Positions 1 through 56,285 of a stretch of 56,285 nt of DNA are shown piece by piece; positions within the stretch are counted from its first letter, which is position 1, and the number at the start of each line of letters is the position of its first letter. The notes under the pieces were generated by a model, which saw only the letters and a program-made list of their open reading frames with translations, ran no database searches and was not told the DNA's origin. The stretch is from Desulfovibrio sp. Its GTDB lineage: Bacteria; Desulfobacterota; Desulfovibrionia; Desulfovibrionales; Desulfovibrionaceae. Position numbers and translations under genes: made by a program. The DNA lies in assembly GCA_031272405.1 (NCBI GenBank), contig JAISTW010000017.1, positions 1 through 56,285 on the forward strand, in the 5' to 3' direction.

Positions 1-126
1 TCGTGGCAGTTCCCGATGCATATGCCTTTACAACAAGAGTCCGTATTTCAGGAGATGCGGTTTTCATGCGGCTGAGTATAGATTTTTTCTATATAAAATG
101 AAAGTTAAATTGCTCTAGCGCCGCTT

Positions 127-639
127 GTGTTCTATACATCCGGCAAGCCGGAAGCCGAGCGTTTCAAGGCAACAAAGGCCGTTTCGTCCATTACTCATGC
201 CCACACATGGTCTGTGGCGGCGTGTTTCCTGTATCTTGAATACTTGCGCAATCTGCTCGGCGGCATGGAGAAGAAGGCCGCATATGCCGCATTACGAAAC
301 GATTTTCAGGCGGGTTGCCCTTACATTGACGCGACGGCGCTTGAAAAATTCGCCCGGATTTTGCACGAGGATATAACCGCTTTGCCGGAACAGGCGATCA
401 AGAGCGGCGGCTTTGTTGTGCATACCCTGGAAGCCGCCCTGTGGTGCTTTCTGACCACGGAAAATTACCGGGACGCCGTTTTGAAAGCCGTCAACCTTGG
501 TGAAGATACCGACACAACGGCGGCAGTGACCGGCGCTCTTGCCGGGCTTGCCTACGGCCTTGCCGGCATTCCCGCGCCGTGGCTCAAAACGCTGGCCGGC
601 TACAATGGCATTTTGAGCATTGCCACAGCAATGACCTAA
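127..639 (+). pseudogene. ADP-ribosylglycohydrolase (DraG-like), 5'-truncated
   Basis: The 170 residues match the C-terminal half of ADP-ribosylglycohydrolases, which remove ADP-ribose from proteins or small molecules. The SSITHAHTWSVAAC segment and the late metal-binding motif GEDTDTTAAVTGALAG, followed by GLAGIPAPWL, are characteristic. Family members are usually 250-350 residues and have an N-terminal GxxxGDALG-type metal motif, which is absent. In frame, a stop codon lies at 106-108 and only a GTG at 127 is available, so the first 100 or more residues are gone. I read this as a gene remnant at the edge of the mobile region, probably inactive because both ends of the protein supply metal ligands. 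Family assignment is confident; pseudogene status is inferred. Confidence 0.7.
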
Positions 640-674
640 AAAGCCAGCACACTTCCGCGTCCTTTCCTGCAAGC

Positions 675-717
675 GCCTCCCTTTTCCGGCATAAAAACGG
701 GGAAGGGAGGCTTTCTT
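675..717 (+). terminator. Rho-independent terminator
   Basis: Arms 675-683 and 703-711 are exactly complementary over 9 bp and can extend with G-U pairs. The stem is followed by a T-rich run (712-717). It sits 35 bases after the ADP-ribosylglycohydrolase remnant and probably ended its transcript. Confidence 0.6.
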
Positions 718-1041
718 ATGCCGTCAGAATCAACCCCTTGGGTTTGCATCGCCCAAGGAAGAAAAACGTACGGCAGGGCCTCCCCCCGCTAAAAGCGGCA
801 ACCCTGCATGGCGCTCCGGGCTTTCGCCCGTGCTACGGCCGGGAGTATGTCACCGTGTCGCATCCGTTTTTCAACCAGTTTTCAACCAGGGCGTGTGGCG
901 CTGCCCTCCGGTTTCCCGGCTACCCCGCAATGCGCTCCGAAAGCCTTGCGGCCTTGTGCTGCGGCAGGCAGATTCATCACCGTGTCGCACACGCCTTGGG
1001 AAAACAATACGCAAAGCCATGACAGGAGTCAACAGATTAAC

Positions 1042-1133
1042 CGTCATTGCGAGGAGCGAAGCGACGAAGCAATCCAGAGAGGCCGCGTTCCAAACTTTCC
1101 TGGCTGGATTGCTTCGCTTTGCTCGCAATGACG
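1042..1133. repeat. REP/MITE-like long inverted repeat
   Basis: The left arm (about 1042-1076, beginning CGTCATTGCGAGGAGCGAAG) and the right arm (about 1103-1133, ending TTGCTCGCAATGACG) are near-complementary around a spacer of about 25 bases. The CATTGCGAGGAGCGAAGCGACGAAGCAATC type of palindrome is dispersed intergenically in many bacteria. A run of six T directly follows (1134-1139), so the right end could also act as a terminator in front of the phage genes. Confidence 0.75.
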
Positions 1134-1139
1134 TTTTTT

Positions 1140-1247
1140 AAGGTGAAAAGGAGGACGTATGGCAGGGATGGCAATAGCGTCATCGATCATGCAGGGAGTT
1201 TCAGCCGGTATGGCGCTGCTCGGCGGCATTGCCCAAAGCAGCGAGGA
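1140..1247 (+). repeat. Direct repeat, copy 1 (108 bp)
   Basis: It is identical to 2111-2218 except for one base (G at 1241, A at 2212). It carries the ribosome-binding site AAGGAGG, the ATG and the first 29-30 codons of the phage gene that is intact in copy 2. The copies bracket about 860 bp holding a toxin-antitoxin pair. Confidence 0.95.
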
Positions 1248-1287
1248 CGTCGCCTCCAACCGGAGGAGGCTGGCCCATGACCGGTAG
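1159..1287 (+). pseudogene. Duplicated 5' fragment of phage gp14-like gene
   Basis: The ORF has 42 codons. Codons 1-27 encode the same residues as the gene at 2130, after which the frame diverges within a few codons and stops with TAG at 1285. The strong ribosome-binding site AAGGAGG lies five bases before the ATG, so a short peptide rich in small and hydrophobic residues could still be made. It is most simply a by-product of the duplication that flanks the toxin-antitoxin insert. Confidence 0.7.
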
Positions 1288-1290
1288 GGA

Positions 1291-1668
1291 CTACAGGAAG
1301 AGCTTGTACGATACGTTGAAGGCCTGGCCGATGCGCTTGGCCATGTCAATGGTAATGCTCCGCTTGCCGTTTTCCATTTCCGATACATGGTGTTGCGTAA
1401 TGCCGACGCGCTCGGCAAATTCAGCCTGCGTCATGTCGTTCTTGCCGCGAAAACCGCGCAAAACCATCGCCGGACACATTTCAGGGAAGACTTCCTCTAC
1501 ACTGAGGAAAGGTTCACCTTCTTCATCCAGCCACTGCACTTCCTGGCCGCCGAAGGCGAGCAGATGCCGTATCGCTTCCGCAGTTCGGGCGGCAACTTCA
1601 GCGGGAAGCTCCAAATTTATTACGGCTCGGTTATTGTCGAGAGTATGGAGCGTCATTTCAGCATGCAT
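1291..1668 (-). CDS. HigA/XRE-type antitoxin
   Basis: This is a 125-residue protein. Its N-terminal half is HicB-like or unassigned (LELPAEVAARTAEAIRHLL). Its C-terminal half is a Cro/C1-type helix-turn-helix (MTQAEFAERVGITQHHVSEM, then NGKRSITIDMAKRIGQAF). Such antitoxins neutralise an adjacent RelE/HigB nuclease and repress their own operon. The start at 1668 is chosen because GGAGG lies six bases upstream; an upstream in-frame extension to 1758 is really the shifted end of the toxin gene. It follows the toxin by about 13 bases, the usual toxin-first HigBA order. The frame is intact although the partner toxin is broken. Confidence 0.75.
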   Translation of the reverse strand: MHAEMTLHTLDNNRAVINLELPAEVAARTAEAIRHLLAFGGQEVQWLDEEGEPFLSVEEVFPEMCPAMVLRGFRGKNDMTQAEFAERVGITQHHVSEMENGKRSITIDMAKRIGQAFNVSYKLFL

Positions 1669-1681
1669 GTCATTCCTCCAT

Positions 1682-1992
1682 TCACTTAAATCTGTCGTAA
1701 TCAACATTTTCGTGGGTTCCGGCATACCGGATTTCCATGATGCACAACCGACGATCAATCACCTGCCAAACAGCCACGGATGCCCTCCATGCAAGTGACA
1801 GTGGTGATATTCGCCCTTCTCCCCTTTCAATTTGTCGTAGTTAAGCCATTCGCGCTGCACCGGGCCTTCCAGAATGAGTTCCTTCACCAAGGTTGCCAGA
1901 CGATCGCGGATGCTTTGAGGCAGCTTTTCTTTTTGCTTCCCTGCTTTCCCGCTGAACCCCACAGCCCAGAGAGTGTCTTGCGTCTGGGTCAT
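1682..1992 (-). pseudogene. RelE/HigB-type toxin, frameshifted
   Basis: The first part (from ATG 1992) has the family features SIRDRLATLVKEL, LKGEKGEYHHCHL and GGHPWLFG but stops at 1759. The expected C-terminus is present in another frame directly after (QVIDRRLCIMEIRYAGTHEN, ending with TGA at 1682-1684). A single-base change around 1770-1785 would fuse them into about 103 residues, the normal length of this mRNA-interferase family. The toxin is therefore inactivated by a one-base frameshift, unless this is a sequencing error or a recoding site. Loss of toxin with retained antitoxin is a tolerated state. Confidence 0.7.
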
Positions 1993-1998
1993 GGAGAA

Positions 1999-2026
1999 AA
2001 CATACCAGTATTGCGTATAATGTCAA
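1999..2026 (-). promoter_or_regulatory. Promoter of the toxin-antitoxin operon
   Basis: On the minus strand a perfect TTGACA (2026-2021) is followed after 16 bases by TATGTT (2004-1999). The toxin ATG begins only six bases past the -10 element, so the transcript would be almost leaderless. No ribosome-binding site precedes that ATG, which agrees with this reading. Confidence 0.5.
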
Positions 2027-2110
2027 GAAAAAATCACAAATTAGGGATTCCGGCCACGGTCACCATGATGATCCCCACGGCCACAGTAAACAATTGAAAC
2101 CTTGTTACAC

Positions 2111-2218
2111 AAGGTGAAAAGGAGGACGTATGGCAGGGATGGCAATAGCGTCATCGATCATGCAGGGAGTTTCAGCCGGTATGGCGCTGCTCGGCGGCAT
2201 TGCCCAAAGCAACGAGGA
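2111..2218 (+). repeat. Direct repeat, copy 2 (108 bp)
   Basis: This is the second copy of the 1140-1247 repeat, offset by 971 bases, with 107 of 108 positions equal. Here the reading frame continues into the intact 186-codon virion gene, so this copy is probably the original context. Confidence 0.95.
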
Positions 2219-2690
2219 ACGGGCCTTCGGCGAGGCGCAGGAAGCCGCATACAAGCAGCAGGGTGCGGCGGCGCTGGCGGTGGCCAAAAATCAGGCCGCG
2301 CAGGAAAAGGACAAGTACCGGCGGCTGGCGGCAAGCCAGCGGGCGAATCTGGGCGCGTCCGGCATTGACGTGAACCAGGGCAGCGCCCTGGACGTGCTGG
2401 CCGACACTGACGCCGAAGGCGCTGTTTCCGCCATGCAGCTCCTGTACTCCGGCGAGCTGGAGAACTGGAACGCGCGGCAGCGGGCGGCCATGATCAGGGC
2501 GCAATCTGAAAGCCGGGCCAATTCCGCGCTGCTGGGCGGCATCATGTCCGGCCTGACCGGCATGGCCGAAACGGCAAGCAAGTTCTCCTCAACGCAGCCG
2601 TCGGCAGGCAACGTCACCAGTTCCGGGGCCAACAACTACACGCCCTATCTGACGCAGTACGGGCGCGGCAACAACAGCCCGGTGCGGTAA
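2130..2690 (+). CDS. Phage internal virion protein, T7 gp14-like
   Basis: This is a 186-residue protein. A Gly/Ala-rich hydrophobic N-terminus (IMQGVSAGMALLGGIAQS) is followed by a long Ala/Gln/Lys-rich helical region, then the conserved-looking ANLGASGIDVNQGSALDVLA segment and a second helix ending in a low-complexity Ser/Asn/Thr tail. This pattern is known from podovirus gp14-type proteins (T7 gp14 is 196 residues), which leave the virion at infection and form the outer-membrane part of the DNA-ejection channel. The start has AAGGAGG five bases upstream. It is first in the cassette, and its start region is duplicated at 1140-1247. Family assignment rests on pattern and gene order, not on a search. 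Confidence 0.6.
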   Translation: MAGMAIASSIMQGVSAGMALLGGIAQSNEERAFGEAQEAAYKQQGAAALAVAKNQAAQEKDKYRRLAASQRANLGASGIDVNQGSALDVLADTDAEGAVSAMQLLYSGELENWNARQRAAMIRAQSESRANSALLGGIMSGLTGMAETASKFSSTQPSAGNVTSSGANNYTPYLTQYGRGNNSPVR

Positions 2691-2691
2691 C

Positions 2692-4668
2692 ATGGTGCGC
2701 ATACCAGATCGCCCGTATGCCTGGTTGGCGACCAATCTGCCGGACGCGCGGAACGCCGGGGCTTCGGCCGTCGGCAGCGGGGAAGCCTTCAACATCATTG
2801 CCAGGGGCATGGACAGGCTTGCCGCCATAGCCGGCCACATACAGGAGCAACGCGATCACGATCTGCTGGTGGAAGCGCAGAACCGCTATACCAGAGCGAT
2901 GACTGAGTTTTCCCTGGGCGCAGAACAGACGCGCACGGGCGCGCACGCACGGGGCTTCACCAAAGACTACGCCGGCACGGCGGACACGACGCAGGCCGAT
3001 GTGCTGGGCTGGTTGAAGGACAACGGCGGCTCCGGCAACACAGAAAGGGCTTTCGGGAATTGGGCCGCGGGCCGCAAGACCGCGGGTGGGGCGGACGCCG
3101 CGCGCTTTGAGCACGGGCAGCTGCTGGCGCACAGCAAAGACCTGTTCACCCAGCGTTTGCAGGGCATAACCGATCAGCTTGAGCAGAACCCGCGCGCCTA
3201 CGGGGACGCGGTGGGGCAGCTTGAAGAAGCCTTTACGCTGGGCGTGGGGCAAGGGCTTTTCCGGGCGGAGGAAGCCAAGGCGCGGCTGCACGACGCGCGG
3301 GAAAAACTGGGCCTGACGGCTTTTGACAATCTGTACGCCATGAACCGGGGCGAAGCCATAAACAGCATGGCCGCTTTCGGCATGTCGCCGGCGCAGCAGG
3401 CCAAGGCGAGGAAACGCTTTCAGGCGGATAGCCGGGCCGATGCGGCGCAGGCCAGGGCGGCTAACGCGGAAAAAAAGGCGGAACTTGCCTCTGCCCTGCC
3501 GGACATTCTGGAAGTGGCCCAGCTCACAGGCGACACGAGCGAGGCGGCAAAGGCGGCGGAGGCCTTGCGCAAGCTGGGCGACGTCAAGACTGCGGAACGC
3601 ATAGACCGGAAAATCAACGTCTTCCAGAACAATTTCGCCGCCATCAAAGAAAGTCAGGCCGCGTCCATGCCCGAATTGCAAGAGAGCATAGCCAGGCTGG
3701 ACAAGGATATATTGGGCTTACAGGCCGAGGGGGCGGCTGCCGATGCCCGGCGGCTGGAAAAGCTGAACGCGGAAATGGACATTCGACGCAAGATTTACGC
3801 GGCCCGCGCCAACCAGATCGCGGCCGATCCCATGCAGGCGGCCATGATCGGCGAGCAGCCGGAACAAATCACCCCGGAAGGAGTAAGCCGGCTTATGGCG
3901 AAACAGCGGGCCATCGGCAAGGGCGTACCAGGCTTTACCCCGCAGCCGATGACAAAGGCGCAGGCCGATACCCTGAACAGGCAGTGGTTCGCGGAGCCGG
4001 ACGCGGGCAAGCAGGCCGCGCTGCTACAGGAGTTACGGCAGAGCTACGGGAAGCATCTCCCGCAGGCGCTGGCGCAGGCCAAGCTGCCGCCGGCGCTGGT
4101 CGCCGTCGCGCCCATAGCCGGAGACATGACGCCGCGACAGACGGCGACCATGATTGCCGCCGCCACAGCCAAAGACGCCGATTTGCCGAAATCGGACGAG
4201 CAGGTGAAATCGTCTCTCGAAAACAGCGAATTTTTACAGGCGGCGCGGGATATATCCGGCCTTATGTACCGGTCATCCGAGGCCAGGGACTTTGCGGCAC
4301 AAACGGCCAAAGCCTGGGGAAACTATGCCCGTCTGGGCGGGGACATCGTCGAACTTGAAAAGAATTTCCTGATCATCAACGACGGCAACCTGAAGGTGCT
4401 CGCGCCCAAGAGCATGGACGCCCCCGGCCTTGAAGCCGGCCTGAACGCCGCCACGCGGATTCTTCAGGCAGGCGTGAAGAAAGGTGACCTCTCCGCTCAG
4501 ATGCGCACGGTGTACGCCAATGGCTGCTGGCTGTACGACGGCGCGGGCGGCTTCGCCTTTGTGGACGCCGCCACCGGGCTAGCCGTAACCAGGAAGAGCC
4601 TGGCCGAGATCCTGGACGCCGGCAAAGACGACGACTCCAGCGCCCTCTATTTTGGAACGGGGGAATAA
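2692..4668 (+). CDS. Phage internal virion protein, T7 gp15-like
   Basis: This is a 658-residue, mostly helical, soluble protein with long Ala/Glu/Lys/Gln coiled-coil-like stretches (about residues 230-380) and no signal peptide or membrane segment. Position and size match the gp15-type ejection protein (747 residues in T7), which forms the periplasmic tube of the ejectosome. A segment around residues 135-225 (ARFEHGQLLAHSKDLFTQRL to KLGLTAFDNLYAMN) resembles internal virion proteins of podoviruses. The start lies two bases after the previous stop and has no clear ribosome-binding site, suggesting translational coupling. The stop overlaps the next start (TAATG). Confidence 0.5.
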   Translation: MVRIPDRPYAWLATNLPDARNAGASAVGSGEAFNIIARGMDRLAAIAGHIQEQRDHDLLVEAQNRYTRAMTEFSLGAEQTRTGAHARGFTKDYAGTADTTQADVLGWLKDNGGSGNTERAFGNWAAGRKTAGGADAARFEHGQLLAHSKDLFTQRLQGITDQLEQNPRAYGDAVGQLEEAFTLGVGQGLFRAEEAKARLHDAREKLGLTAFDNLYAMNRGEAINSMAAFGMSPAQQAKARKRFQADSRADAAQARAANAEKKAELASALPDILEVAQLTGDTSEAAKAAEALRKLGDVKTAERIDRKINVFQNNFAAIKESQAASMPELQESIARLDKDILGLQAEGAAADARRLEKLNAEMDIRRKIYAARANQIAADPMQAAMIGEQPEQITPEGVSRLMAKQRAIGKGVPGFTPQPMTKAQADTLNRQWFAEPDAGKQAALLQELRQSYGKHLPQALAQAKLPPALVAVAPIAGDMTPRQTATMIAAATAKDADLPKSDEQVKSSLENSEFLQAARDISGLMYRSSEARDFAAQTAKAWGNYARLGGDIVELEKNFLIINDGNLKVLAPKSMDAPGLEAGLNAATRILQAGVKKGDLSAQMRTVYANGCWLYDGAGGFAFVDAATGLAVTRKSLAEILDAGKDDDSSALYFGTGE

Positions 4669-7600
4669 TGCTTATTCCCGGCCTGTTCGACAAATACTCG
4701 GCCACCCCGGAAGAAGCGGCCAAAGCTAACGTTCCGACCGTCGGCTGGGGTGGGTACATGGGCGCGTCCGCTTCCGAGGCTTTTACCCGCACCAGCACGG
4801 ACGCGCTGCTCACTGAAAGCCGCGTCCTGGCGGCGGAAGAGAAAGCCTATGGGCAAAACGCCCCTGGCTTTCAGGAACGGATGGAAACCGGCGAGGCCGG
4901 CTTTTCCGACTTTTTCACACGACCGACGGGCAAGGCCCCTGTCTATATCTCCAAAGAAGACTGGAACGAGAGCAATCCGTTTTTCCGCAAGGGCGTGGAA
5001 TGGCGCGAGGGAATGACGGAAGAACGGGCGCGGATTTACGCCGAGGGCTTTGACGAAAGCGAAGACCGCAAAAAGCTGCTGGGCGTGGGACAGGAACAGT
5101 ACGGCTTTGCGCGCGGAACCCTGCCGGGCTTCTTTGCGGGCATGCTGGGCAGCCTGCCCGATCCTGTAAACCTGATCCCCTTCGGCGGCGGGCTTGCCAG
5201 GGGAAAGGGCTTTCTTGCCGGAGCTCGTGCCGGGGCGCTGGAGGGCGCGGCGGTAAATGTGGTTGTTGACGCCCTGGTTATGAAGGACTTGCAGAGCCGG
5301 GGCGAGGAACTCGGCTTTGCCGACGTGGCTTTGGACCTGGCTTTCGGCGCGGCGCTGGGCGGATTTCTTGGCGGCGCGGGCGGATGGCTTTCGGCGCGGC
5401 GCGCAAACAGGACGGATCATTTTGCTGACGCCAGCAAAGCCGCTTTTGACGCTGTGCCGGACGGATTTTTTGATGTCTTCCAGGATTCCTCGGCAAACTG
5501 GACGACGCCTTGGGAAAGAACTGCGGCCGCTGCCGATGAGGCGCGGCCCGCCTTGCGACACCTGAATGTCGAGACAATGGATGACGTTTACGCTCTGGCT
5601 GAACAAACGCAGGAACGCTTTTACTCTGACGTTGAATCATGGGCGAATGAAACAGGCGGCGAGGCTCTTTTCCGTACGGACGGAGAAAGCGGCCTGCGTT
5701 CCCTCAAAAACAGGAAACGCGCTGAAAGGGAACTGCCTGAATACAACGGCGATCCCGCAAGAGTTGTAGACATCCTCGGCGGGACAATTATTTACGATAC
5801 CAGAGCGCAAGTAGAAGCGGCGGCGAGTCGAATCAAGGAGCGCGTTGAAGCCGCCGGCGGCGTCGTAAACAGGGATAAAAACCGTTTTGAGAAAACAGCT
5901 GGAGACGGGTACAGGGATTATCAGCTTAATTACCGCTACCCGAACGGCTTTACTGTCGAACTGCTGCTGAATACGCGGGCCATGACCGAAGCCAAGAACG
6001 GCGTTGGGCATGCCATCTATGAAGCAGTGGATGCTATAGACAGAATTGCGAATGATCCGAACGCGACTCCGGAAGATATACTGGACGCCAATCGTATTTC
6101 AAAATGGCTGGAAGGCGCAAGCAAGGCTTTTTACGATTCGACGGGAGAACAGAGCAACGCGACGGCCTCGTCTTCTGATATAACGGAGCTGTCCCGCCGT
6201 ATAGAGGCGTACATTAGCCTGCTGGCAGGCTCTAAAGTGTACCGCGAAGCAGCGCCGTTGCTGGAACGCATACGGAAAATTCTGCCGTCCTCAGAATCAA
6301 CATACGGCATCCCTTCCCAGTCGAGAAAGTTATCAACGAATATAGGCTCGTTAGGCCCTGACGCTTCCCATGAAGCGCCACCAGTCCCAGCGTCGCGCCC
6401 ATCCATGAACCGGGCAATAAATGGCTTGGAAAACATGGAGGAACCTCCTTCAGACAGGTCAAAGATAAAGCCTGATTCCGGGGAAGTCAATACGTCGGGC
6501 AGACTTTCGGGTGAAAAAGTTGAAATTTATACGAGCGAGGGAGAAGACGCCGCGTACTACGAAGTGCGGGAACTTGAGGAAGTCATACCCTCGCACGATC
6601 CGAACAACGGCTTTGCCAGACGTGAGGATTATCCGGCCATTGCCCAGGAGCGGCCCTACCATTCCGTCACGGGCGAGCAGGACAAGGTGCGCCGAAACGC
6701 CCGCGAGTTCCGGCCGATGTATCTTCTGACCAACAATCCCGACGCCAGCAACGGGCCGCCCGTCATCACGAGCGACGGCGTTGTTCTGGGGGGCAATTCC
6801 CGGACAATGACGCTCGGCCTTGTCTATGACGCCGTTCCGCAAAAGGCGGCGGAATACAAGGAAAGGCTGATACGCGAGGCAGGAAAGCTGGGGATAGACG
6901 GCGCTGCCGTTGCGGGCATGGAGCGGCCGATACTGGTGCGCGTGCTGGAACACAGCCTGACGCCTGAAGAAATGGCCGTCAAGTCCCGGCTGTACAACCA
7001 AAGCCAGACGCAGGCTTTGCAGGCCATAGCGGAAGGCGTGAGCAAGGCGCGGCTTATCAGCCCTGAAACGCTGGCGGTTTTTACCAAAGGCATGGAAGAT
7101 TTCGACAGCCTGCGGGAATATCTCGGTTCGACAAGTTCCCGTAAGCTTGTAGCCGCCCTGGAAAAAGACGGCGTACTTGAACAGACGCAGCTTGACCGGA
7201 TTATTGAGACAAGCGGCAAGCTGAACGAGGAAGGCAAGACGCTTGTTGAAAACGCTCTGCGCGGCATTGTGGTGTCCGACTACGACACGCTGGCGTCCGC
7301 CCCGGCATCGGCGCTGAAAAAACTGGACAAGGCCGTGCCCGCGCTTACACGTCTGAAAGCACGGGGGGAAGGCTGGGACTTGTCCGGCACGGTAACGGCC
7401 GCCCTGCGGCAACTCAACCAGGCCCAAAGCCGGGGCATGCCCATTGATTCGTGGTTCGGACAGCTTGACCTTGTTCAGGTTGATCCGGCCAAGCACAATC
7501 CGGCCGTGCAGGCTTTGGCGCTTCTGCTGGACAAGGGCACCCAGAAGGAAAATCAGGCTCGCTTTGAGCTGTTCGCCAGACTGGTGGAAAGGGAAAACAA

Positions 7601-8426
7601 GGGGCAAGGGACGATGGTATCCCGCAAGGACGGCAGCCCTGCCCAGGCGTTCACAAAGGCGTTTCTGAAACCCCTTGCCGTTGTGGACGGCGAGATTATC
7701 TCCGGCTTCGACCCCAAGGGTAACGCGCTTCACGCGGCCCTGCAATACGCGCATGACAAGGGCGGGAGTGGGCATTCGGTAAACACCGCCCTTGAAAAAC
7801 TTCCCAAGACCAAGGCGGGCAAGGAAATGGCGCGGCTGCTGGCGAAGTATTCCGGAGCCGTAAACATCTATGAACCCAAGCTCGGCAACTACTTTGACGT
7901 ATCCGGCATAGCTGCGCTTGATGCGTCTGTGGCCATCCGCCCTGAAGGCGCGTTTGACGCCGCCCGCATGAACGTTCACGGCGACGCGCGGCAGGCATTG
8001 CTCAACGGCATGGAACTGGCGGCCGGCGACCTTGCCGCCGGGCGTGACGTGGATGTGAGCCAGGTTGCCGGATTGCCGGAGGCCATTGCCAAAGCGCGTA
8101 ACAGTGTTTCACCTGGTGAAAATCACGCTGCGCCTGACTTTTCCCCGGCCCAGCCGGAAACATTTACCCCGGCTCCCAATCTGAAAACGGCTGACAGTTC
8201 AACCTATACTTACTTGCGCGACCAGGGCATCAACCCGGACACGGGGCTTTCCGTGGAAGAAATCATGGTCAACGAGACGCTGAACCGGGACGCCTCCCTC
8301 CTGCGCCCATCCCTTGCGGAAGAGACGGCGGCCCTAAATGAGGCGCGGGAGGCCGAAGCCTCCCGCCAGAAAATTGAGGAACAGGGCTATTCCATGTTGT
8401 CGTGTGTTTTGGGGGCAAGCGAATGA
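4668..8426 (+). CDS. Large ejection protein with RelA/SpoT-like and ParB/DdrB-like domains
   Basis: This 1252-residue protein is third in the cassette and close to T7 gp16 (1318 residues). Approximate layout: unassigned N-terminus (1-145); Gly/Ala-rich hydrophobic region around GTLPGFFAGMLGSLPDPVNL (150-245), common in large virion proteins; a RelA/SpoT-synthetase-like stretch (330-460) with SLKNRKRAER, DILGGTIIYDT, DGYRDYQLNYRYPNG, VELLLNTRAM and GVGHAIYE in the expected order; a ParB/DdrB-like domain (640-970) with VITSDGVVLGGNSRTMTLGL, LVRVLE and YNQSQTQALQAIAEG; and an unassigned C-terminus. Classical RSH enzymes use the Asp of DxxGxR and the Glu of ExQxRT; an Asp and a Glu are present at comparable places, but the Arg and Gln are not conserved. 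Proteins of this build enter the host with phage DNA and may act as early effectors. Domain calls are by eye. Confidence 0.55.
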   Translation: MLIPGLFDKYSATPEEAAKANVPTVGWGGYMGASASEAFTRTSTDALLTESRVLAAEEKAYGQNAPGFQERMETGEAGFSDFFTRPTGKAPVYISKEDWNESNPFFRKGVEWREGMTEERARIYAEGFDESEDRKKLLGVGQEQYGFARGTLPGFFAGMLGSLPDPVNLIPFGGGLARGKGFLAGARAGALEGAAVNVVVDALVMKDLQSRGEELGFADVALDLAFGAALGGFLGGAGGWLSARRANRTDHFADASKAAFDAVPDGFFDVFQDSSANWTTPWERTAAAADEARPALRHLNVETMDDVYALAEQTQERFYSDVESWANETGGEALFRTDGESGLRSLKNRKRAERELPEYNGDPARVVDILGGTIIYDTRAQVEAAASRIKERVEAAGGVVNRDKNRFEKTAGDGYRDYQLNYRYPNGFTVELLLNTRAMTEAKNGVGHAIYEAVDAIDRIANDPNATPEDILDANRISKWLEGASKAFYDSTGEQSNATASSSDITELSRRIEAYISLLAGSKVYREAAPLLERIRKILPSSESTYGIPSQSRKLSTNIGSLGPDASHEAPPVPASRPSMNRAINGLENMEEPPSDRSKIKPDSGEVNTSGRLSGEKVEIYTSEGEDAAYYEVRELEEVIPSHDPNNGFARREDYPAIAQERPYHSVTGEQDKVRRNAREFRPMYLLTNNPDASNGPPVITSDGVVLGGNSRTMTLGLVYDAVPQKAAEYKERLIREAGKLGIDGAAVAGMERPILVRVLEHSLTPEEMAVKSRLYNQSQTQALQAIAEGVSKARLISPETLAVFTKGMEDFDSLREYLGSTSSRKLVAALEKDGVLEQTQLDRIIETSGKLNEEGKTLVENALRGIVVSDYDTLASAPASALKKLDKAVPALTRLKARGEGWDLSGTVTAALRQLNQAQSRGMPIDSWFGQLDLVQVDPAKHNPAVQALALLLDKGTQKENQARFELFARLVERENKGQGTMVSRKDGSPAQAFTKAFLKPLAVVDGEIISGFDPKGNALHAALQYAHDKGGSGHSVNTALEKLPKTKAGKEMARLLAKYSGAVNIYEPKLGNYFDVSGIAALDASVAIRPEGAFDAARMNVHGDARQALLNGMELAAGDLAAGRDVDVSQVAGLPEAIAKARNSVSPGENHAAPDFSPAQPETFTPAPNLKTADSSTYTYLRDQGINPDTGLSVEEIMVNETLNRDASLLRPSLAEETAALNEAREAEASRQKIEEQGYSMLSCVLGASE

Positions 8427-8500
8427 CGGTGCTGCTTGAGATCGTGGGCTGTCTGGCCCTGCTGGCGTACTTCTATTTCCTGATCCAGGGGGGCGACTGA
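8423..8500 (+). CDS. 25-residue single-span membrane peptide
   Basis: This is a very short ORF encoding an N-terminal TVLLEIVG, a hydrophobic stretch through CLALLAYFYFLI and a polar QGGD tail, enough for one membrane helix. Its ATG overlaps the previous stop (ATGA at 8423-8426) and its stop overlaps the next ATG (TGATG at 8498-8502), so it is coupled on both sides and fills the whole gap between two long genes. That arrangement is hard to explain unless it is translated. Possible roles are a small accessory of the ejection channel or a lysis-related peptide; the sequence does not decide. Confidence 0.6.
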   Translation: MTVLLEIVGCLALLAYFYFLIQGGD

Positions 8501-10146
8501 TGGCCACCAGGGCTGACTGCATAGCGGCCGCGATGAAGGGCGGTCTTTCCAAGGAGGAAGCGCGGCTGGCCGTTGATGCCATGTTCGAGGACAAAGCGCG
8601 GGTACGCATGGCCAAGGCCGAGGGGGCCGTGGTCAATGAGGAAAAGGCGATGGCGCAAGCCTGGGCTGTGCGCATGGATGAAGCCCGTGCCGCCGCGGCC
8701 GTGGCCCGCAAGCAGGCGGCGGTGAACATCCTTCGCCGTCAGGCTCTGGAAGAACGGATATCGGTGATCAAGGCGGAAGGCTTTACGGGCATGGACGCCA
8801 TCGAGGCCCTGCTTGTGGGCAGCAACCGGCGTTTCACGGGTGCGCGAAACAGCATTGACGCGGCTCGCATGGCCCTGAAGAAAGACTTTCTGGGCGGTCT
8901 GTTCAATGACCTTGAAGCCACAAACACCCCTATACAAAACCTATTCAGGGACGAGGGCTTTTCCGCCGATGTCGTGCGGGAAATCATTTCACCCGGCGGC
9001 ACAAACAACGCCGAGGCCCGGCGTGTGGCCGAGGTCATGTCGCGGCACATGGAGAAGGCCCGGCTGCGGATGAACGAGGCCGGGGCCAGCATAGGGAAAC
9101 TGGACGGCTACATTCCCCAAAGCCACGACGCCTGGAAGCTGACGGCCGGCCAGCGCGACGGCAGGAGCGCGCGGCAGGGCTGGATCGAGGGGATACGGGA
9201 CAGGCTCGACCCCGCGAAGACCTTCGGCATGGACGCGGCAGAGGCGGCCACGCCGGAAGGCGCGGCGGAAGTGACCCGCATCCTGTCGGCCATATACGAC
9301 AACATCACCCTGGGCCGTGACATTGGCCCGACGGCTGTGGAACGCGGGGAAAGGACAGGCGCGCCGAATCTTGCCAACAAACTTGCCCGGCATCGTGTGC
9401 TGCATTTCAAGGACGCGGACGCCTTCCTGGCCTACCATGCCGAGTACGGCAGAGGCGGCGCGCTGACAGGCGTGCTGACGCATCTGGACACGGCGGCCCG
9501 ATCCACGGCGCTACTGGAAACCCTGGGCACGAACCCTGAAACGATGCTCAAGTCCATCATAGCCGGCGAGACGCGGGAACTGCGGGAAGCCACGGCCGGC
9601 GGGGACATAGGGCGGCGGGAAATGCAGGCCTTGAAAAGACTTCAGGAGGCGCAAGACCTGAAGGGCAACAGCCAGGTCGCCGCGTGGTGGAAAGAGCTGA
9701 CCGGCGAGGCCAACTGGCCGACGAACCTGGGCATTGCGCGCTACACGGCGATGGCCCGAGCCGTCCAGAGCATGAGCAAGCTGGGCTTCGCGACGATTTC
9801 GGCCATAGCGGATCTTCCCAACAAGGCCATGAACATGCGCGTGCATGGCTCAAGCTGGCCGCGTGCGCTGCTGGAGGGGTTCAGCCAGTATTTCGAGAGC
9901 TACACGGGCGACAAGCGGCGGCTGGCCCTCGATCTCGGGGCCTTTGTGGACGATGTCGGCAATGATCTGCGCCTGCGCTGGGATATGTCCGAGACCATGC
10001 CCGGCCGACTGGCCGGCCTTCAGGACAGATTTTTCAGACGTAGTTTCTACGGCAAAACCCTGTCCGTCAAGGCATGGCGGATATTTTTTATCCGGAGGGC
10101 ATACGTCGGCCTTATCGGATATCTGCGAGAATTGTTGCATGGTTGA
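8500..10146 (+). CDS. Large phage virion protein, C-terminally truncated
   Basis: This is a 548-residue protein of the kind found as 700-2000-residue internal virion proteins in podoviruses and prophages. Recognisable stretches are LDGYIPQSHDAWKL, IYDNITLGRDIG, ARHRVLHFKDADAFLAYHAE, LLETLGTNPETML and SMSKLGFATISAIADLPNKA. The first 120 residues are Ala/Glu/Arg-rich and helical. The family pattern ends at about LAGLQDRFF (near base 10,030), and the last 37 residues are basic and unlike it, as expected if a deletion joined the gene to unrelated DNA. The start overlaps the stop of the 25-residue ORF. It is probably the broken end of the cassette. Confidence 0.6.
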   Translation: MATRADCIAAAMKGGLSKEEARLAVDAMFEDKARVRMAKAEGAVVNEEKAMAQAWAVRMDEARAAAAVARKQAAVNILRRQALEERISVIKAEGFTGMDAIEALLVGSNRRFTGARNSIDAARMALKKDFLGGLFNDLEATNTPIQNLFRDEGFSADVVREIISPGGTNNAEARRVAEVMSRHMEKARLRMNEAGASIGKLDGYIPQSHDAWKLTAGQRDGRSARQGWIEGIRDRLDPAKTFGMDAAEAATPEGAAEVTRILSAIYDNITLGRDIGPTAVERGERTGAPNLANKLARHRVLHFKDADAFLAYHAEYGRGGALTGVLTHLDTAARSTALLETLGTNPETMLKSIIAGETRELREATAGGDIGRREMQALKRLQEAQDLKGNSQVAAWWKELTGEANWPTNLGIARYTAMARAVQSMSKLGFATISAIADLPNKAMNMRVHGSSWPRALLEGFSQYFESYTGDKRRLALDLGAFVDDVGNDLRLRWDMSETMPGRLAGLQDRFFRRSFYGKTLSVKAWRIFFIRRAYVGLIGYLRELLHG

Positions 10147-10223
10147 CGACATCCTGTTCATGGACTTTGCTTGAATTCTTGACGCGTTGCGGATATTCTC
10201 GCCGATATCGAGGAAACATTTTT

Positions 10224-10496
10224 ATGGCGAAGACAGGCAACGACCAGAGCTGGCACGTCTATCTCCTGGAATGTGCGGACGGGACATATTATTGCGGAGC
10301 CGCCACAGACATGGCGCGACGTCTGGAACAGCACAACGGCCTGTTGCCGGGAGGCGCGAAATATACCCGGACGCGCCGTCCGGTGAAGCTTCTGGCGTCC
10401 AGGGCATGTGACGACAAAAGCGGCGCCTGCCGCCTTGAATACGCTGTAAAAGCCGCGCCCCGCGAGAAAAAGCTGGATGTTCTGCTTTCCAGGTGA
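10224..10496 (+). CDS. GIY-YIG nuclease-superfamily protein (UPF0213/YhbQ-like)
   Basis: This is a 90-residue protein spanning a single GIY-YIG domain. HVYLLECADGTYYCGAATD holds the two motif tyrosines (VYLL and YYCG), followed by the catalytic-type Arg in DMARRLEQHN, then GAKYTRTRRPVKLL and a late Glu in RLEYAVKAAPREKKL. YhbQ-like proteins have this size and pattern; their DNA-processing role is poorly defined. The start at 10224 is chosen for the GAGGAAAC nine bases upstream and the match to family length. It stands alone between the prophage remnant and the amidohydrolase. Confidence 0.85.
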   Translation: MAKTGNDQSWHVYLLECADGTYYCGAATDMARRLEQHNGLLPGGAKYTRTRRPVKLLASRACDDKSGACRLEYAVKAAPREKKLDVLLSR

Positions 10497-10588
10497 AAAA
10501 ACCAGAGAGGACAATTGCTCCTGCGCATGATTTTCAAAGTCAGAGAAAGACATTTTGACCGTGTGCCGTCGGCACATCAGGAGTCGCC

Positions 10589-11917
10589 ATGAATGATGCC
10601 GTCAGGAATAAGGTGGCGGAACTGCTCCCCGCCATGATCGCGTGCCGGAGGGATTTGCACAAACACGCGGAACCGGCCTGGAGGGAATTTCGCACGGCGT
10701 CCCTGGCCGCCGGGCGATTGCGGGAGCTCGGTTACAAGTTGACCTTGGGCGCGGACGCCGTGGCGAAAAAGGCCATGATGGGCGTGCCGGACGAAGCCTT
10801 TCTGAAAGAGGAAGTCAAGAGGGCCGTCCGTCAGGGCGCTGATCCCTCGCTGACGGCGAAAATGGACGGCGGCCTCACCGGGTTCTGGGCCGACCTGGAT
10901 TTCGACGGCGGCCCCGGTCCTCGCTTTGCTGTCCGCTGCGACCTTGACTGCAATGATGTGGAGGAAACAGACGACCCCGGGCACCAGCCAAACAGGGAGG
11001 GCTTTTGTTCCGTCAACAGGGGATGCATGCATGCCTGCGGCCACGACGGGCATGTGGCCGTCAACCTGGCTGTCGCCGAAATTCTGGCCGGCATGAAAGA
11101 CGAACTCAGAGGAGCGGTGCGGTTCATTTTTCAACCGGGCGAGGAGGGGTGTCGAGGGGCCGCTCCTATGGTGGAAGCCGGTTGCGTGCGGGGCGTGGAC
11201 CTCATCGCGGGCATGCATCTTGGATTCCAGGCCGGACGAAGCGGCGAGATAGTGTGTGGGGCCAAGGGCTTTCTCGCCACAACCAAATGGGATGTGCGCA
11301 TCATCGGCAAAGCCGCCCATGCGGGCGCCGCGCCGCAGGAGGGCAAAAATGCCTTACTCGCGGCCTGCGCCGCCACGACAAACCTGCACGCCATCGCCCG
11401 TCACGGCGCGGGCGCGACCCGCGTCACCGTAGGCAGGCTTGAGGGGGGGCAGGGCCGCAACGTCATCCCCCCCAACGCGTTTATGGCTCTGGAAACTAGA
11501 GGCGCGACCAGCGAGCTGGACGACTACATGACCCGCGAGACTGCCCGCGTCATCGGGGCTGCCTGCGCAATGTGGGATTGCAGCCATGAGATCACGGTCA
11601 TGGGCGGGACCAAAAGCGGGGAAAGCAGTCCGGCCATGGTGGAACGGGTGGCTGAAATAGCCCGGGCCATGCCCGTCTTCACCAGCATTGTGGGCATGAA
11701 AGATTTTGGCGCCAGCGAGGACTATTCCCATATGATGACAGTGGTTCAGGAAAACGGCGGCCTCGGCGTGTATATCCAGGTGGGGGTCGACAGAAAAGCC
11801 GGGCATCACAACAGCCATTTTGACTTTGACGAATCTGGCCTGGCCCCTGCCGCGGAAGTGCTGGTCCGGCTGGTGTATTCCTATCTGAGAGGAAATCCGG
11901 GAGAAAAATTTTTATAA
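10589..11917 (+). CDS. M20-family amidohydrolase, AbgA-like
   Basis: This 442-residue protein is strikingly similar along its length to AbgA, the catalytic subunit of p-aminobenzoyl-glutamate hydrolase (436 residues in E. coli). Metal-binding stretches are visible: MHACGHDGH (about 148-156), FIFQPGEEG with the catalytic Glu (about 180), and HHNSHFDFDE near the end. The dimerisation insert begins with KFLATTKWDV-type sequence after VCGAKGF. It is cytoplasmic, with no signal peptide. AGGAG sits six bases before the ATG. AbgA normally pairs with AbgB, but no second M20 gene lies beside it, so it may be homo-oligomeric or act on other N-acyl amino acids. Fold and reaction class are certain; substrate is not. 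Confidence 0.85.
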   Translation: MNDAVRNKVAELLPAMIACRRDLHKHAEPAWREFRTASLAAGRLRELGYKLTLGADAVAKKAMMGVPDEAFLKEEVKRAVRQGADPSLTAKMDGGLTGFWADLDFDGGPGPRFAVRCDLDCNDVEETDDPGHQPNREGFCSVNRGCMHACGHDGHVAVNLAVAEILAGMKDELRGAVRFIFQPGEEGCRGAAPMVEAGCVRGVDLIAGMHLGFQAGRSGEIVCGAKGFLATTKWDVRIIGKAAHAGAAPQEGKNALLAACAATTNLHAIARHGAGATRVTVGRLEGGQGRNVIPPNAFMALETRGATSELDDYMTRETARVIGAACAMWDCSHEITVMGGTKSGESSPAMVERVAEIARAMPVFTSIVGMKDFGASEDYSHMMTVVQENGGLGVYIQVGVDRKAGHHNSHFDFDESGLAPAAEVLVRLVYSYLRGNPGEKFL

Positions 11918-11932
11918 GCGTGATTTCAAGAC

Positions 11933-11968
11933 GACAGAGTCCTCGCTCTTGCGAACGAGGACTCTGTC
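11933..11968. terminator. Bidirectional hairpin between amidohydrolase and atpC
   Basis: Arms GACAGAGTCCTCG (11933-11945) and CGAGGACTCTGTC (11956-11968) form a perfect 13-bp stem with a 10-base loop, 15 bases after the amidohydrolase stop and 27 bases beyond the end of the converging atp operon. There is no long T run on either side, but position and stem strength fit a shared transcription end. Confidence 0.65.
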
Positions 11969-11995
11969 AGCAACATCTTTCAAAAGGGGGAGACG

Positions 11996-12397
11996 TCAGC
12001 GCAGGGCGGCAACGTGCAAACGGCTGACGGCTCTTGTCAACGACGCCTCGGCGCGCGCCATGTCCACAGCTTCGTCGTGGGCCGTCAAACGCTTCTCGGC
12101 CCTTTCCTTTGCGGCCTGCGCCCGCGCGGTGTCTATGTCCGCCGCACGCTCGGCGGATTCGGCCAATACCGTCATGATATTGTTGTTCACGTCCGCGAAG
12201 CCGCCGGAGATAAACAAATATTCATCCTTTCCTCCGACTCTGTAGCGCAGGGCGCCGATTTTCAGAGCGGAAAGCAGAGATACGTGCTGCGGCAACACTC
12301 CGAATTCGCCTTCCACACCGGGACAGACAACCATTTCCGTTTCAGAGCTGACAACAGTCTTGTCCGGGGTGACCACTTCGAGTTGCAGGGTGCCCAT
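11996..12397 (-). CDS. atpC: F1-ATPase epsilon subunit
   Basis: This 133-residue protein has the N-terminal beta-sandwich ([20 protein letters not shown], then [20 protein letters not shown]) followed by the two-helix C-terminal part (about 90-133) that can brake the rotor. It is the epsilon subunit of the central stalk and the last gene of the operon, 15 bases after atpD. Family length is about 130-140 residues, so it is complete. Confidence 0.96.
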
Positions 12398-12412
12398 ACA
12401 AACTCCTTCGGC

Positions 12413-14750
<2,338 letters not shown>

Positions 14751-14773
14751 GCCTGTCTCCTGGGTCTGTCGCC

Positions 14774-16282
14774 TTAAGCCCGCCAGCCCTGTTTGAAGGC
14801 GGTGATCGCCTCGACAAGCGCTTTTTCCACTGCCTCGTCAATAACTTTTTTGTCCTTGAGGGCTGCAAGCGCATCCTTGCGGGCATCACGCATAAAGGCG
14901 AGCATTTCAGCCTCGAAGCGACGTATCTGGTCAACCGGCACATCATCCATGTGCCCGCGGGTAGCGGCATAAATGGAAGCCACCTGCTCGTGGGCCGGCA
15001 TGGGTTGGTACTGGGGCTGCTTGAGCAATTCCACAAGGCGGGCGCCGCGATCCAGCTTGGCTCTGGTGGCTTTGTCCAGATCGGAGCCAAATTGGGCGAA
15101 AGCGGCCAGTTCGCGGTATTGGGCAAGATCAAGACGCATGGTGCCCGCAACCTGCTTCATGGCCTTGATCTGCGCCGCCCCGCCCACACGGGACACGGAG
15201 AGGCCCACGTTGATGGCCGGTCGCACGCCGGCGTTGAAAAGATTCGGTTCCAGGTAAACCTGACCGTCGGTGATGGAAATCACGTTGGTGGGGATGTACG
15301 CGGAAACGTCTCCGGCCTGGGTTTCGATGATGGGCAGAGCCGTCAGGGAACCGCCGCCGAGTTTGTCGTTGAGTTTGGCCGCGCGCTCCAGCAAGCGGGA
15401 GTGCAGATAGAACACGTCGCCGGGGAAGGCTTCGCGTCCGGGCGGGCGGCGGAGCAGGAGGGACATCTGTCTGTAGGCTACGGCCTGCTTGGAAAGGTCG
15501 TCGTATATGATGAGCGCGTGTTTGCCGTTGTCACGATAGTGCTCCGCCATGGTGCAACCCGTGTAGGCCGCTATATACTGCAAAGGCGCAGGGTCGGAGG
15601 CCGTGGCCGAAATGATGGTAGTGTATTCCAGGGCTCCGTAACGCCGCAGGGTATCGGCCACCAGAGCCACAGAGGCCTTTTTCTGGCCGATGGCCACATA
15701 GAAGCAGTGGATATCCGTTTCCTTTTGGGCCAGGATGGCGTCAATGCAGACAGCCGTTTTGCCGGTCTGTCGGTCGCCGATGATGAGTTCGCGCTGGCCG
15801 CGCCCTATGGGCGTCATGGCGTCAATGGCCTTGAGACCGGTGGGCATGGGTTCGTGTACGCTTTTGCGCGCCACAATGCCCGGGGCCTTGATTTCCACAG
15901 GACGAATGTCTGTGGATTCAATTGGCCCCAGGCCGTCAATGGGCTGCCCCAGTGGGTTCAGCACACGTCCCATAACCTTGTCGCCAACGGGCACGGAGAA
16001 AATCTTACCGGTGCGTTTGACCGGATCGCCCTCCTTGATGCCCACGTCAGAGCCCAGCAGGGCAACGCCGACGTTATCCTCTTCCAGGTTCAGCACCATA
16101 CCCATGACTCCGCCGGGAAATTCCAGCAATTCCATGGACATTGCGTTTTGAACACCATAGACGCGGGCAATGCCGTCACCGACATAGAGCACTGTGCCGG
16201 TTTCGCTCATTTCCACGCGTTGCTCATAGTTTCGGATTTGATCCTCAATGATCTTGCTAATCTCTTCCGCTTTGATCTGCAT
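14774..16282 (-). CDS. atpA: F1-ATPase alpha subunit
   Basis: This 502-residue protein has the standard length. It shows the N-terminal delta-contact helix ([15 protein letters not shown]), Walker A GDRQTGKT (about residue 169), the [20 protein letters not shown] signature and the [21 protein letters not shown]-terminal motif. It is the non-catalytic nucleotide-binding subunit of the F1 head. The start at 16282 is chosen over an upstream in-frame codon because AGAGGGG precedes it and it gives the family N-terminus. It begins four bases after the atpH stop. Confidence 0.98.
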
Positions 16283-16286
16283 GTGC

Positions 16287-16838
16287 TTATTCACCCCTCT
16301 TGAAAGTATCCCGCAGGATCTCCAACTGCGCGCGCAGACTTGCGTCCAGCACCCGGTCGCCCATATTGAGCACCACACCACCAAGAATGTCCTTGTCCAC
16401 AGCGAATGTCAGCTCTATGGCCCTGCCACTTTTCCTTTTCAGATCCGCCTTGATGGCCTCCTGTTTTTCACCGGAAAGCGGCACAGCGGTTGTGAGCTTG
16501 CCGCGCAACACGCCCTTTGCCGTGTCCAGCAGCCTGCCGTAGCAAGCCGCTATCTCTCTTAAAAAGGCCAGACGACCCTTGTCTGCCAAGAGAAAACAAA
16601 AATTGCGCATTATGGCGTCAGCTTTCACCTTGACCAAAAATTTGCCCACAATGGCCTTTTTTTCTTCAATGCTCACCACCGGGCTTTTCAGCGTCTGAGC
16701 CAGCCCGTCGGATGCGTCAATCATTTTTCCCAACGCGGCCAAACAGGCGCCGTGCCGCGTCAGGGCCTTGTCCCCTTCCTCCTGCCCCAACGCGAAGATG
16801 GCGTTGGCGTATCTGCGGGCAACTACAGTGGCTGTCAT
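16287..16838 (-). CDS. atpH: F1-ATPase delta subunit
   Basis: This 183-residue peripheral-stalk cap joins the b/b' stalk to the top of F1. The N-terminus [18 protein letters not shown] and the C-terminal [32 protein letters not shown] are typical. Its ATG overlaps the atpF stop (ATGA), implying coupled translation. Length is normal. Confidence 0.95.
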
Positions 16839-17461
16839 TGGAGCACCACCTTGTTGAGAGAATTGTCGATAAGCTTTTCATGCGCCGCGCCGTCGAGGCG
16901 GGCGCTCAGCGCTTTTTCCGCAGCTTTTACGATCTCGTCGGCAATGACGGCGCGCACTTCGGCAAGCACGGCCCGGCCTTCATTTTCCGCTGTGGATTTG
17001 GCCTGAGCGATTATTTGGACAGCCTGACGCTGCGCGTCGGCCACGATGCCCGCCTTGAGGGCTTGGGCCTGCTCTCGGCTTTCCTGAAGGATGGCCTCAC
17101 GTTCCTGATTCAGGTTGGCGATGCGTTTTTCAACATCGGCCAAATCGTCAGAAGCCTTGCGGCGGCGGGTTTCCAGGTTGTCCAACTCGTCCTTGATGCC
17201 CTGTTTGCGGCCGCGAAAGTATTTTACGGCCAATCCGCCGATAAAATACCACAGTATGCCCGCAAAGAGGATAAAATTCAGCACGCGCCAACCAAAATCA
17301 CCCCAGCGGAGGGCGCCGTGCCCATCCTCAGCCAGGACAACGGGCGCGTTCAGCGCGTCAAGCACGCACAGACCAGCCAGAGCAAGCGCGACGACAAACG
17401 CTGCCGGAAGCAATTCCCGCTTTACGCGTTTATTGATTTTTTTACCGGTCAATCCAGTCAA
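16835..17461 (-). CDS. atpF: ATP synthase b subunit
   Basis: This is a stalk subunit: a hydrophobic N-terminal segment that looks like a signal peptide or extra membrane helix (AAFVVALALAGLCVLDAL), a second membrane helix (FGWRVLNFILFAGILWYFIGG), then a long charged coiled coil. Two N-terminal hydrophobic stretches are also seen in related deltaproteobacterial b subunits. No ATG is available; TTG at 17461 (208 residues) is preferred because AAGGGGGTGG lies just upstream, and TTG at 17494, overlapping the previous stop, is the alternative. It is probably anchored in the inner membrane next to the a subunit, which is encoded elsewhere. Confidence 0.9.
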   Translation of the reverse strand: MTGLTGKKINKRVKRELLPAAFVVALALAGLCVLDALNAPVVLAEDGHGALRWGDFGWRVLNFILFAGILWYFIGGLAVKYFRGRKQGIKDELDNLETRRRKASDDLADVEKRIANLNQEREAILQESREQAQALKAGIVADAQRQAVQIIAQAKSTAENEGRAVLAEVRAVIADEIVKAAEKALSARLDGAAHEKLIDNSLNKVVLQ

Positions 17462-17490
17462 GATCCACCCCCTTGCAACACGTATACGCT

Positions 17491-17910
17491 TCAACCTTCG
17501 AGCAGGCGATCGGCCAAACTCGCGGAAATCGCCTTGGCGCGGCCCCGCAACTCCTTAAGCGCTCCCGCGGCTTCCGCCTGCACCACGCGCCGCGCGTCAT
17601 CAATAATAGTATGGGCGCTTTTTTGCGCGTTGCCGATGATATCCTGCTGCTCCGCAAGTCCTTGCGCGTGGCCGTCCTTGCGCGTCAGCGCCGCGGCCTG
17701 ACGCGCCTTTGTCAGTTCTTCTTCATAGGAAGCCAGACGGCGCGCCGCTTCGGCTTCAAAATTGTCGGATTCTCCCACAAGATCACTGATGATGCCTTTG
17801 CGCTTTTTAATGATGTCCCGAACAGGACGGACAAGAAGGAGGTTGAGAACAAATACGGCAATGAAAAAATTCGCCAGTTGGAAAAGCAGTGTGATATTGA
17901 GATCAAGCAT
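17491..17910 (-). CDS. atpF': ATP synthase b' subunit
   Basis: This 139-residue second b-type stalk subunit has one N-terminal membrane helix (NITLLFQLANFFIAVFVLNL) followed by a charged coiled coil rich in Ala, Glu, Lys and Arg. Paired b and b' genes are typical of deltaproteobacteria, cyanobacteria and some alphaproteobacteria; the two form a heterodimeric stalk. The start at 17910 has GGAGG five to six bases upstream; a longer frame to 17955 has none. It is the first gene of the operon, preceded by a plausible promoter. Confidence 0.92.
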   Translation of the reverse strand: MLDLNITLLFQLANFFIAVFVLNLLLVRPVRDIIKKRKGIISDLVGESDNFEAEAARRLASYEEELTKARQAAALTRKDGHAQGLAEQQDIIGNAQKSAHTIIDDARRVVQAEAAGALKELRGRAKAISASLADRLLEG

Positions 17911-17959
17911 CCGTTTCCTCCCGCAACCAAACTCAAAAGTATTGCAGTTAAGCAAAAAA

Positions 17960-17989
17960 TGTTTACACCAATCTCAAGCTAGTTGTCAA
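17960..17989 (-). promoter_or_regulatory. Probable atp operon promoter
   Basis: On the minus strand TTGACA (17989-17984) and TAAACA (17965-17960) are separated by 18 bases, 50 bases before the b' start. It lies in an AT-richer gap between the shikimate kinase gene and the operon. Confidence 0.45.
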
Positions 17990-18019
17990 AGGTTTTCTGA
18001 ATTTTTTTCACAAACATTG

Positions 18020-18574
18020 TCATTTTCTCCGGCGAAGGCCGTCCGGTAAAATCTCGACGATTTTTTCGCACACCTCTCCCGGCGGCAGGGTCGCGTCAAA
18101 AACATGGTGCGCCGTTTCCCTGTACAGGGGGTCCCGCTCGGCCGCAACCTTGGCGACTTCAGCCGCAAGCGGCAGACCGGTCAGACATGGCCGCAGGGTC
18201 TCGCGTGGGTCTTCGGACAAACGGACGGCCAGCTCCCGCGCCGGCGCGCGAAGATAAAAAACGCAACCTGTCGCCCGCATGAAGGTTCGGTTTGCCGGGT
18301 CAAGCACCATCCCCCCGCCTGTGGCTATCACGCCAACTCCGATTCGCGCCGTCGCCGCGCGCAGGACGGCGCCTTCGCGTTGCCGGAAGTATTCCCATCC
18401 GTTCCTCTCGACAATTTGGGAAACGGTGCCGCCCGCTTCCTTTTGCAGGCAGTCGTCCGTGTCCTCGAAGGGCAGGTTCAGTCGTCCAGCCAAAAGTCGT
18501 CCCACGGTGCTTTTGCCGCTCCCGCGCGGCCCGATGAGAAAAATCGGCACGTCAGCGCCCACATGGCGGCGCAT
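18020..18574 (-). CDS. aroK: Shikimate kinase
   Basis: This 184-residue enzyme phosphorylates shikimate at O-3 in the chorismate pathway. Walker A is GPRGSGKS (about 15-22); the substrate-binding DTDD follows at about 38, then GWEYFRQREGAVL, ATGGGMVL (about 84-91) and the lid region around RETLRPCL. Size and motif order are those of AroK/AroL; I cannot tell which paralogue. The start is the first ATG, 30 bases from the divergent pgpA start; no strong ribosome-binding site is visible. It precedes the atp operon on the same strand with a gap of about 110 bases. Confidence 0.93.
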   Translation of the reverse strand: MRRHVGADVPIFLIGPRGSGKSTVGRLLAGRLNLPFEDTDDCLQKEAGGTVSQIVERNGWEYFRQREGAVLRAATARIGVGVIATGGGMVLDPANRTFMRATGCVFYLRAPARELAVRLSEDPRETLRPCLTGLPLAAEVAKVAAERDPLYRETAHHVFDATLPPGEVCEKIVEILPDGLRRRK

Positions 18575-18603
18575 CCCGCTTGCATTCGATATTTTTTGGG
18601 GCT

Positions 18604-19122
18604 ATGTCAGGAACCATGAACAGCCGAAAATCCCTGACCCCGCCAAACGGCGTATCAATGCTCGACAACATTGTCCTTGTCTTTTGCCGCCTTGGCCCGG
18701 CGGGCCTTGCCCCCCGCGCGCCAGGCACCTGGGGCAGCCTTGCGGCCTGTCTGCTTGCGCCCTTCGTTTTTCTGCCCCAGCCCCCAATCTGGCGCATTTT
18801 CACGCTGATCCTGATTTTCGTGCTTGGTTCCCTGGCCGCGAGCCGGGCCGAACAACTGCTTGGGCGCAAGGATCCCGGCGAGGTGGTGATAGATGAATTG
18901 CTGGGCGTGTGGATCACCCTGGCCCCCTTTGAAAAACCGAGTGTCATGATAATGGCCGCGGCTTTCGTGCTGTTTCGACTCTTCGATATTTGCAAACCCT
19001 GGCCGGTGCGGGCTTCTGAAAACTGGCTGCCAAGCGGATTTGGAATCATGCTGGATGATGTCCTGGCCGCCCTCTGGGCGTTGCTCTGCCTTGGCGGCCT
19101 GCGCTCTGTCGGTCTTGTGTGA
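18604..19122 (+). CDS. pgpA: Phosphatidylglycerophosphatase A
   Basis: This is a membrane enzyme that removes the phosphate of phosphatidylglycerol phosphate in phospholipid synthesis. Signature parts are GLAPRAPGTWGSLAA, the acidic motif DPGEVVIDELLGVWIT, FRLFDICKPWPV and LPSGFGIMLDDVLAA, with three or four membrane helices. The family domain begins near LDNIVLVFCRLG, so the start is uncertain: ATG 18604 (172 residues), 18616 or 18658 are all possible and none has a good ribosome-binding site. It diverges from aroK and converges on infA. Confidence 0.92.
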   Translation: MSGTMNSRKSLTPPNGVSMLDNIVLVFCRLGPAGLAPRAPGTWGSLAACLLAPFVFLPQPPIWRIFTLILIFVLGSLAASRAEQLLGRKDPGEVVIDELLGVWITLAPFEKPSVMIMAAAFVLFRLFDICKPWPVRASENWLPSGFGIMLDDVLAALWALLCLGGLRSVGLV

Positions 19123-19152
19123 CCGGAATGCCGGCCGGCTTCCTCCGCAACA

Positions 19153-19371
19153 TCATTTCATGCGATAGGTTATGCGCCCACGTGTGAGGTCGTAGGGGGA
19201 AAGTTCCACCTTGACTTTGTCGCCCGGCAGAATCCGTATGTAAAACTTGCGCATTTTGCCAGAAATATGGGCCAACACCTGGTAGCCGTTTTCCAGTTCG
19301 ACCTGGAACATCGCGTTGGGCAGAGCTTCCTGCACCACGCCGTCAACTTCAATAGCGCCTTCCTTCGCCAT
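19153..19371 (-). CDS. infA: Translation initiation factor IF-1
   Basis: This 72-residue S1/OB-fold protein binds the ribosomal A site during initiation. The sequence is classical: [40 protein letters not shown] and [13 protein letters not shown]. The start is fixed by a perfect AGGAGG five bases before the ATG. It stands as a single gene on the minus strand. Confidence 0.98.
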
Positions 19372-19472
19372 ACAACCTCCTGAAAATATTCCGGGACAAC
19401 ATGGCAAAAACTCGCGCCGCTGTCAATAATGCGTCTACCCCGGAATTCGGAGCCTTCTTCTTGCCATTCTTT

Positions 19473-19496
19473 CCCTGTCAGTGTATTGACACAGGG
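19473..19496 (+). promoter_or_regulatory. Promoter/operator candidate of the sigma-54 activator gene
   Basis: CCCTGT (19473-19478) and ACAGGG (19491-19496) form an inverted repeat that also contains TGTCA/TGACA half-sites. The right half includes a perfect TTGACA (19486-19491), so a binding protein here would cover a -35 element, 23 bases before the ATG. Such a short distance leaves little room for a -10 and leader, so this is tentative. Confidence 0.3.
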
Positions 19497-19518
19497 ACGA
19501 CACGCGCGAGGATACCTC

Positions 19519-20595
19519 ATGGAGTTGAATACCGGCGGGATCATAGGCCAAAGCACTTCCTTGGCCTCTGTGTTCAGAATGTTGGGCAAGGTGGCCCCCA
19601 CAGACAGCACCGTGCTTGTCACCGGGGAATCCGGAACGGGCAAAGAATTGCTGGTTCGCGCTCTGCACGCCAACAGCAACCGGTCGGACAGGCCGTTTGT
19701 GCCTATCAACTGCGGCGCCATCCCCAAAGAACTTTTGGAAAGCGAACTCTTCGGGCATGAAAAAGGAGCCTTCACCCACGCGATCCGCTCCCGTCCGGGT
19801 CGTTTCGAACTGGCCGACGGCGGCACTGTTTTTCTGGATGAAATCGGCGAGATGGATTTGAGCCTCCAGGTTAAAATTTTGCGCGTTCTGCAGGAAAAAG
19901 AAATAGAACGCGTTGGGGGCAACGGCGTTAAAAAGGTGGATGTCCGCATAGTCGCGGCCACCAACCGCGATCTGGAAACAGAAGTCGCCTCGGGGCATTT
20001 CCGGGAAGACCTTTATTACCGTTTGAACGTGATTCCCCTCCATCTGCCTCCGTTGCGCGAACGAGGGGCGGATGTGCTCCTGTTGGCCCGCTATTTTCTG
20101 GAGCGGTTTTGCGCCAAGAAATCCCGTCCGCTCCTGAAACTCTCTTCAAAAACGGAAAAAATTCTCGTCGTCTACGATTGGCCGGGCAATGTGCGTGAAC
20201 TCGAAAACGTCATGGAACGGTTGAGCATTCTTGCCGATGGCGATGTTGTGCAACCTGCCGATTTGCCTGCGAAAATTTTGGACAAGGTGGGGGAAACGGT
20301 CGAAGTCGCGGAAATTTCGACCAACGACGATGTCGCCGTATTTTCTGAAGATGCCGCCGCGTCCCCCGCTTCGCCCGAACCGGCGCAACATTCCTCAAGC
20401 GGGTTTTCATGGCCTGTGCTTGCGGATATGCAGAGCATGGGGCTTGACCTGAAGGCGTTCCTGGACACACTGGAGATGCGGCTGATGAATGAAGCCCTTG
20501 CCAAAGCGGACAACGTAAAGAATCTGGCCGCTGAGTTGCTGGGCATCAAGCGTACGACATTGATTGAAAAGCTCAAGAAACGTGGCCTGAGTTAA
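19519..20595 (+). CDS. Sigma-54-dependent transcriptional activator (AAA+ and Fis-type HTH)
   Basis: This is a 358-residue bacterial enhancer-binding protein. The AAA+ domain starts almost at the N-terminus ([15 protein letters not shown]), with Walker A GESGTGKE (about 36-43), the sigma-54 contact loop [15 protein letters not shown], Walker [13 protein letters not shown], the sensor motif ATNRDLE and the [15 protein letters not shown] arginine region. A linker of about 60 residues leads to a Fis-type helix-turn-helix at the end ([20 protein letters not shown]). There is no receiver, GAF or PAS domain, so it resembles PspF/FlrC-type activators controlled by partners. The contact loop reads GAFTHA instead of GAFTGA. 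The start at 19519 follows GAGGATACCTC. The next gene, on the same strand, encodes a secreted TPR protein. Confidence 0.9.
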
Positions 20596-20664
20596 GGCAC
20601 ATATTTTGCATATCGTCTTCGGAATGCTTTTTCGCCCCTGTATTGCTGTATCTAAAAAATAAAT

Positions 20665-23142
20665 ATGGGTACCGTGTTGCTGCGTCCGTGCTCCAAACTC
20701 GCTTTTTCGCTCTGGCTTTTCTGGTCAGGTCTGACGCCATGCGTCGCTGCTGACGCTTCCGCCGCCACGCATCAAATTCTGACGCCTCAGGATATACGCT
20801 CAAGCGTCAATGGCGGCGGTCCGGAGAACTGGCCTGAAACATCGGCCATCAATACGGCGACTCAGGCTCAAGCGCCATCCTCCCCGCCGTCGGCCGGCAG
20901 GCAGGCTCCCGCAATGCCGCCTTCAGGCACGGCTTCCGAGCGCGTTGCGGGCAAAACAACGGCGAATATCAAGGCCGGCGCCGCTCCGGTCCCGTCGGTC
21001 AAAGATGTGGGGGCAAAAACAGAGGACGCCGTTGACAAAAAAGTTCTCGGCATGCCCCTTCCCGCCAAAAGCGAAGGGGAAAAGAAAGCTTCCGGCGAAA
21101 AACCGCGCGAAGTCATATACGTGGATGAAAAGGGCAATCCGGTATCCAAGCCTCCTGAACCGGACAAGATGCTTGCCGACGCGAAATCCTTGATGGATGC
21201 CCGTAAAACGGATGATGCCCTGGCCGAATTGGAAAAAATCCGTGCCATTCCCGACATAGAGCCCGCCATGCGGGAAGAGGTGCTTTATCTGATCAGTGAT
21301 TGCGTTTGGAACAAGTATTTGGATGCTCCTTTGGCGGGCTTCGAAGCAATTGTTTCAAGCGCCAGCGAAGCCATGAACGCAAACCTGCGTTCTCCACGGG
21401 TTCCCGACGCGCTTTTGCGTCTTGCCCTTGCCAACGTCAACGTGGGCAATCTAGGCGATGCGGAAGGGTACACTCTTGCCCTTCAGAGACGTTATCCCGA
21501 CTACCCCGGCGTAGCCACAGCCTTTACCGCCCTCGGCATTGAACAGTTCAAGCAAAAACGCTATCCGGCCGCAGAGAAAAGTTTTTCCGTGGTTCTTGAC
21601 AAATACCCTGAATCTTCCTCCCTCGAAAACGCCACCCTGGGTCTGGCCCGAGCGCTTTTTGCCCAGAATAAATACAAGCAGGCCGACGTCATCCTGGATT
21701 TTCTGGGCAAACGTTGGCCGCGCGCGTATCTCGCCGATCCCGGCATTGTGCTTCTCCATGCGGAAAACGCGGAAAAATTGGGCAATACGCCTTCAGCTTT
21801 GGAGCATTACTGGCTCTTCATCAACCTGAATCCGGAACGTGAGGGCAATGACAGCCTTATGTTGAAGATGGCGGATATGTATTTCCGGGGAGGGAACGCA
21901 AAGGCGGCCTTCTTTTTGTACCGCGAGATTGAGCGCCGTTTCTCCGGGAGCTACGCCGCCGCGATTTCACGCTTGCGTCTGGCGGAAAAAGGCATCTATG
22001 AATCTCCCGCGACCTATCAGCAAATGACGCGTGTGTTCGCCCAGGAAAGCGAACCGTCCCTGCGCCAAATATACGCTGAATTGGCCGGACTGTCCAAAAC
22101 AGAATCCCCGTCGGTGCTCGCGCGGCTCAAGCTGGCGTTCTGGCTGTACTGGAACAAGGACTACGCCGAAGCCATGGGGAAAGCCGCCGAGTTTATAGAC
22201 GCCTATCCGGAGAATCCCGGAGTCCCCGGCGCACGGGACATTATCTGGGAGGCGTTTCAAAAGGAACTGACCAACTCCCTGACGGAGCAGAATTATGATC
22301 GTATTCTCACCCTGTGGAACGGCTTCCCCATGGTGAGAGAACGCTACGGTCCCCTAGATTCACGTTTGCGTTTCGCCCTTGCCCAGGGTTGGCTCAGGCG
22401 CGGAAATGACGAAAAGGCTCTGGAACTTCTGGCGGTCTTTCTTCAGGGCCCCATGGATGCGCAGTTCGGCGAGGCGGCCTTCACCGAGTTCTTTAATCGC
22501 TACCTGCAGGCCGGCAACTGGAACGGCATCCTGGATCTGGGAAATCTGGTGGCCAACTGGCCGCTCAGTCCCCAGTTGCGCAATCAGCTTGACTATGCCC
22601 TGGCTCTTTCAGCGCAAAATCTCAACTTGGCCGGACCCGCTCTGGCCATGTGGAAAAAACTGGCCGCCCGGAACGACATTCCGCTCTACCAGCGGGCGTA
22701 TGCCACATTTTTTCTGGCCCGCGACGCGGAACAGCGCAAAGACATTCGCGAGGCTTACGAGCGCAATCGTGAAGTCATCGACCTGTTTGAGCAGCTTCAG
22801 GACGAACGGTCCGACAAAGCTGACCCGGAACGCATCAAAGAGGCTATTTCCTCCCTGATGGATATCTGCGAGGTGGACAACCGCGTGCCGGAAGCCCTTG
22901 ACTGGCTTGCCAAATTCAATGCCTATGCTTCAGAAAATTCTCCGGAATACCCCGGTTTGCGCTTCCGCGAGGCGCGGCTTTACCGCAAGCTCGGCGACAG
23001 CACGCGAGCCAAGGCCTTGCTGGAAAACATAGTCAAGCGTTTTCCCGACACGCCCTTCGGTAAGGCCGCCGCCAGCGAGCTGCATACCTTTGAAGTTTCG
23101 CGGGACCTGCGGGAATATATGCCCGGCGGTGCTCCCAAATAG
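20665..23142 (+). CDS. Exported tetratricopeptide-repeat protein
   Basis: This 825-residue protein has an N-terminal signal peptide (LAFSLWLFWSGLTPCVAADA), an Ala/Pro/Lys-rich low-complexity stretch (about 35-150) and then TPR-like helical repeats for the rest. Typical repeat pieces are YPDYPGVATAFTALGIEQFK, YPAAEKSFSVVLDKYPESSS, NKYKQADVILDFLGKRWP and YRKLGDSTRAKALLENIVKR. It should act in the periplasm as a scaffold; no catalytic domain is visible. It begins 70 bases after the sigma-54 activator and may share its transcript, but the ribosome-binding site is poor. Function unknown; a link to envelope or flagellar assembly is only a guess from the activator type. Confidence 0.8.
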   Translation: MGTVLLRPCSKLAFSLWLFWSGLTPCVAADASAATHQILTPQDIRSSVNGGGPENWPETSAINTATQAQAPSSPPSAGRQAPAMPPSGTASERVAGKTTANIKAGAAPVPSVKDVGAKTEDAVDKKVLGMPLPAKSEGEKKASGEKPREVIYVDEKGNPVSKPPEPDKMLADAKSLMDARKTDDALAELEKIRAIPDIEPAMREEVLYLISDCVWNKYLDAPLAGFEAIVSSASEAMNANLRSPRVPDALLRLALANVNVGNLGDAEGYTLALQRRYPDYPGVATAFTALGIEQFKQKRYPAAEKSFSVVLDKYPESSSLENATLGLARALFAQNKYKQADVILDFLGKRWPRAYLADPGIVLLHAENAEKLGNTPSALEHYWLFINLNPEREGNDSLMLKMADMYFRGGNAKAAFFLYREIERRFSGSYAAAISRLRLAEKGIYESPATYQQMTRVFAQESEPSLRQIYAELAGLSKTESPSVLARLKLAFWLYWNKDYAEAMGKAAEFIDAYPENPGVPGARDIIWEAFQKELTNSLTEQNYDRILTLWNGFPMVRERYGPLDSRLRFALAQGWLRRGNDEKALELLAVFLQGPMDAQFGEAAFTEFFNRYLQAGNWNGILDLGNLVANWPLSPQLRNQLDYALALSAQNLNLAGPALAMWKKLAARNDIPLYQRAYATFFLARDAEQRKDIREAYERNREVIDLFEQLQDERSDKADPERIKEAISSLMDICEVDNRVPEALDWLAKFNAYASENSPEYPGLRFREARLYRKLGDSTRAKALLENIVKRFPDTPFGKAAASELHTFEVSRDLREYMPGGAPK

Positions 23143-23421
23143 CGGCGCCGGTCGCGTCCGGATCAAATTCCAGCCAAATTCCTGGCGGGTTGCCCTTATT
23201 TAAAATATTAAAAATTTCAACATGTTATCGTGACAATCGTTCCGAGGGGTTTCTCTCGACGGAACCCAAAGGGCGGACAAAAGAGTAATACGAATTTTAA
23301 AAAAATAATAAAAAAATGCTTGCGCCGGCATCAGCTCTGTTCTAACATTCCTCCTGCGATCGCGAAGCAAGAAGGCAATGAAACCTGCAATTACCAACAC
23401 AATTTTTTGAGGGAGTTTTAT
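23143..23421 (+). promoter_or_regulatory. AT-rich leader of the nickel/cobalt importer operon
   Basis: This gap has no gene and is much richer in A/T than its surroundings (runs at about 23195-23215 and 23290-23320). A strong hairpin lies at about 23238-23265 (GTTCCGAG and CTCG-A-CGGAAC with one bulged A). I could not find a convincing NikR palindrome or a B12-box, so control of the operon is open. GGGAG precedes the nikK ATG by about seven bases. Confidence 0.4.
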
Positions 23422-24201
23422 ATGTGGAAAAAATCCTGCCTGATTTTGGCGTTGTTTTTCTTTTTCGTCGGCCGGAGCGAGGCGCATTTTGGAATGATCA
23501 TCCCCTCAACGCCGACTGTGGCGGACAAAAAGGAGGCGTCGCTCACACTCGACATAGCCTTTGCCCATCCTATGGAGCGGGAAGGAATGGATATGGCCAG
23601 GCCCAGGGCCTTTACCCTGACCCGCGGGGGGCAGACACAAGATATCTCAGGCCTGCTCAAGCCCGCGTCCATCATGAATCACAAGGCATGGCGGGCGCAA
23701 TACAGTGTGTCCCGTCCCGGCGTCTACCAGTTTGCCGTGACGCCTGAACCCTATTTTGAACCGGCCGAGGATGTCTGGATCATCCATTACGCCAAAACCG
23801 TGGTGGCCGCCCTTGGCGGGGAAGAAGGCTGGAGCGAGCCCATCGGTCTGCCGTCCGAAATAGTGCCCCTCACGCGTCCCTTCGCCAACTACGCCGGCAA
23901 CGTGTTCCGGGGGCTTGTGCTTGTGGATGGAAAACCGGCTCCCAACATTGATGTGGAAGTGGAATACTACAACGTCCAGGGCAAACGCTCGGCGCCCAAT
24001 CCGTATTTTGTGACGCAGGCAGTCAGAACCGACGCCAGCGGCGTCTTTGCCTTCGGCATACCCTGGGACGGATGGTGGGGTTTCGCGGCCTTGAGCGAGA
24101 GCGGGAACAAGCTGGATCACAAGGGCGAGCCCAAGCCGGTTGAAATCGGGGCCGTGTTGTGGACGCACTGGGCCGCGCCCAAAACTGTCTTGGGCAAATA
24201 G
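23422..24201 (+). CDS. nikK: Periplasmic nickel/cobalt-uptake protein NikK (DUF4198)
   Basis: This 259-residue exported protein has signal peptide KKSCLILALFFFFVGRSEA; after cleavage the mature chain would begin HFGMIIPS, an N-terminal His typical of NikK-type metal-binding partners of ECF importers. The DUF4198 core shows LDIAFAHPMEREGMDM, PEPYFEPAEDVWIIHYAKT and a late Ig-like GKPAPNIDVEVEYYN. It probably delivers or buffers Ni2+ or Co2+ at the membrane. ATG 23422 is chosen over an upstream in-frame codon since it gives the signal peptide. It is the first of five tightly packed genes, nikK-cbiM-nikL-cbiQ-cbiO. Confidence 0.82.
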   Translation: MWKKSCLILALFFFFVGRSEAHFGMIIPSTPTVADKKEASLTLDIAFAHPMEREGMDMARPRAFTLTRGGQTQDISGLLKPASIMNHKAWRAQYSVSRPGVYQFAVTPEPYFEPAEDVWIIHYAKTVVAALGGEEGWSEPIGLPSEIVPLTRPFANYAGNVFRGLVLVDGKPAPNIDVEVEYYNVQGKRSAPNPYFVTQAVRTDASGVFAFGIPWDGWWGFAALSESGNKLDHKGEPKPVEIGAVLWTHWAAPKTVLGK

Positions 24202-24207
24202 GCCGGC

Positions 24208-24813
24208 ATGCACATTTCAGAAGGCGTGCTTTCTCCCGCCGTGCTCGGGGCCGGGGCCGCGCTGACAGCCCTGGGCACGGCTGTGGGTTTGCGTCGCCTT
24301 GACTACGACAGGATCATGACTGTGGCCTTGCTCTCGGCCGCCTTTTTTGTGGGCTCTCTTGTCCACATACCTGTCGGCGTGGGAAGCGTTCACCTTGTTC
24401 TCAACGGCTTGCTCGGCGTACTCCTGGGCTGGGCCGCGTTTCCGGCCATTCTCGCGGCCCTGGCTCTCCAGGCGCTGCTCTTCCAATACGGCGGACTGAC
24501 GGCGCTTGGCGTCAACACCTTCACTATGGCCTTTGGCGGAGTGCTTGCCGCCTGGGTCTACAAAACAATTATACGAATATCGGGGCGGGGTCTGCTCAGG
24601 GCGGCGGCCTTCTGCGGCGGCGCTCTGGGCGTGGCCCTGGCCGGACTTTTCACGGCTGCGGCCATGACTTTCAGCGATGAGAGCTTTCTGACGGCGGCCG
24701 AACTTCTCCTGCTGGCGCATTTGCCCGTCATGCTTCTGGAAGGCGTCATGACCCTTTTCACTGTCGCCTTTATAGCCAAGGCCCGCCCGGAAATGCTGGA
24801 GATATCGGAATGA
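24208..24813 (+). CDS. cbiM: ECF nickel/cobalt transporter substrate-binding membrane protein (CbiM/NikM)
   Basis: This 201-residue membrane protein with six or seven helices starts with MHISEGVLSP, the invariant N-terminus in which His2 and the free amino group coordinate Ni2+ or Co2+. Further signatures are HIPVGVGSVHLVLNGLLGVLLG and GLTALGVNTFTMA with metal-ligand histidines. It is the S-component of an energy-coupling-factor importer. No cbiN follows; the neighbouring nikL and nikK are the usual alternative accessories. Sequence alone does not separate nickel from cobalt. Confidence 0.93.
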   Translation: MHISEGVLSPAVLGAGAALTALGTAVGLRRLDYDRIMTVALLSAAFFVGSLVHIPVGVGSVHLVLNGLLGVLLGWAAFPAILAALALQALLFQYGGLTALGVNTFTMAFGGVLAAWVYKTIIRISGRGLLRAAAFCGGALGVALAGLFTAAAMTFSDESFLTAAELLLLAHLPVMLLEGVMTLFTVAFIAKARPEMLEISE

Positions 24814-25475
24814 CGGCGAACAGAACAAACAGTGCAGGCGCATTTCTTCGTCCGGTGCTCGCAATCTGCTTTGTGGCCGCGCTTCTGACGGATGCCCCTG
24901 CCCTGGCTCACCGCGTCAATATTTTTGCCTGGCTTGAAGGTTCCACTGTGAAGGTGCGTTGCGATTTCAGTCGCGGTTCTCCGGTCAGGGGCGGTCAAAT
25001 AACCGTCCTTGCAAAGGATGGGGGAGGGGAACTGCTCCGCGGGATGACGGACAGCGAAGGCGATTTCGGCTTTGCCGTGCCGCAACAGGCCCGCAAGAGC
25101 GGCCTGCGCATCCGGGTGAACGCGGGCAGTGGGCATGTCAACGAATGGACTATGGAAGCCGCGGAATTTGCCGAAAACAGGAGTCCGTCAATCCGGCAAA
25201 ATCCGGACGGCGCGCCCGCGCGATATGCCGAAGATGCCGCAGCCGCGCAAGTTCCGGCCGGGATGCCGGAAACAAGGCCGGAATCGGCGCTTACGGGCGA
25301 GCAGACACGCCGTATTGTGACCGAAGTTGTGAATGCCGAACTCGCGCCTTTACGGCGCTACCTTGCTTCGTTGGCCAACCCTGAACCCGGACTCAGGGAA
25401 ATAGTCGGGGGCGTGGGCTGGCTTGTCGGTTTGGCTGGTTTGTTCTGTTTCTATAAAAGTCGGAACAAATCATGA
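24810..25475 (+). CDS. nikL: NikL-like accessory protein of the nickel/cobalt importer
   Basis: This 221-residue protein has a signal peptide, then AHRVNIFAWLEGSTVKVRCD, a stretch typical of NikL with a His at the mature N-terminus, an Ig-like domain to about residue 110, a low-complexity linker, and a C-terminal membrane helix (IVGGVGWLVGLAGLFCFYK) ending in basic residues. It would sit in the periplasm anchored to the inner membrane and help CbiM load metal. Its start overlaps the cbiM stop by four bases (ATGA) and its own stop overlaps cbiQ the same way. Confidence 0.82.
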   Translation: MTANRTNSAGAFLRPVLAICFVAALLTDAPALAHRVNIFAWLEGSTVKVRCDFSRGSPVRGGQITVLAKDGGGELLRGMTDSEGDFGFAVPQQARKSGLRIRVNAGSGHVNEWTMEAAEFAENRSPSIRQNPDGAPARYAEDAAAAQVPAGMPETRPESALTGEQTRRIVTEVVNAELAPLRRYLASLANPEPGLREIVGGVGWLVGLAGLFCFYKSRNKS

Positions 25476-26191
25476 AATTGGGCCTTGACCCTCGTGTGCG
25501 CCTTTTGGCGGCCGCTCTGGCTTCCTTGTGTCTGGCCTTGTTGCGGCAGATTCCCTCAAGCCTGCTCGGTCTTGCCCTGGGCATGGCTCTGCTGGGCCTA
25601 GTGCGGCCCAGGCCGGAGCATTTGCGGCGCCGTCTGGCGGCGGTCAATATTTTCACGTTCTTTCTCTGGTGCGCGTTGCCTTTCACCGTACAGGGAGAAA
25701 GCGTTGCTCTGGGCGCTCTGAATCTCAGCAGCGCCGGCCTGCGTCTGGCTTTGCTTGTAACGCTCAAAGCCAACGCGATTTTTTGCGTTTTTCAGGCTCT
25801 GGTCGGCGCAATGTCGCCTTCCGAGGCCGGCTGCGCCCTGAAGAGCCTCGGATGTCCGCCCAAACTGGCCTTTCTTTTTTTGGTCGCGGGCCGTTATATC
25901 CATGTGCTGGCGGCGGAGTGGCAAGCACTTATGGATGCCGCGAAGTTGCGCGCCTTCACTCCGAAAGCCGGGCTGCACGGCTGGCGCACTATGGCCTGTC
26001 TGCTTGGCCTTTTGCTGGTACGCGGATACGATCGTTCTCAACGCGCCTGCGAAGCCATGCGCCTCAGGGCCTTCACCGGCAATTTCACCACGGTGACGCG
26101 TTTTCGGGCCGGTTATGCCGACGTTTTTTTGGCTGTCGGCATGGTTGCATTTCTGGCCGCCGTGCTATGGGTGGAGGCGATCCATGCCTGA
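25472..26191 (+). CDS. cbiQ: ECF transporter T-component (CbiQ/NikQ)
   Basis: This 239-residue membrane protein couples the ATPase to the substrate-binding CbiM. It starts LGLDPRVRLLAAALASLCLA, has several hydrophobic helices, and shows the two coupling-helix regions DAAKLRAFTPKAG and RACEAMRLRAFTGNF; the Ala-Arg-Gly-type motifs contacting the ATPase are in degenerate form (KLRAF, RLRAF). Length is as expected. The start overlaps nikL (ATGA) and the end overlaps cbiO by eight bases. Confidence 0.9.
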   Translation: MKLGLDPRVRLLAAALASLCLALLRQIPSSLLGLALGMALLGLVRPRPEHLRRRLAAVNIFTFFLWCALPFTVQGESVALGALNLSSAGLRLALLVTLKANAIFCVFQALVGAMSPSEAGCALKSLGCPPKLAFLFLVAGRYIHVLAAEWQALMDAAKLRAFTPKAGLHGWRTMACLLGLLLVRGYDRSQRACEAMRLRAFTGNFTTVTRFRAGYADVFLAVGMVAFLAAVLWVEAIHA

Positions 26192-26924
26192 GGCGCGCGC
26201 TGAGGCCGTTTTCACCCTGGACCGCGTCTGCGTGACCTATGGACACGGACAGGACAAACGCGAAGTGTTGCGCGACGTCAATCTATCTCTGTTTCCGGGG
26301 CAACGCGTTGCCCTGTACGGACCCAACGGCAGCGGCAAAACCACGCTTTTTCGTTGCATCACAGGTCTTGTACGCCCGCAAAGGGGCGCAATATGTTTTC
26401 ACGGCATTCCCCTGCAAACGGAAAAGGATTTTACCGCCCTGCGGCGCAAGGTTGGCTTTGTCTTGCAGCAGGCGGACGATCAGCTCTTTTTTCCAACCGT
26501 GCTGGAAGACGTGGCGTTTGGCCCTCTCAACCTGGGCCTTGCCCCAGACGAAGCGCGGGAACGGGCGCTGAACACTCTGGCCGATCTTGATTTGAAAGGT
26601 TTTGAAAACAGACTCGTCCATCAGCTCTCCGGCGGCGAGAAAAAACTGGTTTCCTTGGCCGGGGTGCTGGCCATGCGGCCGGAGGCCTTGCTGCTGGATG
26701 AACCGACCAATGTTCTGGACAACGCGGCCAGAGGTCGCCTGACGGAAATACTGCGCGGCCTTGACACAGCGCGCGTCGTCATTTCCCATGACTGGGATTT
26801 TCTCGCTCAGGTGGCCGGGGAATACCTGACCATTGAGCAAGGCAGGCTCAATCGTTTCTCGCCGTCCTTTGCCCACGCGCATTCGCACGCGCACCCCCTG
26901 GGCAACGAACCGCACGGGCACTGA
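26184..26924 (+). CDS. cbiO: ECF transporter ATPase (CbiO/NikO)
   Basis: This 246-residue ABC ATPase has Walker A GPNGSGKT (about 43-50), Q-loop [13 protein letters not shown], signature [19 protein letters not shown], Walker [10 protein letters not shown] and switch His in ISHDWDF. The [17 protein letters not shown] segment is typical of ECF ATPases. A His-rich tail ([16 protein letters not shown]) may hold metal ions, fitting a nickel/cobalt role. GGAGG six bases before ATG 26184 fixes the start inside the end of cbiQ. It is the last gene of the importer and converges on a kinase gene. Confidence 0.94.
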
Positions 26925-26947
26925 AAATTCTTCTCCGCAAACGTCGG

Positions 26948-29802
26948 TTACGTCTCGGCCTTCAGCGACTGCCTCGCCTCGCAGACGGCGGCAAGTTTCC
27001 CCGTGAGGGCCGTGGCCTCGCCGAATTCCGCCACAAGAATAAGATCGGAAATCTGGACAAGAAATTTCACAATCTCGGCGCTAGGCCGCAAGGCGCCGAG
27101 TTCGGAGATCAATTTGTCCGCTTCGTTCACATTTTCGGCGTCCAGCGCCGACTCGAGGAGACGCAGACGAGACGCGAAGCCTTCCGGCGGAGTCGAGGGA
27201 AGGGAACTGTCGACCGAGTCGCTAAACCTCTGCAAGGCCACGCGTATGTGTTCGACAAGCTCGGTCAGTTTTTTGCGGGAGAGTTCGACCCGCTTCCGGA
27301 TTGCCGACATATCTCCGCGCCGTCCGGCATCCTCCAGAATTGACGCTTCAATCGCCAATTCCTGAGCGCCGACATTGGCCGAAGCGGTCTTGACGGCATG
27401 CGCCTGCGTGACAAAACACGTCAGGTCGGCTTCAGCCTGGGCCAGGCTGAGGAATTCCACTCTGGCTGTCATGTCGTCACAATACGTCTCAAGCAGACTC
27501 CGGTAATTCGCATCTTCGCCGCCGGTCAACAGGAGGCCCTTCCTGCAATCCAGCCCGTGAATTGAACACAGCAAGCTTTCCACAATTTCATCTCTCCTCC
27601 GCGCGGCTGACTCACGCCGTTTTTCGACGGGCACCCAACGCCGCATGAGCCTGATGAATTCCTTCATTTCCACCGGCTTGGAGAGAAAATCGTTGAAGCC
27701 GCTCTCCAGGAATAGTTCCCGCATGCCGGAAACAGCGTTGCCGGTAAGGGCCACGATGGGCAAATTCAAAAAATCTCCGCCCAGCGCCCGAATGGCCGCC
27801 GTCGTCTCAATGCCGTCCATATCCGGCATCATATGGTCCATGAAGACAAGATCGTAGTGTTTTTCCTGGACAAGACGCAGGGCTTCTTCCCCGCTCAGAG
27901 CGGAATCCACCGGCACTTGGTAAGGGGCGAGAAGTCCGGTTACCACCTTCAGATTGGTGGCTACGTCATCCACTACAAGCACATGGAAATCCGGGGCTGT
28001 GAACTTGGGATGCCGCTTGTAGAAATGATGCGCGGCCTTGCCGCCCAGTTTGTCCGCAGGCCGCCAGTCCAGGACGGTCTGCATCAGACTGGCGACAAAA
28101 ACGGATCCCTTGCCGTATTCGCTTGACACAGATATGTCTCCGTCCATGAATTGGCAGAGGTTCCGGGTAATCGCAAGGCCGAGACCGGTACCCTCAACCT
28201 CGCGGTTGCGTTTTTCGGGGATGCGGACGAAATCTCCGAACAACTTTGGTATGTCCTCCTGCTTTATGCCGATGCCGGTGTCAGCGACGGAAATGGTCAA
28301 ACGCAATACATTTTCCCCCATCTGTTCCCAGTCGATGGAAAGCGTAATACGGCCCTCGTCGGTATATTTTGCCGCGTTTCCCAGGAGATTCATGAGTATT
28401 TGACGGACGCGGACGTGATCTCCTTGCAGCACGGTGGGAAAGGACGCTTTTATTTTGGTCTCCAGTTTGATGGGCTTTCCCGCAATCTGGGAGCGAACGA
28501 TGTTCAATACGTCATGGAGCAGAGAGCCCATTTCATAGGGGGCAGGATTGAGTTGCAGACCTCCCGCCTTGATTTTGGAAAAATCCAGAATATCATTGAT
28601 GATGGCGAGAAGCTCCTTTCCAGCCTCCCTGATGCCGGCGATATATTCCAGCCCGATGGGCTTGCCGTAATTTATGGACGCCAGTTCGCCCATACCTATG
28701 ACGACATTCATGGGAGTGCGTATCTCGTGGCTTATGCGCGCCAAAAAAACATTTTTTTCCTTCAGGGCCTGGTTGAGATAGTGGTTTTTTTCTTCCATTT
28801 TGTCGCCCATATGTGAGACAAAGACGTTGAACGCCACGAGAATGCTCAAAATCACTGCCAAGGCGGCGAAAAACAGAAATGCAACTGTTGGGTTGAACAG
28901 AATGCCTGCTGAAAGCTCGATGCAGCCTACCAAAAACCAGTCCAGGTTGGGGACGCGGCATATGACGTACATAAAACCGCCGTGCGACATAATGATTGAG
29001 TTGTTGCTCCACAGCCTCTGGGTGGCGGATATGACCAGATCGACATCCTTGACAAGGACAGAATTCAATTTTGCCTTGTCATTGACCAGAGCAAGGTCCT
29101 TGGACATGACGATTTCATGGAGGGAGTTGATGAAATAGAACTTCACCGCCGAATCGAAGTATTTATAGGGATGGCTGAAGAATCTCTCGTCGCTCCAGTC
29201 AAAATCGGCGTAACTGAACACCTTGGCGACGATTTCCGGAAGATTGATGGGGGTGGTGACCATGCCGAGCGGCTTGCCATGTCTATTTCCTGCCACCCAA
29301 GTCCAGACCGGGGCATTGAGCCAGAGGCAGGAAATCCCCAAAACCGGATTTTCGTTGACGTTGAAATTGTAATTCTCCGTTTCGTATAACGTCAAATAGT
29401 ACCAGTAGTTGTGGGGAAGAACGGGGTTCAGGACATAGGGTTCATAGTCGTTCATATAGACTTTTTTGTCGGCATCGCTGACCCAGCCCACACTTTTGCT
29501 TTCAAAGCGTTTACGGTATTCCGAAAATTCCGCAAAAGCTTCCTTCTTCAATTGCGCGTCGCTAGGATCGGCAAGATGGCCCCGTATTATTGCGGAATTG
29601 GCCATTCTCTTGAGCAGCGTTATCTCGCTGTCTATTTCAAAAACCAAATTCGCGCGGATTCTCTCCGCCGCGAAGATCAGTCTGTTTCGCACCGTTCCGT
29701 ATCCGGCCTCCTCCATGGAGTACAGGTAAAGCGCTATTCCCGGCAACGCCAGAGCTATAAAAACAAGGCCGGAAAAGAACCTGAATTTTTTTTGAGAGGC
29801 AT
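26948..29802 (-). CDS. Hybrid sensor histidine kinase with receiver and HPt domains (start frameshifted at A8)
   Basis: Uninterrupted coding sequence runs from 29746 back to 26948. Layout (restored numbering): N-terminal membrane helix, large periplasmic sensor (about 30-290), second helix (AFLFFAALAVILSILVAFNV), HisKA with ARISHEIRTPMN (about 350), HATPase with NLLGNAAKYTDEG, VADTGIGI and GTGLGLAI, receiver with DLVFMDHMMPDMDG (about 605-725), and a C-terminal HPt domain with QAHAVKTASANVG (about 800). The phosphorelay is thus self-contained. No good start exists in frame: ATG CCT CTC at 29802 is followed by eight A, and a ninth would give a perfect Met-Pro-Leu-Lys-Lys-Lys start and full membrane helix. 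Otherwise TTG 29746 must be used. It is the third gene of a kinase/HD-GYP/kinase run. Confidence 0.85.
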
Positions 29803-29882
29803 ATCGTCATCGAAAAAATGAAACATACAGCGCCTCAGCAAAAATAAGACGATTTCCGCGCGGCGTCGAAACCGGATTGCTG

Positions 29883-30977
29883 TCAGAACGACAGACGGTC
29901 GGCCGACTGCATGAACACATCCGTGATCACAGGGTCGAAGTGTTTCCCTCGCCCCTCCGCGATAATGCCCAAAGCCTGCTCGGGAGAAAGGGGCTTCTTG
30001 TACGGGCGTTCGGAGATCAGGGCGTCGTAGACGTCGACAATCGCCATGAGGCGTCCGACAACAGGAATGGCCTCGCCGACCAGACCCTTGGGATAACCGG
30101 ACCCGTCCCATTTTTCATGATGCGTCTCGACAAGCACCTTGGCGTATCTCAGAAAATCGTTTCCGGGCACGATCGCCTCAAGGCCGCTCACGATTTTGAT
30201 GCCCAGCTCGACGTGCCTTTTCATCTCTGTGAATTCTTTGTCGGTAAGAGGTCCCTGTTTGTTCAATATGCAGTCGGCAATGGATATCTTGCCCACATCG
30301 TGAAGCTGTGCCGACTGCAGCAGAAGATGCGTGTCCCATTTCCTGATCTCGTCCCTGTACAGGCCGAATTCCGTCAACGCCTTAAACACCACCTTGAGGC
30401 AGTGTTGCGTGCGGGTTATATGCCCGCCGGTGAACTTGTCCCTGTTTTCCACGAGATTGGCCACAGTCATGAGGATGGCTTCCTGCAGCGTCACGATTTC
30501 CCGGGTTTTTTCCTCGACCATGCTCAACAGGTTGTCGTTGAGATGCCGCAATTCCGCCTGTTGGGTATGCAGGGTTTTCGTCTGAGCCTCAAGTTGTCTT
30601 TTCTGATCCTCCACCATGATGTGCAACTCGACGCGTTTGCGCAGGAGCTGGGGCATAAAGGGTTTTTTGATATAATCTATGGCGCCGATGGAAAGTCCCA
30701 CGACCTCGTTCTCCGGATCATGCAAGGCGGTCAGGAAAACAATCGGGATATCCTTGGTCGCGGGATTGTCCTTCAGCCGTCTCGCGGCCTCATAACCATC
30801 CATGTCCGGCATGGCAATGTCCAGCAGAATCAGCCTGGGCGTATTGCGCGTCAGAAGATCGAACATCTTCGCCGCTGAAGGGGCGGTAAAAACTTCATAG
30901 CCGTCGGAGAGGGCGTTTTTCGCAACCCTCAGGTTCAAAATGTCGTCATCCACCACCATAATAATTTCGTCACTCAT
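29883..30977 (-). CDS. Response regulator with HD-GYP domain (RpfG-like)
   Basis: This 364-residue protein has an N-terminal receiver (MVVDDDILNLRV; phospho-acceptor Asp in RLILLDIAMPDMDG at about 55; Lys in YIKKPF), a coiled-coil linker (about 125-165) and an HD-GYP domain with ENRDKFTGGHITRTQ, HDVGKISI, HVELG, THHEKWDGSGYPKGL and VVDVYDALISERPYK. All expected metal ligands and the HHExxDGSGYP motif are present, so it is probably an active cyclic-di-GMP phosphodiesterase switched by phosphorylation. Start 30977 has GGGAG seven bases upstream. It sits between two hybrid kinases on the same strand (gaps 58 and 80 bases), which probably control it. Confidence 0.93.
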   Translation of the reverse strand: MSDEIIMVVDDDILNLRVAKNALSDGYEVFTAPSAAKMFDLLTRNTPRLILLDIAMPDMDGYEAARRLKDNPATKDIPIVFLTALHDPENEVVGLSIGAIDYIKKPFMPQLLRKRVELHIMVEDQKRQLEAQTKTLHTQQAELRHLNDNLLSMVEEKTREIVTLQEAILMTVANLVENRDKFTGGHITRTQHCLKVVFKALTEFGLYRDEIRKWDTHLLLQSAQLHDVGKISIADCILNKQGPLTDKEFTEMKRHVELGIKIVSGLEAIVPGNDFLRYAKVLVETHHEKWDGSGYPKGLVGEAIPVVGRLMAIVDVYDALISERPYKKPLSPEQALGIIAEGRGKHFDPVITDVFMQSADRLSF

Positions 30978-31035
30978 GTCGCTCTCCCATTTCCACATTC
31001 ACTGATAAAAAAGAATGCGTGCCTCTCTCGATCGG

Positions 31036-33240
31036 CTACAGATATTTGTGCAAAATCGCCAGCACTTCTCCCAGATTGACGGGTTTGCCCAGATGTCCGT
31101 CCATGCCTGCCTCAAGGCATTTTTGAACATCTTCCCGAAAGACGTTGGCTGTCATGGCAATGACGGGGGTGCGCCGCTCTCCCGACTCCAGGGCCCGGAT
31201 GCGGCGCGTGGCCTCGTAACCGTCCAACACCGGCATCTGAACATCCATCAGAATCATGTCATAACGATCCGGCCAACTTTTGAACATGTCGACGGCTTCC
31301 ATTCCATTTTCGGCGCACTCAATTTCAAGGGATGTGGGCTTGAGCAGTTCAATCATGATTTCGCGGTTGATTTCCACATCTTCAACCAGCAACATGCGCC
31401 GTTCGGCAAAGCATCCGGCATCCCCGATTCTCGAAGGCGCGATTGCGTCGGCGTCTTCTCCCAGCAGCCCCGTAAGAACCCTGTCCGCCACGCCGGAAGG
31501 AAAGACCGGTTTGGGCAAACAGGAGGCGATGCCGGCCTCTCTGGCCTGGGGTTCCAACTGGTTCCACTCTTCATCGGAAGCCATCAGAACGATGAACGCG
31601 GAGGGGCAAAGCTCCTTGATGCGGCGGGCTAGCCCCATATCTTTCATGCCGGGAACAAATCTGTCTATGAAGCATACCTTCGGGGCTTCCTGATTCTCCA
31701 GCAGTTTCAGCGCCTGTTCCCCGTTGGCGGCCGTCTCGCAGGAAAGCCCGAGCCGAGCCGCGATATCCTGGAAATATTCCCGCACTTCGGCCGATGCGTC
31801 CAGAACAAGCAGGGACGACGAGCAGTCCTCGCCCGGGGCGATCCGCCGGGGCGCCTCGCTTCCCTCCCGAGCCGCTATGTTGAACGTGAAAGTTGTTCCC
31901 TGTCCGTAAACGGATTCAAAATCAAGGCTGCCGCCCATCATCTCCACAATGCGCCTGGAAATGACCAGACCCAGGCCCGTGCCGCCAAAGCGGCGGGAAA
32001 TGGAACTGTCCGCCTGAACAAAGACGTTGAAAAGACGTCCTTTCTGTTCCTGGCTGATGCCTATGCCCGTGTCGCTGACGGCGACTTCCAGAATGCAGTT
32101 TTCCTCTTCCTTTTTGAGCAGACGCGCCTTGAGCCGGATTTTCCCTTTCCTGGGCGTGAACTTGGCCGCATTGGAAAGCAGATTGGCGATAACCTGCGCC
32201 AGACGCTGTTCATCGCCAATCAAGGAAGGCGGGATATTCTTGTCGATATGTACAAAAAAATCCTGCCGTTTCTCTTCGACCTTGAAGTTGACGACGTTGA
32301 CCACACGCTGGAGCATTTTTTCAAAATTGAATTCAGCGAAAGCAAGCTCAAACTTTCCGGCCTCAATTTTCGACATGTCCAAGATGTCGTTGATCACGCC
32401 GAGCAGATGGGCGGACGCGTCCTCTATCTTGCCGAGACAATAGTTTTTCTGCGCGGCGTCGGAGGTTCCCTTGCCGATGTTGGTCATACCCACAATGGCA
32501 TTCATGGGAGTGCGCATTTCATGGCTCATGTTGGCGAGGAAAAGACTTTTGGAGACATTGGCCGCTTCGGCCTGGTCGGCTTTTTTTCTGTACAGGCGAA
32601 ATCCCCAGTAACCGCTGGCAAGCGAGGCCACCATGGAGAAAAAGAGCAGTGCCGACAGGATGTAAAGGCGGTTGCGCATGAAGATGACCTGGGCGTCCGT
32701 TATATCCACGCCGGCCAGGGCCACAACGCGTCCGCTCTCGTCAAAGACAGGCGTGAACGCTGACAAAAGGCCGTCGTATCCCTCGGAGTAATCGCCGATG
32801 AGGGAACATGCCGCCACTCCGGTCATGGCTTTTTGCGTGGCCGGTTCCGAAGCCACGGGATCACTGGCCAAATTGGACGAGTTCTCGGAGGTGTCGTTGT
32901 CCACGATGAACTGCATCATGTCCGGTTCCAGGGCCGGCCGCATGTAATACACGTAGAGCAGGCCGAATTCCTTGCCGAAATCTATGAGGCGTCTTCTGAC
33001 ATCGTTGAAAAGCGGGGATCGCATGTCTTCAGGGCCTGCCAGGAGGGCCAGTTCCGCCGGAGTGACGAGGTTGACGGCCGCGCGGCTGGCGGCCAGCAGG
33101 CGCGATTCTATGCTGGCGCGCAAAAAAGCGGCGGCCCCATTCATCAGAATGACGTTATAGATGCAAACAATCAGCACCACGAGCGCTGATCCGAAAAAAA
33201 GGGGAAGCACGACAAAGCTGTGGATACGACTGTTCTTCAT
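31036..33240 (-). CDS. Hybrid sensor histidine kinase with two receiver domains
   Basis: This is a 734-residue inner-membrane kinase. Helix 1 (about 10-32) and helix 2 (about 193-215, YILSALLFFSMVASLASGYW) enclose a periplasmic Cache-like sensor (with LLYVYYMRPALEPDMM and GYDGLLSAFTPVFDESG). Then follow HisKA with ANMSHEMRTPMN (His at about 240), HATPase with NLLSNAAKFTPRKG, VSDTGIGIS and GTGLGLVIS, a divergent first receiver (about 475-600, CFIDRFVPG) and a canonical second receiver (about 615-734, DMILMDVQMPVLDG). There is no HPt, so phosphate may pass through the HPt of the downstream kinase or another protein. It likely belongs with the next two genes. Confidence 0.92.
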   Translation of the reverse strand: MKNSRIHSFVVLPLFFGSALVVLIVCIYNVILMNGAAAFLRASIESRLLAASRAAVNLVTPAELALLAGPEDMRSPLFNDVRRRLIDFGKEFGLLYVYYMRPALEPDMMQFIVDNDTSENSSNLASDPVASEPATQKAMTGVAACSLIGDYSEGYDGLLSAFTPVFDESGRVVALAGVDITDAQVIFMRNRLYILSALLFFSMVASLASGYWGFRLYRKKADQAEAANVSKSLFLANMSHEMRTPMNAIVGMTNIGKGTSDAAQKNYCLGKIEDASAHLLGVINDILDMSKIEAGKFELAFAEFNFEKMLQRVVNVVNFKVEEKRQDFFVHIDKNIPPSLIGDEQRLAQVIANLLSNAAKFTPRKGKIRLKARLLKKEEENCILEVAVSDTGIGISQEQKGRLFNVFVQADSSISRRFGGTGLGLVISRRIVEMMGGSLDFESVYGQGTTFTFNIAAREGSEAPRRIAPGEDCSSSLLVLDASAEVREYFQDIAARLGLSCETAANGEQALKLLENQEAPKVCFIDRFVPGMKDMGLARRIKELCPSAFIVLMASDEEWNQLEPQAREAGIASCLPKPVFPSGVADRVLTGLLGEDADAIAPSRIGDAGCFAERRMLLVEDVEINREIMIELLKPTSLEIECAENGMEAVDMFKSWPDRYDMILMDVQMPVLDGYEATRRIRALESGERRTPVIAMTANVFREDVQKCLEAGMDGHLGKPVNLGEVLAILHKYL

Positions 33241-33243
33241 GCG

Positions 33244-33262
33244 GACACCTTGTTACAGGTGT
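33244..33262 (-). promoter_or_regulatory. Hairpin overlapping the kinase ribosome-binding site
   Basis: On the minus strand ACACCT, a six-base loop and AGGTGT end four bases before the ATG at 33240. The second arm contains the only ribosome-binding-site-like sequence (AAGGTG), so folding would hide it. The stem is only six pairs and may be chance. Confidence 0.35.
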
Positions 33263-33318
33263 ACCTTAGAATTCGGCTCCTGTAAAGCGCGGCGCAAATT
33301 CCCGCTCCAGCTCAATGC

Positions 33319-34395
33319 TCAGAAAAAGGACAGCTGCTCCCTGCGTTTTTTTTGCATCGCGGCCTCGTCCGCCGACGGATCCCCGTCGGCCCCTGTTTCG
33401 ACGGATTTGTCCGCGGACGCGGCCGGTTCTTCCGGCGTGCGCGGCGATCTGTACAGGTGGCGACCCAATGTCGGCTGCCAGGACGTCCACTCCTGGCCGT
33501 CTTCCGTCAATTGATCGAAGAGGCCGCGGCATTGGGCCATTTTCGCGTCCAGATTGTCCGCGTAATGCAGAGCGAAGGCTTCCGCCGTCTGGGGAAGGCG
33601 GGCCGCTCCGAAGTCAGGCTCCCCATGATGACTCAGAATAAGATGTTTTAGATGGCGCTGCAGATATTCCTCCAGGCCGGAGGCCGCAAGATGCGGCGCC
33701 AGCATTTCCAGCCCCAGTTCCAGATGGCCCAGCAGACGCCCGCTGGTGGTGTAGTCGTTGGCGATGCCGCCGGAAAACTCCTCTGTTTTCCCGATATCGT
33801 GAAACAGGGCGCCGGCCAGCAGTGTTTGACGGTCCAGGTGCGGATACAGGTCAGCCAGGCGTCGGCACAGATTGAATACGCCCAGTGTGTGTTCCAGAAG
33901 GCCGCCCGTGTAAGCGTGGTGCACGCTTTTGGCCGCTGGCCAGAGTAAAAAGGCCGCGCGGACGTCCGCTTTCCCCAGGACAGAAAAAACCAAAGCGCGC
34001 CAAGGGGCGTGACGAAACTCCCGTTCCGCCAAGGCCGTGAGTTCCTCCCACATCGTCTGCGGGTCATACGGCCCTTGGGGCAGCAATGTTGTTTGGTCGA
34101 AAGCCGCGCTCTCCTCGGCGTCGAGCAGACGCAAGCGCGTTACGTTAAGCTGTGTCTGGCCGCGCCAGGATTCGCCCCTGCCGGCGGCCTCCACCAAAGC
34201 GCCCGGGGGTATATCGCCGAACTCGGCGCTCAGGGGATGCCATATTTTGGCTTCCATACAGCCGCTGGCGTCCTGAAGCTCCAGACGCCAGTAAAGTCCG
34301 TTGCGGGCGCTGCCCTGGCTTGCCTGAGAGACGACGAAAATCCCGACCACTTCCTGGCCGGGCGCAATATCCCTGACGTAATATCCCTTTTCCAT
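33319..34395 (-). CDS. 3'-5' exoribonuclease of the YhaM family (OB-fold and HD domain)
   Basis: This 358-residue protein has an N-terminal OB-fold nucleic-acid-binding domain (about 1-95, with GLYWRLELQDASGCMEAKIW) followed by an HD hydrolase domain with KSVHHAYTGGLLEHTLGV, AGALFHDIGKTEEF, HLELGLEML and ILSHHGEPDFG, ending in HYADNLDAKM. This is the YhaM arrangement: a metal-dependent exonuclease shortening RNA or ssDNA from the 3' end. A charged, low-complexity tail of about 50 residues is extra. ATG 34395 is used in place of an immediately upstream TTG. It lies 78 bases upstream of the hybrid kinase on the same strand. Confidence 0.88.
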   Translation of the reverse strand: MEKGYYVRDIAPGQEVVGIFVVSQASQGSARNGLYWRLELQDASGCMEAKIWHPLSAEFGDIPPGALVEAAGRGESWRGQTQLNVTRLRLLDAEESAAFDQTTLLPQGPYDPQTMWEELTALAEREFRHAPWRALVFSVLGKADVRAAFLLWPAAKSVHHAYTGGLLEHTLGVFNLCRRLADLYPHLDRQTLLAGALFHDIGKTEEFSGGIANDYTTSGRLLGHLELGLEMLAPHLAASGLEEYLQRHLKHLILSHHGEPDFGAARLPQTAEAFALHYADNLDAKMAQCRGLFDQLTEDGQEWTSWQPTLGRHLYRSPRTPEEPAASADKSVETGADGDPSADEAAMQKKRREQLSFF

Positions 34396-34533
34396 CAATA
34401 TGTTCCAATATATTCCGCTGTTGGCAAACCGCGTCCGAAAAAATGGACAATCACGGATTTTTTCGTTAATAACGCAGGTTATATTTATTGACTTTTTTCA
34501 CACTGTTGTCAAACGGATTTCGGGATATCGCCA

Positions 34534-35289
34534 ATGGATATACTGTTGACCAACGATGACGGCATCAGGGCCAGGGGCATCAGAGCGCTGTACTCGGCCC
34601 TGACGCAGGCGGGAAACAAGGTGCATGTGGTGGCCCCCATGCGCCAGCAGTCCGGCGTCGGACATTCGCTCACGGTGTTTGAACCCGTGCGGGCCGTGGA
34701 GATTGACGAAGACGGCTTTCATGGGCTGGGCGTGTACGGAACCCCTACGGACTGCGTTAAACTGGCCCTTGGCAGCCTGTTGCCGAAAATGCCCGACATT
34801 GTCGTTTCCGGCATCAACGCCGGCCCCAATGTAGGCCCGGACATTCTGTACTCCGGCACCGTGGCGGCCGCCACCGAAGCGGCGCTGGAAGAACTGCCCG
34901 CCGTCGCCGTCTCCCACGACGATCACAAGGCGAGCATTGACCTTTTGCCGCAAGCGCGCCATCTTGCGGACCTCATCCTGCGTCTGGACTGGTCCCGCCT
35001 GCCCAAACGCCGTGTGCTCAATATCAATTACCCTGCCGGCGTTCTCTCGGATGCAGACGATATCAAAATATGCCCCCAGACGGGCGCTGTCTGGAAAAAT
35101 GTGTACACCGAGCGCCGTGACCCGCGCGGCGCGCGCTATTGGTGGCTGGAAGGGGAAATTCCGCCCCACACGGTCAACTTCGGTTCAGACAAGGACATGC
35201 TCAACAAGGGGCACATCACCATCACCCCGTTGCGCTTTGAATTTACCGACCCCGAAAGCATGGCGTTTCTGCGGGACACGCTGGAGTGA
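34534..35289 (+). CDS. surE: 5'-nucleotidase SurE
   Basis: This 251-residue metal-dependent nucleoside-5'-monophosphatase acts in stationary-phase survival. It begins DILLTNDDGIRARGIRALY with the catalytic Asp pair, followed by APMRQQSGVGHSLT, YGTPTDCVKLAL and SGINAGPNVGPDILYSGTVAAATEAAL, all family signatures. Length is standard. The end overlaps the next start (GTGA), giving a surE-transporter-glycosyltransferase unit. Confidence 0.97.
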   Translation: MDILLTNDDGIRARGIRALYSALTQAGNKVHVVAPMRQQSGVGHSLTVFEPVRAVEIDEDGFHGLGVYGTPTDCVKLALGSLLPKMPDIVVSGINAGPNVGPDILYSGTVAAATEAALEELPAVAVSHDDHKASIDLLPQARHLADLILRLDWSRLPKRRVLNINYPAGVLSDADDIKICPQTGAVWKNVYTERRDPRGARYWWLEGEIPPHTVNFGSDKDMLNKGHITITPLRFEFTDPESMAFLRDTLE

Positions 35290-36146
35290 GCTTTCACCTG
35301 CAATGCCTGCTCCTGCTCGTGGCCGCTTCCACCCTGTGGAGCACGGGCGGCGTCCTCATCAAGAGCGTGGACTGGCCCCCTTTGGGAATAGCGGCCGCCC
35401 GCAGCTTTTTCGCCGCTTTGTCCCTTATTCTGCTCAACCGCCGCGCTCTGGCCTCCAGACGGCCGGACAAGGCCCAACTGCTGATAGGCGCGTTGCTGGC
35501 CGGCATTTCCGTGACCTTTATTTTCGCGACCAAACTGACCACAGCGGCCAACGCCATTTTTTTGCAATACACAGCGCCCATCTGGGTGGCCCTTCTGGCC
35601 CCCGTTCTGCTGGGAGAACCGACCCGCCGTCTGGACTGGCTCTTCATTGGACTTGTGTTTTGCGGCATGGGCATGTTTTTTCTGGACGACGTTTCCACGG
35701 AGGGTTTGGCCGGCATCACGCTGGCCATCGGCAGCGGGGCGCTGTACGCGGCCTTGGCCCTGGCTTTGCGCCGCGTGGGGGGCGCCGACAAAACACAGGG
35801 ACTTGTCTTCGGCAATATCCTGCTGGCCTGCCTGGGGCTGTGGGTTTTCAGACCGCCCTGGCCCACCCCGCACGACCTGTTTCTTCTGGCGACTCTCGGC
35901 GCCGTGCAGTTCGGCTTGTCCTATTATCTCTACGCTCTGGCTTCCCGCGGCGTCACGGCCCTGGAGATGACCCTCGTCACTACCCTGGAGCCCATACTCA
36001 ATCCTGTCTGGGTGTTTATCGGCACAGGAGAACGCCCGGCGGCCTGGTCGCTGGCCGGGGGCGCGCTCGTGCTTACGGCTGTCACTGTGTGGGGTTTCTG
36101 TAAAACGCGTTCGGCGCGCAATCTGTCGCGCGGGAGCGCGCAATGA
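35286..36146 (+). CDS. EamA-family drug/metabolite transporter
   Basis: This is a 286-residue membrane protein with about ten helices in two EamA repeats. The first begins LLLLVAASTLWSTGGVLIKS, with AAARSFFAALSLILL and ANAIFLQYTAPIWVALLAPV; the second begins GITLAIGSGALYAALALALR and ends LEPILNPVWVFIGTGERPAA. Substrates of such exporters vary and cannot be read from sequence. GTG 35286 overlaps the surE stop by four bases and the stop overlaps the glycosyltransferase ATG (ATGA), so the three are translated together. A lipid- or sugar-carrier role is possible given its neighbour. Confidence 0.9.
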   Translation: MSFHLQCLLLLVAASTLWSTGGVLIKSVDWPPLGIAAARSFFAALSLILLNRRALASRRPDKAQLLIGALLAGISVTFIFATKLTTAANAIFLQYTAPIWVALLAPVLLGEPTRRLDWLFIGLVFCGMGMFFLDDVSTEGLAGITLAIGSGALYAALALALRRVGGADKTQGLVFGNILLACLGLWVFRPPWPTPHDLFLLATLGAVQFGLSYYLYALASRGVTALEMTLVTTLEPILNPVWVFIGTGERPAAWSLAGGALVLTAVTVWGFCKTRSARNLSRGSAQ

Positions 36147-37330
36147 CCTTTGTGTGCATGGCGGGCATGCTGACGGGTATTGTTCAGTGTCTGTTCCTTT
36201 TCGTCCTGGCCCGTCTCGGACGCGCGCTGCCCGCCCGCGCCTCGGACGACGAGGCGGCCGCGCTGACCACGCCGGACGCCGATTTTCCGTCTGTAGCCCT
36301 GATCGTCCCTGTGGCCGGTAGCCATCCGCGTATGGAGGAAGCTCTCACAAGCCTCGTCATGCAGAACTATCCTTGCCTGGAGCCCATTTTCGTCACGGCT
36401 GCGGATACGGAAGACGCCGCCGCGCTCACAGCCTGTTTACAGAAACAGTTCCCGCAAGTGCGGCGCGTGACGGCCGGACAACAGGCAGGATGCGGCCAGA
36501 AAAACCACAACAGCCTTTGCGGGGTCAAGGCCGCCGGACAGGCCGACGTGTTTGTTTTCTGCGACAGCACCCATCCGGCCCGGCCGGACTTCGTGCGGAC
36601 GCTCGTGGCTCCCATCGCCAGGGGAGAGGCCGACTTCACCACCGGATACCATCAGGTACTGCCCCGCGACGCGCGGCCGGTCACCCTGGCCTACGCCGTA
36701 TGCGTTTTGCTTATGCGCCTTCTTCAGGCTTTGGCCCCTTTCACCCAGCCTTGGGGCGGAGCCATGGCTATACGCCGCGCCGCCTTTGAGCGCTGGAACA
36801 TAGCGGACATCTGGGCCGGCAACGTGGTGGACGACTGCTCACTGGCCGGCATTCTGCCCAGCCTGGGCGCGCGTGTGCGTTTGTGCCCCGGCGCGTTGCT
36901 GAACACGGAGGCCGCCGTTCACCGTCTGCCGGTATGGCTGGCCTGGATGGACAGGCAGGTGCGTTTCCTCAAATTCTGCGTGCCGTCGCAATGGTTTTTG
37001 CTGGGGGCGCTCTGTGCGCTCATGGCCTTGCCGCTCGTCTGGGCCGCCGTCACCCTCTGCGCCGCCCTGGTCAACACGGACATGGGCTGGCCTGTTGCGG
37101 GAGTTCTGGTCTATCTGGGAATGCTGACGGCCGTCATGAACAGTTGGAGACGCCTTGTTCCCGCGCCGGTTCCCCTGCTGCCCTGGTTGCGGGCATTTCT
37201 CTGCGCCGTGGGCATGTTCGCGTATGTGTACGCCCGCAGCGTCACGGCCAAGGATATTGTCTGGCACGGCATTCAATACACGGTGGGGCGCGGCGGCAAG
37301 GTGTCGGCCGCGTGTCGCGCGGCCCGGTAA
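36143..37330 (+). CDS. Membrane glycosyltransferase, GT2/GT21-like
   Basis: This 395-residue protein has an N-terminal membrane helix, a cytoplasmic GT-A domain and three or four C-terminal helices. Motifs follow the processive/ceramide-glucosyltransferase pattern: VALIVPVAGSHPRMEEALTS, FVFCDSTHPARPDFV (the DxD-like position), PWGGAMAIRRAAFER, NVVDDCSLAGIL, and RQVRFLKF in place of the (Q/R)xxRW motif. It should transfer a sugar to a lipid acceptor at the inner membrane. The immediate upstream EamA transporter might move the substrate or product. GT21-like placement is by motif order only. Confidence 0.75.
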   Translation: MTFVCMAGMLTGIVQCLFLFVLARLGRALPARASDDEAAALTTPDADFPSVALIVPVAGSHPRMEEALTSLVMQNYPCLEPIFVTAADTEDAAALTACLQKQFPQVRRVTAGQQAGCGQKNHNSLCGVKAAGQADVFVFCDSTHPARPDFVRTLVAPIARGEADFTTGYHQVLPRDARPVTLAYAVCVLLMRLLQALAPFTQPWGGAMAIRRAAFERWNIADIWAGNVVDDCSLAGILPSLGARVRLCPGALLNTEAAVHRLPVWLAWMDRQVRFLKFCVPSQWFLLGALCALMALPLVWAAVTLCAALVNTDMGWPVAGVLVYLGMLTAVMNSWRRLVPAPVPLLPWLRAFLCAVGMFAYVYARSVTAKDIVWHGIQYTVGRGGKVSAACRAAR

Positions 37331-37358
37331 CCATTGAAGTCGCTGCGGGAGCGGCACA

Positions 37359-37393
37359 TTCAGGCCCCGAGCAAGGAACGCCCGGGGCCTGAA
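37359..37393. terminator. Bidirectional hairpin between glycosyltransferase and aspA
   Basis: TTCAGGCCCCG (37359-37369) and CGGGGCCTGAA (37383-37393) form a perfect 11-bp stem with a 13-base loop in the 82-base gap between two converging genes. T runs are lacking, but place and stability fit a shared terminator. Confidence 0.6.
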
Positions 37394-37412
37394 ACATTGA
37401 CTGAAACAGCGC

Positions 37413-38816
37413 CTACAAATGCGCCCGGCTGGGATGCGTCATGCTTTCCGGTTTCAAAAGCTTGTCGAGCTGCTCGTTGGTCAGCACGCCCTGGGCAAGG
37501 GCCACTTCCCGCACGGATTTGCCTGTGGCCAACGCTTCCTTGGCGATGGCCGCGGATTTCTCGTAGCCGATGACAGGCAGAAGGTTGGTGACGATGCCTA
37601 TAGAGTTGAGCACAAGGTCATGGCAGCGTTCCTTGTTGGCGGTAATGCCCTTGACGCACTTTTCGCCGAGGGTTCTGCAGCCGATGCCCAGGCGCGCCAC
37701 CGCGGCAAAAAGGACATGGGCCACCACGGGTTCCATGACGTTCAGTTCAAGCTGACCGGCTTCAGCGGCCATGGTGACGGTCACGTCCTTGCCGATGACG
37801 TCGAAGCAAATCTGGTTGACCACTTCGGGAATGACCGGGTTGACCTTGCCGGGCATGATGGAGGAACCGGGCTGGAGCCGGGGCAGGTTGATCTCGTTGA
37901 TGCCCGTGCGCGGACCGGAGGAGAGCAGGCGCAGGTCGTTGCATATCTTGGACAACTTGACGGCGAAACGCTTGAGTACGCCGGAAATCTGCACATAGCA
38001 GCCATTGTCCCAGGTCGCCTCGACAAGGTTTTCGGAAGTGACGACCTGCAGCCCCGTGAGATTGCGCAAGTGATTGCACACGACGCGCGAATAGTCGGAA
38101 GGAGCGTTGATGCCCGTGCCGATGGCCGTGGCGCCGAGGTTGATCTCCAGCAACAGTTTGCGGCATTCTTCCACACGCAGAACATCTTCGCCAATGGTGG
38201 TGGCATAGGCGCTGAATTCCTGTCCCAGAGTCATGGGCACCGCGTCCTGCAACTGCGTGCGGCCCATCTTGACCACATTGGCAAATTCCACGCCCTTCTG
38301 GGCGAAGCAACTCTGGATGAACCTCATATGCTCCATGAGGTTGGTCAGGTCTTCATACAAAGCCAGCCGGAAGGCCGTGGGATAAGCGTCGTTGGTGGAT
38401 TGCGAGCAGTTGACGTGATTGTTGGGGTGGCAGTGTTCGTAGTCTCCCTTCTTGAAGCCCATGATTTCCAGGGCGCGGTTGGCGATGACTTCATTGGCGT
38501 TCATGTTGGTCGACGTTCCAGCGCCGCCCTGAAAGGTGTCGATTGGGAACTGGTCGTGCAGCTTGCCGGCCAGCAGGTCGTCGCAGGCGGCGCAGATGCC
38601 TTTGGAAATGTCGGCCGGCAATTCGCCAAGCTCCGCGTTGGCCAGGGCCGCGGCTTTTTTGACCTGGGCGAAAGCGCGGATCAGGGCAGGGCACTGGGAA
38701 ATGGTGTGCCCGGAAATATGAAAATTCTGCTTGGCGCGCATGGTCTGCACGCCGTAATAGACGTTGTCCGGAATTTCCAGTTCACCAAGAAAATCATGTT
38801 CCTTACGTGTCTTCAT
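37413..38816 (-). CDS. aspA: Aspartate ammonia-lyase
   Basis: This 467-residue member of the fumarase/aspartase superfamily has the N-terminus EHDFLGELEIPDNVYYGVQT, the QGGAGTSTNMNANEVIANRA region, the catalytic NHVNCSQSTNDAYPTA and the signature loop GSSIMPGKVNPVIPE. It converts L-aspartate to fumarate and ammonia in the cytoplasm. Length and the aspartase-like N-terminus favour AspA over class II fumarase. It diverges from a dcu exchanger: aspartate import, deamination and fumarate reduction with succinate export would form one pathway. The leader carries a duplicated ribosome-binding segment. Confidence 0.95.
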   Translation of the reverse strand: MKTRKEHDFLGELEIPDNVYYGVQTMRAKQNFHISGHTISQCPALIRAFAQVKKAAALANAELGELPADISKGICAACDDLLAGKLHDQFPIDTFQGGAGTSTNMNANEVIANRALEIMGFKKGDYEHCHPNNHVNCSQSTNDAYPTAFRLALYEDLTNLMEHMRFIQSCFAQKGVEFANVVKMGRTQLQDAVPMTLGQEFSAYATTIGEDVLRVEECRKLLLEINLGATAIGTGINAPSDYSRVVCNHLRNLTGLQVVTSENLVEATWDNGCYVQISGVLKRFAVKLSKICNDLRLLSSGPRTGINEINLPRLQPGSSIMPGKVNPVIPEVVNQICFDVIGKDVTVTMAAEAGQLELNVMEPVVAHVLFAAVARLGIGCRTLGEKCVKGITANKERCHDLVLNSIGIVTNLLPVIGYEKSAAIAKEALATGKSVREVALAQGVLTNEQLDKLLKPESMTHPSRAHL

Positions 38817-38819
38817 CGC

Positions 38820-38854
38820 GTACTCCGTTGTTGAGGGTGTACTCCGGTTGTTGA
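38820..38854 (-). repeat. Tandem duplication of the aspA ribosome-binding segment
   Basis: Two near-identical units (38820-38834 and 38839-38854, differing by one G) read TCAACAA(C)CGGAGTAC on the minus strand. The proximal CGGAG is six bases before the aspA ATG; the distal copy lies 19 bases further upstream. Confidence 0.75.
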
Positions 38855-38880
38855 AAAAAACGTCCTCTTCACATTATTTC

Positions 38881-38920
38881 AATAACTTTTTAATCGTCCG
38901 GTTTGATTAAAAAAGTTATT
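38881..38920. promoter_or_regulatory. AT-rich palindrome in the aspA-dcu divergent region
   Basis: AATAACTTTTTAATC (38881-38895) and GATTAAAAAAGTTATT (38905-38920) are complementary apart from one extra base, with a nine-base loop. It lies between the aspA leader and a good -35 element for the dcu gene (38931), so it is a candidate operator for both directions. I do not recognise the binding protein. Confidence 0.5.
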
Positions 38921-38930
38921 ATGACCCCTG

Positions 38931-38960
38931 TTGACAAGGCTTATTTCATTCATTTATCTT
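38931..38960 (+). promoter_or_regulatory. Probable promoter of the dcu exchanger
   Basis: Perfect TTGACA (38931-38936) and TATCTT (38955-38960) are 18 bases apart. The remaining leader of about 150 bases before the dcu ATG holds no credible gene; I see no clear riboswitch in it. Confidence 0.5.
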
Positions 38961-39117
38961 GGAAAAAATACGCTCGCGCGACACTACACCCAGGCAGGGG
39001 CTCTGTCAACACCTGGGCGGTTCAAATCAAGAGGCGCATGGGCCAACGCCATGCCGTGGTGTTCCCCGCGTTTTACCGCAACCCGCGGTAGCGTGAAACA
39101 TGGAAGGAGATTCCTGT

Positions 39118-40443
39118 ATGATCTTTCTTGAACTCATCGTTGTTTTAGGGGCGATTTTTCTGGGGGCGCGGATGGGGAGCATCGGCATCGGGTTCGCCGG
39201 CGGCCTGGGCGTGCTGGTGCTGGGCCTGCTGGGGGTCAAACCGGGCGCCATCCCCATTGACGTCATCCTCATCATCATGTCGGTCATTTCCGCCATCGCC
39301 ACAATGGAAGTGGCCGGCGGCCTGAAATTTCTGGTGAACGTCGCCGAACGTCTTTTGCGCAAAAACCCCAAACGGATCACCATGTACGCGCCTCTTGTCA
39401 CCTACGGCATGACGCTTATGGCCGGCACCGGCCACACGGCCTTTTCCACCCTGCCGGTTATCGCCGAAGTCGCCAAAGAGCAAGGCATACGTCCCTCGCG
39501 GCCTCTTTCCATAGCTGTGGTGGCCTCGCAGGTGGCCATCACCGCCTCCCCCATTTCTGCGGCGGTGGTGTATCTGTCCTCGGCGCTTGAACCCCTGCAC
39601 GTGGATTATTTGCAAATTCTGCTTGTGTGTGTGCCCACATCCCTGGCCGCCGTCATCATAGCCTCCTTTGTGACCAATTTCCTGGGCAAGGAGCTCAAGG
39701 ACGATCCAATATGCCAGGAACGTCTCGCCCACGGCATCCAGCGGAGAAAAACCGACAACATAAAAATGGACGGCGCGATGCAGACGGAAATTCTGCCCGG
39801 AGCCAAGACCTCCGTATGGATTTTCGCCGCCGCCATTCTCATGGTCATGGTGTACGCCACCATGATCAGCGACAAGGTGGGGCTTATCGCCAAGGAGCAT
39901 ATCGTGCTTTCACGCGACAGCGCCATCATGTCCTTCATGCTCACGGCGGCCTCTCTCATGGTTCTGGCGTGCCGGCTCAATCCCAGCAAGGTGCTGAACG
40001 CCTCCACCTTCAAGTCCGGCATGAGCGCCTGCATATGCGTGCTGGGCGTGGCCTGGCTCGGCACAACCTTTGTCACCGCCCACGAGGCCGAAATCAAGGA
40101 GTTCGCCGGCGGCCTTTTGCAGTCCAAGCCGTGGCTGCTCTCCGTGGCCTTGTTTTTCGCCTCCATGCTGCTGTATTCCCAAGCGGCCACCGCCAAAGCC
40201 CTTGTCCCAACCGCCATCGCCCTGGGGGTTTCCGGCGGCTCCATCGTGGCTTCCTTTGCCGCCGTTTCGGCCCTGTTCGTGTTGCCCACCTACCCCACCC
40301 TGCTGGCCGCGGTGGAAATGGACGATACAGGCTCCACGCGCATCGGCAAGTATGTTTTCGACCATCCCTTCATTATTCCAGGCGTGCTGACCATAGCCCT
40401 GTCCGTGTTGTTCGGCTTCATCCTGTCCGGCCTTGTGCTGTAA
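39118..40443 (+). CDS. dcuB: Anaerobic C4-dicarboxylate exchanger (Dcu family)
   Basis: This 441-residue inner-membrane protein with ten or more helices matches DcuA/DcuB along its length: FLELIVVLGAIFLGARMGSI, GGLGVLVLGLLGVKPGAIPI, YGMTLMAGTGHTAFSTLPVI, ASQVAITASPISAAVVYLSS and a FVTAHEAEIK loop. Such carriers swap fumarate, malate or aspartate for succinate under anaerobic conditions. DcuA and DcuB cannot be told apart with confidence here. AAGGAG lies eight bases before ATG 39118. It diverges from aspA. Confidence 0.88.
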   Translation: MIFLELIVVLGAIFLGARMGSIGIGFAGGLGVLVLGLLGVKPGAIPIDVILIIMSVISAIATMEVAGGLKFLVNVAERLLRKNPKRITMYAPLVTYGMTLMAGTGHTAFSTLPVIAEVAKEQGIRPSRPLSIAVVASQVAITASPISAAVVYLSSALEPLHVDYLQILLVCVPTSLAAVIIASFVTNFLGKELKDDPICQERLAHGIQRRKTDNIKMDGAMQTEILPGAKTSVWIFAAAILMVMVYATMISDKVGLIAKEHIVLSRDSAIMSFMLTAASLMVLACRLNPSKVLNASTFKSGMSACICVLGVAWLGTTFVTAHEAEIKEFAGGLLQSKPWLLSVALFFASMLLYSQAATAKALVPTAIALGVSGGSIVASFAAVSALFVLPTYPTLLAAVEMDDTGSTRIGKYVFDHPFIIPGVLTIALSVLFGFILSGLVL

Positions 40444-40459
40444 CCCCGGCAAATGAGAA

Positions 40460-40492
40460 ATTCCCCACAGGCGGCGGACGCCTGTGGGGAAT
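40460..40492. terminator. Bidirectional hairpin between dcu and nitrilase genes
   Basis: ATTCCCCACAGGCG (40460-40473) and CGCCTGTGGGGAAT (40479-40492) form a perfect 14-bp stem with a five-base loop, 17 bases after the dcu stop and 27 bases before the end of the converging nitrilase gene. Confidence 0.7.
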
Positions 40493-40519
40493 CACGTGAT
40501 TCACGGACACGTCCCCTGT

Positions 40520-41452
40520 TCACCTTTCCGTAACGCTGATCACCGCCTGTTGCGGGCTTTCGTTGACCGAAAGCTTGAACACGTCCGGTCGCGCGTAATG
40601 ACCAGCGACGTCAAAATCAAGTTTTGCCCCGGCTAAAAGGCTGAAATCCAGTTCCGCCGAAAGCGTCGTCTCCTCGTCAAAAACCGGTCCGGCAAGCACT
40701 TTCCCTAACGGATCAATGATGGCAGCCCCGCCCCGCATCAAATAATCGTCAGGTTCGGCATCAATGCGGCATGCGTAATCAACCGGAAAGTCTTTTCTTC
40801 GCAATACCTGACAACTGGTCAGCACAAAACAACGGCCTTCAAGAGCGATATGTCTCATGGACGGCAACCAGGTTTCCCTGTCATCCGCTGTAGGGGCGCA
40901 GTAGACGCTGACGTTTTTGCTGTACATGGTCATCCTGAGCATCGGCATATAATTTTCCCAACAGATCACCGCGCCGATTCTGCCTACCGGCGTGTCATAC
41001 ACGGGCAGGGTTGAACCATCTCCAAACCCCCATACCAGGCGTTCGGAACTGGTTGGCATAAGTTTTCTGTGTTTTCCAAGCAATTCGCCTTCGCTGGAAA
41101 AGAACAGAGCGGTACAGTACAGTGTCCCCCCATCCCGCTCAATAACCCCGACAACCACAAATGTCTTTGTTTCCGCCGCCGCTTTCGCGATACGCGCTGT
41201 TTCAGGGCCGGGCACTATGACCGCGCTGTCATAGTAAAGACGAAAGCTTTCGCGTCCTTCCGGAGTCCTTTTGCCCACGCAACATCCGAAATCCAGGCCT
41301 TTGGGATAAGCGGAGAGAACAGCTTCCGGGAAAAGAATGAGGCGTCCGCCTTCATCGGCGGCTCTTTCCATCCAGGAAACGATTTTCGTCGTGGTTGCTT
41401 CGGGGTCAAAAGGAATTGCGCCTATCTGCACCACGCTGGCTTTAATTTTCAT
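40520..41452 (-). CDS. Nitrilase-family carbon-nitrogen hydrolase
   Basis: This 310-residue cytoplasmic enzyme has the Glu-Lys-Cys triad: Glu in GGRLILFPEAVLSAYPKG, Lys in GKHRKLMPTSSERLVWG and Cys in GAVICWENYMPMLRMTMY. CWEN, HRKL and the LALEGRCFVL-like ALEGRCFVLTSCQ segment are characteristic of true nitrilases and aliphatic nitrilase/cyanide hydratases more than of amidases. Start 41452 has GGAGGGG just upstream; an ATG four codons earlier is less likely. It follows livF on the same strand by 70 bases, so the LIV-type importer may bring in its nitrile or amide substrate. Exact substrate unknown. Confidence 0.85.
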   Translation of the reverse strand: MKIKASVVQIGAIPFDPEATTTKIVSWMERAADEGGRLILFPEAVLSAYPKGLDFGCCVGKRTPEGRESFRLYYDSAVIVPGPETARIAKAAAETKTFVVVGVIERDGGTLYCTALFFSSEGELLGKHRKLMPTSSERLVWGFGDGSTLPVYDTPVGRIGAVICWENYMPMLRMTMYSKNVSVYCAPTADDRETWLPSMRHIALEGRCFVLTSCQVLRRKDFPVDYACRIDAEPDDYLMRGGAAIIDPLGKVLAGPVFDEETTLSAELDFSLLAGAKLDFDVAGHYARPDVFKLSVNESPQQAVISVTER

Positions 41453-41522
41453 GATCCCCTCCATTTTTGTTTTCCCGTGGCTACGCCGCTGAAACGTATG
41501 CCCGGCTTATGTTGTCAGAGAG

Positions 41523-42227
41523 TTAAATCCCAAGGTATGCGCGCCGCACCTCGGGATTTGTCCGCAACGCCTCGGCAGTGTCCTGCAAAACAACCCTGCC
41601 GTCTTCAAGAACATAGCCCCGACTGGCTACAGACAAAGCCAATGACGCATTTTGTTCAACAAGAAGCACTGAAACCCCCGATGCATTGATGGCAAGAATG
41701 GCCTCATGAACCTCATCAACGACTATTGGGGCAAGGCCCAGACTCGGTTCGTCAAGCAAAAGAAGTTTCGGATTGCACATAAGCGCCCTGCCTATGGCGA
41801 CCATCTGCTGCTCCCCCCCTGAAAGACTTCCAGCCATTTGCTTCCTGCGCTCCAGCAGACGGGGAAACAATTTGTACACGCCTTCAAGAGCAGATGAGAT
41901 TTTTGCTTTTCTGCGGGCTGAATATGCCCCCATAAACAGATTGTCCTCGACAGTCATACGGGGAAAAACATGGCGGCCTTCGGGAACATGGCCTATTCCC
42001 AGGGCGGGAATTTCATGCGCCGGCTTGTGTGTGATCGCCTGTCCATCAAGGACAATCATCCCGACCACGCGCGGCAATACACCGGAAATAGCCCGTAATA
42101 TGGAAGTTTTTCCGGCGGTGTTCGCCCCAATGATGGTCACGGTTTCACCTGGTTCAATTGAGATGGCGACTCCGTGGAGGATGTCGATCTCGCTGTAGCC
42201 GCCTGACAGGTTTTCAATTTTGAGCAT
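41523..42227 (-). CDS. livF: Branched-chain-type ABC transporter ATPase (LivF)
   Basis: This 234-residue ATPase has Walker A GANTAGKT (about 34-41; Thr where Gly is usual), signature GSLSGGEQQMVAIGRALM, Walker B LLLLDEPSLGLAP and the LivF hallmarks HGVAISIEPGETVTIIGAN, GIGHVPEGRHVFPRMTVEDN and LVEQNASLAL. It pairs with LivG to drive the LivHM channel. Its start overlaps the livG end by 14 bases. It is followed by the nitrilase-family gene. Confidence 0.94.
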   Translation of the reverse strand: MLKIENLSGGYSEIDILHGVAISIEPGETVTIIGANTAGKTSILRAISGVLPRVVGMIVLDGQAITHKPAHEIPALGIGHVPEGRHVFPRMTVEDNLFMGAYSARRKAKISSALEGVYKLFPRLLERRKQMAGSLSGGEQQMVAIGRALMCNPKLLLLDEPSLGLAPIVVDEVHEAILAINASGVSVLLVEQNASLALSVASRGYVLEDGRVVLQDTAEALRTNPEVRRAYLGI

Positions 42228-42984
42228 GGCGGTTCACCTTGTCGCGCTTGTCTGCATCGCCGGAGCCTTGACCAAGATAAGCTTCAATCACTTTGGGATT
42301 ATTGGCGATCTCGGCCGGCGTGCCTTCGGCGATCAACCTCCCGAAGCAAATTACCAGCAGACGATCGCACAAAGCCATAATCGCCCGCATGTGATGCTCG
42401 ACAACAAGAATGGAAAGGGCGCATGTCTGTATGAGAAATCGAATGACGCGCATCACTTCATCCATCTCCACAGGATTGAGTGCAGCCATCACTTCGTCCA
42501 GAAGGAGAATTTTCGGACGGGTGGCAAGGGCGCGCGCCATTTCCACCAACGCTTTTTGGGGGAAAGTCAGATCGTTTACATCAGCATCGCCGATGGGGGT
42601 CAAATTGAGCATGGAAAGGATTTCGTCCGCTTCCTCGAAAGCTTCCTGCTGCACCGAATGCGACAGAGCCGCGGTCATCACATTTTGTCTTACCGTCATG
42701 TCCGGGAACAGCGCGGTGTTTTGAAATGTCTTCGTCATTCCTTTTTTGGCGATCTGATGGGGTTTCAAACCGGTGACGGCTTCCCCGGCAAGGCATATGC
42801 TCCCGGATGACAACCGCTGAAGTCCGACCAGGGAGTTGAAGAGAGTCGTTTTGCCGGCTCCATTCGGGCCTATGACGCCTACTATTTCCCCATAACCAAC
42901 TGAGAAAGACACGCCATCCAGGGCGTGGACGCCGCCAAAGACAACACTCAGGTCTTTTGCCTCAAGAAGCCTTGGAGTTCTCAT
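42214..42984 (-). CDS. livG: Branched-chain-type ABC transporter ATPase (LivG)
   Basis: This 256-residue ATPase shows LEAKDLSVVFGGVHALDGVS, Walker A GPNGAGKTT, the LivG-specific MTKTFQNTALFPDMTVRQNV, Walker B-type KILLLDEVMAALNP (here DEVMA rather than DEPxA, common in LivG) and VVEHHMRAIMALCDRLLVI. The canonical LSGGQ is replaced by DLTFPQKALVEMARALA. It partners with LivF. The start overlaps livM (ATGA). Confidence 0.94.
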   Translation of the reverse strand: MRTPRLLEAKDLSVVFGGVHALDGVSFSVGYGEIVGVIGPNGAGKTTLFNSLVGLQRLSSGSICLAGEAVTGLKPHQIAKKGMTKTFQNTALFPDMTVRQNVMTAALSHSVQQEAFEEADEILSMLNLTPIGDADVNDLTFPQKALVEMARALATRPKILLLDEVMAALNPVEMDEVMRVIRFLIQTCALSILVVEHHMRAIMALCDRLLVICFGRLIAEGTPAEIANNPKVIEAYLGQGSGDADKRDKVNRHAQN

Positions 42985-43967
42985 TGCCCCACCTCGGCGC
43001 CGACATCAGAATTTTGCGGCTTTTTCTTCTTCCGCGAGCAGAAAGCCATAAATCCACGAGGTTGTATAAGAACGGCCAATATCAGTATGCAGCCGAACAC
43101 CAACTGGGCAAGCCCAGCCACTGAAGAAAAAGCCGCTGTGGCATATTCCTCAAGAGGGATAAGAAAAATTGCGCCGAGTATTGGACCGGCTACTGTGCCT
43201 ATTCCTCCAATTATGGCGATCATGGCCACCCTGATGGATATTCCCGGCAGATTGAATACGGATTCGGGGTCAAAAAAGTAGTTGAACTGAGCGAAAATCG
43301 TACCGCAAGCGGCCATAAAGGCCGCCGAAGTTGTGGCGGCGATCATTTTCACAGCGAATGAATTGACGCCGGAGACTTCTGCCGCATCCTCATTTTCCCG
43401 TATGGCCCGCAGCTTATATCCAAGCGAACTGACCGAGATGTAATGGAAGACAAAGGAAATAACGCAAAGCGTCACAAGAATGATCCAATAGTACCAATAT
43501 GTTGATGCGAACTGAAAATCTATGAAGCTGGGATTGACATACGGCAGCGAGAGTCCCACGGAACCGCCGGTTACGGTTTCCCAACTGTTGGCGACGACGC
43601 GCAAAACTTCCGCGAAAGCAAGGGTGGCGAGCGCAAAATAATGTCCCTTGAGCTTCATCGTTGGAATGCACAAGATAATGGCCGCGATCACGGCAAGAAA
43701 TGCGCCCGCCAGCATGCCCGCCCACGGCGTGATCCCGAGCTTGAGATAGAGCAATGTCGACGTGTAGGCCCCAATGCCGAAAAAGGCCGCGTGTCCCAAT
43801 GATATCTGATTCGCGAGTCCCCCCACTATATTCCATGACTGGGCCGCGGCGGCAAAGAGCAGCGCTGTCGATAACACCCGTATGGAATGCCCCTTCGGCT
43901 CAAACCCGAATGGCGCAAGCGCGGCTGCGACTATGACGGCTGAAATGAAAAGGCTCTTTTTCGACAT
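42981..43967 (-). CDS. livM: Branched-chain-type ABC permease (LivM)
   Basis: This 328-residue inner-membrane permease has about nine or ten helices. Family stretches are WNIVGGLANQISLGHAAFFG, GIGAYTSTLLYLKLGI, LRAIRENEDAAEVSGVNSFA (the ATPase-coupling loop) and MIAIIGGIGTVAGPILGAI. Start 43967 is preferred over an upstream in-frame codon inside livH. It lies four bases after the livH stop and forms the channel with LivH. Confidence 0.93.
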   Translation of the reverse strand: MSKKSLFISAVIVAAALAPFGFEPKGHSIRVLSTALLFAAAAQSWNIVGGLANQISLGHAAFFGIGAYTSTLLYLKLGITPWAGMLAGAFLAVIAAIILCIPTMKLKGHYFALATLAFAEVLRVVANSWETVTGGSVGLSLPYVNPSFIDFQFASTYWYYWIILVTLCVISFVFHYISVSSLGYKLRAIRENEDAAEVSGVNSFAVKMIAATTSAAFMAACGTIFAQFNYFFDPESVFNLPGISIRVAMIAIIGGIGTVAGPILGAIFLIPLEEYATAAFSSVAGLAQLVFGCILILAVLIQPRGFMAFCSRKKKKPQNSDVGAEVGQ

Positions 43968-43971
43968 GGGA

Positions 43972-44829
43972 TTACCCTTCTTTGAGCAGACCGTTGGGAC
44001 GGACGACAAGAACCGCAATAAAAATAATAAAAAGAATCAAATTCTGCAGATGAATGGGGAAGACCAACGACGACAGGGACTGTATGACGCCAACGACGAT
44101 TCCACCGGCCAACGCGCCGGCGACGCTGCCCAGCCCGCCCAGCACAACAACAGTGAACATCAGGACGGAAAAATGTGAACCTATGGTTGGACTGACGCTG
44201 ATATAGGGCAGGATAACGGCTCCTCCAAAGGCGGTCAAACCAACCCCCAACCCGAAAGCTATATTATAGGTTGTCGTCGCGTTCACTCCTACCAGTTCGG
44301 CCATCATGGCGTCTTGCGCGACAGCGCGTATGGCGCGGCCAATCCAGCTTGTCGCGAGCAATGTCCAAAGCAGGCCCGTAATGACGAGCGCGGCCAGAAA
44401 AGCGTACAAATAGGATTTGCTGATGAATATTTCCCCAAGGTGGATGCTCTCTGTTTGATAGGTGACGGCAACGGAACGAAAATCTGAACCAAAAACCATG
44501 AGCGCCATGTTTTCCAGCACAACCATAAGGCCGACAGTCAAGAATATTTGCGCGGCGGCAGGAGCTTTCATGATATGATGGATAAAAAACTTCTGGATTA
44601 CATAACCAACAAAAAATATGATAATAAACGCCAGCGGTGACCCAAGAATAGGGTCAATTTCGAAAATACTCCAAGTAAACCATACAGCATACATTCCAAG
44701 CATAAGAAACTGTGCCTGAGCAAAATTTACTATTCCAAGCACACCAAACACAAGTGAAAGACCAGTTGCAATGACTCCATATACACCACCAAGCAATAAG
44801 CCATCAATTATTGACTGTAATAGTGCCAT
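43972..44829 (-). CDS. livH: Branched-chain-type ABC permease (LivH)
   Basis: This 285-residue inner-membrane permease has eight or nine helices, with LLQSIIDGLLLGGVYGVIAT, VFGVLGIVNFAQAQFLMLG, GRAIRAVAQDAMMAELVGVN (coupling loop) and VVVLGGLGSVAGALAGGIVV. It forms the membrane pore with LivM. AGGGA is eight bases before the ATG. A 100-base AT-rich gap separates it from the binding-protein gene. Confidence 0.93.
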   Translation of the reverse strand: MALLQSIIDGLLLGGVYGVIATGLSLVFGVLGIVNFAQAQFLMLGMYAVWFTWSIFEIDPILGSPLAFIIIFFVGYVIQKFFIHHIMKAPAAAQIFLTVGLMVVLENMALMVFGSDFRSVAVTYQTESIHLGEIFISKSYLYAFLAALVITGLLWTLLATSWIGRAIRAVAQDAMMAELVGVNATTTYNIAFGLGVGLTAFGGAVILPYISVSPTIGSHFSVLMFTVVVLGGLGSVAGALAGGIVVGVIQSLSSLVFPIHLQNLILFIIFIAVLVVRPNGLLKEG

Positions 44830-44929
44830 AAAATATTCCCTAACTATATAAGTTATACAAATATTTCACATGTATATGTCATGCAGTTATGTATGCTGTA
44901 TGGTTTGCAAGAAAGTTTAAAGACAAGAG

Positions 44930-46129
44930 CTACTTCTGTGTGCGCCAGATGGCTTTAGCTTTGGCGACTGATTTCGGATAGACGCTGACCGGCTCGTCTC
45001 CTTGCCATTGAACCATAAGCGGAAAAGTTACACTGTTATACCCGTTTGCGTCGAATTTAACGCAACCGCCGGGAATGCCCCTAGCAAAGCCCTCGCAGGT
45101 TTCAAGGCCCGCAAGCGCATCGCGAACTTTCGCGGGATCGGAAGACGCGGCTTTTTCAACAGCTTTAATAAGCGCGTCGGTGGCGACCGCATGGGAAATG
45201 GCCTCGTGAGTCATGAAGCTGCCGTATTTCTTTTTATATTCGAGAGCTATTTCAGGTATCTGGTCTGCCGCGGCCGAAGCGACGGAAAGCGTCCCGTCCG
45301 CCAGCTCTCCCAAGCCTTTTTTAAAATCGGGAATGATATAGCCGGCGGCGCCGCCGATTGCGGGTATAGTCAATCCTTGCTGCCGCATGGTTCTGATGAT
45401 GAGCAGTGAATCATTCAAATAGGAAACCGGAAAGACAATTTCCGCTCCCGAGGCGCGCAGTTTGTTCACTAATGGGGCCGCGTCCGTGATGCCGAGAGGG
45501 TAGGCCTCATCCACAACGATTTCCAGGTTGTTTTTCCCTGCGGCAACGCGGATGCCCTTGGCCTGCGAAGTCCCGTATGCGGTATCTTCATACAGTATGG
45601 CGATTTTCTTGACGCTTTCACCATATTGCTTGGCTATGTCCAGAGCGTATTCAAGTTGCGCGTTGCCAAAAATTGTTCCCTTGGGCGTCACCTGAAAGCT
45701 GTACTTGTATCCCCGCTCGGTGATTTGATCCGCAAAGGCAAAAGTGACAATCGGAACGCCGACCCGTTCGGTGACCTCGGATACCGCCAGCGTGGTCGAA
45801 GAAACAAAAACCCCGACTATACCGCTGACCTTGTTTTTTGACACCAGCCTCTGCGTGGCCGCCGCCGCGGTGTTGGGGGTAGGAACATCCACACTGATAA
45901 TTTTTACTTTCGCCCCGCCCAAAGATTTTATGCCTCCGGCGGCATTGACGGCCTCGACGACCATTTCACTGCCGCGGAGGGAACTCACCCCAAATTTTGC
46001 GTTCGGCCCGGACAAAGGCTGAAGAACTCCAATGGCGATTTCCTCAGCCGCAAAGGCCGGCGCGTTGCCTAAAAAAACAAAAATGCCGAAAAAACACGCT
46101 AACAGTTGTCTGACTCCGTAACTGGCCAT
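44930..46129 (-). CDS. livK: Periplasmic binding protein of the LIV-type transporter
   Basis: This is a 399-residue type-I periplasmic binding protein. Signal peptide (LLACFFGIFVFLGNAPAFA) then EEIAIGVLQPLSGPNAKFGV, GSEMVVEAVNAAGG, LVSKNKVSGIVGVFVSSTTL and SVKKIAILYEDTAYGTSQAK. Such proteins bind branched-chain amino acids but also amides, urea or aromatic acids; the ligand cannot be read here, and the linked nitrilase makes an amide or nitrile possible. GAGGAGG seven bases before the ATG fixes the start. It is the first gene of livK-H-M-G-F-nitrilase. Confidence 0.9.
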   Translation of the reverse strand: MASYGVRQLLACFFGIFVFLGNAPAFAAEEIAIGVLQPLSGPNAKFGVSSLRGSEMVVEAVNAAGGIKSLGGAKVKIISVDVPTPNTAAAATQRLVSKNKVSGIVGVFVSSTTLAVSEVTERVGVPIVTFAFADQITERGYKYSFQVTPKGTIFGNAQLEYALDIAKQYGESVKKIAILYEDTAYGTSQAKGIRVAAGKNNLEIVVDEAYPLGITDAAPLVNKLRASGAEIVFPVSYLNDSLLIIRTMRQQGLTIPAIGGAAGYIIPDFKKGLGELADGTLSVASAAADQIPEIALEYKKKYGSFMTHEAISHAVATDALIKAVEKAASSDPAKVRDALAGLETCEGFARGIPGGCVKFDANGYNSVTFPLMVQWQGDEPVSVYPKSVAKAKAIWRTQK

Positions 46130-46473
46130 ACCAGCACCTCCTCATCATTTGTTGAAACATGATCCCCACCGCGCAGAAGCGCACAGAAACACACCTTATC
46201 AAAATCTGTGCCACTGAAAACGTGTGCGCCGTTGGCGGCTTTGAAGGATTTTTGCCCATTCAACCATACGATATTCCACAAAAAAGTATTAATATATTGC
46301 GGAAAACAACAAAGATGTCATTTTGTCTCGAAATGTGCCGTCGCGACAGGGCAGGAAATTTTTGACAAGCCCGTCGAGACCATGCTACAAAATCCCATGA
46401 TGCGGCAGGCAGCCCATATCGAAGCGGTCGAAACTGACGAACACTCGTAAAAAACCGTTCAGGAGGAAACTGT
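46130..46473. other. Divergent intergenic region, livK / TAXI-TRAP
   Basis: This 344-base stretch has no credible gene. The middle (about 46265-46325) is AT-rich and probably holds the livK promoter on the minus strand, which I cannot place exactly. The right part holds a plausible promoter for the TAXI-TRAP genes at 46362-46391. Confidence 0.5.
46362..46391 (+). promoter_or_regulatory. Probable promoter of the TAXI-TRAP genes
   Basis: TTGACA (46362-46367) and TACAAA (46386-46391) are 18 bases apart, about 80 bases before the ATG of the binding-protein gene. Confidence 0.45.
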
Positions 46474-47448
46474 ATGAACAACATAGGTCGTATTTTCTGT
46501 TTTTGCATATCAGCGCTCATGCTGGGACTTTCCCCCTCCCCTTGCCCGGCGGCCGAAACTTTTGTGACCATCGGGACCGGAGGAATAACCGGCGTGTACT
46601 ACCCGGCCGGCGGCGCCATTTGCCGCCTGGTGAACAAGGCGCGCAAGGAGCACAACATCCGTTGCACGGTCGAGTCAACCGGCGCTTCCGTCTTTAATGT
46701 CAACGCCGTGCGTTCCGGCGACCTTTCCATGGGCATTGTGCAGTCCGACGTCCAGAACTACGCGGTAAACGGCAGGGGCCAGTTTGCCAACGCCGGCGCC
46801 GACAAAAGTCTGCGCGCCCTGTTTTCCCTGCAGTCGGAGGCCTTTACCCTGGTCGTGCGCGACGATGCCGGCATCAATTCCTTTGACGACCTGAAAGGCA
46901 AACGGATGAATCTTGGCGATCCCGGTTCCGGCAACCGCAGCACGCTGGAACTGCTTATGGAGGAATACCAGTGGACGCCGGCCGTCTTCAAACTGGCCAC
47001 AGACCTGAAGCCGGCGGAGATGGCCGGAGCGCTGTGCGACAACAAAATCGACGCCTATGTCTATGTGGTGGGCCATCCCAACGGTTCCATCAAGGAAGCC
47101 GCCACCACGTGCAGTTCCCATGTGGCGCCGGTCACCGGCCCCAAGGTGGAAGCTTTCATGAAAAAATACCCTTTCTATCCTGAAGCCGTCATACCCGGTG
47201 GAATGTACAAGGGCACGGACAAGCCGGTGAAGACCTTCGGCCCCAGGGCGACGCTGGTCGCCAACGCGTCGCTTCCGGACAACGTGGCTTACGCCGTCGT
47301 CAAGGCCGTTTTCACCAATCTGGAGGAATTTAAAAAACTCCACCCGGCCCTGGCCGAACTGACGCCGCAAAACATGCTTGACGGCAATTCCGCGCCCTTT
47401 CATCCCGGCGCCCTGAAATACTTCAAGGAAGCCGGACTGCTCAAATAG
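46474..47448 (+). CDS. TAXI-family TRAP transporter binding protein
   Basis: This 324-residue exported protein has a signal peptide (CFCISALMLGLSPSPCPAAE) followed by the TAXI signature FVTIGTGGITGVYYPAGGAI, then STGASVFNVNAVRSGDLSMG, DLKGKRMNLGDPGSGNR and a C-terminal GNSAPFHPGALKYFKEAGL. It captures a solute, in this family often a dicarboxylate or glutamate, in the periplasm for the fused permease downstream. AGGAGG lies seven bases before the ATG. The 102-base gap to the permease carries alternative hairpins. Confidence 0.93.
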   Translation: MNNIGRIFCFCISALMLGLSPSPCPAAETFVTIGTGGITGVYYPAGGAICRLVNKARKEHNIRCTVESTGASVFNVNAVRSGDLSMGIVQSDVQNYAVNGRGQFANAGADKSLRALFSLQSEAFTLVVRDDAGINSFDDLKGKRMNLGDPGSGNRSTLELLMEEYQWTPAVFKLATDLKPAEMAGALCDNKIDAYVYVVGHPNGSIKEAATTCSSHVAPVTGPKVEAFMKKYPFYPEAVIPGGMYKGTDKPVKTFGPRATLVANASLPDNVAYAVVKAVFTNLEEFKKLHPALAELTPQNMLDGNSAPFHPGALKYFKEAGLLK

Positions 47449-47476
47449 CTGTTCCCGTTCACCCGTTTTCCACCGG

Positions 47477-47513
47477 CGCTTTCCCGAGGGAGCATCCGCT
47501 TTCCGGGAAAGCG
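47477..47513 (+). promoter_or_regulatory. Alternative hairpins between TAXI-TRAP genes
   Basis: The segment 47505-47513 (GGGAAAGCG) can pair either with 47477-47485 (CGCTTTCCC) or, as GGAAAGCG, with the adjacent 47497-47504 (CGCTTTCC). No T run follows. The location suggests an mRNA-processing or stabilising element that lets the binding protein be made in excess of the permease. Confidence 0.4.
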
Positions 47514-47550
47514 TCGTCGTTAGACAAGAAATACATTTCATGAGGTTTTC

Positions 47551-50115
47551 ATGACGGAACACGCGCACGTCAACCTGGAATCCTTTGTGGCCGAATTTGA
47601 AGAAAAGGAAACGGGAGGGCGCAAACCGTCCGGCGTTCCCCATCTTCTGCTTCTGCTGACGCCCTTTGTCTGGTCTCTGTTTCAACTCTGGGTCACCTCT
47701 CCTGTCCCCTACGCCCTCGGGGTGGGTGTGTTCAACGACACCGCCGTTCGTTCCCTCCATTTGGCCTTCGGCATTTTTATCGCTTTTTTGGGCTTTCCCG
47801 CCTTGAAAAACAGCCCCCGCGACCGTATCCCCTTCCATGACTGGATATTCGCTCTGGCGGCCGCGTTCTGCGCCGCCTACCTCTTCATTTTTCGACAGGA
47901 GTTGTCGGCGCGCCCGGGAATTCCCACCAGTGAAGACATCATCACCGCCTGCGCCGGGACGCTGCTTTTGCTGGAGGCCACGCGCAGGGTAATGGGCCTG
48001 CCCATGACCATTGTGGCCTGCCTTTTTCTTGCCTATGTCTTTCTCGGCCCTTACGCGCCGGACCTGCTTGCCCACCGGGGAGCGTCCATCTCCCGCGCGG
48101 CGTCCCAGTTCTGGCTGACCCAGGAAGGCGTGTTCGGCGTGCCTCTGGGGGTGTCCTCCAGTTTTGTCTTCCTCTTCGTTCTCTTCGGGGCGCTGCTGGA
48201 AAAAGCGGGCGCGGGGGACTATCTGACATCCCTTTCCTTTGCCCTGCTGGGGCGTTTTCGCGGCGGGCCGGCCAAGGCGGCCGTTTTGGCCTCGGGCCTG
48301 CACGGGCTCATTTCAGGATCTTCCATCGCCAATGTGCTGACCTGCGGGCCGATCACCATCATGCTCATGAAAAAGGCCGGCTTCAGCGCCGAAAAGGCCG
48401 GAGCCGTCGAGGTGGCCGCAGGCTCCAACGGGCAGATCATGCCGCCTGTCATGGGAGCCGCCGCGTTTCTGATGGTGGAATACATCAATATGCCCTATTC
48501 CCAGCTCATCAAACACGCCCTGGTGCCGGCCCTGCTCACCTACGGTTCGCTCCTGCTCATCGTGCACCTGGAGGCCTGCAAACTGGGACTGCGGGCCCAG
48601 CCTGTGAAAAGCTCCCTGAAAAACAGGGTTATGGGATGGCTCATGGGGCTTTCCGGCCTTATCGCCGTCATGGGTCTGCTCCACTGGCTGACGGCCTGGA
48701 TTCCGGCGCTGTTCGGCGAATACGCCAAATTCGTCTTCGGCGCGCTGCTTCTGGCCGGCTACGCGGGCATGGTTCTGCTCTCCACAAAATACCCGATCGC
48801 GCAAACCAAACCCGGCGACGACATCATGCGCCTTCCCCCGTTCAGGTTCATTTTTTTCTCAGGGATGTACTATCTTCTTCCCATCTGCATTCTGGTCTGG
48901 TGCCTCATGACCCTGGAAATGTCCCCCGGACTGTCGGCCTTTTACGCCTGTCTGAGCATGGCTTTCATTATGCTCAGCCAACGGCCTCTTGCCGCCCTGC
49001 TGCGAAAACAGCCGGCATGGCCCGAATTTCGCCACAGTCTGGCGCTGCTCGCAGGGAGCATGGTCAAGGGCGGAAAAAATATGGTGGGCATAGCCATGGC
49101 CACGGCCTCGGCCGGCATTGTGGTGGGCGCCGTCAGCCTGACGGGCGTCGGACAGGTGCTGGCCGCCCTTGTGGAAACCCTGTCCATGGGCTATCTGCCC
49201 CTGGTGCTCGTCATGACGGCCCTGCTCGCCATCATCCTGGGCATGGGCTTGCCGACCACAGCCAATTACATTATTGTGTCTACATTGCTGGCCCCGGTCA
49301 TCTACAATCTCTCCGCCGCGCACGGACTGGCTCTTCCTCTGCTGGCGGTGCATCTTTTCTGCCTGTATTTCGGCGTCATGGCGGATGCCACGCCGCCTGT
49401 GGCCCTGGCGGCCTTCGCCGCCTCTGGCATATCCGGCGGCAATCCCTTTCTTACCGGCGTGCAGGGTTTTTACTACGAACTGCGCACAGCCATTCTTCCC
49501 TTTGTTTTCCTGTACAACCCTGAAATTCTGCTCCTGAACATACAGGGCGGTCTGCACCTTGCATGGGTGCTCTTCACGGCCGTTCTAGCCTGCGCCTGCT
49601 TTGCCTTCGCCACCCAGGCCTACATGCTCACCAAAGCGCGTCTGTGGGAGATCGTCTTCCTGCTCGCGGCCGCCGTTCTGCTCTTCAGGCCGGATATCCT
49701 TCACGACCGCCTCTATCCGCCCTTTGCCCTCTTTCCCCCGGACAAGGTCAATGAATGCGTCGCATCCCTTGGGCCTGGCGAAAACATGCGCCTGTATCTG
49801 GAAACGGATTTCGGGAACGGCAGGGTCGTCGATCAGGTGCTGGTGCTGCCCTTCACGGGGACAACGGCCGAAGAGCGTTTGGAAAGCGCGGGCCTTGTGC
49901 TCGGAAGGGAAGGCGGCAACCTTGTGGTTGAGGACGTGCTGGTGGACAGCCGCACCGAAAGACTGGGCGTCAACATGGATGATCCCACAAAGGTTCTGGG
50001 CATAGAAATGCCGGCGGAACGCCCGGACAAAAACCTCTTCGCCGCGCCCGGCCTGCTGGTGCTGGGGATTGTGCTTGCGTCCCAACTGCGGCGCAGGCGG
50101 CGGGAATCCGCCTGA
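47551..50115 (+). CDS. TRAP transporter fused 4TM/12TM permease
   Basis: This 854-residue membrane protein has an N-terminal DctQ-like part (about 20-140) joined to a DctM-like 12-helix part with LLEATRRVMGLPMTIVACLF, GVFGVPLGVSSSFVFLFVLF, GSNGQIMPPVMGAAAFLMVE and the conserved ILGMGLPTTANYIIVSTLLA. After the last transporter helices a C-terminal extension of about 120 residues (from DKVNECVASLGPG) resembles the DUF3394 extension, and the chain ends in a membrane helix and RRRR. Fused permeases of this kind work with TAXI-type binding proteins using a sodium or proton gradient. Confidence 0.92.
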   Translation: MTEHAHVNLESFVAEFEEKETGGRKPSGVPHLLLLLTPFVWSLFQLWVTSPVPYALGVGVFNDTAVRSLHLAFGIFIAFLGFPALKNSPRDRIPFHDWIFALAAAFCAAYLFIFRQELSARPGIPTSEDIITACAGTLLLLEATRRVMGLPMTIVACLFLAYVFLGPYAPDLLAHRGASISRAASQFWLTQEGVFGVPLGVSSSFVFLFVLFGALLEKAGAGDYLTSLSFALLGRFRGGPAKAAVLASGLHGLISGSSIANVLTCGPITIMLMKKAGFSAEKAGAVEVAAGSNGQIMPPVMGAAAFLMVEYINMPYSQLIKHALVPALLTYGSLLLIVHLEACKLGLRAQPVKSSLKNRVMGWLMGLSGLIAVMGLLHWLTAWIPALFGEYAKFVFGALLLAGYAGMVLLSTKYPIAQTKPGDDIMRLPPFRFIFFSGMYYLLPICILVWCLMTLEMSPGLSAFYACLSMAFIMLSQRPLAALLRKQPAWPEFRHSLALLAGSMVKGGKNMVGIAMATASAGIVVGAVSLTGVGQVLAALVETLSMGYLPLVLVMTALLAIILGMGLPTTANYIIVSTLLAPVIYNLSAAHGLALPLLAVHLFCLYFGVMADATPPVALAAFAASGISGGNPFLTGVQGFYYELRTAILPFVFLYNPEILLLNIQGGLHLAWVLFTAVLACACFAFATQAYMLTKARLWEIVFLLAAAVLLFRPDILHDRLYPPFALFPPDKVNECVASLGPGENMRLYLETDFGNGRVVDQVLVLPFTGTTAEERLESAGLVLGREGGNLVVEDVLVDSRTERLGVNMDDPTKVLGIEMPAERPDKNLFAAPGLLVLGIVLASQLRRRRRESA

Positions 50116-50175
50116 CGCCGGCCGCCGGGGAATCGCCCGGGAAATCCGAAACAAAGAACTTGAATTCTTTTTGGC

Positions 50176-50197
50176 ATTATGTCAAAATAAACATAAT
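50176..50197 (+). promoter_or_regulatory. Palindromic operator candidate upstream of modA
   Basis: ATTATGT (50176-50182) and ACATAAT (50191-50197) form a perfect inverted repeat with an eight-base spacer, 39 bases before the modA ATG. Position and AT-rich symmetry fit a molybdate/tungstate repressor site (ModE- or TunR-like), but it is not the classical E. coli ModE consensus. Confidence 0.5.
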
Positions 50198-50236
50198 TTT
50201 GGCCGGAGCAATACTATTTCAACACTGGAGGAAAAT

Positions 50237-51013
50237 ATGTCCCAAAATCTGAACAGCCGCGTCGCGCGCGTCCTGTGCGCCGCCGTCCTTGCGCTCGGCA
50301 CGCTCCTGACCCCGACGCCGGGCAAAACCGCCGGGGCGGAAATGACCATATCCGGCGCAGCCAGTCTGACAGACGCCTTTACCGAACTGAAAACCGCTTT
50401 TGAAAAAAAACACCCCGGCCTGACGGCCCATGTCAATTTCGCGGCTTCCAACCCCCTGCTCAAGCAGATGCAGGAAGGCGCGCCGGTGGACGTCTTCGCC
50501 TCGGCCGATCAGGCCACCATGGACAAGGCTGTTGATTCCAAGGTGGTGGATTCGGCCACGCGCAAAAATTTCGCTCTCAATGACCTGGTGCTCATCGTTC
50601 CTGCAGGTGGCAAAAAACCCGCCAAACTGGCTGATCTGAAGTCCTTTGGGCGCGTCGCCGTGGGCAATCCCGAGTCTGTTCCGGCCGGACGCTACGCCAG
50701 GGAGGCCCTGTCCGCGGCCAAACTCTGGGATGACTTGCAGCCGAAACTGATTCTGGGCGCGAGCGTGCGCCAGGTTCTGGACTACGTGTCGCGCGGGGAG
50801 GTGGACGCCGGCTTCGTCTACGCCACAGACGCCAAAAAACAGGCGGGCAAGGTGGATGTGGTCATGAAGGCCGAGGGACACACGCCCGTGCTTTACCCCA
50901 TCGCCGTGGCCCTGACCGGCAAAAATCCGAAGATGGGGCAGGCCTTCCTTGATTACGCGCTTTCGTCCGAGGGACAGGCCATTCTGGCCAAACACGGCTT
51001 CGCCAAACCGTAA
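50237..51013 (+). CDS. modA: Molybdate/tungstate-binding protein
   Basis: This is a 258-residue periplasmic protein. Signal region (VARVLCAAVLALGTLLTPT), then EMTISGAASLTDAFTELKTA with the oxyanion-binding Ser, VNFAASNPLLKQMQEGAPVD and ADQATMD, VAVGNPESVPAGRYAREAL and DYVSRGEVDAGFVYATDA, all family signatures. It feeds MoO4 or WO4 to ModBC. Start 50237 has GGAGG about six bases upstream. First gene of modABC. Confidence 0.95.
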   Translation: MSQNLNSRVARVLCAAVLALGTLLTPTPGKTAGAEMTISGAASLTDAFTELKTAFEKKHPGLTAHVNFAASNPLLKQMQEGAPVDVFASADQATMDKAVDSKVVDSATRKNFALNDLVLIVPAGGKKPAKLADLKSFGRVAVGNPESVPAGRYAREALSAAKLWDDLQPKLILGASVRQVLDYVSRGEVDAGFVYATDAKKQAGKVDVVMKAEGHTPVLYPIAVALTGKNPKMGQAFLDYALSSEGQAILAKHGFAKP

Positions 51014-51022
51014 CCCGAGAGC

Positions 51023-51712
51023 ATGGATCTTGATTGGTCCTCCGTTCTGACGCCTCTGGGGCTTTCCATCAGGGTGGCCGGTCTGGCCACCCTGATTTCC
51101 CTTGCCGCGGCTCTGGCGGCCGCCTGGTTGCTGGCCCGCAGGAAAAGCCCCCTGCCCGCTCTGCTGGACGCCTGCTGCACGCTGCCGCTGGTACTGCCGC
51201 CTACGGTGCTGGGCTATTACCTGATTCTGCTGGTGGGGCGGCGCGGCCTGCTGGGCCAGTGGCTCCACGAGGTCGGCATAAACCTCATTTTTTCCTGGCA
51301 GGGCGCTGTGGTGGCGGCCACAGTGGTGGTTTTCCCGCTCATGTACAAATCGGCCAGGGCGGCCCTGGAACAGGTTGACCCGCATCTGGAAAACGCCGCG
51401 CGCACTTTGGGCGCTTCGGAGTGGCGCGTTTTCGTCAGCGTTTCGCTTCCACTGGCCTGGCGGGGGGTTTTTGCCGGGATTATGCTGGCTTTTGCCCGCG
51501 GCATGGGAGAATTCGGGGCCACTCTCATGATAGCAGGCAATATACCCGGAAAAACGCAAACACTGGCCCTGGCCATTTATGATGCCTTTCAGGCGGGCAA
51601 TGACCTGCGGGCCACCGGCCTTGCGCTGGTCACCTCGCTGGCGTGCGTCAGTCTGCTGGCTGCGGCGGAATTTTTACTTTCAGACAAAATCGGCGCAGGG
51701 CGCGATTCATGA
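51023..51712 (+). CDS. modB: Molybdate ABC permease
   Basis: This 229-residue inner-membrane permease has five helices. LTPLGLSIRVAGLATLISLA, CCTLPLVLPPTVLGYYLILL and the coupling segment ENAARTLGASEWRVFVSVSL, with ARGMGEFGATLMIAGNIPGK, are typical of ModB. It starts ten bases after modA and its stop overlaps modC (ATGA). Confidence 0.96.
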   Translation: MDLDWSSVLTPLGLSIRVAGLATLISLAAALAAAWLLARRKSPLPALLDACCTLPLVLPPTVLGYYLILLVGRRGLLGQWLHEVGINLIFSWQGAVVAATVVVFPLMYKSARAALEQVDPHLENAARTLGASEWRVFVSVSLPLAWRGVFAGIMLAFARGMGEFGATLMIAGNIPGKTQTLALAIYDAFQAGNDLRATGLALVTSLACVSLLAAAEFLLSDKIGAGRDS

Positions 51713-52464
51713 TTTCCCTGCGCCTGCGCAAACACTTCCGCAACGCGCGCAGACCGTTCACTTTGGACGTGAACTACGCAGTCGGCCCGGAACAGCGGCG
51801 TCTGGCGCTCTTCGGGCCTTCCGGTTCGGGCAAAAGTCTGACCCTGCACTGCCTGGCCGGCCTTGTGCGACCGGACAGCGGCCAGGTCAGCCTCGCGGGC
51901 CGGATACTGTACGACAGCGCGTCCAAAATTTTCGTGCCGGCCCGCCGCCGCCGCATCGGCCTCATGTTCCAGGATTACGCCCTGTTTCCGCATTTGAGCG
52001 TGCTGCAGAATGTGGCCTATGCACGAAGCGGCCTCCTGCCGCGTCTGCTGAACAGTGACGAAAAAGACAAGGCCCGGGCCATGCTGGAACGGTTGGGCAT
52101 CGGCCATTTGGCCGGTGTGCGCCCGAACGCCCTCTCCGGCGGGCAGCGACAGCGCGCGGCCCTGGCCCGCGCCCTCAACGCCGAACCGGAACTCCTGCTG
52201 CTGGACGAACCCTTTTCCGCCCTCGACACGCTGCTGCGGGAGCGTCTGCGCGGCGAACTCCTGGAAATTCTGGCCACCCTGACCATTCCGGCCGTCATCA
52301 TCACCCATGACCCGGATGACGTGGACGCGCTGGCCACCGGGCTGGTGCTCTATCACGAGGGCCGCGCCTGCCCTGTGCCGGATTTCCGCGACATGCGGCC
52401 GCAATTTCCTTCCGCCGCAAGCTGCTTGCGCCATCTCCAGGAAAATGCGGCCGTTGACCGTTGA
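51709..52464 (+). CDS. modC: Molybdate ABC ATPase, short form without MOP domain
   Basis: This 251-residue ATPase has Walker A GPSGSGKS (about 35-42), RRRRIGLMFQDYALFPHLSV, signature NALSGGQRQRAALARAL, Walker B LLLDEPFSAL and switch His in IITHDPDDVDAL. E. coli ModC is about 350 residues with a C-terminal molybdate-sensing MOP domain; here the chain ends soon after the nucleotide-binding domain, so that feedback site is missing. Short ModC proteins are known in other bacteria. Start 51709 overlaps the modB stop. Confidence 0.93.
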   Translation: MISLRLRKHFRNARRPFTLDVNYAVGPEQRRLALFGPSGSGKSLTLHCLAGLVRPDSGQVSLAGRILYDSASKIFVPARRRRIGLMFQDYALFPHLSVLQNVAYARSGLLPRLLNSDEKDKARAMLERLGIGHLAGVRPNALSGGQRQRAALARALNAEPELLLLDEPFSALDTLLRERLRGELLEILATLTIPAVIITHDPDDVDALATGLVLYHEGRACPVPDFRDMRPQFPSAASCLRHLQENAAVDR

Positions 52465-52540
52465 AAACGCCCTGATGACGTTGGCGTAAAAATCTGCTAT
52501 CGTCTTTTCGGTCGAAAATTTTTTGCGGACGGAGGGCCGG

Positions 52541-52606
52541 ATGACGAAAGAAGCCGGGAAGCGCGCCCCCGCGCTTACGTTGACTACGGCGGGCGGTCGC
52601 CCGTGA
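52541..52606 (+). CDS. 21-residue upstream ORF coupled to a glycosyltransferase gene
   Basis: A strong ribosome-binding site (GGAGGG, five bases before ATG 52541) leads into a 21-codon ORF (TKEAGKRAPALTLTTAGGRP) whose TGA overlaps the GTG start of the large glycosyltransferase gene by four bases (GTGA). The downstream gene has no ribosome-binding site of its own, so this ORF may exist to deliver ribosomes to it. The peptide has no recognisable feature. Confidence 0.45.
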   Translation: MTKEAGKRAPALTLTTAGGRP

Positions 52607-55143
52607 CCGCCGTTTCGGTCGTCGTCGCCGTGTACAACGTGCGGGAATACCTGCCGCGTTTCGTACAGTCCCTTCAGCGGCAGACCTTCCACGATTTTGA
52701 GGCCCTGTTCATAGACGACGCCTCCACGGACGACAGCGCGGCCCTTGTCGAGGGGCACGTCTCGGCTGACCCGCGCTTCCGCCTGTTGCGCCATGAAGAA
52801 AACCGCGGCCTTGGCGTCGTCTGCAATCTGGGCATCCGCGAAGCCAGGGGCGAAACCATTTGCTTTGCCGACCCGGACGACCTGTTGCCGGAAAATTCCC
52901 TGGAAGTCCGTTACGCCGCCTACAAGAAGCACAAGGCCGTTGTGCGCGCCTGCCACGACGAAGTCGCGGCCGACGGCAGGCTCCTGCATCATGAGACCCG
53001 ACCCGAAGGTTTGCCGGAACTGTGCAGGCCAAGCGAGGCCGCCGCCCGCGTGGGCCCCAATCCCTTTCTTTGCGCGCACTGGACATGGCTTTTGCCTACG
53101 GCCCTGTTGCGCCGCCACAACATTTTTCACGGCGAAAACATGCGCACGGCCGACGACATCATCATGCTGGCCCGGCTGTTTTTCCATATCTCCCGTCTGG
53201 TCTGGCTGCCGGATACCGTCTACCGCTGGATCAAACGCGCCGGCTCGCTCTCCTTCACCCGGTACACGCCGCAACACTACCAGAACTATTTCAGCTGCTG
53301 CGACATTTTTTACGAAGAAGCCGAAAAACGCCGTCAGTCCCGCCTCGCGGACATGTTTTTCAACGACTACTGCCTGTCCTACCCCAGCCATTTGCTGCGC
53401 CAGATCAGTGACGGCGCCAGCGGCGAAACCGACGCCCGGGAGCTTGTGGCCGCGATGACCGGCGTTGCCGAACGGCACAGCGTCTTGTCCCGCTGTCTGC
53501 CGGACCTGCGGAAAAGTCCGTCCCGCTGGGCCGGTCTGTACCGTCTTTGGCATATCCTGAACAGCGACAGGCCGTCCGCGGCCCTGCGCCTTGCCGATTC
53601 CCAGAACGCCGTGTACCGACTGGCGCGGGAAGCCGAATACGAGGCCATCCGCAAGGCCGGTTGGAAACAGGAAATCAGTTTCGACAAATACGACGCGGAG
53701 CGGAGCCTGTTGCGGGCGCGCTATCTTTTTTGCGACAGCCCTCCTGAGGAACAGTATTGTTACGGCGAGACCGCCCTTGAACCAGCCTTCGCCAAAAACC
53801 GCAAGGTGTTCGACGGCACGGGCTACACTATCTTTGAGCGCATCCTCTGGCTGCCGATTCCGGAAGACGGCGGGGAAAAACTCAGCCTGCTTGTCGGCGG
53901 CAAAAACGCCGGGCTTGACCACTCCCCGGCGGACATACGCCGGGCTTTCACCCCCGCGCCGTTGAACGACAGCGCCTTTCCTCCAGACGTCCGCGCCCTG
54001 CGCCGTCTGGCCCCGGCCATGCGGGAGCGCTTCAAGGACGCCTGGATGTTCATTGACCGGGACACCAGGGCCGACGACAACGCCGAACATCTGTATCGCT
54101 GGGTCATGCGCAACCGTCCCGAAGTCAACGCCTGGTTTGTGCTGCGGGAGGAGTCTCCCGACTGGCCGCGGCTGCGGGAAGAAGGCTTCCGCCTTGTCCC
54201 CTTCGGGGGCATGGAACACAATGTCCTGTTCCTGAAGGCGAAAAATCTGGTCTCCAGCCAGATGGACGCCTACATATACGCCTGGCTTGAGAACCGCTTT
54301 TACGGCGACCTTCTGAAATTCAAGTACACCAGCCTGCAACACGGGGTGATCTTGGTGGATTTGTCGCCCTGGCTCAATGACGTGGACATGGATTGTTTTG
54401 TGACGACCACGGAGGACGAATGCCGTTCCATCGTTGATGACGGCACGGGCTATCTGTTGACGGCAAAGGAGGTCGTCCGTTCGGGACTGCCCAGACACGA
54501 CGCCCTGCTTGCGGCGCCCGCGCCTGAAAAGCGCATTTTCGTCATGCCCACCTGGCGGGCCGGGCTTGCGGGCAAATGGGACGGCAAGGGCCAGCGCCGG
54601 GAGCATAATCCCCAGTTTTCGTCTTCCCCCTTCGCCCGCGCCTGGCGGTCTTTGCTCTGTTCCCCGGCATTGGCGGAATTGTGCCGGGCATTCGGCTATG
54701 AAACAGTGTTCTGGCCGCATCCGGGCTTTGAGGACTATCTGCAGGACTTCTCTCCGCCGGAGTATATACGTACCCCGGCCGGCGAATCCATCCAGACGCT
54801 GCTCAAAAGCTCCACCCTGCTGGTCACGGATTATTCCTCCATCGCCTTTGACATGGCCTTCATGTTCCGCCCGGTCGTCTATTATCGGTTTGACGATCTG
54901 GCCGGCTTCGCGGCCGGGCAGAACCGCCGTCCCGGCTACTTTTCCTTCGAACGCGACGGATTCGGCCCTGTCTGCCGAACGGAAGAAGAACTTCTGGGCA
55001 ATCTTCGCGAACTCCTGCGCGCGGGCTGCCGCCCCGCCGCCAAGTACCTGGAACGCATGGAGCGCGCCTTCGACACGCGCGACGGCAGATGCTGCGAACG
55101 CGCCTTCGAGGCCATTATGAACCTGCACAGAGGGTTTTCTTGA
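52603..55143 (+). CDS. Glycosyltransferase / CDP-glycerol glycerophosphotransferase fusion
   Basis: This is an 846-residue protein with two enzyme domains. The N-terminal GT2 domain (about 1-230) has VSVVVAVYNVREYLPRFVQS, LFIDDASTDDSAALVE, NRGLGVVCNLGIREARGETI and the metal-binding DPDDLLPEN. The C-terminal CDP-glycerol:polyglycerophosphate glycerophosphotransferase (about 430-830) has KFKYTSLQHGVI, RSGLPRHDALL, VMPTWRAG, FWPHPGFEDYL and LLVTDYSSIAFDMAFMFRPV with the active-site-type histidines. Such fusions build teichoic-acid-like or capsular polymers joined by glycerol- or ribitol-phosphate. Cytoplasmic face, no membrane helix. GTG 52603 is coupled to the short upstream ORF. Confidence 0.9.
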   Translation: MTAVSVVVAVYNVREYLPRFVQSLQRQTFHDFEALFIDDASTDDSAALVEGHVSADPRFRLLRHEENRGLGVVCNLGIREARGETICFADPDDLLPENSLEVRYAAYKKHKAVVRACHDEVAADGRLLHHETRPEGLPELCRPSEAAARVGPNPFLCAHWTWLLPTALLRRHNIFHGENMRTADDIIMLARLFFHISRLVWLPDTVYRWIKRAGSLSFTRYTPQHYQNYFSCCDIFYEEAEKRRQSRLADMFFNDYCLSYPSHLLRQISDGASGETDARELVAAMTGVAERHSVLSRCLPDLRKSPSRWAGLYRLWHILNSDRPSAALRLADSQNAVYRLAREAEYEAIRKAGWKQEISFDKYDAERSLLRARYLFCDSPPEEQYCYGETALEPAFAKNRKVFDGTGYTIFERILWLPIPEDGGEKLSLLVGGKNAGLDHSPADIRRAFTPAPLNDSAFPPDVRALRRLAPAMRERFKDAWMFIDRDTRADDNAEHLYRWVMRNRPEVNAWFVLREESPDWPRLREEGFRLVPFGGMEHNVLFLKAKNLVSSQMDAYIYAWLENRFYGDLLKFKYTSLQHGVILVDLSPWLNDVDMDCFVTTTEDECRSIVDDGTGYLLTAKEVVRSGLPRHDALLAAPAPEKRIFVMPTWRAGLAGKWDGKGQRREHNPQFSSSPFARAWRSLLCSPALAELCRAFGYETVFWPHPGFEDYLQDFSPPEYIRTPAGESIQTLLKSSTLLVTDYSSIAFDMAFMFRPVVYYRFDDLAGFAAGQNRRPGYFSFERDGFGPVCRTEEELLGNLRELLRAGCRPAAKYLERMERAFDTRDGRCCERAFEAIMNLHRGFS

Positions 55144-55269
55144 CGGCAAGCGCGAGGCCGTGTACGAAGAGCGGGCGGAGCGATCTTTCACCCGGTGCGA
55201 CGGCGGCAACCGCCGGCGCCTTTACGATGCCATATTGGAACGGAGTGCCGGAACGAGGCGAAACATTCC

Positions 55270-56037
55270 ATGAAATACTCCATCATCACCGCGACATATA
55301 ATTCTGAAACCTCTATTGAACGCGCTCTCACCGCTCTTTTGTCACAATCGTATCCTAATTTTGAATGGCTGGTGCAGGACGGAGGGTCCACGGACAGAAC
55401 GCTTGAAATCATAAACAAGTATCCTGACGTGCGCGTCAAGGTCAATTCGGAGCCGGACAAAGGCATTTACGACGCCTGGAACAGGGCCGTGGCGCGCGCC
55501 ACGGGCGATTGGGCCATTTTTCTTGGCGCTGACGACATGTTTGCCAACAAGGATGCTCTGGTGAGAAGTCATCTGCGCATCAAACGGCTGTCGTCACGGG
55601 TACAGTTTGCCTTCGGCGCAATGCTGCAAGGCGTTGATTGTAAAGTGGATCACTTGCTGAACCGCTCTCTGCGCGAAGCCTACCGTTATTTTTTTATCAA
55701 CATGAGCCTGCCGTTTCCCGCCACTTTTATCAGACTCGGTCTTCTGCAGAAACAGCAATTTGACGAATCATATAAAATAGCCGGCGACTACGAATTTGCC
55801 GCGCGTTGCCTGACTCGTGACAATGTCGCGCGGATTCCTGTTGTTGTAAGCTATATGGAACGCGGCGGGATGAGCGAGGACAATGGGCGGAATTCGTTTT
55901 TAGCGCGGGAGCGCGAGCGCGTCATCAGGGAACGGGTTGTGCCCCGCGCGCAGGAGTTCGCCACGGCCTGCGTTGACTACCTGTGGGATGAAGATAACAG
56001 ACTGGAAGAAGTGCCGTCCTCATTGGGCGGAGTCTGA
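55270..56037 (+). CDS. Family 2 glycosyltransferase (WcaA-like)
   Basis: This 255-residue soluble GT-A enzyme has YSIITATYNSETSIERALTA, QSYPNFEWLVQDGGSTDRTL, SEPDKGIYDAWNRAVARATG and GDWAIFLGADDMFAN, where GADD is the metal-binding DxD, and PFPATFIRLGLLQ with GDYEFAARCL later on. It is probably a surface polysaccharide enzyme acting with the preceding fusion gene, 126 bases upstream. Start 55270 gives the family N-terminus; a longer frame to 55195 is unlikely. Confidence 0.9.
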   Translation: MKYSIITATYNSETSIERALTALLSQSYPNFEWLVQDGGSTDRTLEIINKYPDVRVKVNSEPDKGIYDAWNRAVARATGDWAIFLGADDMFANKDALVRSHLRIKRLSSRVQFAFGAMLQGVDCKVDHLLNRSLREAYRYFFINMSLPFPATFIRLGLLQKQQFDESYKIAGDYEFAARCLTRDNVARIPVVVSYMERGGMSEDNGRNSFLARERERVIRERVVPRAQEFATACVDYLWDEDNRLEEVPSSLGGV

Positions 56038-56182
56038 GCAAGTTCCCGCGCGGGGCAATCACGCCCTGGCCGACAGGGCTTTTTCGCCGCAAACAGGCTG
56101 AGCGGCCTGTCGGCCGTCGGCACCGCGCGGCAACCTTGTCTTGCCCCGTTGCATGGTGTATTGAGGCAGAAAGGAGCGCGTC

Positions 56183-56285
56183 ATGGCCATTGCCTACCCC
56201 ACCTTGCCCAAATACTTCAATGTCGCCGGCCCCTGTATACCGGACAGGCATTATATGATCCCCGCCCTTGCCCGGCTTCCTGAAG
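56183..56285 (+). CDS. AAA-type ATPase, N-terminal fragment (cut by window edge)
   Basis: AAGGAG seven bases before ATG 56183 opens a frame of 34 codons that runs off the window. TLPKYFNVAGPCIPDRHYMI followed by PALARLPE matches the start of a family of predicted ATPases whose members begin with a YFNxxGPCxPxxHYMLP motif just before a Walker A (HAPRQxGKT). Only the pre-Walker segment is visible, so function is open. These genes are often accessory and multi-copy. Confidence 0.65.
   Translation, partial: MAIAYPTLPKYFNVAGPCIPDRHYMIPALARLPE

Follow-up and report, generated by a model that had tools for sequence, protein, structure and literature searches.

The 1252-aa protein P0001 contains, at residues 304-505, what profiles of its relatives and a structural model identify as a domain of the RelA/SpoT (RSH) synthetase superfamily. 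It is encoded in the window, which here means the whole analyzed stretch of 56,285 nucleotides, equal to the entire contig C63 of a 2.2-Mb, 81%-complete genome. The explanation that we prefer, at a probability of about 0.55, is that P0001 is a gp16-like ejection protein of a remnant prophage and carries a polyvalent module, whose diverged RSH synthetase would act after injection. The homology, the fold, the order of domains, the swapping of cargo, and the retention of the catalytic Asp and Glu are direct observations.

A preliminary description of this DNA had proposed an RSH-synthetase-like segment in P0001, and both profiles and structure bear the proposal out. The alignment A2 of seven domains (the window, two same-genus copies, Bordetella phage PHB04, two Photobacterium proteins, and an Enterococcus plasmid protein) gave a profile that matched Tas1 (E 8e-13), the exported synthetase SaSAS (1.4e-11), and YwaC (1.6e-8) in PDB. 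Tas1 (6ox6), found at 2.5e-17 with alignment A5, is the closest solved sequence relative. The AlphaFold model of residues 304-505 has a pLDDT of 92.1, and 50 of 50 PDB chains among the Foldseek matches listed for it are RSH synthetases; no unrelated fold appeared among them. When four remote rows (a Bordetella phage, a pair from Photobacterium, and an Enterococcus plasmid) were made into a profile, it detected residues 304-494 of P0001 at E 3e-27, and 0 of 1000 shuffled versions of P0001 were reported at E<=10. The resemblance is thus beyond chance.

The link between the window and the RSH proteins runs through relatives and fold, because the window's domain does not match Pfam RelA_SpoT on its own, residues 325-481 searched as a single sequence against PDB sequences gave no match up to E 10, and a profile of eight same-genus Rel proteins did not match P0001. 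Comparison of A5 or A6 with the eight-Rel alignment by hhalign yielded nothing, and NCBIfam gave no match on P0001. Among the relatives, Pfam RelA_SpoT places PHB04 above the curated cut-off (4e-7). Below it are the same-genus copy L003 (0.002), two Photobacterium proteins (0.00095 and 0.00046), and the Enterococcus plasmid gene L022 (0.075), and the close copy L014 has no match. The domain profile matched 40 of 61 genomes, the window's own included. The 44 resulting rows comprise five phage or cargo copies and 39 Rel-length single frames of 496-1031 aa (one per genome, 39/61), one of which belongs to the window's own genome. The Rel-length frame also contains the alarmone-hydrolase domain HD_4 in three of the four genomes searched.

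Five peptides of P0001 had been read as parallels of the (p)ppGpp synthetase motifs. All five occur in order within residues 345-452 (window 5700-6023): SLKNRKRAER (345-354), DILGGTIIYDT (368-378), DGYRDYQLNYRYPNG (413-427), VELLLNTRAM (430-439), and GVGHAIYE (445-452). The order agrees and the letters deviate, with DILGGT against the canonical DxxGxR, DGYRDYQ against NGYxSxH, and ELLLNT against ExQxRT. The domain and its motifs are located as follows.

5577..6182, + strand: RSH-synthetase-like domain, aa 304-505 (profile to Tas1, AlphaFold, Foldseek, VIA-align)
5697..5732, + strand: syn1-like RSLKNRKRAERE, aa 344-355; Lys347 and Arg351 clade-conserved, Glu355 where most relatives have Lys
5769..5786, + strand: syn2-like DILGGT, aa 368-373; catalytic-type Asp368, Gly371 replacing Arg
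5877..5888, + strand: KNRF, aa 404-407 (motif table)
5907..5924, + strand: syn3-like GYRDYQ, aa 414-419 (motif table, tree)
5955..5972, + strand: syn4-like VELLLN, aa 430-435; catalytic-type Glu431, Leu433 replacing Gln
6009..6023, + strand: HAIYE, aa 448-452; conserved HxxYE

Inspection of the active site, as the preliminary description had suggested, gave a divided picture. The window domain retains Asp368, Lys404, Tyr415, Glu431, His448, and Tyr451, and thus has both the Mg-binding Asp (Asp368) and the catalytic Glu (Glu431). Two ATP-contact residues, the Arg of DxxR or DxxGxR and the Gln of ExQ, are missing from it (DILGGT, ELLLN). The Arg at Asp+3 (R124 in SaEAS, R330 in Apk1) is described as ATP-binding, and an Asn is listed alongside it (PMC12691689). 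Asp+3 is Gly in all five close copies having that stretch (the window, L003, L014, L015, and L076), and the ExQ Gln is Leu in five of seven close copies, being retained by P0002 and L002, the nearest sisters of the window. The listed Asn is not kept within the window's clade, RelV-type proteins included, except in P0014 and P0028. With these changes, the ATP site is remodelled or weakened.

The motif table separates the groups of synthetases. The housekeeping Rel proteins have DIMAFR, GY[QR]SLH, and E[IV]QIR, with Ala, not Arg, at Asp+3, and the Apk2-like rows have DxxRYT, YxGxN, and mostly ExQ[FY]H. The clade that includes the window, the PHB04-type phages, and the Vibrionaceae proteins is marked by D-x-x-[RG]-[AG]-[TS] and typically by GYRD; the exceptions are GYKD in L003, L015, and L076, and P0013, P0015, and P0021 differ too. 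Substitution rates indicate that the RSH domain is probably under constraint. The dN/dS ratio is 0.17 over 89 codons for the pair of the window and L002 (dS 1.6), 0.20 over 200 codons for L003 and L076 (dS 1.0), and 0.19-0.26 for other RSH pairs (dS about 2), all being rough estimates at dS of 1.0 or more; one further pair gave no value. Two close copies are broken or partial: that of G010:C112 is interrupted by a stop, and the frame of G001:C170 (L002) starts within the domain.

In the tree (52 rows, rooted on Rel, lacking Tas1, SAS1/2, and the tRNA-modifying toxSAS, with group labels assigned from motifs), the window pairs with P0002 (96/96), and two further same-genus copies join next (99/97). 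The PHB04-type phage and Vibrionaceae copies join this group at 99/100 to form a 17-row clade. The clade stands apart from the Apk2-like rows, which do not themselves form a single clade. The genome-contig scan confirmed four loci for the close copies, all four from Desulfovibrio sp. MAGs; viral-contig scans queried with the window piece or with three close copies confirmed no relatives.

The Vibrionaceae family comprises 101 proteins found, mostly from Photobacterium and Vibrio, with some from Shewanella, Ferrimonas, and others. Six that were inspected are 256-262 aa long and have a signal-peptide-like start and GYRD (6/6), a conserved Asp at 126-130, and a conserved Glu at 185-189; in five of them the Lys could be placed at 104-108. 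We take the essential residues of RelV to be K107, D129, R132, and E188. By length, start, and motif positions, the Vibrionaceae rows of the tree fit the RelV type. VpEAS is reported to produce (p)ppGpp only, as was found earlier for RelV; a version that lacks the signal peptide kills E. coli, and growth is inhibited by RelV as well (PMC12691689). Since the window's domain groups with the RelV-type Vibrionaceae enzymes, and VpEAS and RelV yield only (p)ppGpp, this would be the likelier product if the domain is active. We keep (p)ppApp as an alternative product because the tree contains neither Tas1 nor the tRNA-modifying enzymes, and no solved sequence is closer than Tas1. A 2.1-Mb Photobacterium plasmid carries a tandem pair of RelV-type genes (L020:6717-8564), and many relatives bear the name phosphoribosylglycinamide formyltransferase in public records, which seems to be a misannotation.

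The gene neighborhood of the PHB04-type sister group was examined at 22 viral loci, with L059/L060 and L063/L064 as near-duplicate pairs. Of these loci, 17 have a portal homologue and 16 have a conserved 69-aa ORF behind the RSH gene; in 11, an HD hydrolase lies 279-319 bases past the RSH match. Of the 11 loci lacking the hydrolase, one has just 22 bases downstream, and others have up to 10 kb. The PHB04 hydrolase matches Pfam HD_4 at 3.3e-21, and hydrolases of this kind tie part of the RSH clade to alarmone chemistry. The 69-aa ORF could encode an inhibitor. The RSH-like gene, the 69-aa ORF, and the hydrolase are consecutive in the portal region at L013:5368-9378 and in L053, L055, L056, and L058-L065. 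On an Enterococcus faecalis plasmid (L022:5683-7158), a gene of the Apk2-like/XopAD-like RSH type is followed by an HD_4-like gene below the Pfam cut-off. No HD hydrolase gene of the alarmone or (p)ppApp type was found in the window or in the tested same-genus cargo loci. This absence might be expected if the enzyme were produced only late in lysis and acted in the next cell.

The identification of the carrier as a phage ejection protein, also made in the preliminary description, stood up to comparison. P0001 matches phrog_342, "internal virion protein with endolysin domain" (T7-gp16 type), at E 8.7e-12, the match spanning only positions 309-429 of 1235 in the profile. Its gene lies among virion genes in the order gp14-gp15-gp16, of which the middle one is placed by order only, and 73 bases separate it from the next virion gene.

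2130..2690, + strand: gp14-like internal virion protein (phrog_418, E 5.7e-20)
2692..4668, + strand: 658-aa protein at the gp15 position (gene order only; no significant family match)
4668..8426, + strand: P0001, 1252-aa gp16-like internal virion (ejection) protein with polyvalent module (phrog_342)
8500..10146, + strand: virion structural protein, truncated (phrog_684, E 1.5e-68)

A relative of P0001 that lacks this module is found in a T7-like prophage of genome G026, together with terminase, head-tail adaptor, major head protein, tail proteins, a phrog_684 protein, and a fibre-type protein. By sequence, P0001 is most probably a T7-gp16-like internal virion (ejection-type) protein of a podovirus-type prophage. 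The protein at the gp15 position showed no similarity to the transglycosylase protein of L076. A reading of P0001 as a tape-measure protein was dropped, PF06791 being matched only at E 0.083.

P0001 consists of a gp16-like core split by a module of about 800 residues, in which the RSH-like domain, a DdrB-ParB domain, and a helical tail follow each other.

4668..5411, + strand: N-terminal gp16-like core, aa 1-248 (60% identity to L016 aa 8-260)
5502..7898, + strand: swappable cargo module, aa 279-1077 (49-50% identity to a stretch in the G010 3066-aa frame)
6552..6947, + strand: DdrB-like ParB superfamily domain, aa 629-760 (Pfam PF18763, E 3.2e-17)
7950..8423, + strand: C-terminal gp16-like core, aa 1095-1252 (aa 1095-1147 68% identical to L016 aa 262-314)

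Residues 1-267 are also 50% identical to L017, and the C-terminal core has further matches in L017 and L018. The module is absent from the gp16-like sister L016, where the equivalents of P0001 residues 248 and 1095 are one residue apart. In L003 (G010) the equivalent of residues 279-1077 lies within a 3066-aa polyvalent frame that also has DdrB-ParB, LPD3, and, below threshold, an ART-PolyVal match. Because it is missing in L016 and embedded in the large frame of L003, the RSH and DdrB module moves as a unit, and we regard it as swappable cargo. In L076 the module is part of a 1324-aa protein encoded right after an endolysin-type-domain protein (phrog_669, phrog_342). P0001, a large phage late protein flanked by virion genes, combines several conflict-type domains, RSH-like and PF18763. 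A structure search with residues 600-1100 (model pLDDT 79.7) gave nothing better than E 1.4.

Other same-genus gp16-like proteins (L016, L017, L018, and L044-L049) have differing inserts, and HExxH-like strings are seen by eye in several of them. Besides P0001, nine same-genus proteins with a gp16-like core were scanned, eight identified by the N-terminal core and L047 by the C-terminal one only, some being cut by contig ends. By Pfam, the cargo is DdrB-ParB with MuF_C in L044, MuF_C with LPD3 in L045, and LPD3 in L046, and six had no match. No RSH match was reported at these nine loci. Comparison of the other gp16 cargos with MuF_C or LPD3 by hhalign led to no assignment, and these cargos remain unnamed.

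The prophage itself is decayed. In the window's phrog_684 gene, similarity ends at about residue 516 of 548 (about position 10047), at profile position 494 of 840, and the relatives have 878-879 aa in G026, 875 aa in G019, and elsewhere anything between 143 (short contigs or pieces) and 1197 aa. The next gene encodes a GIY-YIG protein; a search of 24 other same-genus genomes found its relatives in 21. A homologue of the head-tail adaptor is present in three of four genomes searched and was not found in the window's 81%-complete genome; the major-head-protein query matched none of four genomes and thus offers no positive for comparison. What is left is a truncated prophage of about 8 kb in which the P0001 frame is still open, and delivery from this locus today is therefore unlikely. 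The GIY-YIG gene region bordering the remnant occurs a second time, with a stop in it, at G000:C47:30828-31239. At the left edge of the remnant (1294-2022, - strand), an HTH_3 protein adjoins a small protein that looks like RelE/HigB, and the two may be a toxin-antitoxin pair; only the HTH has a Pfam match, and the remainder was judged by eye. Near the contig start (109-636, + strand) lies the C-terminal half of an ADP-ribosylglycohydrolase (PF03747, 4.7e-34).

Several other explanations should be weighed against an active, injected synthetase. An unlikely one, though the strongest of the competitors, is that the RSH fold was kept and synthesis was lost in the window's clade, leaving a nucleotide or tRNA binder or a space filler in the ejection protein. 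The replaced DxxR Arg (5/5) and ExQ Gln (5/7 close copies), the window's Glu in place of Lys at position 52, the absent partner hydrolase, and the broken or partial copies of G010 and G001 all argue for such a loss. Retention of Asp368, Glu431, Lys404, and Tyr415 and the dN/dS of about 0.2 argue against it, and the housekeeping Rel proteins also lack Arg at Asp+3 (Ala, DIMAFR). We consider it improbable that the domain makes (p)ppApp like Tas1 and Apk2, or pyrophosphorylates tRNA 3' ends like toxSAS, poisoning the cell or competitors: the acceptor-side GYRD and ELLLN differ from the RYT, GxN, and YH of Apk2, the Apk2-like rows are set apart in the tree, and the window has no (p)ppApp-type hydrolase gene. 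Chance resemblance, be it of an unrelated fold or of a generic nucleotidyltransferase, has a negligible probability. The missing direct matches to Pfam RelA_SpoT, PDB sequences, and the same-genus Rel profile would be in line with it, and this reading was dropped in view of the remote-row profile, the shuffled controls, and the RSH fold of the model.

For the preferred reading, an ejection protein with a working synthetase, we infer packaging and injection of P0001, catalysis by its RSH domain, the product, and the benefit as follows. P0001 would be packaged in the virion core alongside its partners of the gp14 and gp15 positions and would enter the cell together with the first DNA. Once in the cytoplasm, its RSH domain would use ATP to pyrophosphorylate a 3'-OH, most likely that of GTP or GDP, and the resulting stringent-type shift would precede expression of any phage gene. 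A more far-reaching version, to which we give somewhat less than even odds, is that T7-type ejection proteins form a platform for exchangeable effectors and that the RelV-clade RSH cargo floods the cell with (p)ppGpp via a remodelled ATP site. The conserved gp16-like core bears various cargo, namely RSH with DdrB, DdrB with MuF_C, MuF_C with LPD3, LPD3, and unnamed domains. If both delivery and activity hold true, P0001 would alter host nucleotide signalling at DNA entry, ahead of transcription, and a prediction made in 2017 for polyvalent proteins would become directly testable in a T7-type system. The data also present gp16-like ejection proteins as carriers of exchangeable domains, and the clade connects genes of phage virion regions with secreted alarmone synthetases of Vibrionaceae.

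The preliminary description had regarded a virion-delivered RSH-like effector as a new kind of device, and here earlier work takes precedence. Iyer et al. (2017) predicted that phage polyvalent proteins contain RelA/SpoT domains, and they proposed host shutdown (PMC5512222). P0001 resembles these proteins in combining an RSH-type domain with DdrB-ParB in a large phage late protein for which injection was proposed. Their cases come from spirochaete and epsilonproteobacterial prophages, with DdrB-ParB, PBECR, and LPD3 in Helicobacter (PMC5512222), whereas P0001 belongs to a Desulfovibrio-type host and its insert lies within a T7-gp16-like core; the term gp16 has 0 occurrences in the main text of that paper. 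We found no gp16-like carrier of an RSH domain in the open-licence literature.

Virion delivery was proposed for MuF toxins, including RelA-like ones (PMC5576092), and for the MuF-borne Apk2 enzymes (p)ppApp synthesis is proven (PMC12226406). Like P0001, Apk2 toxins place an RSH synthetase domain on a phage head protein with proposed virion delivery; they have a MuF carrier, a C-terminal toxin, the RYT, GxN, and YH motifs, and the immunity genes iapK and aph1 (PMC12226406). In contrast, P0001 has no MuF domain (no Pfam match up to E 10), has GGT, DYQ, and LN instead of these motifs, and has no linked hydrolase gene in the window. With Tas1/Apk1 (6ox6), the P0001 domain aligns without gaps in the G-loop; Tas1/Apk1 differs in its T6SS delivery and in YSGVN at syn3. 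P0001 shares its gene position and a core segment with the T7 gp16-type proteins (phrog_342); unlike them, it has no N-terminal lytic transglycosylase domain detected by Pfam and holds a polyvalent insert. VpEAS and RelV share with P0001 the clade and the GYRD-type syn3 motif, and they are stand-alone proteins with a signal peptide, DLAR, and EVQ, whereas the P0001 domain is internal and has DILG and ELL (PMC12691689). To the known systems we add an ejection carrier of the gp16-like kind whose cargo is swappable, a Desulfovibrio setting, and a RelV-containing clade that in this branch has an altered ATP site.
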